The notes beneath the pieces are model-generated. The model was not told where the DNA came from. It searched no databases and saw only the letters and a list, made by a program, of their open reading frames with translations. Below are positions 1 through 61,218 of a stretch of DNA of 61,218 nt, piece by piece. The position numbers and the translations under genes are program-made. Numbering within the stretch: the first letter of the stretch is position 1; each line of letters begins with the position of its first letter. Source of the DNA: an uncultured Mucilaginibacter sp. (GTDB lineage Bacteria; Bacteroidota; Bacteroidia; Sphingobacteriales; Sphingobacteriaceae); the NCBI GenBank assembly GCA_903915155.1, contig CAIWRU010000189.1, positions 1 to 61,218 on the forward strand, written 5' to 3'.

Positions 1-1050
1 CAAACCATTTTTATGGAAATGGTTTTCCGCAAAATAGAGATATGGATTGAGGGCGACGGCAATAAACAAAAAAAGTTAAATGCCACCGCCTGGGATAAGG
101 AGAAAATAAGAAAGAAAACAATAAAACATGGCTTGTTCATATTGGTATCATTCCTTATAGCCAATACATTTTTAGCCTACATTATCGGCAGTGAAAGCTT
201 AATAAAAATTATTGTTGAACCAATAACGCTTCATTGGGTTGGGTTTAGCAGTATTTGGGTTTTTACCATCGTATTTTATCTTGTTTACAGTCAGGTTAGG
301 GAGTTGGTTTGTACGGTAATTTGCCCCTACGGGCGTTTACAGGGCGTTTTGATGGATGAACACACCCTGGTTGTTGCCTACGACGACGTTAGAGGAGAAC
401 CACGCGGCAAATTGGATAAAACCGGCCTTGCCTTAAAAGGCGACTGTGTTGATTGCAATTTATGCGTTGCTGTTTGCCCTACCGGTATTGATATACGCCA
501 GGGTACCCAGATGGAATGTATTAACTGTACCGCCTGTATTGATGCCTGCGACGAGGTAATGGATAAGATCCATAAACCGCGCAACTTGATAGGTTATTTT
601 TCAGAGGACATGATCCGCTTGAAAAAGAAGCCGTCATTTACCGTGCGTATGATGGGTTACAGCAGCATTATAGTCGTTTTGATGACTGTGCTTTGTTATT
701 TCATTTTTAGTCGCAACGATATGGACATTACCGTAATGCGGGGTTCAGGTATGTTGTACCAGGAGCAGCCGGGTGGCTATATCAGTAATATCTATAATGC
801 CGATATTACCAACAAAGCCAATGTTACCCGCAGCATAATATTGAAAGCCGAGGACCCTGATATTAAAATTAAATACATCCAGGCGCCGGGAGTAATTACT
901 AAGGGGAATGATGTTAAGGCGGTATTTTTTGTATTGATTCCTGCTAAGAAAATTCATTCATTCAAAACAGATGTAAAATTGCAGCTAATAAGCGGTAACA
1001 AAGTAATACAAACTATAACAACAGAATTTGTAGCACCTTTTAATAATTAA
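1..1050 (+). CDS. ccoG: CcoG/FixG, cbb3 oxidase accessory iron-sulfur protein (5' partial)
   Basis: This is an integral membrane ferredoxin-like protein needed for maturation of the cbb3-type cytochrome oxidase, probably in copper handling. The reading frame is open from base 1 and the first residues (QTIFMEMVFRKIE) match the middle of CcoG, so the N-terminal quarter lies outside the window; 349 residues are visible. Membrane segments are at about 45-66, 84-99 and 220-240. A CxxxCP motif is at visible residues 104-109. Two 4Fe-4S clusters are at C149/C152/C155/C159 and C173/C176/C179/C183. The last 110 residues form the Ig-like FixG_C domain. The fixH gene follows after 4 bases, so this is the tail of a ccoNOPG-H operon. 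Identification is firm. Confidence 0.95.
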   Translation, partial: QTIFMEMVFRKIEIWIEGDGNKQKKLNATAWDKEKIRKKTIKHGLFILVSFLIANTFLAYIIGSESLIKIIVEPITLHWVGFSSIWVFTIVFYLVYSQVRELVCTVICPYGRLQGVLMDEHTLVVAYDDVRGEPRGKLDKTGLALKGDCVDCNLCVAVCPTGIDIRQGTQMECINCTACIDACDEVMDKIHKPRNLIGYFSEDMIRLKKKPSFTVRMMGYSSIIVVLMTVLCYFIFSRNDMDITVMRGSGMLYQEQPGGYISNIYNADITNKANVTRSIILKAEDPDIKIKYIQAPGVITKGNDVKAVFFVLIPAKKIHSFKTDVKLQLISGNKVIQTITTEFVAPFNN

Positions 1051-1054
1051 AGCA

Positions 1055-1477
1055 ATGAACTGGGGAAAAGCCACCGTGGCAATATTAGTAATATTCGTAC
1101 TCTTTATAGGGGGGCTTAGCTATTTTATGTTCGCGGCACCTAACGATGATTATGACCACCAATACTACGAGGATGGATTAAATTTCGACCACGATTATAA
1201 CCGCGAAAAACAAGTGACAAAAGACCATGCACAACCTAAAATTGAAGTAGATACTTGTTGTATAAAGGTTACTTTCCCGCAAACAATTAATGGTAAAGTG
1301 AGATTATCACGCCCCTCAAGTGATGCAAGTGACACCACCATAATACTTGATAATAGAGATGGTAGCCCTATACAAATATTAACAAACCACCTGGTTAAAG
1401 GTAAATGGCAGTTGGTATTTGATTGGATAAGCAATAATAAAACCTATCTGTATCACCAGGAAGTTTATGTGCAATGA
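1055..1477 (+). CDS. fixH: FixH/CcoH family protein
   Basis: A 140-residue protein with one N-terminal membrane anchor (residues 7-28) and a periplasmic beta-rich domain, as in FixH/CcoH, a small subunit-like factor required for stable cbb3 oxidase assembly. It contains a His/Asp/Tyr-rich stretch just after the anchor (DYDHQYYEDGLNFDHD), a feature I associate with the Bacteroidota members. It starts 4 bases after ccoG and its stop overlaps the ATG of the next gene (ATGA), so the three are translated as one unit. Family assignment comes from position in the operon plus topology; sequence conservation in FixH is low. Confidence 0.85.
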   Translation: MNWGKATVAILVIFVLFIGGLSYFMFAAPNDDYDHQYYEDGLNFDHDYNREKQVTKDHAQPKIEVDTCCIKVTFPQTINGKVRLSRPSSDASDTTIILDNRDGSPIQILTNHLVKGKWQLVFDWISNNKTYLYHQEVYVQ

Positions 1478-2163
1478 GCAATAACGCTATCGCTTTTTTT
1501 ATTGGCCTGTTTGGCAGCATACATTGTATAGGTATGTGCGGCCCGTTGGCTTTCGCTATCCCAATAGCGGAAAATAAATGGTGGCTGGTAGTGGGTGATA
1601 AAATATTGTACAACATTGGCCGAATTGCCACTTATAGCTTTCTCGGGTTATTGATAGGCTTTATTGGGAAGCAATTGTGGGTTTATGGCTTGCAACAAGG
1701 CATAAGTTTATTAAGTGGCCTGCTTATAATTTTAGCAGGACTTACCAGGCTTTTTAAAATGCGTTTCGCGAACAATAGAGTGTTATCCACCATAATGCTG
1801 CCGGTAAATAAATTGCTGGGGTACGCCTTGCGACACCATTCGGGCCATTTTATTATTGGGTTAATTAATGGGCTGCTGCCGTGCGGCTTTGTTTACCTTG
1901 CTTTAGCCGGAGCCATTAATACCCCATCGCCGGTTTCAGCAGCCACTTTTATGTTTTGGTTTGGTACAGGTACATTCCCATTAATGCTTATAGCTACCAT
2001 TGGTTCTGGTTTTATAGGGCCGATGGTTCGCAGGCGAATAAACCGCGTTATTCCTTATGTTATGGTTTGCCTTGGGTTCTGGTTTATTTTACGTGGATTG
2101 AACCTTGATATTCCGTACCTTAGCCCGGCAAAACAATCGTCAGGAATAACAATATGTCATTAA
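1474..2163 (+). CDS. TauE/SafE-like (DsbD_2) membrane exporter of the cco locus
   Basis: A 229-residue polytopic protein with about six membrane helices. The opening FIGLFGSIHCIGMCGPLAF carries the GMCGP motif of the sulfite exporter TauE/SafE and cytochrome-biogenesis transmembrane family that regularly follows ccoGH. The second half has the repeated NGLLPCGFVYLAL motif. The Cys in both motifs suggests metal or thiol handling; a role in supplying copper or exporting metal during cbb3 assembly is inferred from location. The ATG overlaps the fixH stop by 4 bases. It ends two bases before the DUF1275 gene. Confidence 0.85.
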   Translation: MSNNAIAFFIGLFGSIHCIGMCGPLAFAIPIAENKWWLVVGDKILYNIGRIATYSFLGLLIGFIGKQLWVYGLQQGISLLSGLLIILAGLTRLFKMRFANNRVLSTIMLPVNKLLGYALRHHSGHFIIGLINGLLPCGFVYLALAGAINTPSPVSAATFMFWFGTGTFPLMLIATIGSGFIGPMVRRRINRVIPYVMVCLGFWFILRGLNLDIPYLSPAKQSSGITICH

Positions 2164-2164
2164 C

Positions 2165-2890
2165 ATGTTAAGGCACCTCGGCACCAAACGCACCCATGCG
2201 CATAATGTTAAACTGGCCACATTACTAGGCTTAACTGCAGGTTTTGTGAATGCAGCCGGTTTTTTAGCTTTTTCGGTACTTACAACAAATGTAACCGGCC
2301 ATGCAGCATTGTTTGCCGAACGTTTAGCCGCACAAGACTGGAAAACGGCGCGAGTAGTTGCGTTATGGATGTTCTTGTTCTTAGCCGGCGCTTTCTTTTC
2401 CAGCCTGATAGTTTCACGAATCGGGCGAAACCAGCGCTTTTCGTATGTTATCCCTATACTAATTGAGATGGCCATATTAATTGCGGTGGCAATTTTTGGC
2501 TTTAAATATGATGGCAGCCTTGTTGCCAAAGAAATTTATGCGGGAAGTTTGCTGTTTGCCATGGGGTTACAGAATTCATTAGTATCGATAGTATCCGGCT
2601 CAATTGTACGAACTACTCATTTGACGGGGACATTTACTGACCTGGGAATTGAACTGGGCCAATTCGTCCAAAAAAACAGTGGTGATCGACCTGCATTAAA
2701 AGCAAAGATAAGGCTGCGCTCAACCATCATCTTCTTTTTTATGGCCGGTGCGTTAGCGGGTGCTTATCTATTTCATTACTTTGGCTTCTATTCCTTTTTT
2801 GTGCCGGTAGCTATACTTACTTTCGCTTTGATCGGAGATATTTTCCGCATCAGGATGCAGCACTATTATCGCATGCATAAAAATGCCTAA
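2165..2890 (+). CDS. YoaK/DUF1275 family membrane protein
   Basis: A 241-residue protein with about six hydrophobic segments and the DUF1275 hallmarks: GLTAGFVNAAGFLAF near residue 21-35, VTGHAALFAE, a LxxGLQNSLVS motif near residue 137, and TGTFTDLGIELGQ near residue 160. The biochemical function of the family is unknown; it is an inner membrane protein. The ATG lies one base after the stop of the TauE-like gene, so it is co-transcribed with the cbb3 maturation genes. That coupling suggests a role in the microaerobic state, which is inference only. Confidence 0.85.
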   Translation: MLRHLGTKRTHAHNVKLATLLGLTAGFVNAAGFLAFSVLTTNVTGHAALFAERLAAQDWKTARVVALWMFLFLAGAFFSSLIVSRIGRNQRFSYVIPILIEMAILIAVAIFGFKYDGSLVAKEIYAGSLLFAMGLQNSLVSIVSGSIVRTTHLTGTFTDLGIELGQFVQKNSGDRPALKAKIRLRSTIIFFFMAGALAGAYLFHYFGFYSFFVPVAILTFALIGDIFRIRMQHYYRMHKNA

Positions 2891-2958
2891 AAGTGCTTTA
2901 AATCACTTTTAAACCCAACTCAGATCATGGTTTAGGGGCGCAGTATTCCGCAATTTTG
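2889..2958 (+). promoter_or_regulatory. Crp/Fnr-type operator (2889-2910) and -7 box (2951-2958)
   Basis: The palindrome reads AAAAGTGC-TTTAAA-TCACTTTT; one half is TGC rather than TGA. It closely matches the better site at 12304-12327. Its centre (2899.5) lies 58.5 bases before the last G of CAATTTTG (2951-2958), a 7/8 match to the Bacteroidota -7 box TAnnTTTG. With transcription starting about 4 bases later, the operator sits near -62, the class I Crp position. The downstream gene starts at 2978. The core CCGCAATTTTGAT is identical at the L,D-transpeptidase promoter near 20363. Confidence 0.65.
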
Positions 2959-2977
2959 ATAATAAAATTCATCAATC

Positions 2978-3325
2978 ATGGATACTATATTAAACATTCG
3001 CACTGGTTGGAACAACCAAACTGAAAGCCACTCAAAAGCTATGCGGTCTGAAAGTAAATTAGCTGAATTTATCAATAGTCAGAAAAAAAATGAAACCGCA
3101 TGGTTCCTGATTTCAATGATAGTTCAGGGTGTATTTTTCCTGCCAATACCTGCAGTGCTCGTATTCAGTTTTAATGCACCGGCTTACGTTTTGATATTTA
3201 CGCTCAGCCTGTTTTTTGCCAACATTATTGCGGGCATGAGCAGTGCAGGCGCCAAAGCAATTATTTACCTGTTCGCGGCCAGCATTGTGGTTCACGCCTT
3301 ATTGCTTGCCATTTTTACTTTATAA
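2978..3325 (+). CDS. Small membrane protein of the alcohol dehydrogenase operon, unknown
   Basis: A 115-residue protein I do not recognise. Residues 1-40 are polar and residues 42-115 form three hydrophobic helices (about 43-63, 68-86, 91-113) with small-residue motifs (AGMSSAGAKA). It lies 18 bases upstream of the alcohol dehydrogenase and is the first gene behind the Crp/Fnr-type operator at 2889-2910, so it is predicted to be induced together with fermentation genes. The ATG at 2978 is chosen because it is 20 bases after the -7 box. No function is claimed. Confidence 0.75.
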   Translation: MDTILNIRTGWNNQTESHSKAMRSESKLAEFINSQKKNETAWFLISMIVQGVFFLPIPAVLVFSFNAPAYVLIFTLSLFFANIIAGMSSAGAKAIIYLFAASIVVHALLLAIFTL

Positions 3326-3343
3326 ATCCAGTCCGATCAAATT

Positions 3344-4378
3344 ATGCTGCCCAAAAAAATGAAGGCAGCGGTAATCTATGAATTTGGAAAACCGCTCCAG
3401 ATGGAAGAAGTTCCGGTGAGAGAGCCGGGGCAAAACGAAATATTGGTTAAAGTTGTAGCGTGTGGAGTTTGTCATACAGACCTGCATGCCTGTGAAGGTG
3501 ATTGGCCCGTAAAGGCTAATTTGCCCTTGATCCCCGGCCATGAAGCGGTTGGCTATTTTGTGGCGATGGGGGCAGGGGTTAAAAATATAAAAGAAGGCGA
3601 TATAGTGGGTGTGCCATGGTTGTACAGTGCCTGTGGCTGCTGCGATTACTGCATAACGGGTTGGGAAACACTTTGCGAGGAGCAAAAGAATGGTGGCTAC
3701 AGCGTAAATGGCGGATTCGCCGAATACGTTACAGCCGATTCGCGGTATGTGGCCCGCTTCCCGGCCGGGATAGATTTTACAGCAATGGCGCCGATTATTT
3801 GTGCCGGCGTAACGGTATATAAAGGACTAAAAGAAACTGAAGCAAAACCCGGCGAATGGGTAGCCATTTCGGGCATTGGCGGTTTAGGACACCTGGCAAT
3901 ACAATATGCCAAAGCCATGGGCCTGCATGTAGCCGCTATTGATATAGCGGATGAAAAGCTTGAACTGGCTAAAAAACTGGGTGCTGATGTTACCGTAAAT
4001 GCAGCCGCACATGACCCCGGAGAATTTTTGAAAAAGGAAACCGGAGGCATGCACGGTGTGCTGGTTACCGCTGTTTCGACAACAGCATTTAAACAAGCGC
4101 TCTCTACCTTACGAAGAAAAGGCACCATGGCCCTTACTGGTTTGCCAAAAGGCAATTTCGATCTTTCGATATTTGAAACAGTTTTAAATCGCCATACCTT
4201 ACGCGGCTCTATAGTAGGAACCCGCAAAGACATGGAAGAAGCCATCCAGTTTGCTGTAGAAGGAAAGGTAAAAGCCACAGTACGCCCTGCAAAACTTGAG
4301 GATATTAACCGGGTTTTCGACGATATGAAAAAAGGCGAGATCGAAGGAAGAATTGTTTTGGAAATAGCTAAGCCTTAA
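3344..4378 (+). CDS. adhP: Zinc-dependent alcohol dehydrogenase, AdhP type
   Basis: A 344-residue medium-chain dehydrogenase that oxidises primary alcohols or, in fermentation, reduces acetaldehyde to ethanol with NAD(P)H. Catalytic zinc ligands are visible in GVCHTD (C43), GHE (H66-E67) and IICAGVT (about C154). The structural zinc loop is C97-x2-C100-x2-C103-x7-C111. The dinucleotide motif GIGGLG is near residue 177. An alternative start at 3359 (MKAAVIYEFG) matches the usual AdhP N-terminus equally well. It follows the small membrane gene by 18 bases and ends at a strong terminator. With ldhA and ackA nearby it gives a mixed-acid type outlet for reductant. Confidence 0.93.
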   Translation: MLPKKMKAAVIYEFGKPLQMEEVPVREPGQNEILVKVVACGVCHTDLHACEGDWPVKANLPLIPGHEAVGYFVAMGAGVKNIKEGDIVGVPWLYSACGCCDYCITGWETLCEEQKNGGYSVNGGFAEYVTADSRYVARFPAGIDFTAMAPIICAGVTVYKGLKETEAKPGEWVAISGIGGLGHLAIQYAKAMGLHVAAIDIADEKLELAKKLGADVTVNAAAHDPGEFLKKETGGMHGVLVTAVSTTAFKQALSTLRRKGTMALTGLPKGNFDLSIFETVLNRHTLRGSIVGTRKDMEEAIQFAVEGKVKATVRPAKLEDINRVFDDMKKGEIEGRIVLEIAKP

Positions 4379-4397
4379 TAGTTAAGTATAGAATTTA

Positions 4398-4440
4398 AAA
4401 AAGGTTTCAGCGTGGGTCGGCCACTGCCTGGAACCTTTTT
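4398..4440 (+). terminator. Rho-independent terminator after adhP
   Basis: The arms AAAAAGGTTTCAG (4398-4410) and CTGGAACCTTTTT (4428-4440) pair over 13 bases with one G-U. An inner GTGG/CCAC stem sits in the loop, and the 3' arm ends in a T run. It begins 19 bases after the adhP stop. Confidence 0.85.
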
Positions 4441-4480
4441 ATTTTGATGGTTTTGTGATGAAAAAGGCGTTTAATTTCAT

Positions 4481-4545
4481 ATGATATAAATCAATTCAGG
4501 ATGTGCTTTTAGTCAAATTCAAGGGGTTTTATATAGATAGTTTTG
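4481..4545 (+). promoter_or_regulatory. Crp/Fnr-type operator (4481-4494) and -7 box (4538-4545) for ompW
   Basis: ATGAT-ATAA-ATCAA differs from the classical Fnr box TTGAT-N4-ATCAA by one base. Its centre (4487.5) is 57.5 bases before the G of TAGTTTTG, a perfect TAnnTTTG box. The inferred start near 4549 puts the operator at about -61.5. OmpW-family genes are known Fnr/Anr targets in E. coli and Pseudomonas (oprG), which supports the site. Confidence 0.75.
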
Positions 4546-4569
4546 CCTCATAATTTAAATAAAAACAAT

Positions 4570-5262
4570 ATGAAAAAGCTATTTTTATCTACGGTTACTT
4601 TACTATTATTTGCAACTTTTAACTGTTTTGCGCAAAAACAAAATGAGTTTGACATCCGTGTCAGAGCTATTGACGTAGTGCCGTCAGAAAGCGCCACAAT
4701 TGGCGTAATTGGCGGGAATGTTAGTATCAATCACGATATTGTTCCTGAAGTTGATTTTACTTACTTTTTTCTTAATAACTTTTCTGCGGAGCTGATACTG
4801 GGCACTACGAGGCACCAGGTGAGTACGGTGGGGTCTGATCTATCAGCAATAGGTGGTGCCACTTCTGCTAATGTTGCATTAGGGAAGGTGTCTCTGTTGC
4901 CACCAACGCTTACATTTCAGTATCATGTGCCTACAGGTACGGCATTTAAGCCATACATAGGCGCTGGTATTAACTATACAATTTTTTACGACGTAAATAG
5001 TGGCCCGGTTGTTAGTGGGCTGAGTTATAAAGACCATGCCGCCTTCGCAGCTCAATTAGGTGCAGACTTTGATCTGAGCAAGAAAGTTTTCTTTAATATC
5101 GATGTTAAGAAAATATGGTTGTCGACCAATGCGACTGTTAACGCATCTAATTTAACTCCTGCGTCATCACCGCAATTAGCTTCAACATTAGGGAGTATAC
5201 CTGCAGCTGTGAAAATAAACCCCTGGGTATTGGGTATAGGCTTTGGTTACAGGTTTAAATAA
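4570..5262 (+). CDS. OmpW-family outer membrane protein
   Basis: A 230-residue protein with a clear signal peptide (MKKLFLSTVTLLLFATFNCFAQ) and the sequence run of an OmpW eight-stranded barrel: FDIRVRAIDVVP at the mature start, PEVDFTYFFLNNFSAELI in the first hairpin, FKPYIGAGINYTIFYD, and a C-terminal GFGYRFK. OmpW proteins form narrow outer membrane channels for hydrophobic solutes. The longer reading frame beginning with TTG at 4543 is rejected because it would start inside the promoter; the ATG at 4570 begins the signal peptide. It is a single-gene unit ending in a terminator hairpin. Confidence 0.9.
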   Translation: MKKLFLSTVTLLLFATFNCFAQKQNEFDIRVRAIDVVPSESATIGVIGGNVSINHDIVPEVDFTYFFLNNFSAELILGTTRHQVSTVGSDLSAIGGATSANVALGKVSLLPPTLTFQYHVPTGTAFKPYIGAGINYTIFYDVNSGPVVSGLSYKDHAAFAAQLGADFDLSKKVFFNIDVKKIWLSTNATVNASNLTPASSPQLASTLGSIPAAVKINPWVLGIGFGYRFK

Positions 5263-5285
5263 TATAGTCCAATTTTAAATGCAAG

Positions 5286-5315
5286 GGAGCCGGCTAAATT
5301 TATTTAGCCGGCTCC
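5286..5315. terminator. Bidirectional terminator between ompW and hemN
   Basis: A perfect 14-bp hairpin, GGAGCCGGCTAAAT (5286-5299) and its complement (5302-5315), with a two-base loop. It lies between two convergent genes and can end transcription from both sides, although neither flank has a long uninterrupted T run. Confidence 0.8.
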
Positions 5316-5367
5316 TTACATTTTGATTAAAAAGGTTAAGCAATTAATACCCTTGTGAGACAAATAC

Positions 5368-6726
5368 TTATATCGCCATGCTGAATAATTGGCTTTGTGG
5401 TTGTTTAGCCCACAGCCTGGCGTCAAGCGCCATACATATGTTTCGAAGGAAGCGTTTCCCTAAGGGTGTTACTTTAAGGTTCCATGGATTTATTTCAACC
5501 AAACCATCCTCTTCAAGTGCCTTTAGCCGCTCCAAGCCATCAAGTAGTGCCTCACAAGGCTCAAGCTGCTGATTCCATGACGTATACCCTTTACACATAA
5601 TATTGGTAATGTGCTTGCGGAGCACTAGGTCGTCAGCTGTTAAAATATGCCCTTTAACAATGGGCAGATCATGTTTTACAAGATCTACATATTCTTCCAC
5701 TGTTTTAACATTTTGGGCGAACGCATACCATGAATCGCTGATAGCCGATACACCTAATCCAATTAATAATTGGGTATGCTGGTGCGTATATCCCATAAAG
5801 TTGCGGTACAGATTTCCTGAGAATTCTGCATGGCTTAAAGCATCGCCGGGCAACGCGAAATGGTCCATCCCGATCTCGTTATATCCGTAGTGTAATAGCA
5901 AGCTGCGACCTATTTCGTAAAGATTATTTTTAGCCTTACTATCAGGCAGGTCTTTTTCGGTGAAGAGCCTTTGGCCTGGTTTAATCCAGGGTACGTGTGC
6001 GTAGCTGTAAAATGCAATCCGGTCGGGTTGCAGGCTGGCAACCTGGTTCATGGTGTCTATTAACCCATCCAGCGTTTGCAATGGCAACCCGTATATCAGG
6101 TCATAGTTTATTGATGTATAGCCTATTTGCCGTGCCAGTTGTGTTACCAGGCGCACCTGTTCATAAGTTTGGTGCCGGTTTATAATCAACTGAACTTTCG
6201 GGTCGAAATCCTGTATGCCCAGGCTTAGCCTTCTAAAACCAAGGTCATATAAAGTTTGTAAATGATCAACGGTTGTGTTACCGGGATGTGCCTCAAAACT
6301 AAATTCAGCATCAGGGTGTATATGTGTATCTTGTAGTAAGCCTTCAATAAGCTTTTGTAAATTAAAAGCGCTAAAAAAAGTTGGCGTGCCGCCCCCTAAA
6401 TGTATTTCTTTAATTACCGGAATATCACCCAGGATGGCGCGATACCTTTCCCACTCCTGTAAAACGGCATTGATGTAAGGCTCTTCAACACGATGGTTTT
6501 TTGTAATTCGTGTATTACAACCGCAATAGGTACACAGGTTTTCGCAATAGGGTAAATGTATATAAAGGCTAATCCCGTCTTTACTATTACTCTCTGAAAA
6601 GGATTTTTTTAATGCTGATTTCCAATCAGCCAGGTCAAAAAGTTCATTGTCCCAGTATGGAACTGTGGGGTAACTGGTATAACGAGGTGCGGCTACATTG
6701 TATTTTTGAGCCAAATGCTGATCCAT
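5368..6726 (-). CDS. hemN: Oxygen-independent coproporphyrinogen III oxidase
   Basis: A 452-residue radical SAM enzyme that converts coproporphyrinogen III to protoporphyrinogen IX without oxygen, the anaerobic step of haem synthesis. The cluster motif C61-x3-C65-x2-C68-x-C70 (YCENLCTYCGC) is specific to HemN-type enzymes, and HLGGGTPTFF is the following glycine-rich SAM motif. The N-terminus MDQHLAQKYNVAAPRYTSYP is typical. I place the start at the ATG at 6726 and not at an upstream TTG (6804), which lies inside ldhA. It follows ldhA by 19 bases and so shares its promoter. Haem made here would serve the cbb3 oxidase, the two cytochromes and the haem-PAS sensor in this region. Confidence 0.95.
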   Translation of the reverse strand: MDQHLAQKYNVAAPRYTSYPTVPYWDNELFDLADWKSALKKSFSESNSKDGISLYIHLPYCENLCTYCGCNTRITKNHRVEEPYINAVLQEWERYRAILGDIPVIKEIHLGGGTPTFFSAFNLQKLIEGLLQDTHIHPDAEFSFEAHPGNTTVDHLQTLYDLGFRRLSLGIQDFDPKVQLIINRHQTYEQVRLVTQLARQIGYTSINYDLIYGLPLQTLDGLIDTMNQVASLQPDRIAFYSYAHVPWIKPGQRLFTEKDLPDSKAKNNLYEIGRSLLLHYGYNEIGMDHFALPGDALSHAEFSGNLYRNFMGYTHQHTQLLIGLGVSAISDSWYAFAQNVKTVEEYVDLVKHDLPIVKGHILTADDLVLRKHITNIMCKGYTSWNQQLEPCEALLDGLERLKALEEDGLVEINPWNLKVTPLGKRFLRNICMALDARLWAKQPQSQLFSMAI

Positions 6727-6745
6727 CTTTTTAAGTTTAGGTTGT

Positions 6746-7765
6746 TTAATTATTGTTTTGCTGAATGGCACGGCAATCCTTGGCACACACGCAGGCTTTT
6801 CCAACGCATTTGTCCTGTTGCCACATATCGAGGTTATGAATGGTTTGATTTGCTATTTCCTGCAAGGCTTCGCGGGTTAAGTAAGCCTGGTGAGGCGTTA
6901 TAATAACATTATCGTGCTCAAGTAAACTGCTTAATAGCGGGTCTTTATGCTGGTCGTATTTATGGTCTTCAAAAAACAAACCTTTTTCAAACTCATAAAC
7001 ATCAATCCCGAGGTACCCAACCTTGCCAGTTGCAAGGGCTGAGACCACATCGCTTGTTTTAATAATTGCCCCTCTTGATGTATTAATAAGCATTACGCCA
7101 TCTTTCATTTGATTGAGCGTAGCCTTTTGAATAAGGTGTTCGGTTTGTGGTGTTAAAGGGATATGAATAGATATAATGTCTGATTGGGCTAAAAGGTCGC
7201 CCAGGCTAACCGGTAGAACGTGGTCGACATCATCCGGTGGAAATTTGTCATAACCAATAACATTACATCCCAGGCCTTTAAATATATTGGCTGTAGCCAA
7301 GCCCGTTGCGCCCAGCCCAATTATCCCAACAGTTTTGCCTGAAAAGTTAAAGCCGATCAGCTCATCATTTCTAAAATCGAAAGAATGACAATTATGGTCG
7401 GCTTTAATTAGTTTCCGGTTAAGAGCCATAGCCAGTGTAACTGCGTGCTCGGCGATAGCCTGTGGCGAATATGACGGCACGTTTGATATTTTGATTGATT
7501 TTTTTGCGGCAGCCTGTTTATCAATATGGTCGGTGCCAACTGAACGGGTAACGATGTATTTTATGCCCAATTCGGCCAGTTTATCAATTACTGTTGCCGA
7601 AACATCATCATTTGTAAACACAATAATAGCATCTTTCCCTTCAGCATAAGTTGCTGTTTCAATATTAAGCGGATTTGAGATCAGCGTAATATCGTGTTTC
7701 TTCTGATTGGCCTTTGCCAAAAACTCCTTTTCGAAAGGCTTTATACTGTAAGCAACTACTTTCAT
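6746..7765 (-). CDS. ldhA: D-lactate dehydrogenase (2-hydroxyacid dehydrogenase)
   Basis: A 339-residue NAD-dependent enzyme that reduces pyruvate to D-lactate. The dinucleotide motif G150-x-G152-x2-G155 and the catalytic triad R231 (NTSRG), E260 and H292 (TPHQAY) are in place. The R-to-E and R-to-H spacings (29 and 61) equal those I recall for Lactobacillus D-LDH. An oddity is the C-terminal tail with four cysteines, C320, C325, C327 and C331, which could bind metal or be redox active. It is first in an operon with hemN, behind a perfect TAnnTTTG box and a Crp/Fnr-type palindrome, so low-oxygen induction is predicted. Confidence 0.92.
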   Translation of the reverse strand: MKVVAYSIKPFEKEFLAKANQKKHDITLISNPLNIETATYAEGKDAIIVFTNDDVSATVIDKLAELGIKYIVTRSVGTDHIDKQAAAKKSIKISNVPSYSPQAIAEHAVTLAMALNRKLIKADHNCHSFDFRNDELIGFNFSGKTVGIIGLGATGLATANIFKGLGCNVIGYDKFPPDDVDHVLPVSLGDLLAQSDIISIHIPLTPQTEHLIQKATLNQMKDGVMLINTSRGAIIKTSDVVSALATGKVGYLGIDVYEFEKGLFFEDHKYDQHKDPLLSSLLEHDNVIITPHQAYLTREALQEIANQTIHNLDMWQQDKCVGKACVCAKDCRAIQQNNN

Positions 7766-7782
7766 TTATTTTTTGCGTTTAA

Positions 7783-7848
7783 CAAAAATATGCAGTGCAT
7801 AATGGAATACAGATGAGGAAGGTCAGGTGCAAAAATGATCTTTATCAG
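7783..7848 (-). promoter_or_regulatory. Crp/Fnr-type operator (7835-7848) and -7 box (7790-7783) for ldhA-hemN
   Basis: On the minus strand the -7 box is TATTTTTG, a perfect TAnnTTTG. The operator ATGAT-CTTT-ATCAG is centred at 7841.5, 58.5 bases upstream of the box's G. The operator forms the loop of the hairpin at 7823-7860 that follows the preceding cytochrome gene. Confidence 0.75.
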
Positions 7849-7860
7849 TTTTGCACCTGA
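7823..7860 (-). terminator. Stem-loop after the small cytochrome gene, enclosing an operator
   Basis: A perfect 12-bp inverted repeat, TCAGGTGCAAAA (7823-7834) and TTTTGCACCTGA (7849-7860), with a 14-base loop. It begins 6 bases after the minus-strand cytochrome gene ends, so it is probably its terminator, though no T run follows the stem. The whole loop is the ldhA operator. Confidence 0.6.
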
Positions 7861-7866
7861 TTGCTA

Positions 7867-8136
7867 CTATTGCGACAAAAACGCCACAATTTTTTCCCTT
7901 TCCTTATCGGTTAGTTGTGCGCGGGTTTGCATGTGCAAACCGATAGTTGCCCATTGTTCGTGCGAGAATGAGTTTGGCGAAGGGGTGTTATGGCATCGCT
8001 GGCAATTTTCGGCCCACAGTTGCGCACCGCTTTTTGCGGCCACAAGTTTGCTTTCAACGCAGCCGTTAATTGCAATAGCAACTAATATGGCCGATGCAGC
8101 TATCATTATCCAGGTTTTGTTGTTGATCTTTTTCAT
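7867..8136 (-). CDS. Small c-type cytochrome lipoprotein
   Basis: An 89-residue protein with a lipoprotein signal ending in INGC (lipidated Cys at 26) and one haem site C45-QR-C48-H49. M69 (GLHMQTR) is the likely sixth haem ligand. It is a monohaem cytochrome tethered to a membrane facing the periplasm. It is the last gene of a three-gene operon with the porin and the 142-residue cytochrome, 12 bases after the porin. Its short length (about 60 residues after the anchor) is near the minimum for a class I cytochrome c. An electron-transfer role under low oxygen is inferred from the operon promoter. Confidence 0.85.
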   Translation of the reverse strand: MKKINNKTWIMIAASAILVAIAINGCVESKLVAAKSGAQLWAENCQRCHNTPSPNSFSHEQWATIGLHMQTRAQLTDKEREKIVAFLSQ

Positions 8137-8148
8137 ACAATTGTTTTA

Positions 8149-9366
8149 TTAGAATTCAATTGAGAATTGCAGGTAAATACTATTTACATCTGTTACGCCG
8201 GTTGAGCCGCCTATGGCTGAATTTGCTGTGCTTAATGCGTGTGTTCTTTCATACGAAAGTTTAAGTACTGTTCGCCAGCTTAGCCAATAGTCGAGGCCGA
8301 AATCGCTTTCATGGTAATTTTGGCCCCAGGCTGAATTAGATGGTGTGGTGTAAGTTATATATCGGTAGGCGAGTTCGAAGTTTTTAAGTATAGGCTGGTC
8401 AAGCCCGATGGGCCTTACAGACAGCTGCCCAAAAAACGACGATGTTTTATTGTTGAAACTGTAAAGCGATGAGTCGGTTGGGCTTGCATAGTTTTGTTTG
8501 TTTACATTTATCCTGTTGTATTGCCCCTTTATATTAATTAGCAATGGATCAATTGTTTTAACAAAATTTATATCGGCTCCATACATCGTAACGTTTGCAT
8601 TATTATAACCCGAACCAACGTCGGCTACGCCGCCATGTAATGCGGATACGCCAATTTCAAGTGATGAGTTGGAAAGCGGAAGTAAAGAAAGTCGGCCGCT
8701 CACCGTTTTATTGTTGTTATTATCGGCAACGCCGGCGCCCTGCAATTCACCATCGGGCAAAAGCTGCAAGCCGTTGGTTAAGCTTACATCATAACTCCAT
8801 TTCATACTACCTAATGGCAGGCCGCCACTAACGCCAACGCCAAAATCGCTTCCGGGCAAATCAAAACCAGCAGGGTCGGTTGCTACTTTATCTATCCAGC
8901 CTGCGGCAAGCCGCTTACTATAAATGCCGAATGGAACAACAAAATAGCCGGCATGAATAATTAAGCCTGGAGCTGCGAAATAAGAGATATTTGCCCAGTT
9001 TACGCCTAATGTAGTGCCATCAAATGAAGGTTCAAATTCTACCAGGAAATTTTTTCCGTGGCGCCACAACAACATGGGGCTTAATTCGTAATTATCTGCA
9101 TTGGCCAGGCTGTTGGTTTTTACAGAACTGCTAACGCCGCCCGGCGGGGTAAAAATAGTTTTGTTTTGTACGAAACCAAATGTGGCTAAGCCTACTACCA
9201 TGAAATGGCTTTCACCGGGTTTCTGATCAGCTACCTGCTGTTCAAGTGTGGTTATCCGGTCCAAAAGAGTTGAATCAGTTACAACTTGTTGTGCGTGACT
9301 ATTTAAAGCAACTAATGGGCTGGCGGACATAGCCAGCAGAAAGAATAATTTATTTAGTTTTTTCAT
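8149..9366 (-). CDS. Outer membrane porin-like beta-barrel
   Basis: A 405-residue exported protein. A signal peptide ends near SHAQQ, a short coiled coil follows (LLDRITTLEQQVADQK), and then about 350 residues of alternating beta strands end in the terminal Phe (QFSIEF) used for barrel insertion. The coiled-coil-then-barrel plan resembles phosphate-selective (OprP/O) porins and related Bacteroidota outer membrane porins, but the substrate cannot be read from sequence. It sits between two cytochrome genes (41 and 12-base gaps). It could instead be a non-transporting barrel; confidence in barrel is high, in substrate none. Confidence 0.8.
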   Translation of the reverse strand: MKKLNKLFFLLAMSASPLVALNSHAQQVVTDSTLLDRITTLEQQVADQKPGESHFMVVGLATFGFVQNKTIFTPPGGVSSSVKTNSLANADNYELSPMLLWRHGKNFLVEFEPSFDGTTLGVNWANISYFAAPGLIIHAGYFVVPFGIYSKRLAAGWIDKVATDPAGFDLPGSDFGVGVSGGLPLGSMKWSYDVSLTNGLQLLPDGELQGAGVADNNNNKTVSGRLSLLPLSNSSLEIGVSALHGGVADVGSGYNNANVTMYGADINFVKTIDPLLINIKGQYNRINVNKQNYASPTDSSLYSFNNKTSSFFGQLSVRPIGLDQPILKNFELAYRYITYTTPSNSAWGQNYHESDFGLDYWLSWRTVLKLSYERTHALSTANSAIGGSTGVTDVNSIYLQFSIEF

Positions 9367-9406
9367 TGGATTGTTGAGTTAAGGTAGTACCAATTGGGGT
9401 TTAGCA

Positions 9407-9835
9407 TTAGTGCTTAGCCAGTGTTCTGATGTAGCCTATCAACTCCCATCGTTGCTTGTCAGAAAGTGCTGCCTTGTAGCTTGGCATAGGGCTTCTACCT
9501 TCCGTTAGTTTCCAGAATAGCGAGCCATCAGATTCGTTTTGTACCGTAGCTGAAGTGTGGTCGGCCGGTTTTGGGGTTAGCGCCTGTGCTGCCGGACCGT
9601 TACCTTTTCCTTTGTCGCCGTGGCATGGGGAGCAATTGGTAGCATACAGTGCCTTACCGTCGGCCAATGCACTTGCACTCGGCGCAATTGGGTTCTTTAC
9701 GTTTTGGGCTAACTTTGGTGTAATCCAGGGATGTGTTTGCGCAAACGAGTTTGACGTAAATAAAATTGATGCGAAAAAAAAGAAAGCATACAGCGTTTTT
9801 TTTCGGGGATTGGAGAAATTGAATAGCGTTGTCAT
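9407..9835 (-). CDS. Periplasmic monohaem cytochrome c
   Basis: A 142-residue protein with a signal peptide (about 1-32) and a class I cytochrome domain: haem site C68-SP-C71-H72 followed by GDKGKGNGPAA, and M117 in SPMPSY as sixth ligand. The final helix ELIGYIRTLAK is typical. The family includes soluble electron carriers and the CcoP-like haem domains of cbb3 oxidases. It is first in the operon with the porin and the small cytochrome lipoprotein and lies behind a Crp/Fnr-type site, so it may carry electrons to the cbb3 oxidase or to another acceptor at low oxygen. Confidence 0.9.
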   Translation of the reverse strand: MTTLFNFSNPRKKTLYAFFFFASILFTSNSFAQTHPWITPKLAQNVKNPIAPSASALADGKALYATNCSPCHGDKGKGNGPAAQALTPKPADHTSATVQNESDGSLFWKLTEGRSPMPSYKAALSDKQRWELIGYIRTLAKH

Positions 9836-9854
9836 ATAGTTGTGATTTATTGGT

Positions 9855-9920
9855 CAAAACTATATGTAAGCAGCCAGCTTATAAATGATAAAGCATCGTA
9901 TAATAAGTGACACTTATCAT
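9855..9920 (-). promoter_or_regulatory. Crp/Fnr-type operator (9907-9920) and -7 box (9862-9855) for the cytochrome-porin operon
   Basis: Read on the minus strand, the operator is ATGA-TAAGTG-TCAC, centred at 9913.5. The -7 box TAGTTTTG is a perfect TAnnTTTG, with its G at 9855, giving a spacing of 58.5 bases. The gene starts at 9835. Confidence 0.72.
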
Positions 9921-9999
9921 ACACTTACATGTATAAGTAGTTGTTTTTTAATTGTTTATTAAGTTGTAAATGGTTGGATATTTATAGGGAGCACGATGA

Positions 10000-11052
10000 T
10001 CAGTTTTTCATTTTTGCCAGCCGTTCCAGGTTTAAAATATTTATGATGCTTCCTTTTTTTTCTATCAGCCCTTCATCTTTAAAATCAGATAATGTCCGGC
10101 TTACTGTTTCTGTTGCCATCCCGGCCATGGCGGCCAGGTCTTCCCTTGAGATCTTTATGTCATCGGCAGATCCGGGCTGTTGGCGCGATAATCGGACTAT
10201 AGCATCAGCCATTCTTTTTCGTACAGAGTGATAGGCTAATTGAAGTAATTGTTCTTCTTTTTCCCTGATATCGTTCGCCAGTAGTTTGATAAACTCACGT
10301 GCAACTTCAGGAAACTGGTTTAAAAGTTCGTCCAACTGTTCCTTGGGGATAAGGCAAAGCGCGGTATCTTCAAGTGCGGTAGCGGTATCGGAGAAAGGTT
10401 CATTTGATAATAGCGCATGAATACCCAGGTAATCATCGTTAACATACATACCGGTCATTAATTCGCGCCCGTCCTGTGCCAGTTTAATGGTTTTAACTTT
10501 GCCGCTGATAACAAGGTATAGTCCGTTGCCCTTGTCGCCATCGTAATAAATAACCTGGTTTTTTTTAAAATGCCTTGACTTACGTTCAGCTATAACCTTT
10601 TTTAGTTCGCCAAGGCCTTTATTTTTCGAAATAATGGTGCCAAGATGCTCCAATGACTTGCTGTAGAATATTTCCTGCTTTTCCTTTTTCCTGAGCCTGC
10701 TTTCAATGGCATTTAACAGTTCCATATCATCAAAAGGCTTGGTTAAATAATCATCGGCGCCCATTTCCATTCCCTTGCGCAGGTCGAGCCGTTCAGCTTT
10801 CGCGGTTAGAAATATAAATGGAATAGCCGCCATTTCCGGGCTTTTATTCAACATATATAATACCCCATAGCCATCAAGTTCAGGCATCATAATATCGCAT
10901 AAAATAATATCGGGCAGGTTTTTTAGGGCAAGGTCAACACCAGTCTTGCCGTTGTCGGCGGCAAATACCGTATAACCGGCAAGTTCCAATATCTCAACAA
11001 TATTTTCCCTGATATCGTTGTTATCTTCAATGATCAATACTTTTTTATTCAT
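10000..11052 (-). CDS. Response regulator fused to a Crp/Fnr transcription factor
   Basis: A 350-residue protein with three parts. Residues 1-120 are a CheY-like receiver with phosphoacceptor D53, acidic pocket residues near 9-10, T83 and K105. Residues about 150-265 are a cyclic-nucleotide-type effector barrel with the long dimerisation helix. Residues 270-345 are a Crp winged helix. The recognition helix carries E315-T-V-S318-R319, the E-xx-SR pattern of Fnr. The four N-terminal cysteines of Fnr are absent, so it does not bind an Fe-S cluster; the signal must come through phosphorylation. The gene overlaps the kinase stop by 4 bases (ATGA), which makes the pair cognate. It is the best candidate to bind the RTGA-N6-TCAY sites in this window. 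Confidence 0.93.
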   Translation of the reverse strand: MNKKVLIIEDNNDIRENIVEILELAGYTVFAADNGKTGVDLALKNLPDIILCDIMMPELDGYGVLYMLNKSPEMAAIPFIFLTAKAERLDLRKGMEMGADDYLTKPFDDMELLNAIESRLRKKEKQEIFYSKSLEHLGTIISKNKGLGELKKVIAERKSRHFKKNQVIYYDGDKGNGLYLVISGKVKTIKLAQDGRELMTGMYVNDDYLGIHALLSNEPFSDTATALEDTALCLIPKEQLDELLNQFPEVAREFIKLLANDIREKEEQLLQLAYHSVRKRMADAIVRLSRQQPGSADDIKISREDLAAMAGMATETVSRTLSDFKDEGLIEKKGSIINILNLERLAKMKN

Positions 11053-12236
11053 GATAGTGGAAATGTGATGGTAAATAAGGTTCCTTTATTCAGTTGACTA
11101 TTAAAATTAACTTTTCCCTTCATTAATTTAGCGTAACGCGCCACGATATTTAACCCAAGCCCTGTGCCGGGGATGTTACCTGTATTATGTGCCCTGAAAA
11201 ATGCCTCGAACAAATGCTTTTGATCGGCTTCCGGAATACCGATGCCGTTATCTCTTATAGTTACAATGCAGTTGTGGTCGTTTATTTCGGTGTTGAATTC
11301 AATAAATGTATTCTCACCCGAATACTTTATCGCGTTAGCTATAAGATTAAGAATGCAATTTTTTAACAGATTGGGGTCTAAATTAACTACACTGGTAGTT
11401 CCGGTGTGCTGATAGATGATATTTTGATTTTGCTTGGCAATCATCTGCATTTCCTCGGTTATTTCTTCCGATAGTTTTACCAGGTCGAAACTGATGCACG
11501 CAGGTTCCACTTTGCCGGCCTCCAATTTTTCGAGAGAAAGAAAATCGTTCAAAATGGTTGTAAGATTGCCTACTGCATTTTTTATTTTATTAACATGCTT
11601 CCTGATATTCTCATTATCAAACGGCTGCGCATATTTCTCAATTAATGAAGCCGATAGTTGTACCGCGCTTAAGGGCGTGCGGAACTCGTGCGAGGCCATT
11701 GATACAAACCGGCTTTTTAGCTGTCCGAGTTCTTTTTCCTTTTCAAGTGACATGCTCACTTCTTCTTTAGCTTCCTGTAGCGCAGTGACCGTGTTTTTCA
11801 ACCAAATAGTCCTTCTTTCCACCTCTTCTTCCAAATGAGCGGCATATTCTTTAAGCTGTTCTTCGGCTTCTTTTTCGCGGCTGATGTCATGAATGAACCC
11901 GGTATATATTTTTCGCCCCGAATACTGCACTTCGCTAACACCCAGCCTAAAAGGAAATGTAGTGCCGTCCTTTTTTAACCCGATAACCTCACGACCTATA
12001 CCTATAATATGAGGCTCGCCGGTGTGCTGATAACGATGAATATAACCGTCGTGATCTTTACGGTAAGGTTGGGGCATAAGTATGGAAATATTTTTACCTA
12101 TAACTTCTTCCTGCGCGTATTGAAATAGCTTACACGCCGATGGATTTATGGTTTCAACATTCCCCCTTTCATCGATAGTGATGATACCATCAATGGCATT
12201 TTCAATAATTGCTTTTAAAAGGGCAGCGTTCTCCAT
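11049..12236 (-). CDS. FixL-like haem-PAS histidine kinase (predicted oxygen sensor)
   Basis: A 395-residue soluble kinase: PAS domain (about 5-120), coiled coil (120-175), HisKA with H183 (SHEFRTPLS) and HATPase (N box NLIANAIKYS, G1 DNGIGIP, G2 GTGLGL). The PAS segment MPQPYRKDHDGYIHRY...HIIGIGREV matches the haem-binding region of rhizobial FixL. H62 aligns with the proximal haem ligand (His200 of Bradyrhizobium FixL) and R82 with the oxygen-sensing Arg220, with the same 20-residue spacing. It has no membrane segment, like the soluble Bradyrhizobium FixL. It is co-translated with the receiver-Crp gene. In FixL, oxygen on the haem shuts the kinase off; the same is inferred here. Confidence 0.92.
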   Translation of the reverse strand: MENAALLKAIIENAIDGIITIDERGNVETINPSACKLFQYAQEEVIGKNISILMPQPYRKDHDGYIHRYQHTGEPHIIGIGREVIGLKKDGTTFPFRLGVSEVQYSGRKIYTGFIHDISREKEAEEQLKEYAAHLEEEVERRTIWLKNTVTALQEAKEEVSMSLEKEKELGQLKSRFVSMASHEFRTPLSAVQLSASLIEKYAQPFDNENIRKHVNKIKNAVGNLTTILNDFLSLEKLEAGKVEPACISFDLVKLSEEITEEMQMIAKQNQNIIYQHTGTTSVVNLDPNLLKNCILNLIANAIKYSGENTFIEFNTEINDHNCIVTIRDNGIGIPEADQKHLFEAFFRAHNTGNIPGTGLGLNIVARYAKLMKGKVNFNSQLNKGTLFTITFPLS

Positions 12237-12257
12237 ATTTAGTTTATAACCTCATCA

Positions 12258-12327
12258 CAAATATGGGTAAAGCATACCGAAGAAAATGTATTATTTTCAA
12301 GCTAAAAAGTGATTTTGGTCACTTTTT
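12258..12327 (-). promoter_or_regulatory. Crp/Fnr-type operator (12304-12327) and -7 box (12265-12258) for the sensor operon
   Basis: This is the strongest palindrome of the set: AAAAAGTGA-TTTTGG-TCACTTTTT, perfect over 9 bases on each side. Its centre (12315.5) is 57.5 bases from the G of the minus-strand box CATATTTG (7/8 match to TAnnTTTG). The sensor and regulator genes therefore appear to control their own promoter. Confidence 0.72.
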
Positions 12328-12392
12328 ATAATTACCCAGCTCTGTTTTTATCTATAGTGACGGGTTTTCCTTTAAAAAAGAGTTTTTTTGTG

Positions 12393-12458
12393 GTGACAGG
12401 CATCACTATTTCCCTATGGTTCCGTCATTTTATTTGGAGGATTTGGCCTATAGCTTAG
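12393..12458 (+). promoter_or_regulatory. Crp/Fnr-type operator (12393-12406) and candidate -7 boxes for ackA-xfp
   Basis: GTGA-CAGGCA-TCAC is centred at 12399.5. Two -7 candidates fit: TTTATTTG (12429-12436), 36.5 bases away as in a class II site, and TAGCTTAG (12451-12458), 58.5 bases away as in a class I site. Both are 7/8 matches and the sequence does not decide between them. The gene starts at 12477. Confidence 0.65.
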
Positions 12459-12476
12459 TTCAAAATATTGAACCAT

Positions 12477-13664
12477 ATGGATCGCCAAACAAAAAACTTC
12501 ATTTTAAGCATCAACTGCGGTTCATCAAGCTTAAAATTTAAGCTATTTAATACGCGCTCGCTTAAAACTGAATTGGAGGGGCATATCAATCATATCGGGA
12601 ATTTGGAAAGTCACTTTCAAATCACGGATCACGACGGAAATATTCTTATTAATAGTTTAACAGCTATTCAAAGCATTGAATTTGCTGTTAATGAGCTCAT
12701 CACCTGGTTAAAGCATAATATAAAGAAATATCCGCTAGCGGCACTTGGCTACAGACTTATACAGGGTGGCCCCCAGCACAGGGTTCCCGAAAGAATAACG
12801 CCGGATTTATTGGAGATACTAAAGCAGCAAATCTATCTTGCACCCAATCATTTACCCGATGAGATAACAGCTATTCACGCTTTTAAAACTGCTTTCAAAA
12901 AAATTGTTCATGTAGCCTGTTACGATACTTTATTTCATCGCAACATGCCTGCGTGTACCAAATATTATCCCTTACCTGCCGAATATATTGATAAAGGACT
13001 GATTAAATACGGCTTTCACGGCTTATCATACGAGTATGTAATGAAAAAGCTTGGCAGCAAAATATCCACCACCAAGCGAAGGAAGATCATTATAGCACAT
13101 TTGGGCAATGGCGCAAGCATGGTAGCAGTTAAGAATGGGATAGGGATAGAAACCACAATGGGGATAAGCCCGATAGGAGGGCTGGTTATGGGAACTCGTA
13201 GCGGCGACCTCGATCCGGGTGTATTGCTGTTTTTATTAAAAGAAGGGCATCTTACACCCGATGAGCTTGATGAATTATTGAGTAAAAACTCGGGGCTGAA
13301 AGCTATAGGCGGCACTAACGATGTGCAGGCGTTGCTTAGTAATGAAGCAAAGGACCCCAAAGCTAAATTGGCACTAAGCGTTTTTTGCTACACAGTAAGG
13401 AAATATATAGGTGCGCTTGCCGCTGCAATGGGGGGGATCGATATGCTCATTTTTACGGGCGGGATCGGTGAGAATTCAGCCATTATACGCGACCGGATTT
13501 GTGAGGATATGGATTTTCTCGGCATCGCTATTCATGAGCAATCAAATCAAATGAGCCGTGAGATCATTTCCCCCCTCTCGAGCAAAGTACAGGTAAGGGT
13601 AATGCCCACCAATGAAGAATGGATGATAGCACATCATACACGGAATTTTATTGAAAACATTTAA
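12477..13664 (+). CDS. ackA: Acetate kinase
   Basis: A 395-residue enzyme that makes ATP and acetate from acetyl phosphate. It shows the N-terminal phosphate-binding signature INCGSSSLKFKL, the second family signature KYGFHGLSYEYV, the loop GTRSGDLDPG, and the ATP-site run FTGGIGENSA near the C-terminus. The ATG at 12477 is preferred over an in-frame TTG at 12468 because it gives the usual short N-terminus. Phosphoketolase follows after 12 bases, so acetyl phosphate made by Xfp is turned directly into ATP. No phosphotransacetylase is next to it. Fnr-type control is predicted from the palindrome upstream. Confidence 0.95.
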   Translation: MDRQTKNFILSINCGSSSLKFKLFNTRSLKTELEGHINHIGNLESHFQITDHDGNILINSLTAIQSIEFAVNELITWLKHNIKKYPLAALGYRLIQGGPQHRVPERITPDLLEILKQQIYLAPNHLPDEITAIHAFKTAFKKIVHVACYDTLFHRNMPACTKYYPLPAEYIDKGLIKYGFHGLSYEYVMKKLGSKISTTKRRKIIIAHLGNGASMVAVKNGIGIETTMGISPIGGLVMGTRSGDLDPGVLLFLLKEGHLTPDELDELLSKNSGLKAIGGTNDVQALLSNEAKDPKAKLALSVFCYTVRKYIGALAAAMGGIDMLIFTGGIGENSAIIRDRICEDMDFLGIAIHEQSNQMSREIISPLSSKVQVRVMPTNEEWMIAHHTRNFIENI

Positions 13665-13676
13665 ATATTATTTATC

Positions 13677-16049
13677 ATGAACCCAATTTCAGAAACCCAG
13701 ATCGGCAAAATTCACGCTTATTGGCAGGCGGCTAATTATCTTTCTGCCGGCCAGATATATTTACAGGACAATCCCTTGTTGAAGGAACCCTTATTGCCTG
13801 AGCATATTAAACCGCGATTGCTTGGGCATTGGGGCACTTCGCCAGGTTTAAACCTGGTTTATGTTCACCTAAACCAGTTGATAAATGATACCGGGGCAGA
13901 TGTACTTTATGTTTGCGGACCTGGCCACGGCGCACCCGCTATTATTGCACATACGTATTTAGAAGGAACCTATTCCGAGGTTTATCCAAAAGTAACCCGG
14001 GATGAGAAAGGGATGCTGCGTTTATTCAGGCAGTTCTCGACGCCGGGTGGTATTCCCAGCCATGTGAGCGCACATACTCCGGGATCAATTAATGAAGGCG
14101 GAGAATTGGGCTATTCGCTTGTTCATGCTTTCGGGGCAGCGTTTGATAATCCCGATCTATTGGTGGCGTGTGTAGTTGGCGATGGCGAGGCTGAAACTGC
14201 ACCATTGGAAGGCAGCTGGAAATCTATCAATTTTCTCAATCCAAAAAGGGATGGTGCAGTATTGCCAATACTTCATTTAAATGGGTATAAAATTTCAGGT
14301 CCAACGGTTCTTGCACGGTTAAGCGACGTTGAGCTTACGCAGCTGTTTATGGGATATGGTTACGATGTTTTGTTTGTAGAAGGCGACGACCCTATGGTGG
14401 TTCACCGCAAAATGGCGGGCACGCTTGCCGAAGCTTATCGCAGAATTAAAGATATTCAGCATAAAGCCCGCACGGAAGACAAGGTGCACCATGCACAATG
14501 GCCAATTATTATTTTAAGAACGCCAAAAGGCTGGACCGGCCCCAAGGAATGGGATGGCGTGCCGATTGAGGGCACATTCCGCTCGCACCAGGTGCCTTTG
14601 ACAGGGGTTAAAGAAGACTTGAAAAAGCTGAAATACGTAGAAAAATGGATGCGCAGCTATGGTCCCGAAAAATTATTCGATGAGAATGGCAGGTTAATCC
14701 CCGAACTGGCAGCAATTGCGCCAAAGGGGAAAAAGAGAATGGGCGCGTTGCCCTACGCAAACGGCGGGCTATTGTTAAAAGAATTGCTAATGCCCGATTT
14801 TAAAGCATATGAACTTGCAGTGCCTGAGCCGGGCGTTACCGAAGCAGAAAGCACCCGGAATTTGGGTAAGTTTTTACGCGATATCTTCACATTAAATGAT
14901 GACAATAAAAACTTTAGGATTTTTTGCCCTGATGAAACCAATTCAAATCGTTTGGAGGCTGTATTTGAAGTAACCGAGCGTTGTTTTATGGAACCGATTA
15001 TTCCAATTGATGATAAACTATCGGTAGATGGCCGGGTAATGGAAGTTTTAAGCGAACACCTTTGCGAAGGTTGGCTGGAAGGGTATTTACTAACAGGCAG
15101 GCATGGCCTGTTTCCCTGTTATGAGGCATTTGTTACCATTGTGGATTCAATGGTTAGCCAATATGCCAAGTGGATTAAAACAGCGCGCGAATTGCCATGG
15201 CGCCAACCGGTTGCTTCGTTAAATTACCTGTTAACTTCACACGTTTGGCGCCAGGATAACAACGGTTACAGCCACCAGGGGCCGGGATTTATTGATACTG
15301 TTGTAAATAAAAAAAGCGCCGTAGCCAGGATCTACTTGCCACCCGATGCAAACACATTGCTATCGGTAATGGACCATTGCCTGCGCAGTAAGGATTATGT
15401 AAACGTGATAGTTGCAGGTAAACAGCCAGAATTACAGTGGTTAACAATGGACGAAGCTATTGAACATTGCGCACGGGGGGCCTCAGCCTGGAACTGGGCC
15501 AGTAGTTGCGGCAGTGAAACGCCGGATGTGGTTTTAGGATGTGCAGGCGATGTGCCGACGCTGGAAACTGTTGCTGCGGCATGGCTTTTAAGGGAGTACA
15601 TGCCCGATCTGAAAGTAAGGGTGGTTAATGTTGTCGACCTGATGTCTTTATCGCCGGTAGCTTATCACCCCCACGGGATGAATGAAGAGTATTTTGATTC
15701 ATTATTTACCGAATCGGCGCCTGTTATTTTTGCATTCCATGGTTATGTGCGTATTATTCACGATTTGGTTCACGGTCGCCCTGATCCTGCACGTTTTCAC
15801 GTAAGGGGTTATATGGAAGAGGGTACTACTACCACTCCGTTTGATATGGTGGTACTTAACCAAATGAGCAGGTATCATTTGGCGATGGAAGCAGTTAAAC
15901 GGGTGCCAAGAATGCATTTGCAGGCTGATGCTTTTATTACGCACTGCGAAGCAGTATTAAGGCAGCATAATGAATACATATGCACTTACCTTGATGATAT
16001 GCCAGGTATTAAAAATTGGAAATGGACAGATGAAACAGTAAGTGTTTAA
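13677..16049 (+). CDS. xfp: Phosphoketolase (xylulose-5-P / fructose-6-P)
   Basis: A 790-residue thiamine-diphosphate enzyme, the full length of the family, which splits xylulose-5-phosphate or fructose-6-phosphate to acetyl phosphate plus an aldose phosphate. Visible signatures are GPGHGAPA (about residue 82), EGTYSEVYP and [16 protein letters not shown], the last being the ThDP/Mg binding motif. Together with ackA it forms a shunt that yields ATP without needing NAD+ regeneration, useful when oxygen is short. It lies 12 bases after ackA and is read as the second gene of that operon. The sequence does not show which sugar phosphate is preferred. Confidence 0.95.
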
Positions 16050-16090
16050 TAGTACTCGTTGAAGATTTATGACCGAAAGCATTTTTTACT

Positions 16091-16134
16091 ATGACCGCAG
16101 TCATGGCATTTGTTACAGGTATTGCCAAATTTTA
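16091..16134 (+). promoter_or_regulatory. Crp/Fnr-type operator (16091-16104) and weak -7 box for the usp operon
   Basis: ATGAC-CGCA-GTCAT is a perfect palindrome with the TGA-N6-TCA core, centred at 16097.5. The best -7 candidate at matching distance is AAATTTTA (16127-16134), only 6/8 to TAnnTTTG, at a 36.5-base spacing like the L,D-transpeptidase promoter. The gene starts at 16161. Confidence 0.55.
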
Positions 16135-16160
16135 CCGTAAGAACCATTAACGCTGAAACG

Positions 16161-16997
16161 ATGAAAACCTTACTTGTAATAGACGACAGTACGCCACAAG
16201 GTGACCACGCTGCAAAGTTCGCTTTAATAATTGCCCAGGCTTTGGAAGCAAACATAATAATAGCAAATGCTTGCAAAGCGGTAAGAAATGCGCAAAAGGA
16301 GAGCGTATTGGTAGCCGGAAGGCAGCATCATGAATTACCAGGCCGCTATGACGCAGAAATAACAGAAAGTTTGGTTAAGCTAAATAGTCATCACGATGGC
16401 TTTAAACCGGAGATAACCGAAGTTGACATTTCGGCATTTAATGAAGTGCAGCTGGCTGAGTTTTCAAATAAAGAACAAATTTGGATGATAGTTAAGGGGA
16501 TGGCCGACCACTCGCCCGAAACGTTGTCGCAAATGCATATTAACATTAACGTTTTGCTGAACAGGGTACGCTGTCCGTTGTTAATGGTTCCGCTGCACTG
16601 GCCCTTAAAGCAAATAGAAAGATTGGTGTACATAGCCGATCTGCGGTATTGCCGCATTCAGTTTGTAAGGTTTTTGGCTGAACTGGCTAAGCCCTGGAAT
16701 GCCATCGTATCTATCGCGAACCTGTCTGCAAAGGGGCTGCCTGAAATGTGCGAGACATATGCAGGCTCGGTGTTTAAAGAAGAGATATGTAACAATGTGA
16801 AATACGACCAATTGGTTTTAAATAACATTAAAGAAAAGGACCTGGATAAAGCTGTTGATGTAATGATCAATGGCCTGCACAACGATGTACTGGTGATGGT
16901 TAACCATCGCTTTCATTTTAAGGAGATAGTGGGAACTTATATTACAGAAGATCTTCCTGATCATATCACCGTTCCTTTGCTTATCTTTCCTTATTAA
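16161..16997 (+). CDS. Tandem universal stress protein
   Basis: A 278-residue cytoplasmic protein with two Usp domains. The first begins MKTLLVIDDSTPQGDHAAKFA and the second about residue 150 with the strand RLVYIADLRYCRIQF. The G-x2-G-x9-G-S/T ATP motif is not evident, so ATP binding is uncertain. I place the start at ATG 16161 and not at an upstream in-frame codon at 16110, because the first beta strand begins there. Usp genes are standard members of Fnr/Anr and DosR-type low-oxygen regulons. It leads an operon with a P-type ATPase (13-base gap) and a LOG-family gene. Confidence 0.88.
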   Translation: MKTLLVIDDSTPQGDHAAKFALIIAQALEANIIIANACKAVRNAQKESVLVAGRQHHELPGRYDAEITESLVKLNSHHDGFKPEITEVDISAFNEVQLAEFSNKEQIWMIVKGMADHSPETLSQMHININVLLNRVRCPLLMVPLHWPLKQIERLVYIADLRYCRIQFVRFLAELAKPWNAIVSIANLSAKGLPEMCETYAGSVFKEEICNNVKYDQLVLNNIKEKDLDKAVDVMINGLHNDVLVMVNHRFHFKEIVGTYITEDLPDHITVPLLIFPY

Positions 16998-17010
16998 GAA
17001 AATGTAAAAT

Positions 17011-19542
17011 ATGCAGGCTGATTTTTGGACACTAAGCGGCTCAGATGCCTGTAAGCAATTACTCAGCAGCCCAAACGGGCTGGCTGAAGATGAGGCAGCG
17101 AAACGTTTGACGCTTTACGGAATAAATAGTTTTAAAACAAATGTAAATACTTCAAACGTACTGTTGTTTCTTTCGCAGTTTAAGAGCCCGGTAACCATCT
17201 TATTGATCATCGCTGCTTTGCTTTCTGCAGGTTTAGGTGATGCGACAGACACCGTAATTATCCTGGCAATTGTGTTTGTGAGCAGCTTCCTTGGCTTTTG
17301 GCAGGAACGTGGCGCAGCCAATGCCGTAAAGGAATTGCTTAAAATGGTGCAGTTGCATTGTGTATTGCTAAGAAATGGCAAAAAGCAGGAAACAGGCATT
17401 GAAAATGTTGTGCCGGGCGACGTGGTAATTTTATCGGCAGGCAATATTATTCCAGGTGATAGCCTGATCTTAGACTCCGAAGAACTATTTGTAGATGAAG
17501 CAGCTTTTACCGGAGAAACTTACCCGGTAGAAAAAACCGCATGTGTAGTTCCAACTGACACGCCCCTTGCAAAAAGGCGAAACTCGCTTTTTATGGGTTC
17601 TCATGTTATTAGCGGGAAAGCGACTGCTCTTATTGTAGCAACGGGAAAACAAACAGAGTTTGGCAAAATATCGGCAGGTTTACAATTGCGGATACCTGAA
17701 ACTGATTTTGAAAAAGGCATCCGTAAATTCGGCTACATGCTTATGGAGATCACGCTGTTGCTGGTGATTATCATCTTCGCTACAAATGTTTTCTTACATA
17801 AACCGGTACTCGATTCTTTTCTGTTCTCATTAGCCCTGGCTGTTGGGTTAACACCTCAATTATTACCGGCTATAATCAGCGTAAATCTGTCTGTCGGTGC
17901 CCGCCGAATGGCTAAAAAGCAGGTTATTGTAAAACGCCTTTCATCTATCGAAAATTTTGGCAGTATGAATATCCTGTGCTCCGATAAAACAGGCACCATC
18001 ACCGAAGGCAAAGTAAAACTAAAAGATACGCTAAGTGTAGAGGGTTTGCATTCTGAAAAAGTTTTTCAATATGCCTGGTTAAATGCCCATTTTCAGCAGG
18101 GGTTTGATAACCCGATAGACATCGCGATAAGTAGCGATCACAAAGGCCCGGTTAATGATTACATAGTTCTGTCTGAAATACCTTATGATTTCATCCGCAA
18201 AAGATTAACCGTACAGGTAAAAAATAAGAGTGAAAATATCGCCATTACAAAAGGTGCATTAAACGCCATACTCTCCATTTGCGATAGCGCAGAAACGGCG
18301 AACGGAATTACAGATATTAAAACCTGCAAAGCCGATATTTTAAAGCAGTATATCCAATTCAGTCAATCGGGGTACCGTACATTGGGTGTGGCTTATAAAC
18401 AAGTTACAGCGGATGGTAATTTTACTAAGGCAGACGAAAATGGGATGGTTTTTTTGGGCTTCATTACGTTATTTGATCCACCCAAAGCTAACATTAACGA
18501 AACGCTTGATAATCTGAAAAAACTTGGCGTAGCGCTAAAAATAATTACCGGCGATAATGCGCTGGTTGCAAAAAGCCTGGCGATGGAGATAGGTGTAAAA
18601 ACGCCAAAAGTGTTAATGGGAAGCGAACTGCAAAAAATGACAAATGCAGCCCTAATGCACCAGGCGCCGTTGACAGATATTTTTGCTGAAGTAGAACCCA
18701 ACCAAAAGGACCGTATTATTACGGTTTTAAGAAAGGCAGGCTACGTTGTTGGCTTTATGGGCGATGGTATAAACGATGCCCCCGCCCTGCATACTGCTGA
18801 CGTTGGAATATCGGTAAATACGGCGGTTGATGTTGCCAAAGAGGCCGCGGATATAGTGTTGTTGAGCACGGGGTTGGATGTACTTATTGATGGTATTATC
18901 GAAGGCCGCAAAACCTTTACAAACACCATGAAATATATTTTTATGGCCACCAGCGCTAATTTCGGCAATATGTTCAGCATGGCGGGCGCATCGTTGTTTT
19001 TGCCCTTCCTGCCGCTGTTGCCTAAGCAAATATTGCTCACCAATTTATTGACGGATTTCCCTGAAATGGCCATTGCGACCGATAGGGTGGATGATATAAA
19101 TATTCAATCGCCGCAACGTTGGGACCTTGGCTTTATTAAGCGGTTTATGGTGCTTTTTGGGCTACTAAGTTCAATTTTCGACTATCTAACATTTGGCGTT
19201 TTGTTATTACTGCTGCACTCAAAAGAAAAGGCTTTTCAAACCGGTTGGTTTATCGAGTCGGTGCTTTCGGCTATTTTAATTGTGCTTGTGGTGCGCACCA
19301 GGTTGTCGTTTTTTAAGAGCCTTCCGGGTAAATACCTGGCGATTGCCACACTTTTTATTTTGATACTGGTATTGGCGCTGCCATTTACACCACTAAGTGC
19401 ATGGTTCGGTTTTACCCGGCTGCCAGTTATATTTTATGGATGGATGGTCATTATCATCGCCTCCTATTTAACGGCGGCAGAATTAGCTAAAAAATGGTTC
19501 TACAAAAAGTATAACAAAACATCTTTTCAAAAAACGAAATAA
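17011..19542 (+). CDS. P-type ATPase of the MgtA (P3B) magnesium type
   Basis: An 843-residue pump. It carries the actuator motif TGET, the phosphorylation site D325-KTGT, and the hinge GDGINDAPAL. The stretch around the fourth membrane helix, VGLTPQLLPAII, and the following RLSSIENFGSMNILCSDKTGT run match MgtA/MgtB far better than Ca or K/Na pumps (compare VGLTPEMLPMIV in MgtA, from memory). Ten membrane segments fit. The likely substrate is Mg2+, imported with the gradient. It lies between usp and a LOG-family gene, overlapping the latter by one base. Induction of a P-type ATPase with Usp at low oxygen has a parallel in the Pseudomonas Anr regulon. Confidence 0.88.
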   Translation: MQADFWTLSGSDACKQLLSSPNGLAEDEAAKRLTLYGINSFKTNVNTSNVLLFLSQFKSPVTILLIIAALLSAGLGDATDTVIILAIVFVSSFLGFWQERGAANAVKELLKMVQLHCVLLRNGKKQETGIENVVPGDVVILSAGNIIPGDSLILDSEELFVDEAAFTGETYPVEKTACVVPTDTPLAKRRNSLFMGSHVISGKATALIVATGKQTEFGKISAGLQLRIPETDFEKGIRKFGYMLMEITLLLVIIIFATNVFLHKPVLDSFLFSLALAVGLTPQLLPAIISVNLSVGARRMAKKQVIVKRLSSIENFGSMNILCSDKTGTITEGKVKLKDTLSVEGLHSEKVFQYAWLNAHFQQGFDNPIDIAISSDHKGPVNDYIVLSEIPYDFIRKRLTVQVKNKSENIAITKGALNAILSICDSAETANGITDIKTCKADILKQYIQFSQSGYRTLGVAYKQVTADGNFTKADENGMVFLGFITLFDPPKANINETLDNLKKLGVALKIITGDNALVAKSLAMEIGVKTPKVLMGSELQKMTNAALMHQAPLTDIFAEVEPNQKDRIITVLRKAGYVVGFMGDGINDAPALHTADVGISVNTAVDVAKEAADIVLLSTGLDVLIDGIIEGRKTFTNTMKYIFMATSANFGNMFSMAGASLFLPFLPLLPKQILLTNLLTDFPEMAIATDRVDDINIQSPQRWDLGFIKRFMVLFGLLSSIFDYLTFGVLLLLLHSKEKAFQTGWFIESVLSAILIVLVVRTRLSFFKSLPGKYLAIATLFILILVLALPFTPLSAWFGFTRLPVIFYGWMVIIIASYLTAAELAKKWFYKKYNKTSFQKTK

Positions 19543-20261
19543 TGAATAATGCTGAAATTCAATTCCTCGAAGGTCCGCAATCCAGGTTAAAGGAGCTAAA
19601 GTTTATCTTTCAAACGGCATTGGAGCTTATCCGCGGTTTTAGGGCGCTGCATTTTGTTGGGCCCTGCATTACCGTATTTGGTTCGGCGCGATTTAAGGAA
19701 GATCATCCTTATTACGACTTAACCCGTAAAGCTGCAGCTGAATTTGCAAAGTTGGGGTTTACTATTATGACAGGCGGCGGTCCCGGGCTTATGGAAGCGG
19801 CAAACCGTGGCGCAAAGGATGTAGGCGGCCGCTCGGTTGGCTGCAATATTCAACTGCCTGTTGAACAGCAGCCAAACGCTTACCTTGACAAATGGGTAGG
19901 TATGAAGCACTTCTTTTTGCGAAAAGTAATGTTGGTTAAATACTCGTTTGCGTTTATAGTTATGCCCGGTGGTTACGGCACTATGGATGAATATTTTGAG
20001 GCGCTTACTTTAATAGAAACGCATAAGATAAACGACTTCCCTATTATAATTTTTGGTAAGGAATACCATAAAGAGTTATTGGCCCATATAGAAGTGATGA
20101 AGAAGGAAGGTACCATAAGTGATGCTGACAGCAGGCTGTTTTTGATAACCGATGATATTGAAGAAGCAACAGCGCTCATCCGCGAAAAAAGTATTAAGCA
20201 ATTTGGGTTGAAGCCGAAGGCGAAAATGAAACCGTTTAGTTGGCTGTTTGAGCATAAATAA
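19542..20261 (+). CDS. LOG-family (TIGR00730) nucleotide-processing protein
   Basis: A 239-residue Rossmann-fold protein with both family motifs: GGGPGLMEAANRGA (about residue 79) and PGGYGTMDEYFEA (about residue 142). Members cleave nucleoside monophosphates to base and ribose 5-phosphate; plant LOG enzymes release cytokinins. The bacterial physiological substrate is often AMP, as in PpnN. Here ribose 5-phosphate could feed the pentose pathway used by the phosphoketolase, which is inference. Start and stop overlap the ATPase gene (TAATG). Confidence 0.88.
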   Translation: MNNAEIQFLEGPQSRLKELKFIFQTALELIRGFRALHFVGPCITVFGSARFKEDHPYYDLTRKAAAEFAKLGFTIMTGGGPGLMEAANRGAKDVGGRSVGCNIQLPVEQQPNAYLDKWVGMKHFFLRKVMLVKYSFAFIVMPGGYGTMDEYFEALTLIETHKINDFPIIIFGKEYHKELLAHIEVMKKEGTISDADSRLFLITDDIEEATALIREKSIKQFGLKPKAKMKPFSWLFEHK

Positions 20262-20328
20262 TTGCTTTAGTGGGTATTAGAAAGCGGTTGAAATACAACT
20301 TTGAATGTGCCTTCTATCAAGCCTAATT

Positions 20329-20372
20329 GTGATTGCTGTCATTATTTAAACCCGCAATAACCCGCAATTTTG
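20329..20372 (+). promoter_or_regulatory. Crp/Fnr-type operator (20329-20342) and -7 box (20365-20372) for the L,D-transpeptidase operon
   Basis: GTGA-TTGCTG-TCAT is centred at 20335.5. It is 36.5 bases before the G of CAATTTTG (7/8 match to TAnnTTTG), which places it near -40.5, the class II Crp position and two helical turns nearer than the class I sites. The box lies in the same CCGCAATTTTGAT context as the promoter near 2950. Confidence 0.65.
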
Positions 20373-20390
20373 ATGCATAAATTGTGGATT

Positions 20391-21845
20391 ATGAAAAACG
20401 CATTAAAAATATATGGTAAGCTGATAATAGGAATTGGGTTACTATTTATCCCTTCAACCGGGCGTACGATTGAGCAGATCAAGATAAGTGAGCCATCTGC
20501 AAGTATTGTAGTTGATAGTGCGTTATCAGCCGAGATACATAGACAGTTATTGAGTAACGAGCTAAACCTTTATTATCCAAACTCTGTTAAAAGATTTTAT
20601 CAAAAAAGCAATTTCACCTCGCCGTGGCTAAAACCACAAAGCGGCACCGGGAGTACCTGGCAGGCCATGCTAATGATAGATTGCGTACTGCAATTTGGGC
20701 TTTCGCACGATGATTACCACCCCCATGAACTTGTATATGCTGAATTACACAGCATTTTCGAAAAACCTGGTATAATATCCATACAAAAACAAGCGCGGTT
20801 TGATATTATGCTTACCGATGCAATGATAAACTTTATCAATAACCTCCATTTTGGGAAACTTAATCCTGATTTTCCGCCTGCAACGATCGATAACGCTTCA
20901 ACCGGTTTTAGCGCTGTTGATGCGCTGACTGGCGCGCTAGGTCAAAATGATTTTATGACTGCCATTGGCAATGTTCAACCTAAATCAAAAGAATATGAAG
21001 ATATGCAGGACCATATGCGCCAATGGACAGGGCAATATACCGGTGATTGCTATGAAGTTCCGGAAAACAGCATCAGGAAATTAGCTATAAACATGGAAAG
21101 GCTACGCTGGGCAAATGTTGATAGTGGCGCCTATATCCAAATTAATATACCCTCGTATACGTTGAATTTATACGAACCTGATTCGACTTATAATTTTAAG
21201 GTTGTTGTTGGCAAGCCTGAAAACCCTTCGCCAACACTGCAAAGCCAGATCAATTATTTTACTACTGCGCCGGAGTGGAAGGTGCCTAACAAAATTTTCA
21301 GAAAGGAACTACTGCCTAAAGCATTAGCAAATCCTTCTTATCTTGAGAATAACCACTACGCGCTATATGATAATAAAGGTGGCTATATTGAACCTACTGC
21401 TGCCAACCTTTCATTGATTAAACAAAACCCCAAAAAATATCGCGCAACTCAATCGTCAGGATGCGACAATGCACTTGGCCTTGTTGTATTCCGATTCCCT
21501 AATATGTATGACGTGTACTTACATGATACTCCGGAACAGCAATTGTTTAAAAAGGATACCAGGGATTTTAGTCATGGATGCATAAGGGTTGAAAATGCTG
21601 AAAATTTAGCAGCGCTTTTATTAAAATATGATAATGCAACAAACAAAATACCCGCGCTTCATAAAGCGATAGCGAAATATCAAACCCTAAATTTTAACCT
21701 GGCCAAGCCTGTTCCTATAAAAATCACTTACCTCACTTGCATTGTAAAGGAAGGCGCGGTACTTGATTACAACGATATATACGACCTTGATAATAGGCTC
21801 GAGATGATATTTTATAATGTAACCACTCAATTTGCAACACGGTAA
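20391..21845 (+). CDS. L,D-transpeptidase (YcbB/LdtD type)
   Basis: A 484-residue exported enzyme that makes 3-3 crosslinks in peptidoglycan or attaches proteins to it. It has an N-terminal signal/anchor (about 1-26), a scaffold with peptidoglycan-binding-like helices (100-220), and a YkuD catalytic domain with the signature SHGCIRVENA, nucleophile C397, preceded by HDTPEQQLF. The start at ATG 20391 begins the signal sequence and lies 15 bases after the inferred transcript start; two earlier codons (20370, 20373) overlap the -7 box. It is followed after 13 bases by the stand-alone ATP-grasp gene. The promoter places wall remodelling in the low-oxygen set. Confidence 0.9.
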   Translation: MKNALKIYGKLIIGIGLLFIPSTGRTIEQIKISEPSASIVVDSALSAEIHRQLLSNELNLYYPNSVKRFYQKSNFTSPWLKPQSGTGSTWQAMLMIDCVLQFGLSHDDYHPHELVYAELHSIFEKPGIISIQKQARFDIMLTDAMINFINNLHFGKLNPDFPPATIDNASTGFSAVDALTGALGQNDFMTAIGNVQPKSKEYEDMQDHMRQWTGQYTGDCYEVPENSIRKLAINMERLRWANVDSGAYIQINIPSYTLNLYEPDSTYNFKVVVGKPENPSPTLQSQINYFTTAPEWKVPNKIFRKELLPKALANPSYLENNHYALYDNKGGYIEPTAANLSLIKQNPKKYRATQSSGCDNALGLVVFRFPNMYDVYLHDTPEQQLFKKDTRDFSHGCIRVENAENLAALLLKYDNATNKIPALHKAIAKYQTLNFNLAKPVPIKITYLTCIVKEGAVLDYNDIYDLDNRLEMIFYNVTTQFATR

Positions 21846-21858
21846 CCCCTGAATTATT

Positions 21859-22857
21859 ATGACAAAATTTATTAAAAAATTTAGCGAGATCACAAAGGAT
21901 GATGTGGCTACTGTAGGTTATAAAAATGCTTTATTGGCTGAAATGTATAACCATTTAACGCCAAAGGGTATATTAATACCCGCCGGTTTTGCTATTAATG
22001 CTGAAGCTTTCGAATATTTTATCAACTCAAATAAATTGAGGAGCCAGATAAATTACCTGATGAAAAGCCTTGAGCCCGATTTTTCAAATCTTGCCGAAAC
22101 AGGTGCGGATATTAGAGAATTGATAATGGAAGCACACATGCCTAACGATATGGGGATGGCAATAGTAGATGCGTATGAAAACTTAACTGATTTAAAGGGG
22201 ACGCCGATTGCTGTACGTAGTAGTGGAAATGATGACACAATTTCATTGAACGATAGCCAGGGATTCCACGATTCATATTTAAATGTGCAGGGGCATTGCT
22301 CATTGTTGTATTCAACAAGGCAATGTTTTGCATCGTTATTCTCTGATAAAGCCATCAGATATCGTGAAGAAAACGGTATGCTACAGCACGAGGCATTTAA
22401 TTCGATAGTAGTACAAAAAATGATTCGGTCTGATAAAGCCTGCTCGGGCATTGGTTATACCAGCTATCGTTCTGCTGCAATTAATGATACTATAAGGATA
22501 ACGGGTATTTTGGGAATGGCTGGTGGGCAAGCACAGGAAAAAGGTATCGCAGATGAATTTTTAGTATTCAAGCCATCTGTAAAAACAAAGGAATTGGCGT
22601 TAATTGAAAAGCGATTAGGCACTAAAGCAAACATGCTTGTTTACGCTGACGATGACGATGAAAGCAACCTGACATTGTGTAAAACCACTACTGACAGCCA
22701 AAGAAGTGACTTTGTAATTAATGATGCTGAAATAGAAAAACTAGCCGGCTGGGCTATTATTATTGAAGATTATTTTAACGAGCCAATGAGCTTTGAATGG
22801 GCGAAAGATGGGGAGAATAAGCAACTGTATATTTTAAATGCACGAAAATTGATATAA
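21859..22857 (+). CDS. Stand-alone PEP synthase/PPDK ATP-grasp domain protein
   Basis: A 332-residue protein equal to just the N-terminal pyruvate/ATP-binding domain of phosphoenolpyruvate synthase. Visible matches are AVRSSGNDD...GFHDSYLNV (about 116-143), the IVVQKMIRSDKACSGIGYTS strand, KRLGTKANMLVY and the closing FEWAKDG...LYILNARKL. The swivelling phosphohistidine domain (TSHAAI motif) and the C-terminal TIM barrel are absent, and the frame closes cleanly, so this is a compact protein and not a visible truncation. Alone it cannot form PEP. It may phosphorylate a partner or act as a regulator; nothing in sequence settles this. It is co-transcribed with the L,D-transpeptidase. Confidence 0.82.
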   Translation: MTKFIKKFSEITKDDVATVGYKNALLAEMYNHLTPKGILIPAGFAINAEAFEYFINSNKLRSQINYLMKSLEPDFSNLAETGADIRELIMEAHMPNDMGMAIVDAYENLTDLKGTPIAVRSSGNDDTISLNDSQGFHDSYLNVQGHCSLLYSTRQCFASLFSDKAIRYREENGMLQHEAFNSIVVQKMIRSDKACSGIGYTSYRSAAINDTIRITGILGMAGGQAQEKGIADEFLVFKPSVKTKELALIEKRLGTKANMLVYADDDDESNLTLCKTTTDSQRSDFVINDAEIEKLAGWAIIIEDYFNEPMSFEWAKDGENKQLYILNARKLI

Positions 22858-23097
22858 TTTTTTAATTATTTCACATGTGTACGAGTGATTGTACATGTTG
22901 ATCCATATATAACTATATATCGGATTAGCCCCTTTTATTACCAGAGCGGCAATATTCCAATCGACCCTCTAAAAACTTATGAAATAGCCGCTCAATTATC
23001 TGACTTTCCAAACAAAGCTTAGGCTACACAGAAAACAAAGCAGCTTTATGTTTAATAGGTTTAAATCAATTGTCTATTTTAGAAACAAATTGATCAA

Positions 23098-25350
23098 ATG
23101 GGCCTAAAGAATTCCTTCATTTATTTTCTGCTGTGTTTTGCATTAAGCAGTCATGCACAAAATCCTGGTTCAATTCCGCGGAGTGGCGATGAGTTTGTTG
23201 GCCCGTTTAAAAGCTGGCTGAATGCAAAGGATAACTTTGGCGCAAAGGGTAATGGAGTTTCGGATGATTCCAATGCCTTGCAGACTGCATTTGATGCCGT
23301 TGCAAAAGGCGACAGGGGAACTATCCTTTACCTGCCGCCGGGCACGTACCTGATTACGCGTACCTTGCAGATGAATTACCATATTAATGTTTCCATAATA
23401 GGTGCTGATCCGGCTAATACCATTATTAAATGGGGAGGCCCCGCGCATGGTACTATGATGCTGGTTAATGGCACTGCCTATTCAAAATTTAACCGTATTA
23501 CTTTTAATGGCAACCGAGTTGCCAACGTAGGCGTTGAACAATCATGGGATTTTAAAAAGCCGAATTTTGATACAGGTAATGAATATGCCGACGATGTTTT
23601 TACCGACCTGGTGTTTGGTATTAACGGTGGGAATTTAAAATATGGGTTTGCCGAAACGACAATCCTTCGTGATAAATTTATCCGCATTACAGCGGCAGGG
23701 GTGAGCCTTGGGAACTTTAACGCGCTTGATATATGGATAAGGGATTCGTATTTCCAGGATTGCGGCGTAGGGGTAACCAATACTTACGGTGCCGGGAATT
23801 TCCGCTTGTACCATAACCTGTTTCTTAACTCAACTATCAGCGATATTTCCATCGGTAATACGGGAGGGTTTTCGGTAAGGGATAATACCTCCATCGGTTC
23901 TAAGCAGTTTTTTAACGCACGGGGCAGCGCCAACCCGGCGATAACTATTATACAGGGCAATACTATAATTGATCCTATTAACACGTTAGCTGTTACCATA
24001 AATAATCAGGGGCCAACCGTATTTATGAACAATATTATTCGTTCAAGGCCACTTGCTATGGGTGGCCCTGTGGCGCAATTTGTGTGCGGTGGGCAGTCGA
24101 CCAGTTATATTGCAGGTAATGTGTTTACGGTCCCAAACCCTGTTGTAGCGGATAGCGACCATATTGAATACAATGATAGGGTTGTATCCGCAGGCAGCTT
24201 AAATAGCCTTCCAAGGCCTATATTGCCTGGCACGGAGCCTCACTTTAACCGCCAAATATTTGAGGTGCCGGCAGGTGCCAGTGCCGATGTTATTCAAACT
24301 GTAATCAATAAAGCCGCATTAGCTTCTGGTAGCCGGCCGATTGTTCATTTTTCTTACGGAAATTATAATATAGCTGCGACACTGTATATCCCCAAAAATA
24401 GCGATATACAGTTGGTTGGCGATGGGTATGGGAAAGCTACCTGCCTTACCTGGAACGGGGGAGGCGTGGGGCCAATATTGGTTATTGCTGGGCCAAGTAA
24501 GGCAACATTACGCGACATCTCATTTAAGGGAAGTGCCAGTTCAACGAATATTCTAATTACAAATGCCGATCAAAAAGGCTCGAGGGTTTATCTACAGGAA
24601 TTTATACAAATGGGCGGTAACCAGGGATTAATAGTCGATCAGCTTGATCACACAACCGTATTGGGTTACAACGTTGAATTTTCCGGGCTACAAAAAGCGG
24701 TGAACGTCATTGGGGGCCGGCTTGCAGCGGCCGGGAGGCCCGCCGAAGGAAGAACAATTATTTATAGCGGCGCTGAATCAAGTAACCGGATATCGCATGA
24801 GGTAACCAACGGCGCTAATCTGATGGTGCAGGATACCTGGTATGAAGGAGGCAATAAGAGCACTTTCGCCAATCTTTCGGGCAATGGGCTTTTTGTTGCA
24901 GACGGCGACCGTATTTCCACGCCGCAACAGACGGATGTGCCTTCTGTGGTGATGAAAGATTTTTCGGGCAAAGCGGTTTTTGTGGCTAATAATTTTAACG
25001 ACCGGTTTGCGGTGAGCGGAAATGGATCGCGGGCGAAAATCCTGGCTATTGGGTTGATGACGGAAGATTATCCTTTTGTAGCCGATACCACATCGCCAAA
25101 GGCAAACATAAATGTGCTGTTGAGCAGAACACGCAATCATCCTACAATACTTAACAGGACCGGAAGTAACAAGGTGCAAAAACTGGGCGCATTCAATCAA
25201 AAATTTGTGGCCGATATGCTGGCCGATATGCTGAAAGTTCAGCCAATTAGCCTTAGTGCTTTGCCTGATGGGGTTAGCGATATCAGGTTTTACCGTGTAA
25301 TGTCGACGGGAGGGGCTAAGGGGTTGGATATTGAAGCGGGTAGTAAATAA
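23098..25350 (+). CDS. Secreted double beta-helix protein (GH55/pectate-lyase-3 like)
   Basis: A 750-residue exported protein with a signal peptide (about 1-20, cleaved after SSHAQ). Two pectate-lyase-3 type right-handed beta-helix units follow. The first starts at about residue 40 with the classical entry NFGAKGNGVSDDSNALQTAFDAV, the second at about residue 400 (ADVIQTVINKAALASGSRPIVHF). Two helices in one chain is the plan of GH55 exo-beta-1,3-glucanases, but the catalytic acid cannot be assigned by eye. It stands alone, with no SusCD pair nearby, and its 240-base upstream region shows no Crp/Fnr-type palindrome, so I treat it as outside the low-oxygen set. Confidence 0.75.
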   Translation: MGLKNSFIYFLLCFALSSHAQNPGSIPRSGDEFVGPFKSWLNAKDNFGAKGNGVSDDSNALQTAFDAVAKGDRGTILYLPPGTYLITRTLQMNYHINVSIIGADPANTIIKWGGPAHGTMMLVNGTAYSKFNRITFNGNRVANVGVEQSWDFKKPNFDTGNEYADDVFTDLVFGINGGNLKYGFAETTILRDKFIRITAAGVSLGNFNALDIWIRDSYFQDCGVGVTNTYGAGNFRLYHNLFLNSTISDISIGNTGGFSVRDNTSIGSKQFFNARGSANPAITIIQGNTIIDPINTLAVTINNQGPTVFMNNIIRSRPLAMGGPVAQFVCGGQSTSYIAGNVFTVPNPVVADSDHIEYNDRVVSAGSLNSLPRPILPGTEPHFNRQIFEVPAGASADVIQTVINKAALASGSRPIVHFSYGNYNIAATLYIPKNSDIQLVGDGYGKATCLTWNGGGVGPILVIAGPSKATLRDISFKGSASSTNILITNADQKGSRVYLQEFIQMGGNQGLIVDQLDHTTVLGYNVEFSGLQKAVNVIGGRLAAAGRPAEGRTIIYSGAESSNRISHEVTNGANLMVQDTWYEGGNKSTFANLSGNGLFVADGDRISTPQQTDVPSVVMKDFSGKAVFVANNFNDRFAVSGNGSRAKILAIGLMTEDYPFVADTTSPKANINVLLSRTRNHPTILNRTGSNKVQKLGAFNQKFVADMLADMLKVQPISLSALPDGVSDIRFYRVMSTGGAKGLDIEAGSK

Positions 25351-25405
25351 CTAAAAGTTAATTTTTTTCGAACTAATTGCCTTCGTCCTACGTAAAATAT
25401 ACCCG

Positions 25406-25825
25406 ATGGAACACATTGTAATTATTGAAGACGACACTTACTTTTTAAAAGTGATCACTTACTTGCTTGAAGAAGCAGGCTATAAGGTAACCGGCTTTAC
25501 CGAACTTACAAATGTTGAAGAATTGAGTGCTTTAAAAGCCGATTGTTTTATAATTGACGAACAGCTTCCTAATGTTAATGGTCATATTATTTGTATCATG
25601 CTAAAGTCGCGTGAGCAAACTAAATATATACCTGTTATCCTCGCTTCGGCTTATGAGGGCCTTGAAGGTTTTGCAGGAATGTGTAAAGCCGATGCCTTTT
25701 TAAAGAAAATGGCATTCAACCCCGAGGATTTGCTCGACCTGGTAGCACTTACTATAGCAAGAACTGCGGAAAACCCGTCAGGGTTACCAGGTAACGATAA
25801 TTTCGCTAACGGCGGGCAGGCTTAG
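25406..25825 (+). CDS. Single-domain response regulator
   Basis: A 139-residue CheY-like receiver with no output domain. Acidic pocket E8-D9-D10, phosphoacceptor D51 (FIIDEQLPNVNG) and the beta-5 lysine (AFLKKMAF) are present; the usual KPF is KKM. The tail after residue 122 is Gly/Asn rich and probably unstructured. Such proteins serve as phosphate relays or act by protein contact. It has no adjacent kinase; its closest kinase is the FixL-like gene 13 kb away. The stop codon region overlaps the convergent small gene by 4 bases. Confidence 0.87.
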   Translation: MEHIVIIEDDTYFLKVITYLLEEAGYKVTGFTELTNVEELSALKADCFIIDEQLPNVNGHIICIMLKSREQTKYIPVILASAYEGLEGFAGMCKADAFLKKMAFNPEDLLDLVALTIARTAENPSGLPGNDNFANGGQA

Positions 25826-26007
25826 AAACTGAAAGTTTTATTTTTTACGCTGGCCTGGATGATCTTGGCTGAGATTTCAAGCAGGTTGCTTGTTTCTTTT
25901 AATTCTTCAGCGGTAACACTGTATTTTTTTGTCCAGTGTTCATCTTCGTAGATATCACGGATCTGTTTCAAATCTTTTTCTTTTTTTTCTGCAGTGATAT
26001 TTTCCAT
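25822..26007 (-). CDS. Small DUF3606-like protein
   Basis: A 61-residue hydrophilic protein, rich in Lys and Glu. The central segment EDEHWTKKYSVTAEELKE resembles DUF3606 (xxYWTKKFGVxxEELKxAV), a short helical domain widespread in Bacteroidota and proteobacteria with no known role. The ATG at 26007 is followed by a typical acidic start. It converges with the response regulator gene, overlapping it by 4 bases at the 3' end. Coding status is supported by the domain-like match and lack of alternatives; function is unknown. Confidence 0.65.
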   Translation of the reverse strand: MENITAEKKEKDLKQIRDIYEDEHWTKKYSVTAEELKETSNLLEISAKIIQASVKNKTFSF

Positions 26008-26128
26008 GATGATTAATTTTTGAATTTAATGATACTTCAAAGTTACCAACACACTATTAAGTAAGTGTTTATTGTATATTAAGTTAATGTTAACAATGGG
26101 TTGGTAGAAAAGCCGATAGTGCTTGTAT

Positions 26129-26160
26129 ATAAGGGCTTTAGTATTCGCTAAAGCCCTTAT
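26129..26160 (-). terminator. Terminator hairpin of the RND efflux operon
   Basis: A perfect 13-bp stem, ATAAGGGCTTTAG (26129-26141) with CTAAAGCCCTTAT (26148-26160) and a six-base loop, 14 bases past the end of the outer membrane factor gene on the minus strand. Confidence 0.75.
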
Positions 26161-26173
26161 TGGTTTTAATAGA

Positions 26174-27583
26174 TTATCTCCAGCCCCCGCCTAATGATCT
26201 GTATAGATCGGATACAGCATTTAATTCATCACGCTTTATAGTGGCCAATTGCAGTTGGCTTTGCAATACATTGCTTTGTGCTGTAATTACTTCCAAATAA
26301 TTGGCCATGCCGTTTTTAAACAGCAGGTTGGCATTTGAAGTTGCCTGATTTAAAGTATTAACCTGGTTCGCAACGATGGCTTGCTGGGCTTTTAGTTTTT
26401 CAACTTTTACCAGTGCATCACTTACTTCACCAACAGCGTTTAATACCGACTGGCGGAATTTCAATACACTTTCTTCTCTTTCAACCTGCGCAACCTGGTA
26501 TTGGGTTTTTAATTCTTTATGCTGAAAAATGGGCTGCAATATGCTGCCGCCAACCGTGCCAAATAAAGATGCGGGGATATTGAACCAGTTGTTCGCCATG
26601 AATGAATTAACGCCGCCGCTTGCAGTTATAGCCAAAGAAGGATACATGCTGGCTTTGGTTATGCCCACTTTCGCGTTAGCTGCTACCAATTCGAGCTCAG
26701 CGCTTTTAACATCGGGCCTGCGGCTAACCAATACCGAAGGCACACCTGTTGATAGGGTTTCGGGAAACTTTATGTCGTCTAAATTTGCGGTTCGCTCAAT
26801 ATTGCCGGGCAATTCCCCTGTTAAAATACGCAGGGCATTTTCCTGTAGAGCTATGTTTTGCTCAAACTGCGGGATCAACTGAGCGGCGGTTAATTGCTGG
26901 GCCTGTGCCTGCTGTACAGCCAGTGATGTTACCTGCCCGGCATCAAACTGCAAACGGATGATGCGTAATGTACTATCGTTCAGTTTTACGTTTTCTTTGG
27001 CGATGTTTAACTGAAGATCCAACATCAGTAAATTATAGTAGCCTTGCGATACACTGGCCACAATAGTGGTTTGTATGGCTTTTTTAGCTTCTATGGTTTG
27101 CAGGTAAGCAGCTAGCGCTTCTTTGCTTTGGTTGCGTATCTTACCCCATATATCGGCTTCCCAGGATAAGGATAGATTTGCCGAATAATCTTCAATATGC
27201 TTTGTGCTGATATTATCCTGGCTTAGGCTGAGGCCGGTAAGACTGTTATCTGACGGACGCTGTGTATTAGCCGTAACGTTTAATGCAATCGCAGGTACAT
27301 TTTCCCATTTTACCTGTTTAAATAGTAATTGCGAAGCCTGGATGTTTTTCACGGCTATCTGCATATCGTAATTTTTTACTATGGCGCTGTCAATAAGCGT
27401 TTGCAGGGTCGGGTCGGTGAAAAATGTTTTCCACTGAACATCAGCTATGCTGCTGGTATCGCTTGTTACTGCCGCGTTCCTGAAAGTATCAGGTAACGCG
27501 GGTTTGGGAGTCTCGATATTTTTCGAAACGTTACAGGCGCTTAAAAGCAATAGCAATAAGAACCCGTTTATATATGTTTTCAT
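26174..27583 (-). CDS. RND efflux outer membrane factor (NodT/OprM family lipoprotein)
   Basis: A 469-residue TolC-like outer membrane channel. The lipoprotein signal ends in LLSAC (Cys 17). Two homologous halves each carry the long coiled-coil hairpins of the family; the family motifs LSWEADIWGKIRNQ (first half) and GVPSVLVSRRPDVKSAELELVAANAKVGITKASMYPSL (second half; shown here only in part as a name for the region about residues 279-316) are visible as SRRPDVKSAE and KASMYPSL. It is the third gene of the operon with the membrane-fusion protein and the RND pump, 18 bases after the pump. Confidence 0.93.
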   Translation of the reverse strand: MKTYINGFLLLLLLSACNVSKNIETPKPALPDTFRNAAVTSDTSSIADVQWKTFFTDPTLQTLIDSAIVKNYDMQIAVKNIQASQLLFKQVKWENVPAIALNVTANTQRPSDNSLTGLSLSQDNISTKHIEDYSANLSLSWEADIWGKIRNQSKEALAAYLQTIEAKKAIQTTIVASVSQGYYNLLMLDLQLNIAKENVKLNDSTLRIIRLQFDAGQVTSLAVQQAQAQQLTAAQLIPQFEQNIALQENALRILTGELPGNIERTANLDDIKFPETLSTGVPSVLVSRRPDVKSAELELVAANAKVGITKASMYPSLAITASGGVNSFMANNWFNIPASLFGTVGGSILQPIFQHKELKTQYQVAQVEREESVLKFRQSVLNAVGEVSDALVKVEKLKAQQAIVANQVNTLNQATSNANLLFKNGMANYLEVITAQSNVLQSQLQLATIKRDELNAVSDLYRSLGGGWR

Positions 27584-27601
27584 TTTTATTATCGTTTTAA
27601 A

Positions 27602-30600
27602 TTAAGCTGTATATTCCTGTTCTAATTCAGCAACTGAACTGCCGTTAACGCCATGCGGTTGGCCTTTATCGTTCATCAGCGCTGCAACCGGGATGCCGGT
27701 TATGCGTTCCTGCAAGGCCTGGAATATGACGAACAATACCGGTATGATGAACAAGCCCAGTATTACCCCTGAAACCATACCTCCGGCAGCGCCGATACTA
27801 ATGGAGTGGTTACCCTGTGCTGATGGCCCGGTGGCTATACTCATTGGGAACAAACCGAAAACGAATGCCAGCGAGGTCATGATGATCGGGCGTATCCTTA
27901 GCCTGGCGGCTTCAATGGCTGATTGTACCAACCCGTGACCGGCCCTGCGGCGCTGAACCGCATATTCCACAATAAGGATGGCGTTTTTGGCTAACAAACC
28001 AATAAGCATGATCAAGGCCACCTGCACGTAGATGTTATTCTCAATACCGGTTAAACCCAATACAATAAATACCCCTAATATACCTGTGGGTATGGAAAGT
28101 ATTACTGCTAAAGGCAGGATGTAACTTTCGTACTGTGCTGCTAAAAGGAAGTATACAAATACCAAACAAAGCATAAATATAATACCTGATTGCCCGCCTG
28201 ATGAGATCTCCTCGCGTGTTTGACCAGAGAACTCATAAGCATAACCAGTTGGCAATTGCTCTTTAGCTGTTTCTTCTATAGCTTTGATCGCATCACCTGA
28301 GCTGTATCCCGGTTTAGGAATAGCGTTTACCTCAATAGAGTTAAACAGGTTATAACGTGAAGCCGTTTCTGAGCCATAAACACGGGTTAGTTTTACCAAT
28401 GTAGTAATAGGCACACTTTCTCCCGCGTTGTTTTTTACAAACACTTTGTCAATAGCAGATAGGTCGGTCCTATCGGCAATATCAGCCTGAACTATAACAC
28501 GGTAGTATTTACCAAAGCGGTTAAAGTCCGACGCTTGCGCGGTACCAAAATAAGCCTGCATAGTTGATAGTATGTCTTTAACATTTACACCTAGCTGGGC
28601 AGCCTTTTCGTCGTCAACTTCTAATTGTAACTGCGGATAATCTGCTTTAAAAGAGGTAAAGGCGTAGGCGATTGCCGGTTTCGCCATCAGTTTTCCAATA
28701 AAGTTACTGGCTACGCCGCTAAATTTATCAAGCCTGCCATTGGTTTTATCCTGTAACATTACGTCCATGGCTTCTACGTTGCTAAATCCGGGGACGGTTG
28801 GAAAGCTGAACACGAAGAACGTACCGCCGGGTATACCGGCCATTTTAGCCCTTACAATATTTTGTATATCATCAATATTCTTAACTGCACCCCTGTCTTT
28901 ATTGGGTTTTAGCAACAGGAAGATCTGACCGGCAGACGGGCTGTTGGATAGTGTTAAGAAGTTAAAGCCGGCCAGTGACATCACAAACCTGGCTGATGGC
29001 ATAGTATTCAACTGAGCTTCGGCGAGTTTTAATGTTTTATTAGTATTTGCCAGTGAAGTTCCGGACGGGGTTGATACAGCAATAGCCACAAAGCCCTGGT
29101 CCTCTGTAGGGATAAAGCCCGTTTTTGTCCTGTACACCAGGAAAACCGTAGCAACAATTACCACTGCAAGCCCGGCCATGCTGATCCATTTATTACGGAT
29201 AAGAATTTTTAAGCCGCCCACGTACCGGTTGGTCATGTAATTGAAGCTACCGTTAAAGCCTGCGTAGAATTTCTCAACAAAACCCTTTTTAGGTGCTTCA
29301 TGGCCATCTGCGGTATGTTTATTCTTTAAAAACAACGCTGCCAGGGCAGGGCTCAATGTTAAAGCGTTAACAGCTGATATAACGATGGCGATAGACATTG
29401 TTAATGCAAACTGCCGGTAAAATATACCCGTTGACCCAGTCATAAAGCTAACTGGTAAAAATACCGCCGCCATAACCAGTGTAATAGATATAATTGCGCC
29501 GCTAATTTCGCTCATAGCCCCGGTGGTTGCTGCTTTGGGGGTAAGGGTAGGGTCGTGCTCCATTTTGGCATGCACCGCCTCTACCACCACAATGGCGTCA
29601 TCCACTACAATACCTATGGCCAATACGAGGGCGAACAAGGTTAAAAGGTTTACGGAGAAACCAAAGAGGTTCATGAAAAAGAAAGTGCCAATAATGGCCA
29701 CCGGAACGGCTATAGCCGGGATTAATGTAGACCTGAAATCTTGCAGGAATATAAATACCACTATAAATACCAGCACAAAAGCTTCTACCAATGTATGTTC
29801 AACCTGGTCAATAGATTCATCCAGATCGGTTTTGGTACGATAAAACTGGTTGAATTTGATACCTGCAGGGAAATCCTTTGATAATTTCACCATCAGCTTA
29901 TCAATATCAATCTGTATTTGGTTGGCGTTTGAACCTGCCAATTGTATAATACCAATAGTAATACCTTCATGCCCATTTAAACGGTTGATACTACCGTAGC
30001 TGTAGGCCCCAAGCTCAACACGGGCTACATCTTTTAAATGTAATACAGACCCGTCTGCATTTGCACGGATAGCAATATTTTGATATTCCTCGGGCGTGGT
30101 AAGCTTTCCTTTGTATTTGATCACATATTCAAATGCTTCATTACTTTGTTCACCAAATCTGCCCGGCGCTGCTTCCAGGTTTTTATCCTGTATAGCTGCC
30201 TCTACTTCGGCAGGCGTAATTTTGTAAGCTGCCAACGCAGTAGGATTTAGCCAGACGCGCATGGAATAATCTTTAACACCACCAAATACCTGGGCAGAAC
30301 CTACACCTGGTATACGTTTAAGTTCGGGAATGATATTGATCTGTGCATAGTTATTTACAAAGGTCGCATCGTATTTTTTGGTATCTTCTGAGTAAATACC
30401 CATAGCGCCAATAAAACTATTTTGCTGCTTGGTAGTGGTTATACCATACTGTACAACCTCGGCCGGTAATTGACTTGTTGCCTGTGAAACACGGTTTTGA
30501 ACGTTTACAGCAGCCTGGTCGGGGTTGGTGCCTTGTTTAAAGTAAACAGTGATACCCAGGGTGCCGTCGTTACTGGCGGTGGAGGTCATGTAGGTCATAT

Positions 30601-30820
30601 TTTCCACACCATTAATTGCTTCTTCCAATGACGGGGTCACTGAACGTAAAATAGTTTCGGCATTAGCACCCGGATATACGGCAGATACCAATACCGAAGG
30701 AGGGGCGATATTCGGAAACCGCTCTAAGGGCAATTTTGTTAAACCAAGTATACCAACTATCACCAATAGTATGGAGATAACGGTGGCTAATACCGGTCTT
30801 TCTATAAATTTCTGGAACAT
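27602..30820 (-). CDS. RND multidrug efflux pump, HAE1 (AcrB-like) inner membrane protein
   Basis: A 1072-residue trimeric proton-driven pump. It has the starting FIERPVLATVISILLVIVG, two large periplasmic loops, and the proton-relay aspartates D-D in IGIVVDDAIVVVEAV of the fourth membrane helix (about residue 407). The second-half motif GQSGIIFMLCLVFVYFLLAAQYES matches AcrB (segment about 876-899). Twelve membrane helices fit. Substrates are usually hydrophobic drugs, bile salts and dyes. The C-terminus has a polar extension ending SVAELEQEYTA. It sits between the fusion protein and the outer membrane factor, giving a complete tripartite pump. Confidence 0.95.
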   Translation of the reverse strand: MFQKFIERPVLATVISILLVIVGILGLTKLPLERFPNIAPPSVLVSAVYPGANAETILRSVTPSLEEAINGVENMTYMTSTASNDGTLGITVYFKQGTNPDQAAVNVQNRVSQATSQLPAEVVQYGITTTKQQNSFIGAMGIYSEDTKKYDATFVNNYAQINIIPELKRIPGVGSAQVFGGVKDYSMRVWLNPTALAAYKITPAEVEAAIQDKNLEAAPGRFGEQSNEAFEYVIKYKGKLTTPEEYQNIAIRANADGSVLHLKDVARVELGAYSYGSINRLNGHEGITIGIIQLAGSNANQIQIDIDKLMVKLSKDFPAGIKFNQFYRTKTDLDESIDQVEHTLVEAFVLVFIVVFIFLQDFRSTLIPAIAVPVAIIGTFFFMNLFGFSVNLLTLFALVLAIGIVVDDAIVVVEAVHAKMEHDPTLTPKAATTGAMSEISGAIISITLVMAAVFLPVSFMTGSTGIFYRQFALTMSIAIVISAVNALTLSPALAALFLKNKHTADGHEAPKKGFVEKFYAGFNGSFNYMTNRYVGGLKILIRNKWISMAGLAVVIVATVFLVYRTKTGFIPTEDQGFVAIAVSTPSGTSLANTNKTLKLAEAQLNTMPSARFVMSLAGFNFLTLSNSPSAGQIFLLLKPNKDRGAVKNIDDIQNIVRAKMAGIPGGTFFVFSFPTVPGFSNVEAMDVMLQDKTNGRLDKFSGVASNFIGKLMAKPAIAYAFTSFKADYPQLQLEVDDEKAAQLGVNVKDILSTMQAYFGTAQASDFNRFGKYYRVIVQADIADRTDLSAIDKVFVKNNAGESVPITTLVKLTRVYGSETASRYNLFNSIEVNAIPKPGYSSGDAIKAIEETAKEQLPTGYAYEFSGQTREEISSGGQSGIIFMLCLVFVYFLLAAQYESYILPLAVILSIPTGILGVFIVLGLTGIENNIYVQVALIMLIGLLAKNAILIVEYAVQRRRAGHGLVQSAIEAARLRIRPIIMTSLAFVFGLFPMSIATGPSAQGNHSISIGAAGGMVSGVILGLFIIPVLFVIFQALQERITGIPVAALMNDKGQPHGVNGSSVAELEQEYTA

Positions 30821-30842
30821 GATTTTAAAGTTTAAGTGTGTA

Positions 30843-31982
30843 TTATTTCTTTACTACCAGGGCCGTTTTGTCTGACGACTTTTGAGGCTGGATCACCATC
30901 CCCTCCTGCAATTTGTCAACACCGCTTAATACGATCTGATCGCCGGGTTTAACACCATCTTTAACCAGGTAGTTATCGCCGGTTTTACCAACAATGGTAA
31001 TGGCCTGTTTTTTAACCTTGTTGCTGTCTGCCAAAGCAAATACAAATACCTTGTCCTGCATATCAACAGTTGCCGATTCAGGAACAATTAAGGCATCTTT
31101 ATGCACAAGACTCAGTTTTACTTTGCCTGTGTTACCAGAGCGTAAAAGGCCTTGAGCGTTAGGAAAACTTGCCCTTAATGTAATGGCGCCGGTAGTTTTA
31201 TCAAACTGACCATCGATCATATCGATGCTGCCATGATTACCAAATTCTGTTTCATCGGCCAGTAATAAAGTTACCGGTGGCAAATTTTTCAACTTGTCGT
31301 TTAAAGTTGTGCCGGGATATTGTTCTTTAAAGGTTACAAAATCCTTTTCGCCCAGTGAGAAGTATACATGTACATTATGTACGTCGGATAGTAAAGTAAG
31401 CGCGTTAACATCAGTTGGAGCTACTAAGCTTCCCTGTTTTTTAATCAGGCGGCCAATGTAACCGCTAACAGGAGCCTTAATTAAAGTGTAACCTAAGTTT
31501 ATCTGCGCTGTTGATACATTTGCTTTAGCCTGTCCAACATTTGCTTTGGCAACATCATAAGCTGCTTTAGCTGTTTTAAGCTGATAATCAGAAACTACCT
31601 TGTTTTGTACCAGTGGCGTTAATTTATCTATCTCCAGTTGTGCGTTTGCAACGGCAGCTTCCATAGCGTGTTGGTTGGCAACGGCATTGTTCAAAGCTGC
31701 GCGATAGGGCAGATCGTTGATTTTGAATATAGGTTCACCTGCTTTTACAAAAGCGCCTTCGTCAACAAATACCTTGTCAAGCGCGCCGCTTACCTGCGGG
31801 CGTATCTCCACATTTACCGCGCCTTCAATTGAGGCAGGGTATTCCTGGTAGGTGGTATCGGTACCTGTTACTATGGTAGCTACCGGTAACGACGGCGCCG
31901 GTGGGGCAGCCGCTGTTTGCGGTTTTGATGAACAACTATATAATACTGTGATGGCTAAAAGCCCTAAGATGATTCGTTTCAT
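30843..31982 (-). CDS. RND efflux membrane-fusion protein (AcrA-like lipoprotein)
   Basis: A 379-residue periplasmic adaptor anchored by a lipid at the Cys of VLYSCSS. The order is barrel/lipoyl half (VEIRPQVSGALDKVFVDEGAFVKAGEPIFKI, residues about 55-85), an alpha-helical hairpin (about 95-165) with alanine-rich repeats, the second lipoyl half (YTLIKAPVSGYIGRL) and the membrane-proximal domain with LRSGNTGKVKL. It is first in the operon, 22 bases before the pump gene. Its transcript probably starts more than 100 bases upstream, near the TetR site at 32122-32154. Confidence 0.94.
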   Translation of the reverse strand: MKRIILGLLAITVLYSCSSKPQTAAAPPAPSLPVATIVTGTDTTYQEYPASIEGAVNVEIRPQVSGALDKVFVDEGAFVKAGEPIFKINDLPYRAALNNAVANQHAMEAAVANAQLEIDKLTPLVQNKVVSDYQLKTAKAAYDVAKANVGQAKANVSTAQINLGYTLIKAPVSGYIGRLIKKQGSLVAPTDVNALTLLSDVHNVHVYFSLGEKDFVTFKEQYPGTTLNDKLKNLPPVTLLLADETEFGNHGSIDMIDGQFDKTTGAITLRASFPNAQGLLRSGNTGKVKLSLVHKDALIVPESATVDMQDKVFVFALADSNKVKKQAITIVGKTGDNYLVKDGVKPGDQIVLSGVDKLQEGMVIQPQKSSDKTALVVKK

Positions 31983-32293
31983 TTTTTGTTGAGTTTTTGT
32001 AGTTAATGATGTGGTTTAATTATATATGATGGAGTTGAGTGTTTTAGTAATTGAGTATGCGTAATAGCTTGTTGATAAAGTAAGTGGCATGCATTGTTGC
32101 ATACCATAGTAGTGGTTTAATGCCATTAAATTTTTTAACAGTGTTAAGTAATTGATAAAAAATGGCGAAAAAGGGTTCCATTTTTATATTATTTTAATTT
32201 TTAGAACTAATATATTGCAGACTTGTTAATTCTGCCGCTTTTGAGTTGATTTTCGGGTGGTGCTGTTGATGCATCCCGATATTCTTTAGTAAG
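31983..32293. other. Gene-free stretch between the efflux operon and tetR
   Basis: The 311 bases hold no convincing reading frame. The only structured element I find is the TetR-type site at 32122-32154, annotated separately. The stretch is A+T rich and serves as the leader and promoter of the efflux operon on the minus strand. Confidence 0.6.
32122..32154 (-). promoter_or_regulatory. TetR-type operator upstream of the efflux operon
   Basis: The core TTAACA-G-TGTTAA (32135-32147) is a perfect inverted repeat. The 33-base segment matches the site upstream of tetR (32908-32940) at 27 positions, including the flanking AATTTAAT on the downstream side, so the two controlled promoters share architecture. 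No clear TAnnTTTG box was found beside it. Confidence 0.7.
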
Positions 32294-32896
32294 CTATCCG
32301 TTTATGGTGCGGATAATGCCGCCGATGGCGTCTTTTAGTACCTGGCGGTTAATATCATCAGAAACACCCCTGCTTAGTAAGTTTATGGATACCAATCCGT
32401 GTACAACCGACCACAAGGTGTAATACTTGGTACACATGATCTCCGACTCCATATCAGTAATACCCATCAGCTCGCCAATAACCTCGGTTATGATGTCCCA
32501 GGGCAGGTCAGCTTCGGGCAGGTTATTTACCATTTCACAGGCGCAGTTTGTGGTTACACCAAACATGCCCTGGTAAAGCTTCTTATTTGCAAATGCGAAG
32601 GTCCAATAGGCTTCCCACATCGCTTCCAGTTGTTTGGCCGGTAAGCGGTGTTTGCTTTTTGCTTCGCGAAGGTCTTTAGCCAATATGAGGAACCCTTTTC
32701 GATTAAGTTCAAGCAATATGGCTTCTTTGTTTGAAAAATACTCGTATATAATAGGAGCGGTATATTCAATTACATCGGCAATTTTGCGCATGCTTAAAGC
32801 CTGCCATCCCTCTTCCTTAACAATCTGAAGTGCAGCATCCAGTATGTTTATCCTGGTTTCTTCCTTCAAACGTAATATCCTGTCTTTACTTGCCAT
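32294..32896 (-). CDS. TetR-family repressor of the efflux operon
   Basis: A 200-residue regulator: N-terminal helix-turn-helix (about residues 14-60) with the family pattern ILDAALQIVKEEGWQALSMRKIAD and YEYFSNKEAILLEL, then a helical ligand domain with TetR_C-like features (residues 75-200). It is transcribed in the same direction as the efflux operon, separated by 311 bases. Matching palindromes precede both transcription units, so it is predicted to repress the pump and itself until a ligand binds. The ligand cannot be predicted. Confidence 0.9.
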   Translation of the reverse strand: MASKDRILRLKEETRINILDAALQIVKEEGWQALSMRKIADVIEYTAPIIYEYFSNKEAILLELNRKGFLILAKDLREAKSKHRLPAKQLEAMWEAYWTFAFANKKLYQGMFGVTTNCACEMVNNLPEADLPWDIITEVIGELMGITDMESEIMCTKYYTLWSVVHGLVSINLLSRGVSDDINRQVLKDAIGGIIRTING

Positions 32897-32907
32897 TTTT
32901 TGTTTAC

Positions 32908-32940
32908 CCTATTAAATTATTTAACAGCGTTAAGCAAATG
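32908..32940 (-). promoter_or_regulatory. TetR-type operator upstream of the tetR gene
   Basis: The core TTAAC-AGC-GTTAA (32921-32933) lies 24 bases before the tetR start codon. It matches the efflux site at 32122-32154 in 27 of 33 bases, which points to autoregulation. Confidence 0.7.
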
Positions 32941-33170
32941 TACAGTGATAAATTAAAAAGCGTATTTATTTAATTGTCATAAAATGATTGATATCACTTT
33001 CTTTCGTAAGAATGGGTGTTTTTAAGTTCAAAATGCCTGAACGCAAGTAAAGTATATATAATACATTATAATACATATAGAGATATTGTAAACCAAAATG
33101 CTATTTTTGTTGTAAAGAAGTTGATCATGAAATGGTTTATGATCATACATTATAAATAAATAACAAACCT

Positions 33171-34052
33171 ATGAAAAACAGGATATGGCTACCACTGATC
33201 GTATTGGTGGTTGCCGCACTAAGCCAAGGTTGTGTTAGCAATAAAAAATATGCTGAACTACAAACCAATTACAACCGGTTGCAGGATACAAATCGCAACA
33301 TTTTACAAAGTTACCAGGTAACGCAGCGCGAGTTAGAAGGCTCAAGAACCCGTGTACAAAGCCTGCAGGAACAAATTGACGCGGCAAAAGCAAATGCTAT
33401 AGCGTTGCAAAATGCTTTAAACCAATGTTTGGCCGGTAACAACCAGGGCGGTGCCAATATTGCAAAACTGGTTGATGAAATAAATTCATCGAACAAATAT
33501 ATACAACACCTGGTGAATGTGAAAAATACGAGCGATTCGCTTAATATGGTATTAACAACTAACCTGACCCGGTCATTAAGCGCTGATGAAGCACAGGGGG
33601 TTGATGTGAAGGTGTTGAAAGGAGTGGTTTATATATCACTTGCTGATAATATGCTGTATAAATCCGGCAGTTATGAAATCTCGGATAAAGCGGGAGCTAC
33701 ATTAGTTAAAATAGCCAAAATCATAAATGATTACTCGACCTATGACGTATTAATAGAAGGTAATACCGATAACGTACCTATTAAACAAACTAACATCCGG
33801 AATAATTGGGATCTGAGTGGTTTGAGGGCTTCATCGGTAGTGCAGGCTTTACAAAATACTTATGGGGTTGATCCAAAACGCTTAACCGCAGGTGGGAGAG
33901 GGGAATATAACCCAATAGCTGATAACAGCACTCCTCAGGGTAAATCGCAAAACAGGCGTACCCAAATCATCATCACACCTAAACTTGACCAGTTTATGGC
34001 GTTGATAGGTAAAGCTCCTGCACCAACAGATGCAACTGCTCCGGCAAAATAA
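33171..34052 (+). CDS. OmpA-family peptidoglycan-binding lipoprotein
   Basis: A 293-residue outer membrane lipoprotein. The signal ends in LSQGC (Cys 21). Residues 25-85 form a coiled coil with a Gln/Asn/Leu heptad pattern (YAELQTNYNRLQDTN), followed by a linker and an OmpA_C domain from about residue 150. The peptidoglycan-binding motif appears as EGNTDNVPI...NNWDLSGLRASSVV, including the Asp and Arg that hold diaminopimelate in the family. The C-terminus is a short Ala/Pro tail. It tethers the outer membrane to the wall. It is a single-gene unit ended by a strong terminator. Confidence 0.92.
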   Translation: MKNRIWLPLIVLVVAALSQGCVSNKKYAELQTNYNRLQDTNRNILQSYQVTQRELEGSRTRVQSLQEQIDAAKANAIALQNALNQCLAGNNQGGANIAKLVDEINSSNKYIQHLVNVKNTSDSLNMVLTTNLTRSLSADEAQGVDVKVLKGVVYISLADNMLYKSGSYEISDKAGATLVKIAKIINDYSTYDVLIEGNTDNVPIKQTNIRNNWDLSGLRASSVVQALQNTYGVDPKRLTAGGRGEYNPIADNSTPQGKSQNRRTQIIITPKLDQFMALIGKAPAPTDATAPAK

Positions 34053-34076
34053 AATATAGTATATTACTTATTATAT

Positions 34077-34112
34077 AACGTCTCTCATGAATATGAGAGA
34101 CGTTTTTTTTTA
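34077..34112 (+). terminator. Rho-independent terminator after the OmpA-like gene
   Basis: A perfect 12-bp stem, AACGTCTCTCAT (34077-34088) and ATGAGAGACGTT (34093-34104), with a four-base loop and followed by a run of Ts. Confidence 0.92.
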
Positions 34113-34216
34113 CATAACCAATTTAGATATAAACCTGTGGGAAAAAATTATGAAGAAAAATAGCTAAAGTTAAACAACTATAATGTTCAATTATACGTAA
34201 GAGGCTATGATAACCA

Positions 34217-34266
34217 AAATATATACAGAATTATTTCTTATGAGGAAATAATTCTGTATATATTTG
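34217..34266. repeat. 21-bp perfect inverted repeat carrying a -7 promoter box
   Basis: The arms at 34217-34237 and 34245-34265 are exact complements with a 7-base loop (TTATGAG). The right arm ends inside TATATTTG (34259-34266), a perfect TAnnTTTG box that could serve the cupin gene starting at 34372. The structure could be an operator for a dimeric regulator, a transcript hairpin, or a remnant of a mobile element; sequence alone does not decide. Confidence 0.75.
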
Positions 34267-34371
34267 TCATTTACGAATAATAATATTTATTTTAAATAAG
34301 TATGTTTAAACCCCTTTTGCTTTGATTAATTAAAGGATCGCCTTTTTAAGCTAAGCAACTAAAACAGAAAA

Positions 34372-35247
34372 ATGCAGACAAAGGGAAAATTTACAGCCAT
34401 TGACAGGGTATATGATATATCGCATAAAGACTTTGTTAAGAAATACCAGAATACAGGTATCCCGGTGATATTAGCCAATGCAACAAAGGCCTGGCAATCA
34501 AACCTGATGTTTACCCCCGAATATTTTAGGGAAAACTTTGGCGAACGTACCGGTGCACATCCAAGCAGGAGGTACACGATAGCTGAAATGCTTGACCTTA
34601 CGGCTAAAAGCACCTCTGAAAACCCGGCACCGTACCCGGTGAAGTTCATGATAAAGTCGACCTTGCCTGAAATGGTAGAGCATATGCAGCCAATCGATTT
34701 GAATTTTATCTATCCTAACTGGTTAAAAAGTAAGCTGCTTAAAAATAAACTGGGCAATACCGATATGGACCTGCACATTGGCGGGGCCGGCAACAGCTAC
34801 GAGATACATAAGGATACTTATGACGTGCATGCATGGCTGATACAGCTGTATGGCGAAAAAGAGGTGATCTGTTTCCCCTGGGATGAAGAACCACTAATGT
34901 ACCCGCGCAGCGGCGGTTTACTGGAATCGCGCTCGCCGATTAACTTTACCAAGCCCGATTACGAGAAATATCCGAAATTTAAGGAAGCTACACCAATAAA
35001 AGGCATCCTTAAAGCCGGTGAGGTGTTGTATATACCCGGCGGCCTTTGGCATACTACGGTAGCTTATGGTCAGAATATATCCACCATTATAAATCAGGTT
35101 AACGAAAGCAATTATAACCAATGGAGAAGGGATGTATATGTTTATAAAGCATACCATAACAAGATTAAAGGGGTAATAGATTACGTTGCAGCCAATGTTA
35201 TTGGAAATGTTTGCCGTATAGGACAATTGTTCGGTGCCAGGTATTAA
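34372..35247 (+). CDS. Cupin_8/JmjC-like Fe(II)/2-oxoglutarate oxygenase
   Basis: A 291-residue cytoplasmic protein of the JmjC-like cupin class. The iron triad is visible as H-x-D in YEIHKDTYDVHAW (about residues 144-146) and the distal His in GGLWHTTV (about residue 226). The N-terminal PVILANATKAW is the family's conserved opening (usually PVVFRGxxxxW). Members hydroxylate proteins, tRNA or small molecules with oxygen, 2-oxoglutarate and iron. The C-terminal 50 residues form amphipathic helices that could dimerise. It is a single-gene unit between two terminators. Substrate unknown. Confidence 0.82.
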   Translation: MQTKGKFTAIDRVYDISHKDFVKKYQNTGIPVILANATKAWQSNLMFTPEYFRENFGERTGAHPSRRYTIAEMLDLTAKSTSENPAPYPVKFMIKSTLPEMVEHMQPIDLNFIYPNWLKSKLLKNKLGNTDMDLHIGGAGNSYEIHKDTYDVHAWLIQLYGEKEVICFPWDEEPLMYPRSGGLLESRSPINFTKPDYEKYPKFKEATPIKGILKAGEVLYIPGGLWHTTVAYGQNISTIINQVNESNYNQWRRDVYVYKAYHNKIKGVIDYVAANVIGNVCRIGQLFGARY

Positions 35248-35294
35248 ATTGATAGAAAATCGGACTGCCTTTAAGCTGACAAACAAATTGAATT

Positions 35295-35330
35295 AAAAAC
35301 GCCCTTCAAAAAAATGAAGGGCGTTTTTTT
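35295..35330 (+). terminator. Rho-independent terminator after the cupin gene
   Basis: The stem AAAAACGCCCTTCA (35295-35308) pairs with TGAAGGGCGTTTTT (35315-35328), closed by an A-rich six-base loop and ending in a T run. Confidence 0.92.
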
Positions 35331-35379
35331 GTTATAGCGGTACAGTTATTGCAGCAAATAATATAAATACCAACCCATT

Positions 35380-35559
35380 ATGAAAGCGCAAAACTTTAAG
35401 AACAACAACAACGGACAAGGGCGATCAACCGCGGACCGGGCCTTTACCAACCAGAATGAAATACTGAGGGAAAAAGGTATCAGTAATTCGGGCGGACAGC
35501 CATCATTTGTAACATCAACTAAAAAAACAGCGCATAAACCCGAGCATAAGAAACGCTAA
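35380..35559 (+). CDS. Small basic polar protein, 59 residues
   Basis: The frame ATG 35380 to TAA 35557-35559 encodes 59 residues with many Asn, Gln, Lys and Gly (starting MKAQNFKNNNNGQG and ending HKPEHKKR). It is predicted to be disordered and strongly basic. It lies between two strong terminators, 120 bases after the cupin gene, with its own hairpin 5 bases downstream of the stop, which is the best argument that it is a real transcription unit. I do not recognise a family. A nucleic-acid-binding or stress role is possible but unproven. Confidence 0.6.
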   Translation: MKAQNFKNNNNGQGRSTADRAFTNQNEILREKGISNSGGQPSFVTSTKKTAHKPEHKKR

Positions 35560-35563
35560 CTAC

Positions 35564-35595
35564 AAAAGCGCTGTGTATTGAAAGACAGCGCTTTT
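35564..35595 (+). terminator. Terminator after the 59-residue gene
   Basis: The 11-bp arms AAAAGCGCTGT (35564-35574) and ACAGCGCTTTT (35585-35595) are exact complements. The 3' arm ends in four Ts and is followed by AATTTG. Confidence 0.8.
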
Positions 35596-35610
35596 AATTT
35601 GTAATATAAA

Positions 35611-35629
35611 ATACCAATTGGTATATTTG
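35611..35629 (+). promoter_or_regulatory. TetR operator ATACC-AATT-GGTAT overlapping the -7 box
   Basis: A perfect 14-base palindrome (35611-35624) overlaps the -7 box TATATTTG (35622-35629) of the TetR gene starting at 35634, so binding would block transcription. The same palindrome with a different middle occurs at 36259-36272 and 38348-38361. Confidence 0.78.
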
Positions 35630-35633
35630 TATT

Positions 35634-36239
35634 ATGGAAAACAAATTGTCGAAAGCCGACCGTACGCGCCAGTATATTATTGAAACTACTGCGGGTATTT
35701 TTAATACTAAAGGATATGCAGGCACTTCCATGTCGGATATTACCGAGGCAACCGGGCTTACGAAGGGTAGTATATACGGTAATTTTGGGAATAAGGAGGA
35801 GGTTGCGCTGGCCGTATTTGATTATAACCATGCCAAGGTTAGCGGCGTTATACAACAACGCATACAGGCCGCTAAAACCTACCATGATAAATTAATGGTT
35901 TACGCCCAGGTATATGACCAGTTTACCCGTAGTGCTTTTTTCCCGCAGGGTGGTTGCCCGATATTGAATACTGCCGTTGAGGCCGATGATACGAATAGCT
36001 TATTGAAAGACCGTGCTGCAAAAGCTGTTCAGCGCTGGAAAAAAAATGTGCAGGATCTGATACAAGGTGGTATTGATGCGGGTGAATTTAAGCAGGGGCT
36101 GGATATTCCGAGGTTGGCCCTTTCGATAATTGCAATGATAGAGGGCGGGATAATGATAAGCAAGGTTACCAATAGCCAGGCTTGCCTTGATAAGATCATG
36201 AACACTGTAGAGCTATTTATAAGTGACATGAAGATTTAA
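35634..36239 (+). CDS. TetR-family regulator, predicted to act on fabF
   Basis: A 201-residue regulator: helix-turn-helix within about residues 10-55 (IIETTAGIFNTKGYAGTSMSDITEATG, then GSIYGNFGNKEEVALAVFDY) and a C-terminal ligand domain of the TetR_C type with the motif FPQGGCPILNTAVEADD. The Gly-Cys-Pro motif is typical of a TetR subgroup (AcuR/YxaF-like) in which Cys could sense reactive electrophiles; that reading is inference. Its own promoter and the fabF promoter both carry ATACC-N4-GGTAT, suggesting control of a fatty-acid synthesis gene. Confidence 0.88.
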   Translation: MENKLSKADRTRQYIIETTAGIFNTKGYAGTSMSDITEATGLTKGSIYGNFGNKEEVALAVFDYNHAKVSGVIQQRIQAAKTYHDKLMVYAQVYDQFTRSAFFPQGGCPILNTAVEADDTNSLLKDRAAKAVQRWKKNVQDLIQGGIDAGEFKQGLDIPRLALSIIAMIEGGIMISKVTNSQACLDKIMNTVELFISDMKI

Positions 36240-36258
36240 TATTTTTTTACCTGAAAAA

Positions 36259-36272
36259 ATACCTTTCGGTAT
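36259..36272. promoter_or_regulatory. Second TetR-type palindrome ATACC-TTTC-GGTAT
   Basis: The palindrome lies 19 bases after the TetR gene ends and 98 bases before the -7 box TATATTTG (36370-36377) of the next gene. The distance is long for direct repression, so it may be an auxiliary site. Confidence 0.55.
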
Positions 36273-36395
36273 ATTTTATGTGGTAGTATTGCATATAGTG
36301 CTATCACGCATTAGCGGTAACAAAAAACAGTGGGTTTATAATCCAACTCTTTTTTGTTTATCAGAATAATATATTTGTAAAAACCATATCACCCA

Positions 36396-36971
36396 ATGAA
36401 ATTCTTATATGTTATTACCACTTCCTGTTTTTTGATGTTAGCTTTATACGGTAAAAAAAGCATATTGCCAGCATATACGGCTAAAACAAATACTGCAAAA
36501 TCACCCGTTTTGCATCTAAGTAATTCTTATACACACGTGTTTTCGGACTTAGTACATAAAGACACGTTCAGTATAAATTTAACCGGAAAATCTATTATTA
36601 ATGGTAGAATAACATTTAACATAGTTAATTTCAATGGCAAAAAAATATTTACCGAAAAGTTTGCCGCGCGTGACTTACTTGGTGATTTGATCGATATAAA
36701 GTCAAGTGCTAAACAGCAAGAAGATACTATCAAAAACAGGATGAAACATTTTTTCGAAAAAGAAAATTTCAAGCAACCCGCAATTGAAAGCGCAGACACT
36801 TTTGAAGGAGCTTATAGTAACCCCGAACCAAGCGACAAAAAAGATTGGGAGGCCCTTAAAACCGATCACAAGTCAATCGGATTTATTTATTCTTATGGAT
36901 ATGAGGGCAAGTATGGAATTGCATGGCTGAAGAAAAAGAAAAAGGTGTTTTTATATTTTTATAGCGATTAG
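36396..36971 (+). CDS. Exported protein of unknown function
   Basis: A 191-residue protein with an N-terminal hydrophobic signal (MKFLYVITTSCFLMLALYG) and a mature part that is Lys/Phe/Asp rich, with beta-like segments (GRITFNIVNFNGKKIFTEKF) and a final Lys-rich strand (AWLKKKKKVFLYFYSD). I do not recognise a family. A perfect -7 box TATATTTG (36370-36377) is 18 bases before the ATG, and a strong bidirectional terminator follows, so it is a single-gene unit. The lipoprotein Cys motif is absent; it is either secreted to the periplasm or anchored by its signal. Confidence 0.7.
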   Translation: MKFLYVITTSCFLMLALYGKKSILPAYTAKTNTAKSPVLHLSNSYTHVFSDLVHKDTFSINLTGKSIINGRITFNIVNFNGKKIFTEKFAARDLLGDLIDIKSSAKQQEDTIKNRMKHFFEKENFKQPAIESADTFEGAYSNPEPSDKKDWEALKTDHKSIGFIYSYGYEGKYGIAWLKKKKKVFLYFYSD

Positions 36972-36991
36972 ATTTTTTTGCGCTGCTATGA

Positions 36992-37026
36992 CAGAAAAAG
37001 GCGGGAGATATTCCCGCCTTTTTCTG
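36992..37026. terminator. Bidirectional terminator between the exported protein and fabF
   Basis: A 15-bp perfect stem, CAGAAAAAGGCGGGA (36992-37006) and TCCCGCCTTTTTCTG (37012-37026), with loop GATAT. The A and T runs on the arms suit both of the convergent genes. Confidence 0.92.
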
Positions 37027-37027
37027 C

Positions 37028-37067
37028 ATCCTAATAATCTGAAAATCCGTTAAATCCCGGTTCAAAT
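37028..37067. repeat. Short dispersed repeat of the ATCC...AAATCCGTT...GGTT type
   Basis: The segment is closely similar to 41498-41534, with the shared blocks ATCCT, AAATCCGTT, AATCC and GGTT in the same order. Both copies sit at the 3' end of a minus-strand gene (fabF and yggS). They look like one family of intergenic repeats. Confidence 0.5.
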
Positions 37068-38306
37068 CTTTTTAAACATCACAATCCCATTATGCCCACC
37101 GAAACCGAAAGTGTTGCTCATGGCTACGTTTACTTTATGGTCGATGGCATGTTTGCCAACGATGTTTAAGTTTGATGGGAGGGCGGGGTCGAGGTGTTCA
37201 GTGTTGATGGTTGGCGGCAATAGCTGGTCGCGGATGGCGAGCAGGCAGATGATGGCTTCAATTGCGCCCGCTGCGCCTAACAGGTGGCCAGTCATTGACT
37301 TAGTTGCACCAATTTGCATATTGGTTTTTTCACCGCCGGTTAGGGCAACCACCGCTTTGATCTCGGAAAGATCGCCTATTGGGGTTGAAGTGGCATGCAT
37401 ATTCAGGTAATCCACATCATGCATTTGGATGCCGGCTTCTTTTAATACTAGTCGCATGGCTTGCGCAGCACCTAATCCTTCTGGGTGGGTTGAAGTCATG
37501 TGGTAGGCATCGGCCGTCATGGAAGCTCCGGTTAGTTCGCCATATATTTTTGCGCCGCGTTTTACAGCATGTTCATATTCTTCTAAAACCAATGCGCCTG
37601 CACCTTCGCCCATTACAAAGCCATCGCGTTCCACATCAAACGGCCTTGAGGCTGCCTGTGGATCGTCATTACGTGCCGACATGGCTTTCATGGCACTAAA
37701 ACCACCGATAGAAGCCTCTACAATGGGAGCTTCGGAACCGCCTGAGATTATAATTTTAGCTTTGCCTAAACGGATGTAGTTAAACGCATCCATTATAGCA
37801 GTGTTTGATGTGGCACAGGCCGATACTGCCGTATAATTAATACCCATATAACCGTGACGGATGGAGATCATGCCCGATGCCATATTGGTTAAAAACTTAG
37901 GCACAAAAAAAGGACTGTAACGTGGTGAACCGTTACCCTGTGCATATTCAGTAACCTGCTGTTCAAAAGTGATCATGCCACCCTGGCCGGTACCCCAGAT
38001 TACGCCAACATCAAACGGATCCATTTTTGAAAAATCGAAGCCTGAATCTTTGATGGCTTCGTCAGAAGAAGCAATGGCATATTGTGTAAAGAGGTCGGTG
38101 CGTTTTAAATCATTACGATCTAAAAATACGGCCGGGTCGAAGCCTTTTACTTCGCAGGCAAACTGCGTACGGAACTGTGAAGGGTCGAAACGGGTTATGC
38201 GTGCTGCGCCGCTTACGCCGGCTAAGGCATTGGCCCAAAATGTGTTTATATCGTTACCAAGCGGTGTTATCGCGCCTAATCCCGTTACAACTACTCTGTT
38301 AAGCAT
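37062..38306 (-). CDS. fabF: Beta-ketoacyl-ACP synthase II
   Basis: A 414-residue thiolase-fold condensing enzyme that adds malonyl-ACP units in fatty acid elongation. The catalytic Cys-His-His triad is visible: C in SACATSN (about residue 164), H in MHATSTPIGD (about 304) and H in KSMTGHLLGAAGA (about 341). The N-terminus RVVVTGLGAITPLGND is typical of FabF. It stands alone, without acpP or fabG beside it, and its promoter carries the TetR palindrome, so this may be a regulated second FabF or a FabF-like enzyme with special chain preference. The housekeeping role cannot be excluded. Confidence 0.93.
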   Translation of the reverse strand: MLNRVVVTGLGAITPLGNDINTFWANALAGVSGAARITRFDPSQFRTQFACEVKGFDPAVFLDRNDLKRTDLFTQYAIASSDEAIKDSGFDFSKMDPFDVGVIWGTGQGGMITFEQQVTEYAQGNGSPRYSPFFVPKFLTNMASGMISIRHGYMGINYTAVSACATSNTAIMDAFNYIRLGKAKIIISGGSEAPIVEASIGGFSAMKAMSARNDDPQAASRPFDVERDGFVMGEGAGALVLEEYEHAVKRGAKIYGELTGASMTADAYHMTSTHPEGLGAAQAMRLVLKEAGIQMHDVDYLNMHATSTPIGDLSEIKAVVALTGGEKTNMQIGATKSMTGHLLGAAGAIEAIICLLAIRDQLLPPTINTEHLDPALPSNLNIVGKHAIDHKVNVAMSNTFGFGGHNGIVMFKKI

Positions 38307-38330
38307 ATCTACTTTCTAAAAAATTGGTCA

Positions 38331-38361
38331 CAAAGTTAATCTAAAATATACCAAATGGTAT
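38331..38361 (-). promoter_or_regulatory. fabF promoter: -7 box and TetR operator
   Basis: On the minus strand TAACTTTG (38338-38331) is a perfect TAnnTTTG box. The palindrome ATACC-AAAT-GGTAT (38348-38361) lies just upstream, over the expected -33 region, the same 14-base design as in front of the TetR gene at 35611. Confidence 0.78.
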
Positions 38362-38399
38362 AATTTGATTTACCCGCAAAGGTAGAATTTATATTTATA

Positions 38400-38825
38400 T
38401 TACAATTCTCCCCAGGCAGTAATTATAAGGCTGCGGCTGCCGCCGTAATTGCGGTGCTCGCATAAATAAATTCCCTGCCATGTGCCTAATGCCAGCCTAC
38501 CATTGCGGATAGGGATAGTTACCGAACTGCCGAGCATTGCGGCTTTAAGATGTGCGGGCATGTCGTCGGAGCCTTCCTCATCGTGCAGGTAATCAGGGTC
38601 ATTTTCGGGTACGGCCTTGTTAAAGTACATTTCGAAGTCCTTACGCACGGTTGGGTCAGCATTTTCATTAATAGTGAGCGAGGCAGATGTATGCTGGATG
38701 AAAACCTGTAAAATGCCCGTTTTGAACTCGGTTATTTGTGGAAGCGCGTTTACAACTTCGGCTGTAATGAGGTGGAAGCCGCGTTTGCGTTGGGTGAGCG
38801 AGATTTGTTGCTGGAATATCTTCAT
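38400..38825 (-). CDS. yjbQ: YjbQ family (UPF0047) protein
   Basis: A 141-residue small enzyme-like protein. It has the family hallmarks QHTSASLTINENADPTV (about 45-62), the His-containing DYLHDEEGSDDMPAHLKA (about 78-96) and LGTWQGIYLCEHRNYGG near the end, giving the conserved His/Asp set around a metal site. Members have weak thiamin phosphate synthase activity; the physiological role is unknown. It follows lysC with only the 92-base repeat between them, and its ATG abuts that repeat. Confidence 0.9.
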   Translation of the reverse strand: MKIFQQQISLTQRKRGFHLITAEVVNALPQITEFKTGILQVFIQHTSASLTINENADPTVRKDFEMYFNKAVPENDPDYLHDEEGSDDMPAHLKAAMLGSSVTIPIRNGRLALGTWQGIYLCEHRNYGGSRSLIITAWGEL

Positions 38826-38826
38826 A

Positions 38827-38918
38827 AAGCCCCCTCTAAATCTCCCCCGGTAGGGGAGACTTTTTTGATTAGTTAGTTTTATTAAAGCCCTCCCTACCGG
38901 GGAGGGTTTGGGTGGGGC
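38827..38918. repeat. Two-hairpin junction repeat, copy 1 (between lysC and yjbQ)
   Basis: The repeat has two GC-rich hairpins: one around CTCCCCCGGTAGGGGAG (38842-38858) and one around CCCTCCCTACCGGGGAGGG, joined by an A+T-rich spacer. It fills the lysC-yjbQ gap from the stop codon of one to the ATG of the other. The same element lies inverted at 48093-48192 and as a half at 45214-45250. Confidence 0.88.
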
Positions 38919-40175
38919 CTATCTAACCACCACCTGCGCCGTATTCCTGCTCACCTGTTCCAATAAAACCACTTTGCCTTCGGTTAATTTTTTAAATGAT
39001 TCCGGCGTGTAATGCCGGGTGGTGATGAGCGTAAGGTTGTGATTGTACTTGGCTTTAAAGCTTTCGCTTAGCAGTTTTAATAGCTTATTGAAACGTTCTT
39101 CATCAAAATCAAAACAAACGGTAAAACTTAGTGCCGATGTTTGCATCATGTTTATTTTAACATGGCTTTGGGCAAACAGGCGGAAGATCTCGCTTAAATG
39201 GTCTTCGGATATGAATGAATAGTCTTTGGCCGAAAGCGACAACAATACCTGGTTTTGTTTCAGGATGATAACCGGTTTTTCAAAATGATTGCGGCCGTCT
39301 TCTTTGATTATGGTGCCCGGCGCATCAGGGTTGGTAAACGCCTTAACCAGCAAAGGTATTTTGGCGTTTTGCAGCGGTTTAATTGTTTTTGGGTGGATAA
39401 CCGTAGCGCCGTAATAGGTCATTTCAATGGCTTCGGTGTAAGAAAGCTCGTCGAATTTTACAGTGTCTTTGAATAGTTTAGGGTCGGCGTTAAGGATACC
39501 GGGTACGTCTTTCCAGGTTGTAACGGATTCCGCACCTAATGATGATGCCAGGATCGATGCTGTATAATCCGAACCTTCACGGCCTAAGGTGGTGGTAAAA
39601 TTCTCAGATGTTCCGCCTAAAAATCCTTGTGTTACTACAATGCCTTTAGCCAATAATGCCGGGATGTCTTTTTTAATGCTTTCCCTGGTCTTATCCCATT
39701 GCACTGTTCCCTCGCGGTAATTATTATCGGTATGGATATAGCCGCGAACATCGAGCCATTGACTTTTTAAGCCTGTTTTATTCAGATAGGCATTCACTAT
39801 TCGGGTTGAAACAAGTTCGCCTACCGATACTACCTGGTCGTAAATAAAATCGTAGTCGTCGTGCGGCTCATCTTCAATCATCCAGTCTATCTCTACAAAA
39901 GTATTGGCGACTTCGTTGAAAACAGGATCGTTAGCATCAAACAGCTCGCCTATAATATTGTAGTGGTATTGTTTTATCTCTTCATAAATATCGTGCAGGT
40001 CGTCGGCACCTGATACATAAGCTTTGGTTAGTTTTTCGAGCGCGTTGGTGGTTTTGCCCATTGCCGAAACAACAATCAACAGTTGTTTATCGGTATATAA
40101 ACTAACCACCTTACCTAAATTTATGATACCTGCGGCATCCTTAACCGATGCACCTCCGAATTTAAAAACAAGCAT
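38919..40175 (-). CDS. lysC: Aspartate kinase
   Basis: A 418-residue monofunctional kinase that phosphorylates aspartate, the first step to lysine, threonine and methionine. The N-terminal VFKFGGASVKDA is the kinase signature, and LGREGSDYTASILA (about residue 207) binds the phosphate acceptor. The C-terminal 120 residues form two ACT-type domains for feedback control (INMMQTSALSFTVCFD). The C-terminus RNTAQVVVR ends at a stop codon directly joined to the repeat. It begins with a TAATG overlap with the DUF3298 gene, so lysC is read with that upstream group. Confidence 0.93.
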   Translation of the reverse strand: MLVFKFGGASVKDAAGIINLGKVVSLYTDKQLLIVVSAMGKTTNALEKLTKAYVSGADDLHDIYEEIKQYHYNIIGELFDANDPVFNEVANTFVEIDWMIEDEPHDDYDFIYDQVVSVGELVSTRIVNAYLNKTGLKSQWLDVRGYIHTDNNYREGTVQWDKTRESIKKDIPALLAKGIVVTQGFLGGTSENFTTTLGREGSDYTASILASSLGAESVTTWKDVPGILNADPKLFKDTVKFDELSYTEAIEMTYYGATVIHPKTIKPLQNAKIPLLVKAFTNPDAPGTIIKEDGRNHFEKPVIILKQNQVLLSLSAKDYSFISEDHLSEIFRLFAQSHVKINMMQTSALSFTVCFDFDEERFNKLLKLLSESFKAKYNHNLTLITTRHYTPESFKKLTEGKVVLLEQVSRNTAQVVVR

Positions 40176-40984
40176 TATTTAATATATTGAGCTATTACCG
40201 TATGCGGCAATAATAGTGATTTAATTTTTGTGTAGGGGATAAGCAGGTTGGTTTGCCCGGCCGCATAGGGTTTTATTTCGTATTGATTATACAGGAAGCG
40301 TATGCCCACGGGCGTTATCAGGAAATTATTATTTAATGCGAACTGGTTGTTTTTGAAAAAATAATCTCTGGCTAATGATGAAGTATCGCTTAGGTGTTCC
40401 TGTTTCCTGAAAATAGTGTCGGCTATCTCGTTTAATTTCCCCTCATAATCCTTAGCGAAAATATCATTTAAGCCAATAACCTTGTTTGCTTTTGTATTCC
40501 AGTTGAACAAAGATGTTATGGTAGCGCCATGCGCGCCGCCCTGGAACATATACCCACCAATTTCAAGCGTTACCAGGCTTGAATCCTGGCGTATAATTTT
40601 GGCACTGCTTGTAAGGGTAAATATCCGCCCTTTAACAGCCGGATCATTTTTGCTTTGCTCGTATACATTTACAAACTGGCTGGCATATTTTTGCAGATCG
40701 GTATCGGCTTCGGGGGTGGTATCGGCCCAGAATAAATTGAAGAGCCTATTTTTAACACTATCATTAAGTGTTTTGCTGTTTTTAAACTCGGAGTATTCCA
40801 ACTTTGCAACAGTGCAGCCGCTATCGGGTTTATCACCGCAATCGCTTGCCCTGTGTTTAATAAATTGGTAGGAATAGGCCAGTGTATCTTTATTGATATT
40901 ACTTGCCTGTTTGTTAGGTACGCCCCACATACATGAGCTTAGCGCCAAAACCATTATCAACAAAAATAAGTGTTGTAATTTCAT
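40175..40984 (-). CDS. DUF3298 (RsiV-like) lipoprotein
   Basis: A 269-residue lipoprotein; the signal ends in LALSSC (Cys 18). The mature protein carries the DUF4163-DUF3298 pair: an N-terminal KHRASDCGDKPDSGCTVAKLEYSEF segment, then GGYMFQGGAHGATITSLFNWN (about residue 143-163) with the GGAHG motif, and a C-terminal PYAAGQTNLLIPYTKI strand. In RsiV-type anti-sigma factors the domain binds lysozyme; in free lipoproteins the role is unknown. It is tightly packed between a GNAT gene and lysC with one-base overlaps on both sides. Confidence 0.85.
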   Translation of the reverse strand: MKLQHLFLLIMVLALSSCMWGVPNKQASNINKDTLAYSYQFIKHRASDCGDKPDSGCTVAKLEYSEFKNSKTLNDSVKNRLFNLFWADTTPEADTDLQKYASQFVNVYEQSKNDPAVKGRIFTLTSSAKIIRQDSSLVTLEIGGYMFQGGAHGATITSLFNWNTKANKVIGLNDIFAKDYEGKLNEIADTIFRKQEHLSDTSSLARDYFFKNNQFALNNNFLITPVGIRFLYNQYEIKPYAAGQTNLLIPYTKIKSLLLPHTVIAQYIK

Positions 40985-41454
40985 TAGGAGAGATTTAATA
41001 TTTGTTCCTTAGATAAAGTTGCGTTTAGCCAGCCCGATTCAATATTTGAGCCGTATTTATTGTAAAACTTTATAGCCGGCTCATTCCAATCCAATACCTG
41101 CCACATCATGCCGCTAAAGCCCATTTCTTTGGCCTCCTGTATAATAATATCAAAAAGTAATTTGCCTATACCTTTTCCGCGGTAGGCCTCCGTTACAACC
41201 AGGTCTTCCAAATATAAACGGCGGCCTTTCCAGGTTGAATAACGCACATAGTACAAAGCAAGACCAATAATTACCCCATCATCTTCTGCTACAAACGCTT
41301 TCCAAACGGGATTGTTTCCAAAACCGGCGTCTTCAAATTCCTGTAGGGTAACTGTTACTTCCTGCGGTGCTTTTTCAAACAGGGCAAGCTCATTTATAAG
41401 CTCCATCTGGCGCGGGCAGTCTTCTTTTTTTGCGGTACGTAGTGTAATGTTCAT
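40984..41454 (-). CDS. GNAT-family N-acetyltransferase
   Basis: A 156-residue acetyltransferase. The acetyl-CoA binding motif appears as VVTEAYRGKGIGKLLFDII (R/Q-x2-G-x-G/A, about residues 88-106), and the C-terminal DWNEPAIKFYNKYG is the closing strand of the fold. The subgroup resembles diamine/spermidine acetyltransferases of the SAT type (FEKAPQEVTVT near residue 27), so a polyamine or small amine is a plausible acceptor. It is the first gene of a GNAT-DUF3298-lysC group with one-base overlaps. Confidence 0.87.
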   Translation of the reverse strand: MNITLRTAKKEDCPRQMELINELALFEKAPQEVTVTLQEFEDAGFGNNPVWKAFVAEDDGVIIGLALYYVRYSTWKGRRLYLEDLVVTEAYRGKGIGKLLFDIIIQEAKEMGFSGMMWQVLDWNEPAIKFYNKYGSNIESGWLNATLSKEQILNLS

Positions 41455-41497
41455 TAGTTCATTTGTGTCATTAGTTCATTGGTATGAACAGTCGTAT

Positions 41498-41534
41498 ATC
41501 CTGTAAATCGTATAAATCCGTTTAATCCTGGTTT
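41498..41534. repeat. Short dispersed repeat related to 37028-37067
   Basis: The segment shares the ordered blocks ATCCT, AAATCCGTT, AATCC and GGTT with 37028-37067. The bases before it (41455-41490) hold a second simple repeat, ATTAGTTCATT, twice in tandem. Confidence 0.5.
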
Positions 41535-41535
41535 C

Positions 41536-42225
41536 TTAATTCAGTTTCCAGTGCTTAACTACCCGGCTGCCAAATATGGTGCTGCCGAGCCGTACCATGG
41601 TGCTGCCTTTTTCAATGGCTATCTTATAGTCGGACGACATACCCATCGATAAGGTATCAAATGCTTTGTCCTTACGATAAAAGCTTAGTTTTATGCCTTT
41701 AAAGAAAGTATCGAGCTCATAATATTCTTCGCCTATTTGTTTTTCGTTATCGGTATTGGTGGCTATACCCATTAACCCGCGTATGCGGATGTTTTTTAAC
41801 TGGGCAAATTCATCAGAGCGCAGCAGTTCTATCGCTTCATCAAATCCTAAACCAAATTTAGTTTCCTCATCGGCAATATATATCTGCAAAAGGCAATCGA
41901 TAACGCGATCGTTCTTTAACGCCTGCTTGTTTATTTCCTGCAACAGCTTAAGGCTGTCGACAGATTGGATCATGCTGATAAACGGGGCAATATATTTTAC
42001 CTTGTTGCTTTGTAAATGGCCTATCAGGTGCCATTCAATATCCTTAGGCAGTTTTTCGTATTTGTCAACCAGTTCCTGTACCTGGTTCTCGCCAAAAATG
42101 CGCTGACCGGCGGTGTAGGCTTCCAATATATCTTCAATTGGTTTTGTTTTTGATACCGCTAATAATATTACCCCCTCGCGGTCCGTTTCGTTTTTTAAGT
42201 TAGTGATGTTCCCGGCAATGCTCAT
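41536..42225 (-). CDS. yggS: PLP-binding homeostasis protein YggS/PLPBP
   Basis: A 229-residue TIM-barrel protein that binds pyridoxal phosphate without enzymatic activity and keeps PLP levels balanced. The lysine for PLP is in LLAVSKTKP (K26). RIFGENQVQELVDKYE and EWHLIGHLQSNKVKYI are the strongest family signatures, and MGMSSDYKIAIEKGSTMVRLGSTIFG forms the phosphate-binding end. The gene stands apart, with a repeat at its 3' end and a divergent neighbour 40 bases upstream. Confidence 0.94.
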   Translation of the reverse strand: MSIAGNITNLKNETDREGVILLAVSKTKPIEDILEAYTAGQRIFGENQVQELVDKYEKLPKDIEWHLIGHLQSNKVKYIAPFISMIQSVDSLKLLQEINKQALKNDRVIDCLLQIYIADEETKFGLGFDEAIELLRSDEFAQLKNIRIRGLMGIATNTDNEKQIGEEYYELDTFFKGIKLSFYRKDKAFDTLSMGMSSDYKIAIEKGSTMVRLGSTIFGSRVVKHWKLN

Positions 42226-42265
42226 TTATCCGTAGTTTTGCTGAATTAAACCGCTAAATTACAGA

Positions 42266-42871
42266 ATGCGTAAATATATAATCTTGTTTTTTTTAGTATT
42301 CCCCTTTTTGTTTGCCTGTAATAGCGGCGGATCGTCGGGAGATGTTATACCCGAAGACCAAATGGTTGCCGTTTTAACCGCGGTGCATGTGGCTGATGGC
42401 CGGCTAATTAATATATCGCAGGCCCCCGATACGTTGTATAAATATGGCACGTCGAGGTACCTTGCTGTATTTAAACAGTTTCATACTGATTCGGCCCAAT
42501 TCAGGAAAAGCTACCAGTATTACAGTACAGAGCCTGAGAAATTTGCCGATATGTACGACAAGGTTTTAAAAAACCTGCAGGCTAAGAATGATTCGATCAA
42601 TAAGCTTCTTACTAAAGAAAGCCTGGCTCGTGCCAAAATGCAACAACAATTGCAGCAAAAGCAACAAAAGCAGCCGGGAAAACCCGGGGTTACCGATCCA
42701 AACAGCAGGTATGGGGTGGGGCTTGCACCACAGGTGCCTTTACCCAGCCATGCGCCGCCGCCATCACACGCTGCACCTGCGCAGCCATTCACCTATGTAC
42801 GAATAAAGGCGATACGCGATTCAATTAAAAGAGCACATTTACAAAAAAGGAATGCTGTACCCGCTAAGTAG
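42266..42871 (+). CDS. DUF4296 lipoprotein
   Basis: A 201-residue lipoprotein with a signal ending in LFAC (Cys 18). The N-terminal half has the DUF4296 pattern VIPEDQMVAVLTAVHVADGRL followed by FKQFHTDSAQFRKSYQYY and a helical segment; the C-terminal 80 residues are Gln/Pro/His-rich and low in complexity. The function is unknown. It overlaps mutS2 by 20 bases, so the two share a transcript. Confidence 0.85.
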   Translation: MRKYIILFFLVFPFLFACNSGGSSGDVIPEDQMVAVLTAVHVADGRLINISQAPDTLYKYGTSRYLAVFKQFHTDSAQFRKSYQYYSTEPEKFADMYDKVLKNLQAKNDSINKLLTKESLARAKMQQQLQQKQQKQPGKPGVTDPNSRYGVGLAPQVPLPSHAPPPSHAAPAQPFTYVRIKAIRDSIKRAHLQKRNAVPAK

Positions 42872-45212
42872 TATTGATAAACTTGGATTTACCGAGATAA
42901 AGGAGCTGATAAAAAAGCATTGCCTGAGTATTATGGGCCAGCAAATGGTTGATAAGATACAGGTAATGAATAATTACGACCTGATACATAAGTTTTTGAG
43001 CCAGGCCGCTGAGTTTAAAAATATCCTGGTGAACGATGCTGCGTTACCCATACAGCATTTTTTTGATATTAAATCGCTGGCTAATAAGGCGCGCATTGAG
43101 GGTGTGTTTTTAAGTGAGGAGGAGTTTTTCCAGGTACAAACATCATTAACCACCGTATTCGCGGTTATAGCGTATTTTAATGAACGTGAAGGGCAGTATC
43201 CAAATCTTGAGGCTTTATTTGAACATTTGCCGATAGAAAAGTCGATACTGAAAAAGATTGACTTGGTTATTGACCAAAAAGGAAAGATAAGGGCAAATGC
43301 CTCACGGGACTTACAGGATATAACAGCAGGCATTGCGAAAGCAGAGCAGGAAGCCAGGAAAAAGATTGACCAGGTGTTTAAGGCGGCATCGGCAAATGGC
43401 TGGACGGCGGATGGTTCGTTAACCGTGCGCGACGGGCGTTTATGTATCCCTTTATTAGCTGAAAATAAACGCAAGCTGAAGGGCTTTATACATGATGAAT
43501 CGGCATCGGGCCAAACCGTTTATATGGAGCCGGAAGAAGTTTTTACACTGAATAACCGCATCCGCGATTTAGAATTTGAGCGCCGCCGCGAAATCATCAA
43601 AATACTTGCCGCTTTAACAGACGAATTAAGGCCTTATGCGCCACTTTTGTTAAGTTACCATGGCTTACTTACCAAGCTTGACTTTGTACGGGCAAAGGCG
43701 CTGTTTGCCATTGAAATTGAGGCTGAAATGCCGGTTGTTGTGAACGAACCGGGTTTGAAACTGATAAATGCAAGGCATCCGCTGTTATTCCTGAATTTTA
43801 AAAAAGAGCAAAAGATGGTTGTGCCGCTAAATGTGCGGATAGATAATGTTACGCGCATAGTGGTGGTATCGGGGCCGAATGCAGGGGGCAAATCGGTTTG
43901 TATGAAAACGGTCGGCTTGTTGCAAATGATGGTGCAGGCAGGTTTGTTGATACCGGCAGATGAAGCCAGCGAAATGGGTGTGTTCCGCGAGTTTTTTGTG
44001 GATATTGGCGATGACCAGAGCATTGAAAGTGATTTGAGTACTTACAGCGCGCATTTAAGCAAAATGAAGAATTTTGTGGAAAATGCTAACGCGAAATCGA
44101 TGATACTGATAGATGAATTTGGTACCGGTACTGATCCGCAATTTGGCGGGCCGATAGCAGAAGCGGTGCTGGAATCGCTTAATAATAAAAAGGTGAGGGG
44201 CATGGTGACCACGCACTATTCGAACCTGAAAATATTTGCCAGTCATACCGAGGGTTTGGAAAACGCATCGATGTTATTCAATAACGTGGAGATGAAACCG
44301 CTTTACATTTTGGAGGTTGGTAAGCCAGGCAGTTCGTACGCGTTCGAGATCGCCCAAAAAATTGGTCTGCCACAAAATGTGCTGAATCTTGCAAAAAGTA
44401 AAATAAGTGCCGGGCAAAAAAAGGTGGATACTTTGCTGGTTGACCTGGAGCGCGAGAAGAAGGAGATATTCGACACCAAAGTAAAACTTGAGCAGCAGCA
44501 AAAACACGTGAACCTGCTTTTGGCCGAAAACGAAAAGCTGAAAAGTTATTTGGATGAGAACAGGAAAACCCTGATCCGTGATGCCAAGCAGGAAGCAAAG
44601 GATATTATATTGAATGCCAACCGACTTGTGGAGAATACCATATCGGAAATTAAAAGCAGCAATGCCGATAAGGAAAAAACCCGCCAGTTGCGCGAGAACC
44701 TGACCCGCGAAGTGCAAAAGAACACAGTTAAAACAGACGTTAAAAAGCCGGCTGTTGATGTGGATGAGTTAAAGATTGGTGATTGGGTGAAGCTGAATGA
44801 CTCGGATACCACCGGGCAGGTGATGGAAATAGCACGTGATAATGTGATCATAGCTATTGGTGAGTTGCGAACAGTGGCTAAGAAAAACAGGGTGCAGAAG
44901 GTATCGAAAAAGGAAGTACCGAAAGAGGTGCGCCGAAATTATAGCAACAGCACCAATGATATTGCCAGTTTTAGTCCCGAGATTGACGTGCGCGGTATGC
45001 GTACCGAGGATGCTTTGGGCGCGATAGAACGCCTGTTTGACCGTGCGCTAATGATGGGTTATGGTAATTTAAAGATCATCCATGGCAAGGGCGACGGGAT
45101 ATTACGCAAGATGATACGCCAATACCTGAAGAAATACGAGCAGGTTGATCGCATGGAGGATGAGCATTTGGACAGGGGTGGGGATGGGATAACTTATGTA
45201 TATTTTAAATAG
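42852..45212 (+). CDS. mutS2: MutS2 endonuclease
   Basis: A 786-residue DNA-processing ATPase that suppresses recombination or rescues collided ribosomes, depending on the species. The Walker A motif VSGPNAGGKSVCMKT (about residue 339) and Walker B MILIDEFGTGTDP (about residue 418) are intact. A coiled-coil region (about 510-620) and a KOW-like segment precede the C-terminal Smr nuclease domain with DVRGMRTEDAL and HGKGDGILRK. Full family length. The stop is followed almost at once by the half junction repeat. Confidence 0.94.
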   Translation: MLYPLSSIDKLGFTEIKELIKKHCLSIMGQQMVDKIQVMNNYDLIHKFLSQAAEFKNILVNDAALPIQHFFDIKSLANKARIEGVFLSEEEFFQVQTSLTTVFAVIAYFNEREGQYPNLEALFEHLPIEKSILKKIDLVIDQKGKIRANASRDLQDITAGIAKAEQEARKKIDQVFKAASANGWTADGSLTVRDGRLCIPLLAENKRKLKGFIHDESASGQTVYMEPEEVFTLNNRIRDLEFERRREIIKILAALTDELRPYAPLLLSYHGLLTKLDFVRAKALFAIEIEAEMPVVVNEPGLKLINARHPLLFLNFKKEQKMVVPLNVRIDNVTRIVVVSGPNAGGKSVCMKTVGLLQMMVQAGLLIPADEASEMGVFREFFVDIGDDQSIESDLSTYSAHLSKMKNFVENANAKSMILIDEFGTGTDPQFGGPIAEAVLESLNNKKVRGMVTTHYSNLKIFASHTEGLENASMLFNNVEMKPLYILEVGKPGSSYAFEIAQKIGLPQNVLNLAKSKISAGQKKVDTLLVDLEREKKEIFDTKVKLEQQQKHVNLLLAENEKLKSYLDENRKTLIRDAKQEAKDIILNANRLVENTISEIKSSNADKEKTRQLRENLTREVQKNTVKTDVKKPAVDVDELKIGDWVKLNDSDTTGQVMEIARDNVIIAIGELRTVAKKNRVQKVSKKEVPKEVRRNYSNSTNDIASFSPEIDVRGMRTEDALGAIERLFDRALMMGYGNLKIIHGKGDGILRKMIRQYLKKYEQVDRMEDEHLDRGGDGITYVYFK

Positions 45213-45213
45213 C

Positions 45214-45250
45214 AGCCCCCTCTAAATCTCCCCCGGTAGGGGAGACTTTT
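45214..45250. repeat. Junction repeat, half copy (after mutS2)
   Basis: The segment contains only the CTCCCCCGGTAGGGGAG hairpin half of the element, starting one base after the mutS2 stop. The stem and T run make it a plausible terminator for mutS2, which could be how such elements are kept. Confidence 0.8.
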
Positions 45251-45270
45251 TGACGTTATAATTATTATAT

Positions 45271-46329
45271 ATGAAATATTTTATTTTACTTCTTGCGGCC
45301 ACAATTACATGCAGTTGCAGGGCACAGGTTGTTGTTAAGGGCAATGATCCGCATATCCATTATTCAGGAAGGGTTGCTTTTACTGATAGCGCGGCGGTTT
45401 TGTCTTGGTCGGGGACATCGGTTAAGATAAATTTTGAAGGGAATATAAGTTTCAGTATGCACGAGGAAGGGGACGATTATTATACTGAAATATTGGACGG
45501 GAAAGTAATTGGTGTACTTCATCCAGATGGGAATGTAAATACAGATTATAAAATAGGTATTTCAAATTCGGGCCCTCATACCTTAGAATTATTTAAACGT
45601 ACGGAGTGGGCCATGGGAAAAACACTGTTTTATGGATTTAAAACAGACGGTAAAATTTTATCACCCCCGCCGACTAAAAAACGTAAGATCGAGATATTTG
45701 GTAATTCCATTAGCTGTGGTTATGCCATTTTAGATACAGCGGGGAAGGACAGGGGTTCAGCGCCTTATGAAGATGGCTATAACAGCTACGCGGCTTTAAC
45801 AGCGCGCCATTATGATGCTGAGTTCGTCAATACGTCAAAAAGCGGTATAGGAGTTACCGTTAGCTGGTTCCCATTGATAATGCCCGAAATGTACGACAGG
45901 CTTGACGCCACCGATTCCACCAGTAAATGGGATTTTAAAAAATATACGCCCGATTTGGTAATTGTCAACCTGTTTCAAAATGATTCGTGGATAGTGAACA
46001 TGCCCGATAATCCACAGTTTAAAGCACGTTTCGGCACAAAACCGCCGACTGCTGAATTTTTGATAAATGCTTACCGCGATTTTGTAAAAAGCGTTAGGGG
46101 TAAATATCCCAAAGCCCATATCATTTGTATTTTGGGAAGTATGGACGCAACAAAAGCGGGTGCACCGTGGCCCGGATATATTGAAAAAGCAGTTACCGGA
46201 TTGAACGATAAAAATATTTACACACATTTTATTCCTTATAAAGGGACGCCCGGCCATCCGAGTGCCAACGAGCAGCAGGCTATGGCAACCGACCTGGAAG
46301 GTTTTATAGATAAGACGATAAAATGGTAG
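45271..46329 (+). CDS. SGNH-hydrolase, CE2-like carbohydrate esterase
   Basis: A 352-residue exported esterase. The signal peptide (about 1-19) holds Cys residues, CSCRA, so lipidation at Cys 16 or 18 is possible. Residues 20-125 form the beta-sandwich of CE2 acetyl-xylan esterases (HYSGRVAFTDSAAVLSWSGTSV). The SGNH domain starts with IEIFGNSISCGYAI, the Ser being the nucleophile, and ends in GTPGHPSANEQQAMA with the catalytic His. It removes acetyl groups from xylan-like polymers in the family. It is the only gene on its transcript. Confidence 0.85.
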   Translation: MKYFILLLAATITCSCRAQVVVKGNDPHIHYSGRVAFTDSAAVLSWSGTSVKINFEGNISFSMHEEGDDYYTEILDGKVIGVLHPDGNVNTDYKIGISNSGPHTLELFKRTEWAMGKTLFYGFKTDGKILSPPPTKKRKIEIFGNSISCGYAILDTAGKDRGSAPYEDGYNSYAALTARHYDAEFVNTSKSGIGVTVSWFPLIMPEMYDRLDATDSTSKWDFKKYTPDLVIVNLFQNDSWIVNMPDNPQFKARFGTKPPTAEFLINAYRDFVKSVRGKYPKAHIICILGSMDATKAGAPWPGYIEKAVTGLNDKNIYTHFIPYKGTPGHPSANEQQAMATDLEGFIDKTIKW

Positions 46330-46717
46330 GGTGATACTCAGTTTAATTCCCTGCTACAGAGAGGTGCGGTGGGATGTGAATTAACAGGAGGGCTAATAGG
46401 ATCTGTGCACAAACCCTTCTTCCGGGGAGTAAAATCCATTATTAAACATATTAAAGCATTGGCTGGATTCCCCGGAAGGAATCAAAAGAATATTATTGCA
46501 AGCCAAGGGTACAATTACATGGTTTACACAATTTAACCTGTTTATTTTTTAAATAATTGATAATCAATATATTAATATAAAAATAGTTTGAAATTGTGTT
46601 AAGTTATGTTAACCATATAATTTGAGTAATGCACCATAACTATCTTTTTTATGGGCTATTACTCAACTAAGGGGAGGGAATCGTACACTCCGGTTTTTTT
46701 TGTCTTCAGAAAATAGG
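46330..46717. other. Gene-free stretch with two inverted repeats
   Basis: The 388 bases hold no reading frame I would support. Two inverted repeats stand out: CTTCCGGGGA at 46419-46428 with TCCCCGGAAG at 46469-46478 (40-base loop), and TTGAGTAAT...CCATAA at 46622-46639 with TTATGG...ATTACTCAA at 46649-46666. The second precedes the 3' end of the minus-strand gene at 46718 and may be part of its terminator. Confidence 0.6.
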
Positions 46718-47278
46718 CTATGTTTCAATATGTTCTATATTGTCGTCATCTTCGCCAACTTTTTGTTGGTCGGGTAGTTCATTAGGGCCGGGGATATTGG
46801 GTTCACCTTCCCCGTCATTATCGTCGGTGCCTTCGGTGTAAGGTTGTTGCGGATGTGGGCGGTCGTTCTCACCGTTGCCGCGTTCTACTTTTTCGGGTTT
46901 TGGGTCTGTGTTTTCTATAACTGGTCGTGCCGCGCTGTAGTTGGGCGATCCATCCTGGTATTTGGCGGTGAAGTTGCTGTCTTCAGGATGTTCTTCCGAT
47001 GGCTCATTACGATCAAAGTAAGCATTGGTATGGCCGGCCATTTGGGTGGGATTATTTTTATCATTACCCGCAGGCGTATTGTTTTCCTGCCCGAAATTTT
47101 GCCCGCCAACACCCTTGCCTTCAGTTGGGTTGGCCGGGTTCTTCCCTTTGCCAAACAGGAATGTTCTAGTAAGATGCTCTTCATCTAATCCTGTGCCGTC
47201 GTCGGCACGGTAGGTGCCGGCTTCGGGTTGCGGGTGATCGCTACCGTTGCCTATAGTATCATTATCCTCAATATTCAT
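46718..47278 (-). CDS. Acidic, probably disordered protein
   Basis: A 186-residue, highly hydrophilic protein rich in Asn, Gly, Glu, Asp and Pro with almost no large hydrophobics, no signal peptide and no cysteines. Segments such as EGKGVGGQNFGQENN and DRNEPSEEHPEDSN look like low-complexity stress or hydrophilin-type sequence. The opposite strand is open in places but would encode Cys/Trp-rich sequence without family sense. I do not recognise the family; protective or scaffolding roles are possible. Confidence 0.65.
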   Translation of the reverse strand: MNIEDNDTIGNGSDHPQPEAGTYRADDGTGLDEEHLTRTFLFGKGKNPANPTEGKGVGGQNFGQENNTPAGNDKNNPTQMAGHTNAYFDRNEPSEEHPEDSNFTAKYQDGSPNYSAARPVIENTDPKPEKVERGNGENDRPHPQQPYTEGTDDNDGEGEPNIPGPNELPDQQKVGEDDDNIEHIET

Positions 47279-47408
47279 GTCTTTATGATTTGTGTATAAA
47301 TTATAATGTTTCAGAATTTTAATTGTTTTGATTATTTCTTTGTGTGATGAGGTATCTTATCAGCCAACTAAAAAATGCTAATTTTACCGCACCAATTATA
47401 TAGTATTC

Positions 47409-48119
47409 ATGAATAAAGTAGTTAGCGGTGCCGATGAGGCCATACGCGATATTGAAGACGGCATGACGTTAATGCTGGGCGGCTTCGGTTTGTGCGGGTT
47501 GCCCGAGAAATGTATTGCCGCGCTGGTAAAAAAAGGGGTGAAGGAGCTTACCTGTATATCAAACAACGCCGGTGTTGATGATTTTGGCATCGGACTGATG
47601 CTAAGGCAACGGCAGGTGAAGAAGATGGTATCATCATACGTGGGCGAGAATGCCGAGTTTGAGCGCCAGTTACTGAGCGGCGAGCTGGAAGTTGAACTGA
47701 TTCCACAAGGTACCTTAGCCACCCGCTGCATGGCCGCGGGTTATGGCATGCCTGCCATTTTCACGCCCGCAGGCGTAGGCACCGAAGTTGCCGAAGGCAA
47801 GGAAGTACGTAATTTTAACGGCAAGGATTATTTGATGGAAATGGCCTTTGATGCCGATTTTGCCATTGTAAAAGCCTGGAAAGGCGATACACAGGGCAAT
47901 CTTATTTATCGCCATACGGCAAGGAATTTTAACCCCGTGATGGCTATGGCAGGTAAAATAACTATTGCCGAAGTAGAAGAACTGGTTGAAGTAGGTGAAC
48001 TCGACCCGGATAATATACATACGCCGGGGATATATGTGCACAGGATATTTGAGGGGAAGAACTATGAGAAGAGGATTGAGAACAGGACGGTTCAGCCCCA
48101 CCCAAATCCTCCCCGGTAG
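47409..48119 (+). CDS. scoA: 3-oxoacid CoA-transferase subunit A, tail rewritten by a repeat
   Basis: A 236-residue subunit of succinyl-CoA:3-ketoacid CoA-transferase, which activates acetoacetate. It carries the family glycine motif [15 protein letters not shown] (about residue 21), [15 protein letters not shown] and [12 protein letters not shown]. The last eight residues, QPHPNPPR, and the stop codon are encoded by the junction repeat that starts at 48093, so the natural end (usually KRTV followed by a short charged tail) has been replaced. The enzyme core is untouched and the partner scoB follows, so activity is probably kept. Confidence 0.92.
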
Positions 48120-48192
48120 GGAGGGCTTTAAAAAACTTAATTATTTACAATTTAAAAAGTCTCCCCTTTTGGGGGAGATTTAGAGGGGGCTT
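48093..48192. repeat. Two-hairpin junction repeat, copy 3 (scoA to scoB)
   Basis: It is the same element as 38827-38918 in the opposite sense on the plus strand: one hairpin around CCTCCCCGGTAGGGAGG, a spacer of about 30 A+T-rich bases, and a second around TCTCCCCTTTTGGGGGAGA. It runs from inside the last codons of scoA to the base before the scoB ATG at 48193. Orientation relative to both flanking genes is the same as in lysC-yjbQ. Confidence 0.88.
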
Positions 48193-48849
48193 ATGTTAGA
48201 CAAAAACGGAATCGCAAAGCGCATTGCAAAAGAAATAAAGGACGGGTTTTATGTTAACCTTGGTATTGGTATACCTACGCTGGTGGCTAATTATATACCC
48301 GATACGATGGATGTGGTGTTGCAGTCGGAAAATGGCCTGCTGGGTATGGGGCCGTTCCCAATTGAGGGCGAGGAAGATGCTTATACCATAAACGCGGGTA
48401 AACAAACTATTACCATGCTGCCGGGTTCGGCTATATTTGATTCGGCCATGAGCTTTGGGATGATACGCGCACAGAAAGTTAATCTAACCATACTTGGCGC
48501 TATGGAAGTATCCGAGAACGGCGATATAGCCAGCTGGAAGATCCCCGGTAAAATGGTGAAGGGCATGGGTGGTGCGATGGACCTGGTGGCATCGGCTAAA
48601 AATATCATCGTGGCCATGCAGCATGTGAATAAGGCAGGAGAATCTAAGTTATTATCCAAATGTACGTTGCCCTTAACCGGTGTTAATTGTGTTAAAAAAA
48701 TTGTGACTGAATTAGCAGTAATGGATGTGCTCCCTGAAGGCGGCTTTAAACTGTTAGAACGTGCGCCTGGAGTAAGTGTTGAGGAAATTAAAAATGCGAC
48801 AATGGGAAAGTTGATTATTGAGGGAGAAATACTTGAGATGGTTATTTGA
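48193..48849 (+). CDS. scoB: 3-oxoacid CoA-transferase subunit B
   Basis: A 218-residue subunit of the succinyl-CoA:acetoacetate transferase. The catalytic glutamate is in LQSENGLLGMGPFP (about residue 51). Other signatures are YVNLGIGIPTLVANYIP at the start and SGWKIPG-like DIASWKIPGKMVKGMGGAMDL (about residue 115-135), followed by the closing CTLPLTGVNCVKKIVTEL. It is joined to scoA only through the repeat, whose hairpins could lower scoB expression. Confidence 0.93.
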   Translation: MLDKNGIAKRIAKEIKDGFYVNLGIGIPTLVANYIPDTMDVVLQSENGLLGMGPFPIEGEEDAYTINAGKQTITMLPGSAIFDSAMSFGMIRAQKVNLTILGAMEVSENGDIASWKIPGKMVKGMGGAMDLVASAKNIIVAMQHVNKAGESKLLSKCTLPLTGVNCVKKIVTELAVMDVLPEGGFKLLERAPGVSVEEIKNATMGKLIIEGEILEMVI

Positions 48850-48854
48850 TTTGG

Positions 48855-48910
48855 GGATGGGCGTTGCAAACGCCTGACCAGATTAAGCACTCGTCGCAGG
48901 AGAGCGCAAG
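48855..48910. repeat. REP-like fragment downstream of scoB
   Basis: The fragment contains a small hairpin GGCGTT-GCA-AACGCC (48860-48874) followed by GATTAAGCACTCGTCGCAGG. I recall this combination from Bacteroidota palindromic repeats, but the second arm of the CTCGTCGC half is missing here. It would be a decayed copy and lies between convergent genes. Confidence 0.4.
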
Positions 48911-48913
48911 TAA

Positions 48914-49546
48914 CTATAAAACTTTTTCTCTTAGTTGTTTTGAAATTTCTTCCGTTACACAAATAATATCATCGGCAACGTGTGTGTTATTGGTGATGAT
49001 CTGGTCGCATTCATCTTTGTAGGGCAGTAGGTACTCTTTATAAGCCGGTACAACGTGGTTGATCCATTTATACATTACATCGTCGTGCGAGTAGCCGCGT
49101 TCAACCAGGTCGCGTTTAAGGCGTCGTTGAAGAGCGATGTCGTCATCGGCATCAATAAATATTTTCATATCCAGCAGGGCCGATAGCTTTCTGAAATACA
49201 GGATAAACAAACCCTCAACAATAATTATCGGTGCCGACTTTATCTCCAGCATTTTGGGTATAGCACTGGGGTTGTTAAAGGTATATTCCTTTTTTGTGAT
49301 TGACAGCCCCTGCAACAGGCTGTTTATATCATCTTCAAAATGCTGGTGATCGATGGTGTCAGGCAGGTCGAAGTTGAAGAGCTTATTTTCCTCGGCGCTC
49401 ATACCTTCGGGTACGGGGAAATAATAGTCGTCCTGCGATACCAGGCTTACTTCACTGTGGCTGAAATGCTTTAAGAAACACTTTAAAAAAAAGGTTTTGC
49501 CCGAGCCGCTGCCTCCTGCAATACCAATAATAAAAGGTTTATTCAT
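48914..49546 (-). CDS. udk: Uridine kinase
   Basis: A 210-residue P-loop kinase that phosphorylates uridine and cytidine. The Walker A motif is GIAGGSGSGKTFF (about residue 8). The substrate-binding DDYYFPVPEGMSAEENKLFNFDLPDTIDHQHF (about residue 39-70; the key part is NFDLPDTID) and the lid sequence RRLKRDLVERGYSHDDVMYKW are present. The start overlaps the LysM gene by 8 bases, so they share one transcript. Confidence 0.92.
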   Translation of the reverse strand: MNKPFIIGIAGGSGSGKTFFLKCFLKHFSHSEVSLVSQDDYYFPVPEGMSAEENKLFNFDLPDTIDHQHFEDDINSLLQGLSITKKEYTFNNPSAIPKMLEIKSAPIIIVEGLFILYFRKLSALLDMKIFIDADDDIALQRRLKRDLVERGYSHDDVMYKWINHVVPAYKEYLLPYKDECDQIITNNTHVADDIICVTEEISKQLREKVL

Positions 49547-50507
49547 TCGGGCTGCCGTAGCTGATGTTTACGTGAAAGCGTTTATCCAAAGCACCCAATG
49601 AATCGGCAACGTTTTTTGTTACCACAATAATTACATCTTTTGTCGAGGCATTATCGGTAAAACGGCCCACCACTTTAGCATAGGTAGTAAGGTTGCTCAT
49701 GGGGTTGGTTATTTTTATTACAGTGCCTATGGGGGCTGTACGGTGCAGTACTAATTTCTTATTCGGGTCAAGGTCGGCACCATCCATCCAGGTGGCCACG
49801 CCTTGTTCGTCTTTTTCGTACAAACCAAATTTGTTGGAATTAAAATGATTCGCATTAGCGCTGTCCGATGGTAAAACTACACTGGTAGCATCTTGCTTCG
49901 CCGTGGGCTGTGCAGCAGTTGGGGTTGGTGCGGTCGATTGGCCGGCACGCACTTTAATTACCTGGCCGGGTGTTAATGTGGTTGGTGTTAAACCGTTAAG
50001 GCTGGTCAGGTCATCAACCGTAGTCCCAAAGCGTTTGGCAATAGAATACAATGTTTCACCGGCTGATACTTTGTAGTCTTGTGTTGGCGCGTTATTCTGG
50101 GTGCTTGCAGCCTGTTGCTGTTGAACCGGCTGTTGCTGTGGAGGTGCCTGTTGTTTAACCTGTTGCTGAGGTGGCGCTTGTTGTTTTACAGGCGGGGTTG
50201 GAGCAGCAGGCTGCGGTTTGGCAGGGGTATTGTATGACGATTCAAGGAATGGCCTGTCGGTTGGCACTTTTATAATGCCGCCAATTGGCAGAGCGGCGTT
50301 ATTGTTGAATTGCATGATGGCCTTTGGGCTAACTTTATAACGGCGGCCAAGTGAATAGTAGTTGTCTTTAGGGTCGAGTTTGTGGATGATGACTTTTTTG
50401 CCGTCTTTATTTTCGACGCCTATTGAATCCCTGAGATTAGCGGCAAAAACAGATGCCGAAGATAATATAAGCAGAAAGGTGATGGATAATAGAATTTTAA
50501 ATTTCAT
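49539..50507 (-). CDS. LysM-domain protein with a septal/RlpA-like C-terminus
   Basis: A 322-residue exported wall protein. It has a signal peptide (about 1-22), a first LysM-like unit (KKVIIHKLDPKDNYYSLGRRYKVSPKAIMQFNN), a long Pro/Gln/Ala linker (about 95-140), and a second LysM domain (YKVSAGETLYSIAKRFG...LTPGQVIKV, residues about 144-190). The C-terminal double-psi barrel-like part (about 235-322: HRTAPIGTVIKITNPMSN...AKVVGRF) resembles RlpA, a septal lytic or binding protein. It binds peptidoglycan in the periplasm. It is read with DUF4905 upstream and udk downstream. Confidence 0.88.
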   Translation of the reverse strand: MKFKILLSITFLLILSSASVFAANLRDSIGVENKDGKKVIIHKLDPKDNYYSLGRRYKVSPKAIMQFNNNAALPIGGIIKVPTDRPFLESSYNTPAKPQPAAPTPPVKQQAPPQQQVKQQAPPQQQPVQQQQAASTQNNAPTQDYKVSAGETLYSIAKRFGTTVDDLTSLNGLTPTTLTPGQVIKVRAGQSTAPTPTAAQPTAKQDATSVVLPSDSANANHFNSNKFGLYEKDEQGVATWMDGADLDPNKKLVLHRTAPIGTVIKITNPMSNLTTYAKVVGRFTDNASTKDVIIVVTKNVADSLGALDKRFHVNISYGSPNE

Positions 50508-50528
50508 AATAAATTATAATACTGTAAT

Positions 50529-51290
50529 TTATAAGCTTAAAATAATTAAGGCCGACTTGTTTTTAATGTAGATGAGCCGGTTTTTATGTAATATAAACGC
50601 CTCGGGCTGTAATTTCTGTATATCGGTATTTAATAAATCTTCATAAACCTTATCCATACCATCCATAACAAATAAATACTGTTTTAGCAGCCCTGCCTGT
50701 AAAGTGTGCAAAGATACAATTCTGAAATTATTGTACTCAAGGTAATGTACACTATTTCCAAAAGGCGGCGCAGGGAATATATTAGCAGGCAGATTTTCAG
50801 GGTTCAATACCTGTGGGGCTGCAATATTATTTTGTAATTCGGGATAAATAAAAGGTTCATATATGCGGTTGGTCGCTCCGGTTTTAACATCAGCCAGGAA
50901 TAATTTTTTAGGATGAAAGTTGGTATCGTATAATACCGGTCCGCTGGTGGTTAAATGGTCGAACGCGTAAATGTAATTACTCCACAAAGTTTCTCCCGTA
51001 AACGCATCAACAGCCATTAGTCCTTTGTGAGCAGGCCCGCTTGCAGATTGATAGTTGTGCAAAAGCAATACGCCATCATAAGCAGCCTCGATGCCGGTTA
51101 GCCAGCGTTCGGGCGTAGTAAGGTTGCTGAAATTTAGCTTGCCTGTATCCAGGCTGATCGATGAAAAACTTACCTGCTTTTCGGCATCGTTACGTACTTC
51201 AATAAAAATAGTATTGCTCAGTTCATCAATTTCGAGACGCCAGATAGCGCCGTTAAATTGATGATTGATGTATGGTTGGAGTAAGGACAT
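50529..51290 (-). CDS. DUF4905 beta-propeller-like protein
   Basis: A 253-residue protein with no signal peptide and repeated four-stranded sheet motifs (GLMAVDAFTGETLWSNYIYAFDHLTT, where AVDAFTGETLW is the PQQ-like repeat). The family is restricted to Bacteroidota and functionally uncharacterised; it commonly stands next to uridine kinase and LysM genes. It is the first gene of the three-gene minus-strand group DUF4905-LysM-udk. Confidence 0.85.
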   Translation of the reverse strand: MSLLQPYINHQFNGAIWRLEIDELSNTIFIEVRNDAEKQVSFSSISLDTGKLNFSNLTTPERWLTGIEAAYDGVLLLHNYQSASGPAHKGLMAVDAFTGETLWSNYIYAFDHLTTSGPVLYDTNFHPKKLFLADVKTGATNRIYEPFIYPELQNNIAAPQVLNPENLPANIFPAPPFGNSVHYLEYNNFRIVSLHTLQAGLLKQYLFVMDGMDKVYEDLLNTDIQKLQPEAFILHKNRLIYIKNKSALIILSL

Positions 51291-51400
51291 ATACGTTTAC
51301 AAATATGGCGATTAATGGATAAAACTGTGCAGGAAGGTTGAATAGTAAAATAATTATTAGCTTTATTAATCAATGTTTGGTTCAGTTTAATATTATAATT

Positions 51401-51871
51401 ATGGATATTTTAAAGCAGCAATACGAACTGATTAAAGGTTCGCGGCAAGTAATGCTCAATTTTATTGAGGAGCAGGTAGGCGAGGGCTATAGTGTACCGA
51501 TAAAAGAATTTAATAGTAAAAATGTACGCTATTTCCTTTTGCATATAAACAATACATATAAGCATTGGGGCGCAAATTTCGGCATGAATAAAAAACTACC
51601 GTACATTGATTATAATAACCAGGTAAGCATAACTGAAGTGCGCGAATTATTTGACGAAACAGATAAGCTGTTATCTGAGTTTCTGAACCATTTTAAACAA
51701 TTGGATAAACCGGTAACTAATACTACAAATTCAGGAATGCTGTTAACCGTTACACCTTTGGAGCTTTTTACCCACATGACAACCCATGAATTTCATCACA
51801 AGGGGCAGATCATGACCATGTGCCGTTTGCTGGGTTATATACCGCCGGATACAGATGTGCTTAGATATTAG
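51401..51871 (+). CDS. DinB-family metal-binding protein
   Basis: A 156-residue four-helix protein of the DinB/YfiT class. The metal triad is visible as H in FLLHINNTYKHWG (about residue 46) and THEFHHKGQ near residue 130-138. Many members act as bacillithiol- or mycothiol-type transferases or hydrolases; the substrate here is unknown. The ATG at 51401 is preferred over an upstream in-frame codon at 51338, because the box AATGTTTG (51372-51379, 7/8 to TAnnTTTG) lies between them. Confidence 0.82.
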   Translation: MDILKQQYELIKGSRQVMLNFIEEQVGEGYSVPIKEFNSKNVRYFLLHINNTYKHWGANFGMNKKLPYIDYNNQVSITEVRELFDETDKLLSEFLNHFKQLDKPVTNTTNSGMLLTVTPLELFTHMTTHEFHHKGQIMTMCRLLGYIPPDTDVLRY

Positions 51872-52093
51872 CTTTAAATATGCTAGCCATCGCGGAAAAA
51901 TGTCGCCCATTGCGTACGAACGCCAGCTTGTGTTTTGGGCGATGGAAATAAGATAAAAAATAAGGAAATATGTGGTAACAATGTAATTTTCATAATGATT
52001 AAATTATAACTAAAAAGAAAACAATTAAATTAGCCGAAACGTATAGGATAAGACGATAATGGTAGTGTGTTTTATATTAACCGGCTAAGGAAA

Positions 52094-53191
52094 ATGGACT
52101 TTGAGAAAGAAACAGACCGGCTCTTACCGGATGAAAAAATACAAAAGCCCGATATCCAGCTGGAATTGACCGGCATTTGGAAAGATGTGCTGAAAATAGA
52201 AACCGTTAACTTTGACGATAATTTTTTTGATCTTGACGGAGATTCATTACACGCAGTAGACCTGCAAACAGCAATAGAAAAAACATTTGGACAAAAAGTG
52301 AATGTTAACGCTATTTTGACATACCCAACTATTGCCTCATATGCTAAATTCCTTGAAGGGGAAAATCCAAAAAATAGTTATAAGTCGTTAGTCCCCATAA
52401 AATCAACCGGGAATAAAATGCCGCTGTATATCATCCATGGCAGCGGGTACAACCTCACCAATTTTGTTAACCTTGCGGCCTGCCTTGATATTGAGCAACC
52501 TTTATATTCGTTACAACCATTGGGTATGGACGGAAAGGAGGAGCCATACGACAGCATGGAAGAAATAGCCAGGTTTTATGTGAGCGAGATTTTAAAACAT
52601 AATGCCGACGGACCTTATGCCCTTGCGGGCTATTCGTTTGGCGGCTATGTGGCAATTGAAATGAAACGCCAGATGGAAGATATGGGAAAAACGATAAAGT
52701 TTATAGGCGTTTCGGATACCGACGCGGGTGTTTTGCCATACAAGAAAAAGGGGCTGCGTAAATTCCCGAAAAAAGTGCTGCGTCAGTTCCCGAAAGCGGC
52801 GTTTATCACCCGCTCATTCTTTAATAATCCATCCGAAACCTATAATTACCAGAAAGCTTTCATGGTGAAAAATCTGAAAAGATTATTTGGCAGGACCGGC
52901 GTTTCAAACACAATACGAACAGACATCGACCTAAACCTGAATAAAATAAGTTTAAAGCAGCAGGTCGCTCTGAATAAATATACCTTAAACCCGTTTCAGG
53001 GGCAACTGCATTTATTTAAGGCTCAAAAACGGCTGTATTTTGTAGATGAATTTAAATACCTGGGCTGGAAGGAATTTGCCCTGGATGGGGTGATCATTCA
53101 CGAAATACCCGGCGACCACCGAACCATGTTCCTGCACCCGCATGTTGAACATTTAGCAGCAATGATACAGGCAGCGCTTGATAACTGCTAA
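52094..53191 (+). CDS. Orphan carrier-protein/thioesterase didomain
   Basis: A 365-residue protein with a peptidyl/acyl carrier domain (about residues 25-85) carrying the phosphopantetheine site FFDLDGDSLHAVDL, then a type I thioesterase (about 110-365) with the nucleophile elbow GYSFGGY (about residue 186) and the catalytic His in GDHRTMF. This is the termination end of an NRPS or PKS without any condensation, adenylation or ketosynthase domain nearby. It may serve in trans or be a remnant. The ATG at 52094, preceded by AAGGAAA, is chosen over an upstream GTG. Confidence 0.82.
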   Translation: MDFEKETDRLLPDEKIQKPDIQLELTGIWKDVLKIETVNFDDNFFDLDGDSLHAVDLQTAIEKTFGQKVNVNAILTYPTIASYAKFLEGENPKNSYKSLVPIKSTGNKMPLYIIHGSGYNLTNFVNLAACLDIEQPLYSLQPLGMDGKEEPYDSMEEIARFYVSEILKHNADGPYALAGYSFGGYVAIEMKRQMEDMGKTIKFIGVSDTDAGVLPYKKKGLRKFPKKVLRQFPKAAFITRSFFNNPSETYNYQKAFMVKNLKRLFGRTGVSNTIRTDIDLNLNKISLKQQVALNKYTLNPFQGQLHLFKAQKRLYFVDEFKYLGWKEFALDGVIIHEIPGDHRTMFLHPHVEHLAAMIQAALDNC

Positions 53192-53390
53192 GTAAAAAAG
53201 CAAAAAATATTTATATTCAACAACTTAGCCTTTTAAATATGCACCCTAATGCGTATTTTTCAAAGCATTTTATGGGCCGTTTCGAAAAGATTAGCCAAGT
53301 TAATATTGCTATAGCTAAATAATCTATCAAAAATTGTTAGGCTATTGTGTTTTTGTTTGAATAAGTTAAATATTTTACAACCAACATGTT

Positions 53391-54836
53391 ATGATGCTTA
53401 AAAGCCAGGGTAAGGAATTTTCATCTTCAGCTGCCATGAGAAGAGATGTGTATATGTTTTTCTTCTTTCTGGTCGCTTTCATTTTTTTTGCATGTTACAA
53501 TGATTGGATATATGATGAAACCACTTCTTACAATGGTGTACTAAACAATAGCGTTTGGGGGCTGCTTACTTATAGCCAATTTAAGCTTGCAAATAGCCAT
53601 ATCATAAACAGCTTGTATTTTAGGTTATTGCAACAGGGGTATGTTACGGATGTTGTGTATTACCGGATGCTTAGCCTGGTGGGGTTTCTTGTATTTTTTA
53701 TAGCCAATTCAAGGATCCTGAAGCTTTTGAAAATAAATAGTTTTTATATTATTTTTTTAACTGTAGCCCCATATTTGTTTTACTTTACCTATGGCCGTGG
53801 TTATGCTTTAGCCATAGGTTGTTTCGCCATGTCTTTTTATTATTTACTAAAATATAGTAAAGATCAGCAAGTAAAATATGAGTACCTGATCGTTGTTTTT
53901 GGTGCTGTTTCGGCTTTATCTATATTCTCTTTTCTATATGGCTTTCTGTCCATACTTATTGTTTTTGGCATTTTTAAAATAAAACACTTAAAAAGTATCC
54001 ATACTTTTTTAACGGGGATTATTGTGCTTGCGGTTGTACTGTACATTTATAAAATGGGAAAAATAGTTAATGCGAGCGACCCTGCTATAATTGGTGCAGC
54101 CAATTTTAACATATTTAAGTATGGTACCGTATCAAGCATATTTTCTGATTTCAGTTACCGGGATTTCCTGGCGAATTTATTTTTTAACAATGCGAAGGCT
54201 ATTAAGCTCGTTACATTTTTAAAGCTGCTGGTAATGTTATGTATAGTTATTCCTATATTTTATGTGAATAAGAAAAGCTTCAAAAGGATAGATCCGGCTA
54301 ATATTAAGATAATCCTGGGCTTGCTGATCGTTCTGCCTTTTTTGCTCATGATAGCGGCGCATATTTTTACCGGTGCGCTTTACCCGCTTACCAGGGCGGT
54401 TTTTTATTTGCACTACCTTATCCTGTTGTTTATTTTAATTTCAACCGTCAACTACCCGAAGAAGGTGGTTTTTTATATCCCGCTCATTATCATTTTTTTA
54501 ACCTCGCTTGTGTATAGTGTTTACAGCTATTATGACCTATCGCGCCCAAACATTAACGATGCATTAGTGGTTACAAAAAATTATCCGTTGTATGTTTTGT
54601 TTGAAAATGACAAGAGCCTCAAACTCATCAATAATTTAGATGGAATAAATAAGAAAAACATCAGCGAGGGCCATTCAACCCAAAATATAATACCCCTGGT
54701 ACAAAAAGATACAAGCAAGATAAAGTATATAATCTGCTGGCCTGCTTACAAAGATTCGTGCCTTGTTTATTTTAAGCATACGCGTGTGTACAAATACAGG
54801 CGAGGGTATGCATTAATTGAAATACCGCGACAATAA
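53391..54836 (+). CDS. Polytopic membrane protein, GT-C-like
   Basis: A 481-residue protein with about ten membrane helices. The first loop after helix 1 carries an acidic pair (NDWIYDETTSYN, about residues 42-53), like the catalytic DE of GT-C glycosyltransferases (PMT/ArnT type), which face the periplasm and use lipid-linked sugars. The C-terminal 100 residues form a soluble domain. No closer family is recognised. It is the last gene before the terminator and tRNA. Codons 53391 and 53394 are both ATG; the first is used. Confidence 0.6.
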   Translation: MMLKSQGKEFSSSAAMRRDVYMFFFFLVAFIFFACYNDWIYDETTSYNGVLNNSVWGLLTYSQFKLANSHIINSLYFRLLQQGYVTDVVYYRMLSLVGFLVFFIANSRILKLLKINSFYIIFLTVAPYLFYFTYGRGYALAIGCFAMSFYYLLKYSKDQQVKYEYLIVVFGAVSALSIFSFLYGFLSILIVFGIFKIKHLKSIHTFLTGIIVLAVVLYIYKMGKIVNASDPAIIGAANFNIFKYGTVSSIFSDFSYRDFLANLFFNNAKAIKLVTFLKLLVMLCIVIPIFYVNKKSFKRIDPANIKIILGLLIVLPFLLMIAAHIFTGALYPLTRAVFYLHYLILLFILISTVNYPKKVVFYIPLIIIFLTSLVYSVYSYYDLSRPNINDALVVTKNYPLYVLFENDKSLKLINNLDGINKKNISEGHSTQNIIPLVQKDTSKIKYIICWPAYKDSCLVYFKHTRVYKYRRGYALIEIPRQ

Positions 54837-54837
54837 A

Positions 54838-54875
54838 AAACGGGCAAGAAGCGAAAAATAAGCTCTTGCCCGTTT
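54838..54875. terminator. Bidirectional terminator between the membrane protein and tRNA-Arg
   Basis: A 12-bp stem, AAACGGGCAAGA (54838-54849) and TCTTGCCCGTTT (54864-54875). The A and T runs at the ends suit both the plus-strand gene that ends here and the minus-strand tRNA. Confidence 0.9.
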
Positions 54876-54878
54876 ATG

Positions 54879-54950
54879 TGCTCCCGACGAGATTCGAACT
54901 CATATCGATGGTACCGGAAACCATAATTCTATCCGTTGAACTACGGGAGC
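54879..54950 (-). tRNA. tRNA-Arg, anticodon CCG
   Basis: Read on the minus strand the fold is complete. The acceptor GCTCCCG pairs with CGGGAGC, the D arm is GTTC/GAAT, and the anticodon stem is ATGGT/ACCAT around loop TTCCGGT. The T arm is ATGAG/CTCGT with loop TTCGAAT. The anticodon is CCG, reading Arg codon CGG. The discriminator is A and the CCA end is not encoded. Confidence 0.95.
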
Positions 54951-55131
54951 ATGGTGCAAATATATCAAAATTGATCGGTTTTATTTGATGTGGGTTTCAT
55001 CAATATCATCATTCCTGCATTCATTTTCTACTTTGGAATACTACATATGTATTATTGCAGGCGCTTATAATATGTTTGAGATTTATAGCGGCGGTAAATG
55101 ATTTTCGCCAACTAACAAATCACCAAACTAT

Positions 55132-55683
55132 ATGAAACTTTTATTCAGACTATTTTTTGCGGGAATGCTGGTAGCGTGCTTTTTCGCCTCGTGTAAAAAG
55201 AGCGCTAAAAACCCTACGCCGACGATTACAAATGATCTTACTTCGCAGGGGATGAAGTATACTATTAATGGCGACACTTCAAGTTTACCCTTATGTTATA
55301 CTTACGATGTGGCGACTAACAATGCGGCAACCAGCACAATTATTCAGGGCTATTCGCTTGTTAACGGAGCATTGGGTACTAAATTGTTGAAACTATCAGT
55401 ATTACATACCTCATCTTTAAAAGCGGGCGATACATTTACAGGATTATCAAATGATGTTATAGTTGGCGTTACAGGTTTTTATACAGCTGATGGTGGTGTG
55501 GCATCGTTCACCAGTCAAAGCTCAAATCCCCAAGGCACGCTTACCATAACAGAAATCACTTCCGACCATATTAAAGGAACTTTTACGATGAAATTGTTTA
55601 AGCCGGATGACACAAATGGTACTACCGTAATTTATACCATAACCCAAGGGGTATTTTATGCGAAAGTAACTAAGCAGGCATAG
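55132..55683 (+). CDS. Small secreted lipoprotein, unknown
   Basis: A 183-residue lipoprotein; the signal ends in FFASC (Cys 21) with KKSAK after it. The mature part is Thr/Ser-rich with predicted beta strands (GMKYTINGDTSSLPLC, TLTITEITSDHIKGTFTMKLF), the plan of many Bacteroidota surface lipoproteins with a single Ig-like or DUF6252-like domain. No catalytic motif. It is a lone gene between the tRNA and the chitinase. Confidence 0.7.
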   Translation: MKLLFRLFFAGMLVACFFASCKKSAKNPTPTITNDLTSQGMKYTINGDTSSLPLCYTYDVATNNAATSTIIQGYSLVNGALGTKLLKLSVLHTSSLKAGDTFTGLSNDVIVGVTGFYTADGGVASFTSQSSNPQGTLTITEITSDHIKGTFTMKLFKPDDTNGTTVIYTITQGVFYAKVTKQA

Positions 55684-55800
55684 CTTCAGCATTAAAACAC
55701 AATCAGGGGCGTGATTTATTTCTGTTCGCTGTTTGTGTATACAAAGCAGAAATGATACCAACAAAAAAGGTTTTTTGAAGAATAAATAGTAGAATTGTAT

Positions 55801-56952
55801 ATGGCATCAACTCAACTTACTTCACTACGTTACTTATTCTTATGTTTCGCTTTATTAGTTTTTAGCGCTAATCTACAGGCACAAAGTCGCAAGGTGCCAA
55901 AATACGTGGTTATAGGTTATGCAAGTGGTCGCATTGACAGTAACCTGATCAACCCAAATAAACTTACCCATTTAAACTACGCGTTTGTTAATTTAAAGGA
56001 TAACAGGGCCTATTTGGGCAATCCGGCACGCGATACGGTCAACTTTAAGACCCTGGTTAATCTAAAAAAGAAAAACCCCGACCTGAAGATACTTATATCA
56101 ATAGGTGGTTGGGGTGGATGCCGCTACTTTTCGGATGCGGTATTAAGTGACACTGCACGCGAAGGCTTTGCCGCCAGCGCTGTTGATATTGTGCGCAAAT
56201 ACAATCTTGATGGTGTTGATATCGACTGGGAATACCCTGATGATATTGGCGCAAACAACATATTCAGAGCGGTAGACAAGCAGAATTACACGCTGATGTT
56301 TCAAAAGCTAAGGCTGCATTTAGATACGATGGAGAAACAGACCGGAAGAAAAATGTGCCTTACTACAGCGGTTGGCGGCTTTAGTCGCTACATTCAACTA
56401 ACCGAAATGGACAAAGTCGCTAAGTATGTCGACTACATTAGCCTCATGACCTATGACCTGGCACAGGACAGTCTGCATATCGTTCTGCATCACACCAACT
56501 TATATTCATCAAAGCAATACAATACCACTTGTTCGGGCGATATAGCCGCGCGAGACTTCGCAGCGGCAGGTGTCCCGCCGGAAAAGTTAGTAATGGGTGT
56601 GGCCTTCTACAGCCATACTTTAACTTCGGCCGATGCCACTGATGAGAAGCACGTGTTAGGTACAAAAAGCGTTCATATACCGCAGGCACGCGACTGGGGA
56701 GGCGGTTATACTTTTGTAAAGGACAGTCTCATCAATCAGCATGGATTTAAGTATTACCGCGATAAAGATGCCCAGGCACCTTATTTATATAACGATAGCA
56801 CCAAGCAGTTTGTAACTTTTGATGATGAATGGTCAGTAGCAAATAAGTGCCAATATGTTAAGCAGCATCACCTGGCGGGCGTAATGTTTTGGGAATATGC
56901 CGAGGATAAAAAGGAGTATTTGCTGGATGAGATGAATAAGGATTTGAAATAA
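55801..56952 (+). CDS. GH18 chitinase
   Basis: A 383-residue exported glycoside hydrolase that cleaves chitin. It has a signal peptide (about 1-28, ending NLQAQ), the GH18 entry VVIGYASGRIDSNLINPNKLTHLNYAF, SIGGWGGCRYF in strand 3, and the catalytic DGVDIDWEYP (the acid is the Glu at about residue 144 of the mature fold). The C-terminal VMFWEYAEDK closes the barrel. It begins at the ATG at 55801, not an earlier TTG. No chitin-binding domain or SusCD pair is next to it. Confidence 0.92.
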   Translation: MASTQLTSLRYLFLCFALLVFSANLQAQSRKVPKYVVIGYASGRIDSNLINPNKLTHLNYAFVNLKDNRAYLGNPARDTVNFKTLVNLKKKNPDLKILISIGGWGGCRYFSDAVLSDTAREGFAASAVDIVRKYNLDGVDIDWEYPDDIGANNIFRAVDKQNYTLMFQKLRLHLDTMEKQTGRKMCLTTAVGGFSRYIQLTEMDKVAKYVDYISLMTYDLAQDSLHIVLHHTNLYSSKQYNTTCSGDIAARDFAAAGVPPEKLVMGVAFYSHTLTSADATDEKHVLGTKSVHIPQARDWGGGYTFVKDSLINQHGFKYYRDKDAQAPYLYNDSTKQFVTFDDEWSVANKCQYVKQHHLAGVMFWEYAEDKKEYLLDEMNKDLK

Positions 56953-56956
56953 GGCT

Positions 56957-57042
56957 TAGAATCAAGAGTCAAGAATCAAGAAGATTCAAAAAAAGCTTTG
57001 ATTTTATAGTCTTGAATCTTGATTCTTGTCTCTTGCTTCTTT
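56957..57042. repeat. Imperfect inverted repeat of the ATCAAGAGTCAAGA type
   Basis: The left arm (56958-56989) and right arm (57010-57042) are near-complements made of ATCAAGA-like units, separated by A+T-rich bases. It sits between the convergent chitinase and ychF genes, where it may end both transcripts. The bases at 58160-58190, with tandem AGTATCAAG, look like a related fragment. Confidence 0.6.
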
Positions 57043-57046
57043 CTTT

Positions 57047-58150
57047 TTACACATTAAACCTAAAGTGCATAATGTCGCCATCCTGCACTATGTAAGTTTT
57101 ACCTTCAATAGCCAGTTTGCCGTTTTCTTTTATTACTGCTTCCGAACCATTAAATTTTACAAAATCCTCGTATTTAATAACCTCGGCGCGGATAAAGCCT
57201 TTTTCAAAATCGGTATGGATAACGCCTGCGGCCTGCGGCGCAGTAAAGCCTTGGGTGATGGTCCATGCCCGTACTTCCTGAACACCGGAAGTAAAGTAGG
57301 TAGCCAGGTTAAGCAGCGAGTAGGCTGATTTTATCAGCTTATTTACGCCCGATTCAGCAAGGCCAAGATCATCCAAAAACATCTGGCGCTCTTCGTATGA
57401 CTCCAATTCGGCGATTTCAGCCTCAATTTGTGCCGATATAATTAAAACCTGTGCGTTCTCATCCTTTACGGCAGCTTTTACCCTGTCAACATAAGCATTA
57501 CCCGTGTTTACGTCGCTTTCTGCAACATTACAAACATACATTACCGGTTTCGCGGTAAGCAGCCATATATCGGCTATGTATTCCTGGTCTTCTACTTCGA
57601 CAGGAGCAGTACGCGCTGATTTGCCCGAAAGCAGGTGGTTTTTATAAACCGTTAAAACATCAAAAGCTTTTTTAGCTTCCTTGTCGTTACCAACTTTGGC
57701 AGCTTTTTCAATCTTCTGTATCTTCTTTTCTATCGAATCGAGGTCTTTCAGCTGTAATTCGGTGTCGATAATTTCTTTATCACGGATAGGGTCGACCGAA
57801 CCATCCACGTGTATCACATTATCGTTATCAAAGCAACGTAATACGTGAATAATGGCGTTTGTTGAACGTATGTTGGCCAGGAACTGGTTACCCAAACCTT
57901 CGCCTTTGCTGGCCCCTTTTACAAGGCCTGCTATATCCACAATCTCAATAGTATTTGGTACTACGTTCTTCGGGTTTACTATTTCCGTTAATTTGGTAAG
58001 GCGCTCATCGGGCACGGTTATCACCCCCACATTTGGCTCGATAGTACAGAACGGAAAATTAGCCGCCTGTGCCTTAGCATTTGATAAACTATTAAAAAGT
58101 GTTGATTTACCTACGTTTGGCAAACCTACTATACCGCATTGTAATCCCAT
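57047..58150 (-). CDS. ychF: Redox-regulated ATPase YchF
   Basis: A 367-residue Obg-family ATPase that associates with ribosomes and the stress response. It has G1 GLPNVGKSTLFNSL (about residue 9), the G3 DIAGLVKGASKGEGLGN (about residue 73), the coiled-coil insert (about 130-165) and the C-terminal TGS domain (RAWTITQGFTAPQAAGVIHTDFEKGF). Unlike true GTPases of the Obg family, it lacks the NKxD G4 motif, as expected for YchF. Confidence 0.95.
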   Translation of the reverse strand: MGLQCGIVGLPNVGKSTLFNSLSNAKAQAANFPFCTIEPNVGVITVPDERLTKLTEIVNPKNVVPNTIEIVDIAGLVKGASKGEGLGNQFLANIRSTNAIIHVLRCFDNDNVIHVDGSVDPIRDKEIIDTELQLKDLDSIEKKIQKIEKAAKVGNDKEAKKAFDVLTVYKNHLLSGKSARTAPVEVEDQEYIADIWLLTAKPVMYVCNVAESDVNTGNAYVDRVKAAVKDENAQVLIISAQIEAEIAELESYEERQMFLDDLGLAESGVNKLIKSAYSLLNLATYFTSGVQEVRAWTITQGFTAPQAAGVIHTDFEKGFIRAEVIKYEDFVKFNGSEAVIKENGKLAIEGKTYIVQDGDIMHFRFNV

Positions 58151-58335
58151 ATATTTTTTAGTATCAAGTAGTTAGTATCAAGTATCAAGATTTATGGGTC
58201 ATGGCATTTTTTCATGACCGTCATTTCCGGATTACTCTTCTAAAACCGCGCAAAGATAACAGAAAAAATGGCCTTATAATTTGAAAAATTAAACCGACTT
58301 TTGGCGGGGAAAATATTATTTTTAAATATGTAAAC

Positions 58336-58341
58336 AGGAGG
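58336..58341 (+). promoter_or_regulatory. Strong Shine-Dalgarno site for mgtE
   Basis: AGGAGG ends six bases before the mgtE ATG at 58348. This is the only clean consensus site I noticed in the window; most genes here lack one, as is normal for Bacteroidota. Confidence 0.7.
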
Positions 58342-58347
58342 CTTTTT

Positions 58348-59739
58348 ATGGAAGAAATGGTTGAACAAATAGAATTACTATTAGAGCAGGGCGATGAGCG
58401 CCAACTTAAGGAATATTTGGACAGCCTGAACATATCAGACGTTGAGGAGCTGATAGATGAACTTCCACAGCATGGCCCTTTGTTTATTGATACACTGTCG
58501 ATCAACCGTTCGGTTAATGTTTTCCGCATCCTTGATTTCCCGACCCAGGAACGTATATTAAAAAAGCTGCCCGGTAAAAAGGTAAACCAAATTATTACGG
58601 AACTACCGCCTGATGACCGTACCGCGCTTTTTGGCGAGATGCATGGCGATACGGTGTCGAAACTGGTACAGCATCTTTCTGCCGCCGACCGTAAGGAGGC
58701 ACTGGCATTGTTGGGCTATGAGGAATATAGCGTTGGCCGTTTGATGACACCCGATTATATCGCGGTGAAAAAAAGCTGGGATGTTGAGCGCGTATTGCAG
58801 CATATACGCCAATATGGTAAAAATTCCGAAACTATTGATGTGATATATGTGGTGGGCGATAAAGGCGTTTTACTGGATGATATACGCATACGCGAAATAT
58901 TGCTTGTTGACCCATCGACCAAAATAAGTGAGCTTATGGATGGCAGGCTGATAGCGCTTAATGCTGCCGACCCACAGGAGGATGCTATTAACGTGTTCAG
59001 GATGAATAACCGCACTGCATTGCCCGTTACCGATGCCGATAACACTTTGCTGGGCATAGTTACGGTTGATGATATTTTGTGGATAGCCAACGAAGAATAC
59101 ACCGAGGATATACAAAAAATGGGCGGTCAGGAAGCGCTGGACGAGCCGTACCTTGATATTAACCTTTTTAAACTGGTAAAGAAACGCGTAGGCTGGCTTA
59201 TTATATTGTTTTTGAGCGAAATGCTTACCAGTACGGCGATGCAGTATTTTAACGATGAGATAGCCGTAGTTATACAATTGACATTCTTTATCCCGCTCAT
59301 CATGTCGAGTGGTGGGAATAGCGGCTCACAGGCATCGACACTTATTGTGCAGGCAATGGCTTTAGGCGAGGTTACGCTGGCCGATTGGTGGCGTGTAATG
59401 CGCAGGGAAATACTTTCGGGGTTAATGCTGGGATCGATATTAGGCATAATAGGTTTTTTAAGAATAGTGTTCTGGGCTGAATATATTAGTCCAATATATG
59501 GCCCGCATTGGTTGCTGATAGCATTTACTATAGGCTTTTCGCTGATAGGGATAGTGCTTTGGGGCTCGTTGGCAGGCTCAATGCTGCCCATAGCTATGAA
59601 AAGGCTTAAGCTTGATCCTGCAACGTCATCAGCACCTTTTGTAGCAACTTTGGTTGATGTTACCGGGCTTATTATTTACTTTAATGTAGCACTTATTGTA
59701 ATGCACTCGGTATTTGCGAGCGCGCATGCGCATCATTAA
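58348..59739 (+). CDS. mgtE: Magnesium transporter MgtE
   Basis: A 463-residue Mg2+ channel. The N domain is a helical bundle (about 1-130), followed by two CBS domains (about 135-260) that sense cytosolic Mg2+, a plug helix and five membrane helices (about 290-463). The pore region is visible as SSGGNSGSQASTLIVQAMALGEV and the ion-coordinating Asp is in VATLVDVTGLIIYF. It complements the MgtA-type pump at 17011. It is single, transcribed divergently from ychF. Confidence 0.95.
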   Translation: MEEMVEQIELLLEQGDERQLKEYLDSLNISDVEELIDELPQHGPLFIDTLSINRSVNVFRILDFPTQERILKKLPGKKVNQIITELPPDDRTALFGEMHGDTVSKLVQHLSAADRKEALALLGYEEYSVGRLMTPDYIAVKKSWDVERVLQHIRQYGKNSETIDVIYVVGDKGVLLDDIRIREILLVDPSTKISELMDGRLIALNAADPQEDAINVFRMNNRTALPVTDADNTLLGIVTVDDILWIANEEYTEDIQKMGGQEALDEPYLDINLFKLVKKRVGWLIILFLSEMLTSTAMQYFNDEIAVVIQLTFFIPLIMSSGGNSGSQASTLIVQAMALGEVTLADWWRVMRREILSGLMLGSILGIIGFLRIVFWAEYISPIYGPHWLLIAFTIGFSLIGIVLWGSLAGSMLPIAMKRLKLDPATSSAPFVATLVDVTGLIIYFNVALIVMHSVFASAHAHH

Positions 59740-59819
59740 TGATGCTATAGTTGCAGCCATCTGTTGTGTTTATTTGCTTTAATGATTACTTTAGGGTAAA
59801 CAAATAAACTTTAATCGCG

Positions 59820-60314
59820 ATGGACACTACAGAAACAACAGAACCGGTTGTGCCGGATTACCCGCTGCCTAATCTGGTAATAGGCCAGGATGCAAAGAAT
59901 TACTTATATACTGCAGGGAAATGGGCGAGGTTTTTAGGAATACTTGGGTTTATAGCTACGGCGATAATGGCGTTGCTGTGTGTTTTTGCCGGTGCGGTTT
60001 CACCTATAATGGGGGCTTTATCCTCTTCTCCAACCGGTTTACCTGTTAGTGCGGGTGCCGGTGTTTTATCAATAGTTCCGCTGCTACTAATTATGATACT
60101 GTATTTCTTTGTGTCGTATTTTTTATACCAGTTTGGCACAAATATAAAAAACGGCATAGCTGTTAATGATATGACATTTGTCACAAAGGCATTCAGGAAT
60201 TTAAAGTCGCATTTTAAACTTATAGGTTTTACATTAATAATAATTGTTATATGTTATATAATAGCATTCATTATCGGTGGCCTAATAGTTGGGTCGACGT
60301 TTATGCATCATTAA
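59820..60314 (+). CDS. DUF5362 membrane protein (copy 1)
   Basis: A 164-residue protein with a short cytoplasmic N-terminus (MDTTETTEPVVPDYPLPNL) and four membrane helices in two hairpins, the DUF5362 plan. Function unknown. The next gene is its paralogue: both start with the same seven residues, MDTTETT, and agree on most N-terminal positions and on the helix layout. Confidence 0.82.
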   Translation: MDTTETTEPVVPDYPLPNLVIGQDAKNYLYTAGKWARFLGILGFIATAIMALLCVFAGAVSPIMGALSSSPTGLPVSAGAGVLSIVPLLLIMILYFFVSYFLYQFGTNIKNGIAVNDMTFVTKAFRNLKSHFKLIGFTLIIIVICYIIAFIIGGLIVGSTFMHH

Positions 60315-60394
60315 CAGGATTTTTACGAATATTCCAGTTGTGTGTAATTGTTTTAATTGTTACTTTAGTTAAAAAACAAATAAACTTAATCACA

Positions 60395-60916
60395 ATGGAC
60401 ACTACAGAAACAACAGACGCAATCGTACCGGATTATCCACTGCCATCGCTGGTAATTGGCGAAGAAGGGAAGTATTATTTACACACGGCCGGCCGATGGG
60501 CTACTTTTTTAGGGATTTTCGGCTTCGTAATGACTGGTTTTATATTACTTTGCGCCCTTTTTCTTGGTACGCTTTTTTCGTTAATGGGCCGGTTTAACCC
60601 TGCCATGAATACCACTCCCGGAGGATCGGCGGCGGCATCTATAATGGGTGCAGCTTCAGGCGCTATAAGTTTCGTTTATGTGCTTATTGCAGTGTTTTAC
60701 TTCTTCCTGTCGTATTATTTATACAAGTTTGGTATAGGTATTAAAAAGAGCACCACGTTTAATGACAGCGCTACGGCTACCAAATCGCTTGAGTATTTAA
60801 AATCACATTTTAAACTCATAGGTATTACCACCATAGTTGTTATTTCCCTTTACCTGTTAATATTTATCGGGGCTATCCTCGTAGCAGTATTTGCTGCTTC
60901 GGCATTGCACCAATAA
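60395..60916 (+). CDS. DUF5362 membrane protein (copy 2)
   Basis: A 173-residue paralogue of the preceding gene. The ATG at 60395 is chosen because MDTTETTDAIVPDYPLPSL aligns with copy 1; the longer upstream frame from 60251 overlaps copy 1 and is rejected. The bases just before both ATGs also match (about 45 bases including ACAAATAAACTTTAATC-like sequence), so the duplication took in the leader. Four membrane helices; function unknown. Confidence 0.82.
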   Translation: MDTTETTDAIVPDYPLPSLVIGEEGKYYLHTAGRWATFLGIFGFVMTGFILLCALFLGTLFSLMGRFNPAMNTTPGGSAAASIMGAASGAISFVYVLIAVFYFFLSYYLYKFGIGIKKSTTFNDSATATKSLEYLKSHFKLIGITTIVVISLYLLIFIGAILVAVFAASALHQ

Positions 60917-60929
60917 TAGCATAACAAAA

Positions 60930-60954
60930 AACCCCTTGCTTATGGCAAGGGGTT
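60930..60954. terminator. Bidirectional terminator between DUF5362 copy 2 and the DUF3276 gene
   Basis: A 10-bp stem, AACCCCTTGC (60930-60939) and GCAAGGGGTT (60945-60954), with loop TTATG. A and T runs flank it on both sides. Confidence 0.85.
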
Positions 60955-60986
60955 AATAAAATTATAATAAGTTTAGTTTGTAGAGC

Positions 60987-61217
60987 CTAAATCTCGAAGG
61001 AGAAGTCTTCGTCGGCTGAAGTTTTAGCGATCTCAGGTGCTTCACTAAATTCATACCTTTTCTCAACAACTTCCTGGTGTTCCCTGATGTAATCAACAGT
61101 GTCTTTCAAACCTTCGGCAAATTTTTCAAAATCTTCTTTATATAAAAAGATCTTGTGTTTGATGAAAACGCCGTCTTCCAAACGTTTTTTGCTTTCGGTA
61201 ATCGTAACATAATAATC
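60987..61217 (-). CDS. DUF3276 (PUR-alpha-like) protein, 5' partial
   Basis: The last 76 residues of a PUR-alpha-like nucleic-acid-binding protein. The frame is open to the window edge, starting DYYVTITESKKRLEDGVFIKHKIFLYKEDFEKF. That matches the second half of DUF3276 proteins, whose PUR repeat binds single-stranded or RNA-like DNA. The C-terminal acidic tail (EIAKTSADEDFSFEI) is typical. A TTG at 61181 within the frame is not the start, since the conserved sequence continues upstream. Confidence 0.88.
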   Translation of the reverse strand, partial: DYYVTITESKKRLEDGVFIKHKIFLYKEDFEKFAEGLKDTVDYIREHQEVVEKRYEFSEAPEIAKTSADEDFSFEI

Positions 61218-61218
61218 G

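Follow-up and report, generated by a model that had tools for sequence, protein, structure and literature searches.

Two-arm palindromic repeats at Mucilaginibacter gene junctions and their possible link to DUF559 nuclease genes

Palindromic repeats that fill gene junctions in a 61,218-nucleotide stretch of DNA from an uncultured Mucilaginibacter sp. (the window, that is, the whole stretch analysed) appear, on balance, to be two-arm, non-autonomous versions of a dispersed palindromic element, the full form of which consists of an arm, a DUF559 gene and an inverted arm and may reside even in essential genes. DUF559 is a widespread family whose function is listed as unknown in Pfam, and G-rich palindromic repeats of this type occupy junctions in several bacteria; a link between the two would give each a testable role. 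Such a link would explain the exact filling of stop-to-start gaps by repeats, the in-frame inserts in the genome's sole leucyl-tRNA synthetase, and the SPxxLGExxGE-like stretches in proteins of these bacteria, and it would make available for study a natural nuclease with in-frame landing sites.

Repeat copies in the window and across the genome

The first full copy (38829-38918) lies between lysC, encoding aspartate kinase (38919-40175, minus strand, TIGR00657), and the downstream gene yjbQ (38400-38825, minus strand, TIGR00149). It consists of an A arm (38829-38862, plus strand), an AT-rich spacer (38863-38884) that is the loop of a long stem, and a B arm (38885-38918, minus strand) that abuts the lysC stop codon (38919-38921, minus strand), with the yjbQ ATG (38823-38825, minus strand) 3 nt from the outer edge of the A arm. 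The other full copy (48095-48190), near-identical and in the same orientation relative to its genes, separates scoA (47409-48119, plus strand, NCBIfam) from scoB (48193-48849, plus strand, TIGR02428), and comprises a B arm (48095-48128, plus strand), an AT-rich spacer (48129-48156) and an A arm (48157-48190, minus strand) whose outer edge lies 2 nt short of the ATG of scoB (48193-48195). A lone A arm (45215-45248, plus strand) follows mutS2 (42852-45212, plus strand, TIGR01069), the stop codon of which (45210-45212) is 2 nt upstream. The original prediction of two full copies and a half copy, oriented alike relative to genes on opposite strands, is thus borne out, and NCBIfam agrees with all five of its gene names. 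Core-pattern matches in the window number 3 and 2, versus means of 0.04 and 0.03 by chance. By a count made by eye, the A and B arms are identical at 25 of 34 positions, and because the two halves are unlike, the element is directional. An Rfam search of the window returned a tRNA and nothing else, and a search for the element DNA on plasmids was without match.

It had also been proposed that the repeat forms two hairpins and fits exactly between stop and start codons, and each proposal holds in part. The lysC stop codon is abutted and both start codons lie 2-3 nt away, but the scoA stop codon (TAG, 48117-48119) lies within the B arm, and the element is therefore not simply between stop and start. 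The scoA C-terminus has been re-coded by the element, which encodes the last residues of the protein: the terminal VQPHPNPPR is encoded at or in it, and homology with most relatives stops at about residue 229 of 236. Two inverted arms are indeed present, but in single-strand folding each full copy of the window forms a single long stem (-45.1 and -42.0 kcal/mol, with z-scores of -4.85 and -3.87). The hairpin of a lone A arm (-12.2 kcal/mol, z -1.25) is no stronger than those of shuffles, and genome-wide the minimum free energy structure pairs the A with the B arm in 33 of 54 full copies.

Across the genome, the palindromes are dispersed and high in copy number (85 A and 45 B places), mostly extragenic with leuS also occupied, and the 88 element rows comprise 54 full copies with distinct inverted A and B arms, 27 lone A arms, 6 lone B arms and one A/A copy. 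Placement is far from random, with exceptions. A stop codon is found on the B side of 47 of the 54 full copies, at 0-10 nt in 33, overlapping the edge by 1-2 nt in 5 and inside the element in 6, while an ATG lies 0-10 nt from the A side in 23 of 37 cases and more than 50 nt away in 9 of these 37 A-side starts; a random intergenic point would lie within 10 nt of both neighbours in about 1% of cases. The genome-wide list of distances to stop and start codons therefore shows nonrandom placement, as the original prediction had supposed, and not the random placement set against it. The exceptions include copies within genes, and the A end adjoins stops as well as starts. In a replicate on 800 kb of genome G062, a B-side stop codon lay within 3 nt in 4 of 6 full copies and inside the element in 1, and a called start lay within 10 nt of the A side in just 1 of 5.

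Occupied and empty junctions

The comparison with relatives that had been suggested found element sites both shared and empty. Where occupied and empty sites were compared, the native gap (5, 26 and 37-44 nt) had been replaced whole with no fixed motif cut; no shared motif was visible by inspection at the orthologous empty sites, and no target-site duplication was recognised at the empty sites compared, with a possible AT-rich direct repeat at one locus (L102). Insertion, with later loss of flanking DNA, would replace unconstrained sequence up to the nearest constrained bases, which in operons would be the upstream gene's stop codon and the downstream gene's start codon, and inside proteins the conserved segments that border a loop. 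An exact fit between stop and start would then follow from replacement up to constrained borders, a constraint filter as opposed to recognition of the stop codon, which is probably not the target. Thus, of the suggestion of a mobile element choosing stop codons, the mobile part is upheld by shared and empty sites and by the copies in leuS, and the choice of stop codons is not supported, given the in-frame leuS copies, the stops inside the element and the replaced native gaps. Terminator-like hairpins in two spacers (L089 and L091), together with the lysC-yjbQ junction, gave rise to the idea that the spacer is native intergenic DNA in the order stop, B, gap, A, start; at L048 the native gap of 5 nt is shorter than the spacer, and hence the idea is not general.

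Selection on the transcript probably does underlie the direction bias of the element, by which B lies at the stop and A at the start in 36 versus 6 co-directional gaps (p 3e-6), a count that falls to 35 to 5 when two copies are set aside, L106, which lies within leuS, and L073, which may itself be intragenic. A larger role for selection, in which the repeats are kept as junction regulators whose long post-stop stem protects mRNA, stalls ribosomes or attenuates transcription, and whose A end serves as start context, is unlikely. In its favour, besides the bias, in 44 of 54 full copies the strand transcribed in the preferred direction is the one that folds less stably, and identity between species is 94% and 92% for the arms, as compared to 58% for spacers and 79% for the mostly coding flanks (7 full copies counted; 22 of 88 rows had a syntenic place, 13 of these full, with 3 full copies dropped for a relative without arms and 3 beyond length limits). 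In E. coli, according to work cited in PMC12306157, ribosomes are stalled by REPs lying no more than 15 nt from a stop codon. The conservation of the arms above spacers and flanks leaves room for the regulator originally suggested; conversion between copies, however, could also yield arm uniformity, and the element family also occurs inside leuS. A GAGG ends 6-8 nt upstream of the ATG at 16 of 25 A-side starts, a spacing that would allow the A end to supply a Shine-Dalgarno sequence, yet across this genome such motifs occur at about background frequency (12 of 257, versus 7.4 +- 2.6 expected), and the A end was rejected as their supplier. Orthologous junctions are often empty or otherwise filled: among 52 scoA-scoB junctions of relatives, other repeat motifs occupy 35, the gap in 7 is short and lacks every repeat that was sought, and the remaining 10 are long junctions left unclassified. 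Because unrelated repeats or short gaps are found there in most other species, the element is not required at this junction.

DUF559 genes, their arms and leuS

The association that points instead to a DUF559-bearing element comes from the flanks of the genes themselves. Inverted palindromic arms flank 24 of 31 DUF559 loci (2 of the genome's own and 29 of relatives, out of 130 matches) at a score of at least 31, the other 7 falling below it, and 28 of 31 at a score of at least 26; shuffled flanks gave 0 of 31, and control genes 0 of 102 and 8 of 596, although controls located near elements are not independent of them. The arms weaken at loci farther away: a sample across the phylum has them at 13 of 29 DUF559 loci (0 of 29 with shuffling), and plasmids of other phyla at 3 of 8 loci, with the remaining 16 and 5 scoring below 31. 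Inverted arms beside the gene and gene-less copies with equal arms thus both exist, though not at every locus.

In 7 of 8 genomes, the arm type at DUF559 is also the more abundant of two dispersed types, in a count restricted to clear fits (G036, G029, G027 and G035, for example, whose arms match neither type, or both, less clearly, were left out) and including one genome, G012, that is 83% complete; the agreement is broken by G033 (17 A versus 8). Arm copies correlate with DUF559 number (rho 0.46, p 0.008, n 32, with genome size and ancestry ignored). Individual genomes vary: G003 lacks any DUF559 match but has 18 arm copies (2 A and 16 of the CCTCACCCC type), G028 and G034 have 25 and 37 arm copies and 1 DUF559, five genomes with at most one arm copy have 1 DUF559, and G000 has 80 A matches (at most one mismatch) versus 2 DUF559 genes, of which one alone has A arms. 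It may be that DUF559 is a passenger, occupying the same sites because they tolerate insertion.

By its sequence, DUF559 is predicted to be a small Vsr/EDxHD-type PD-(D/E)XK-like nuclease. The copies match PF04480 and an endonuclease-like protein of known structure (PDB 3hrl, E 2e-12), and 37 chosen copies share 13 invariant residues, including D56, E67, D69 and H73, the putative active site; a passage of one report assigns a DUF559 gene to the EDxHD family (PMC9403480). Nine of the 130 matches contain stops. In-frame DUF559 copies occur within metH, methylmalonyl-CoA mutase, hsdR, hsdM, lhr and other genes, and Pfam found no intein domain in the DUF559-bearing frames scanned. A DUF559 protein of 115 residues is encoded at the hisA-hisF junction.

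The leuS gene brings these forms together at three in-frame sites: depending on the species, a site may be unoccupied or may contain a single arm, a two-arm element or a cassette with a DUF559 (Vsr-like) endonuclease. Site 1 holds a two-arm element in G000 and G061 and DUF559 in G041 and G163 and is empty in G140 and G023; in G113, DUF559 likewise lies upstream of the editing domain. The DUF559 arms at this site score 38 in G041, and 17 and 13 in G163 and G113, which have no scored arms. Site 2 holds the DUF559 cassette in G000, G061, G023 and G140 and a lone-arm-like sequence in G163 and is empty in G041, while site 3 holds a lone arm in G061, G140 and G113 and is empty in G023, G041 and G000. 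In G000, where one strong and one weak PF13603 match indicate a single leuS, DUF559 spans residues 592-697 of 1177 (Pfam), and both arms adjoining it (L279) are the dispersed A arm.

On the reading preferred here, DUF559 would be the mover of the element: the nuclease would cut or nick DNA, promoting homing-like spread or conversion of arm-bearing DNA, and could also maintain the uniformity of the arms. More tentatively, and with somewhat less than even confidence, these cassettes may represent a widespread, undescribed class of mobile element, in which arm-bounded DUF559 genes reside in genes and junctions, shed two-arm copies and spread by nuclease-driven conversion. If so, cassettes would lie in frame in leuS, metH, methylmalonyl-CoA mutase, hsdR and lhr without a recognised intein, miniature two-arm copies would replace stop-to-start gaps across the genome, and the whole would amount to a second REPtron-like system, with a Vsr-type nuclease in place of an HUH transposase.

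Relation to known repeat systems

REP/REPIN elements, known from Pseudomonas and E. coli and mobilised by a RAYT transposase of the Y1 (HUH) type, are likewise palindromic, dispersed, arranged in inverted pairs and frequently near stop codons. The genome has five Y1_Tnp matches, two of them RAYT-like by motifs, and a Bacteroidetes-rich TnpA subclass with atypical flanking structures has been reported (PMC6006769). Such an origin is nonetheless improbable, as an A or B arm was found at 0 of 34 Y1/RAYT-type loci (up to 1.5 kb each side; 34 of 131 matches, the genome's own 5 included), the two RAYT-like genes carry different palindromes, G023, without any Y1 match, has 34 A copies, and arm copies show little relation to Y1 number (rho 0.07, n 19). 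GTAG-tagged REPs are defined, in the passage concerned, by a GTAG tetranucleotide at the hairpin foot (PMC3733652), whereas in the A and B arms GTAG sits in the loop (CGGTAGG; GGAA or GGTT in some copies) and not at the foot. Insertion by some transposase at the stop codon itself, or at TAA/TAG-GCCCC, is very improbable: of 47 B-side stops, 44 lie no more than 10 nt from the element, overlap it or fall inside it, but 6 of the 47 are well inside it, the A end adjoins stops and starts alike, copies lie in frame in leuS, and empty orthologous sites show replaced DNA with no visible shared motif.

A DUF559-bearing element would nevertheless resemble REPtrons, REP-RAYT systems and REPINs in its palindrome-flanked nuclease gene, its many gene-less copies, its inverted pairs and its position near stops; unlike them, it has DUF559 as the flanked gene in place of an HUH/Y1 transposase, two arms that differ, and cassettes in frame inside genes. 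In-frame residence in conserved genes is homing-like and recalls EDxHD (Vsr-like) homing endonucleases of the I-Bth0305I type, but the palindromic arms and many gene-less copies seen here are absent from the passages on that family. In the titles and abstract openings searched, with most subscription journals outside their scope, there was no account of palindromic elements linked to DUF559 or Vsr-like genes, in Bacteroidetes or in leuS. MITEs, too, are short elements with inverted repeats that descend from a larger unit carrying a gene, but here native DNA is replaced at the compared empty sites and the gene-bearing unit encodes a DUF559 nuclease. Rickettsia palindromic elements are palindromic repeats able to lie in frame within protein-coding genes, as the present element does in leuS. 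They carry, according to a passage of PMC3733652, a CGTC tag at one end, whereas the arms described here end without CGTC and are linked to an endonuclease gene.

Anatomy and placement of the repeat

The genome containing the window, G000, comprises 3.73 Mb in 222 contigs and is assigned to Mucilaginibacter on mutS2 matches at 91% identity, two named Mucilaginibacter strains being among them. Its repeat consists of two distinct palindromic arms, A (GCCCCCTCTAAATCTCCCCCGGTAGGGGAGACTT) and B (GCCCCACCCAAACCCTCCCCGGTAGGGAGGGCTT), that face one another across an AT-rich spacer of variable length. Pattern searches tolerating up to 3 mismatches located A at 85 and B at 45 places in G000, and the 88 element rows from genome and window include 54 full copies, 27 lone A arms, 6 lone B arms and 1 A/A pair, some lone arms being decayed full copies as judged by eye. 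The original prediction was of a two-hairpin repeat; two inverted arms are indeed present, but rather than forming separate hairpins both full window copies (38829-38918 and 48095-48190) fold as RNA into one long stem, and arm-to-arm pairing of at least 15 bp is predicted in 33 of the 54 full copies. Within the spacers of two examined stretches, L089 (about 1050-1110, AAAGCCCTTCTC..GAAAAGGGCTTT) and L091 (about 2640-2690, GCACCTCTG..CAGAGGTGC), are terminator-like hairpins; a pair of arms can thus have a likely native terminator between them. At L095:1075-1224, a hairpin-like insert (GCACCGCCGCTAAAGC...) splits the B arm hairpin as a nested repeat. The window also carries a tRNA gene (Rfam RF00005) at 54879-54950 on the minus strand.

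Distances to neighbouring genes, obtained with a simple purpose-made gene caller whose start positions are uncertain, bear out genome-wide the proposal that placement relative to stops and starts is non-random. A lies at a start and B at a stop in 36 of the 54 full copies, the remainder being stop/stop (11), A at stop with B at start (6) and start/start (1), such that the B side meets a stop in 47. In 33 of these 47 the distance is 0-10 nt, in 2 it is 11-50 nt and in 1 it is greater, while 11 stops have negative distances, 5 overlapping the element's edge by 1-2 nt and 6 lying 24-50 nt inside. A-to-start distances (n=37) are 0-10 nt in 23 copies, 11-50 nt in 5 and above 50 nt in 9; A-to-stop distances (n=17) are 0-10 nt in 9 and above 50 nt in 3, the other 5 stops lying inside the element as the TAA of CTCTAAATC. 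A random point falls within 10 nt of both neighbours in 1.0% of cases in co-directional (n=186) and 0.8% in convergent (n=28) element-free gaps, whereas 21 of the 36 start/stop copies have each of their two genes overlapping or no more than 10 nt away. Direction is also biased (36 versus 6, p 3e-6), and the preferred direction gives the weaker transcript fold in 44 of 54 copies, a slight difference in the mean (-43.2 versus -46.5 kcal/mol). On 800 kb of one relative the B-to-stop rule was seen again (5/6) and the A-to-ATG rule was not repeated (1/5). Copies at L073:2600-2685, L082:4847-4885, L050:6529-6567 and L074:4344-4382 possibly lie within reading frames. Escherichia coli REPs are described as occurring near stop codons in PMC12306157, which also cites ribosome stalling by REPs within 15 nt of the stop codon.

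DUF559 genes, their flanks and leuS

DUF559, a small Vsr-like endonuclease family, is found in 49 of 60 relatives' genomes (130 matches in total, 9 containing stops). Comparing the two 260-nt flanks at each of 31 loci (2 in G000 and 29 in relatives, mostly the best match per genome) gave an inverted-repeat score of at least 31 in 24 and at least 26 in 28, against 0 and 3 when the same flanks were shuffled. Among control genes, 0 of 102 in G000 and 8 of 596 in relatives reached 31, as did 16 of 34 genes for Y1, the HUH transposase of REP systems, which served as positive control and scored from its own, often GTAG-bearing repeats. A phylum-wide sample gave at least 31 at 13 of 29 DUF559 loci and at least 26 at 19 (shuffled, 0 and 4), and 3 of 8 plasmid loci from other phyla, taken from 41 matched records, scored at least 31. 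A Pseudanabaena plasmid DUF559 is flanked on either side by a two-arm element, and on a Sphingomonas plasmid the cassette sits between the TGA stop and the ATG of transhydrogenase genes. Thirteen residues are invariant across 37 copies hand-picked from several host genes, and the domain matches an endonuclease-like protein, PDB 3hrl. A DUF559 gene is assigned to the EDxHD homing endonuclease family in PMC9403480 (citing Taylor 2011), and a Caulobacter DUF559 protein is called Vsr-like in PMC12907096. The nearest architecture is that of REPs with RAYTs (PMC3733652; PMC6006769), and no description of DUF559 with palindromic arms was found in those parts of the literature that were searched.

It is mainly because of a comparison of leuS sites that the window repeats are called gene-less forms of a DUF559 element. 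The leuS gene of G000, taken as single because PF13603 has one strong match there (and one weak match elsewhere), carries three A/B elements in frame, with its DUF559 domain bounded by two inverted A arms. Sites in this gene differ in state between species. Site 1 (before IEVFTTR) has no insert in G140 and G023; G000 and G061 carry a two-arm element there, and G041, G163 and, by domain order, G113 carry DUF559. At site 2 (before MPGWAGSSWY), G041 is empty, the DUF559 cassette is present in G000, G061, G023 and G140, and G163 shows a lone-arm-like stretch. Site 3 (before EKMSKS) is occupied by a lone arm in G061, G140 and G113, whereas G023, G041 and G000 are empty there. Counting against this reading, G041's is the sole site-1 DUF559 whose arms are evident by score (38); the scores of 17 and 13 in G163 and G113 are control-like, so arms at those inserts were lost or never present. 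From this comparison the stop-to-start fit is read as constraint, the borders within proteins being conserved segments.

Other in-frame hosts came from 18 scanned frames: metH (3), leuS (3), methylmalonyl-CoA mutase (2), hsdR (2), lhr helicase (2) and, once each, hsdM, a type ISP enzyme, a DNA methylase and the frames of an N-formylglutamate amidohydrolase and an M23 peptidase, with 1 frame of DUF559 alone. The restriction-modification hosts (hsdR, hsdM, type ISP, DNA methylase) lie in L281, L350, L351, L355 and L362, and in-frame DUF559 could alter the activity of such genes. The second DUF559 gene of G000 (L280:699-2636) lies between hisA and hisF with other G-rich palindromes as its bounds; there an arm is read as the beginning of hisF (SSPFRGRGGLSKRIIPCLDV), and comparable fusions occur in L294, L298, L306 and L309.

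Candidate movers of the arms

The analysis establishes the repeat's anatomy, its non-random placement and the leuS sites shared between species; a part for DUF559 in moving the arms or keeping them uniform is inferred. Eight genomes have DUF559 arms that can be clearly assigned to one of two types, and in 7 of them the matching type has more dispersed copies than the other (own/other: A type, G000 80/3 and G023 34/0; CCTCACCCC type, G011 29/5, G016 20/1, G008 20/7, G004 11/2 and G012 7/4), the exception being G033 (8/17). The more DUF559 matches a genome has, the more arm copies it tends to hold in total (rho 0.46, p 0.008, n=32 genomes), and among the 19 genomes with Y1 data the trend holds for DUF559 (rho 0.63) and not for Y1 (rho 0.07), all uncorrected for genome size or ancestry. 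Y1 is the rival mover, yet G023 has its 34 A copies without any Y1 match. G003 (99% complete) has 18 arm copies and no DUF559 match, so that either DUF559 was lost there or a different mover acted. Two RAYT-like genes of G000 (L034:1252-1815 and L035:1420-1971) each lie within their own palindromic repeats, about GTTGCAAACTTTC.../GGTTTCAGTTATAAACTGAAACC and GCTGGCGCACGCGTGTCGCGTGTGC, unlike A/B.

Replaced gaps and history in relatives

A syntenic place in relatives was available for 22 of the 88 rows. In the 7 usable full pairs, A arms are 94% (224/238) and B arms 92% (216/236) identical between species, versus 58% (146/253) for spacers and 79% (749/946) for flanks. These shared copies thus predate the divergence of the species concerned, their arms having been kept or homogenised. 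The predicted placement of a copy exactly between stop and start describes lysC-yjbQ but fails at scoA-scoB, where scoA's last codons and stop were also replaced. At sites that are empty in relatives, the element has taken the place of the native gap, which measures 37-44 nt at lysC-yjbQ across the four relatives closest to G000, 5 nt at L048 and 26 nt at L060, the last two lengths being by eye. Native scoA-scoB gaps are as small as 2-4 nt (L166, L159). Classed by simple motif labels, the 52 scoA-scoB junctions of relatives include 22 with GTCATTGCGAG-type repeats alone, 8 of TTTGAAAATTTG type, 3 of GTCAT[CT]CTGAG type, 2 mixed, and 10 long and 7 short junctions without any type. Across L110-L181 this junction appears as a recurrent docking site, with several unrelated repeat families that vary by Mucilaginibacter species and almost no gap in further species. 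For the copy at L045:2600-2638, the orthologous place in the relative G062 has an apparent decayed A arm (GAGGTGTTTAAATCTATTGTGAAAGGGTAGACTTT).
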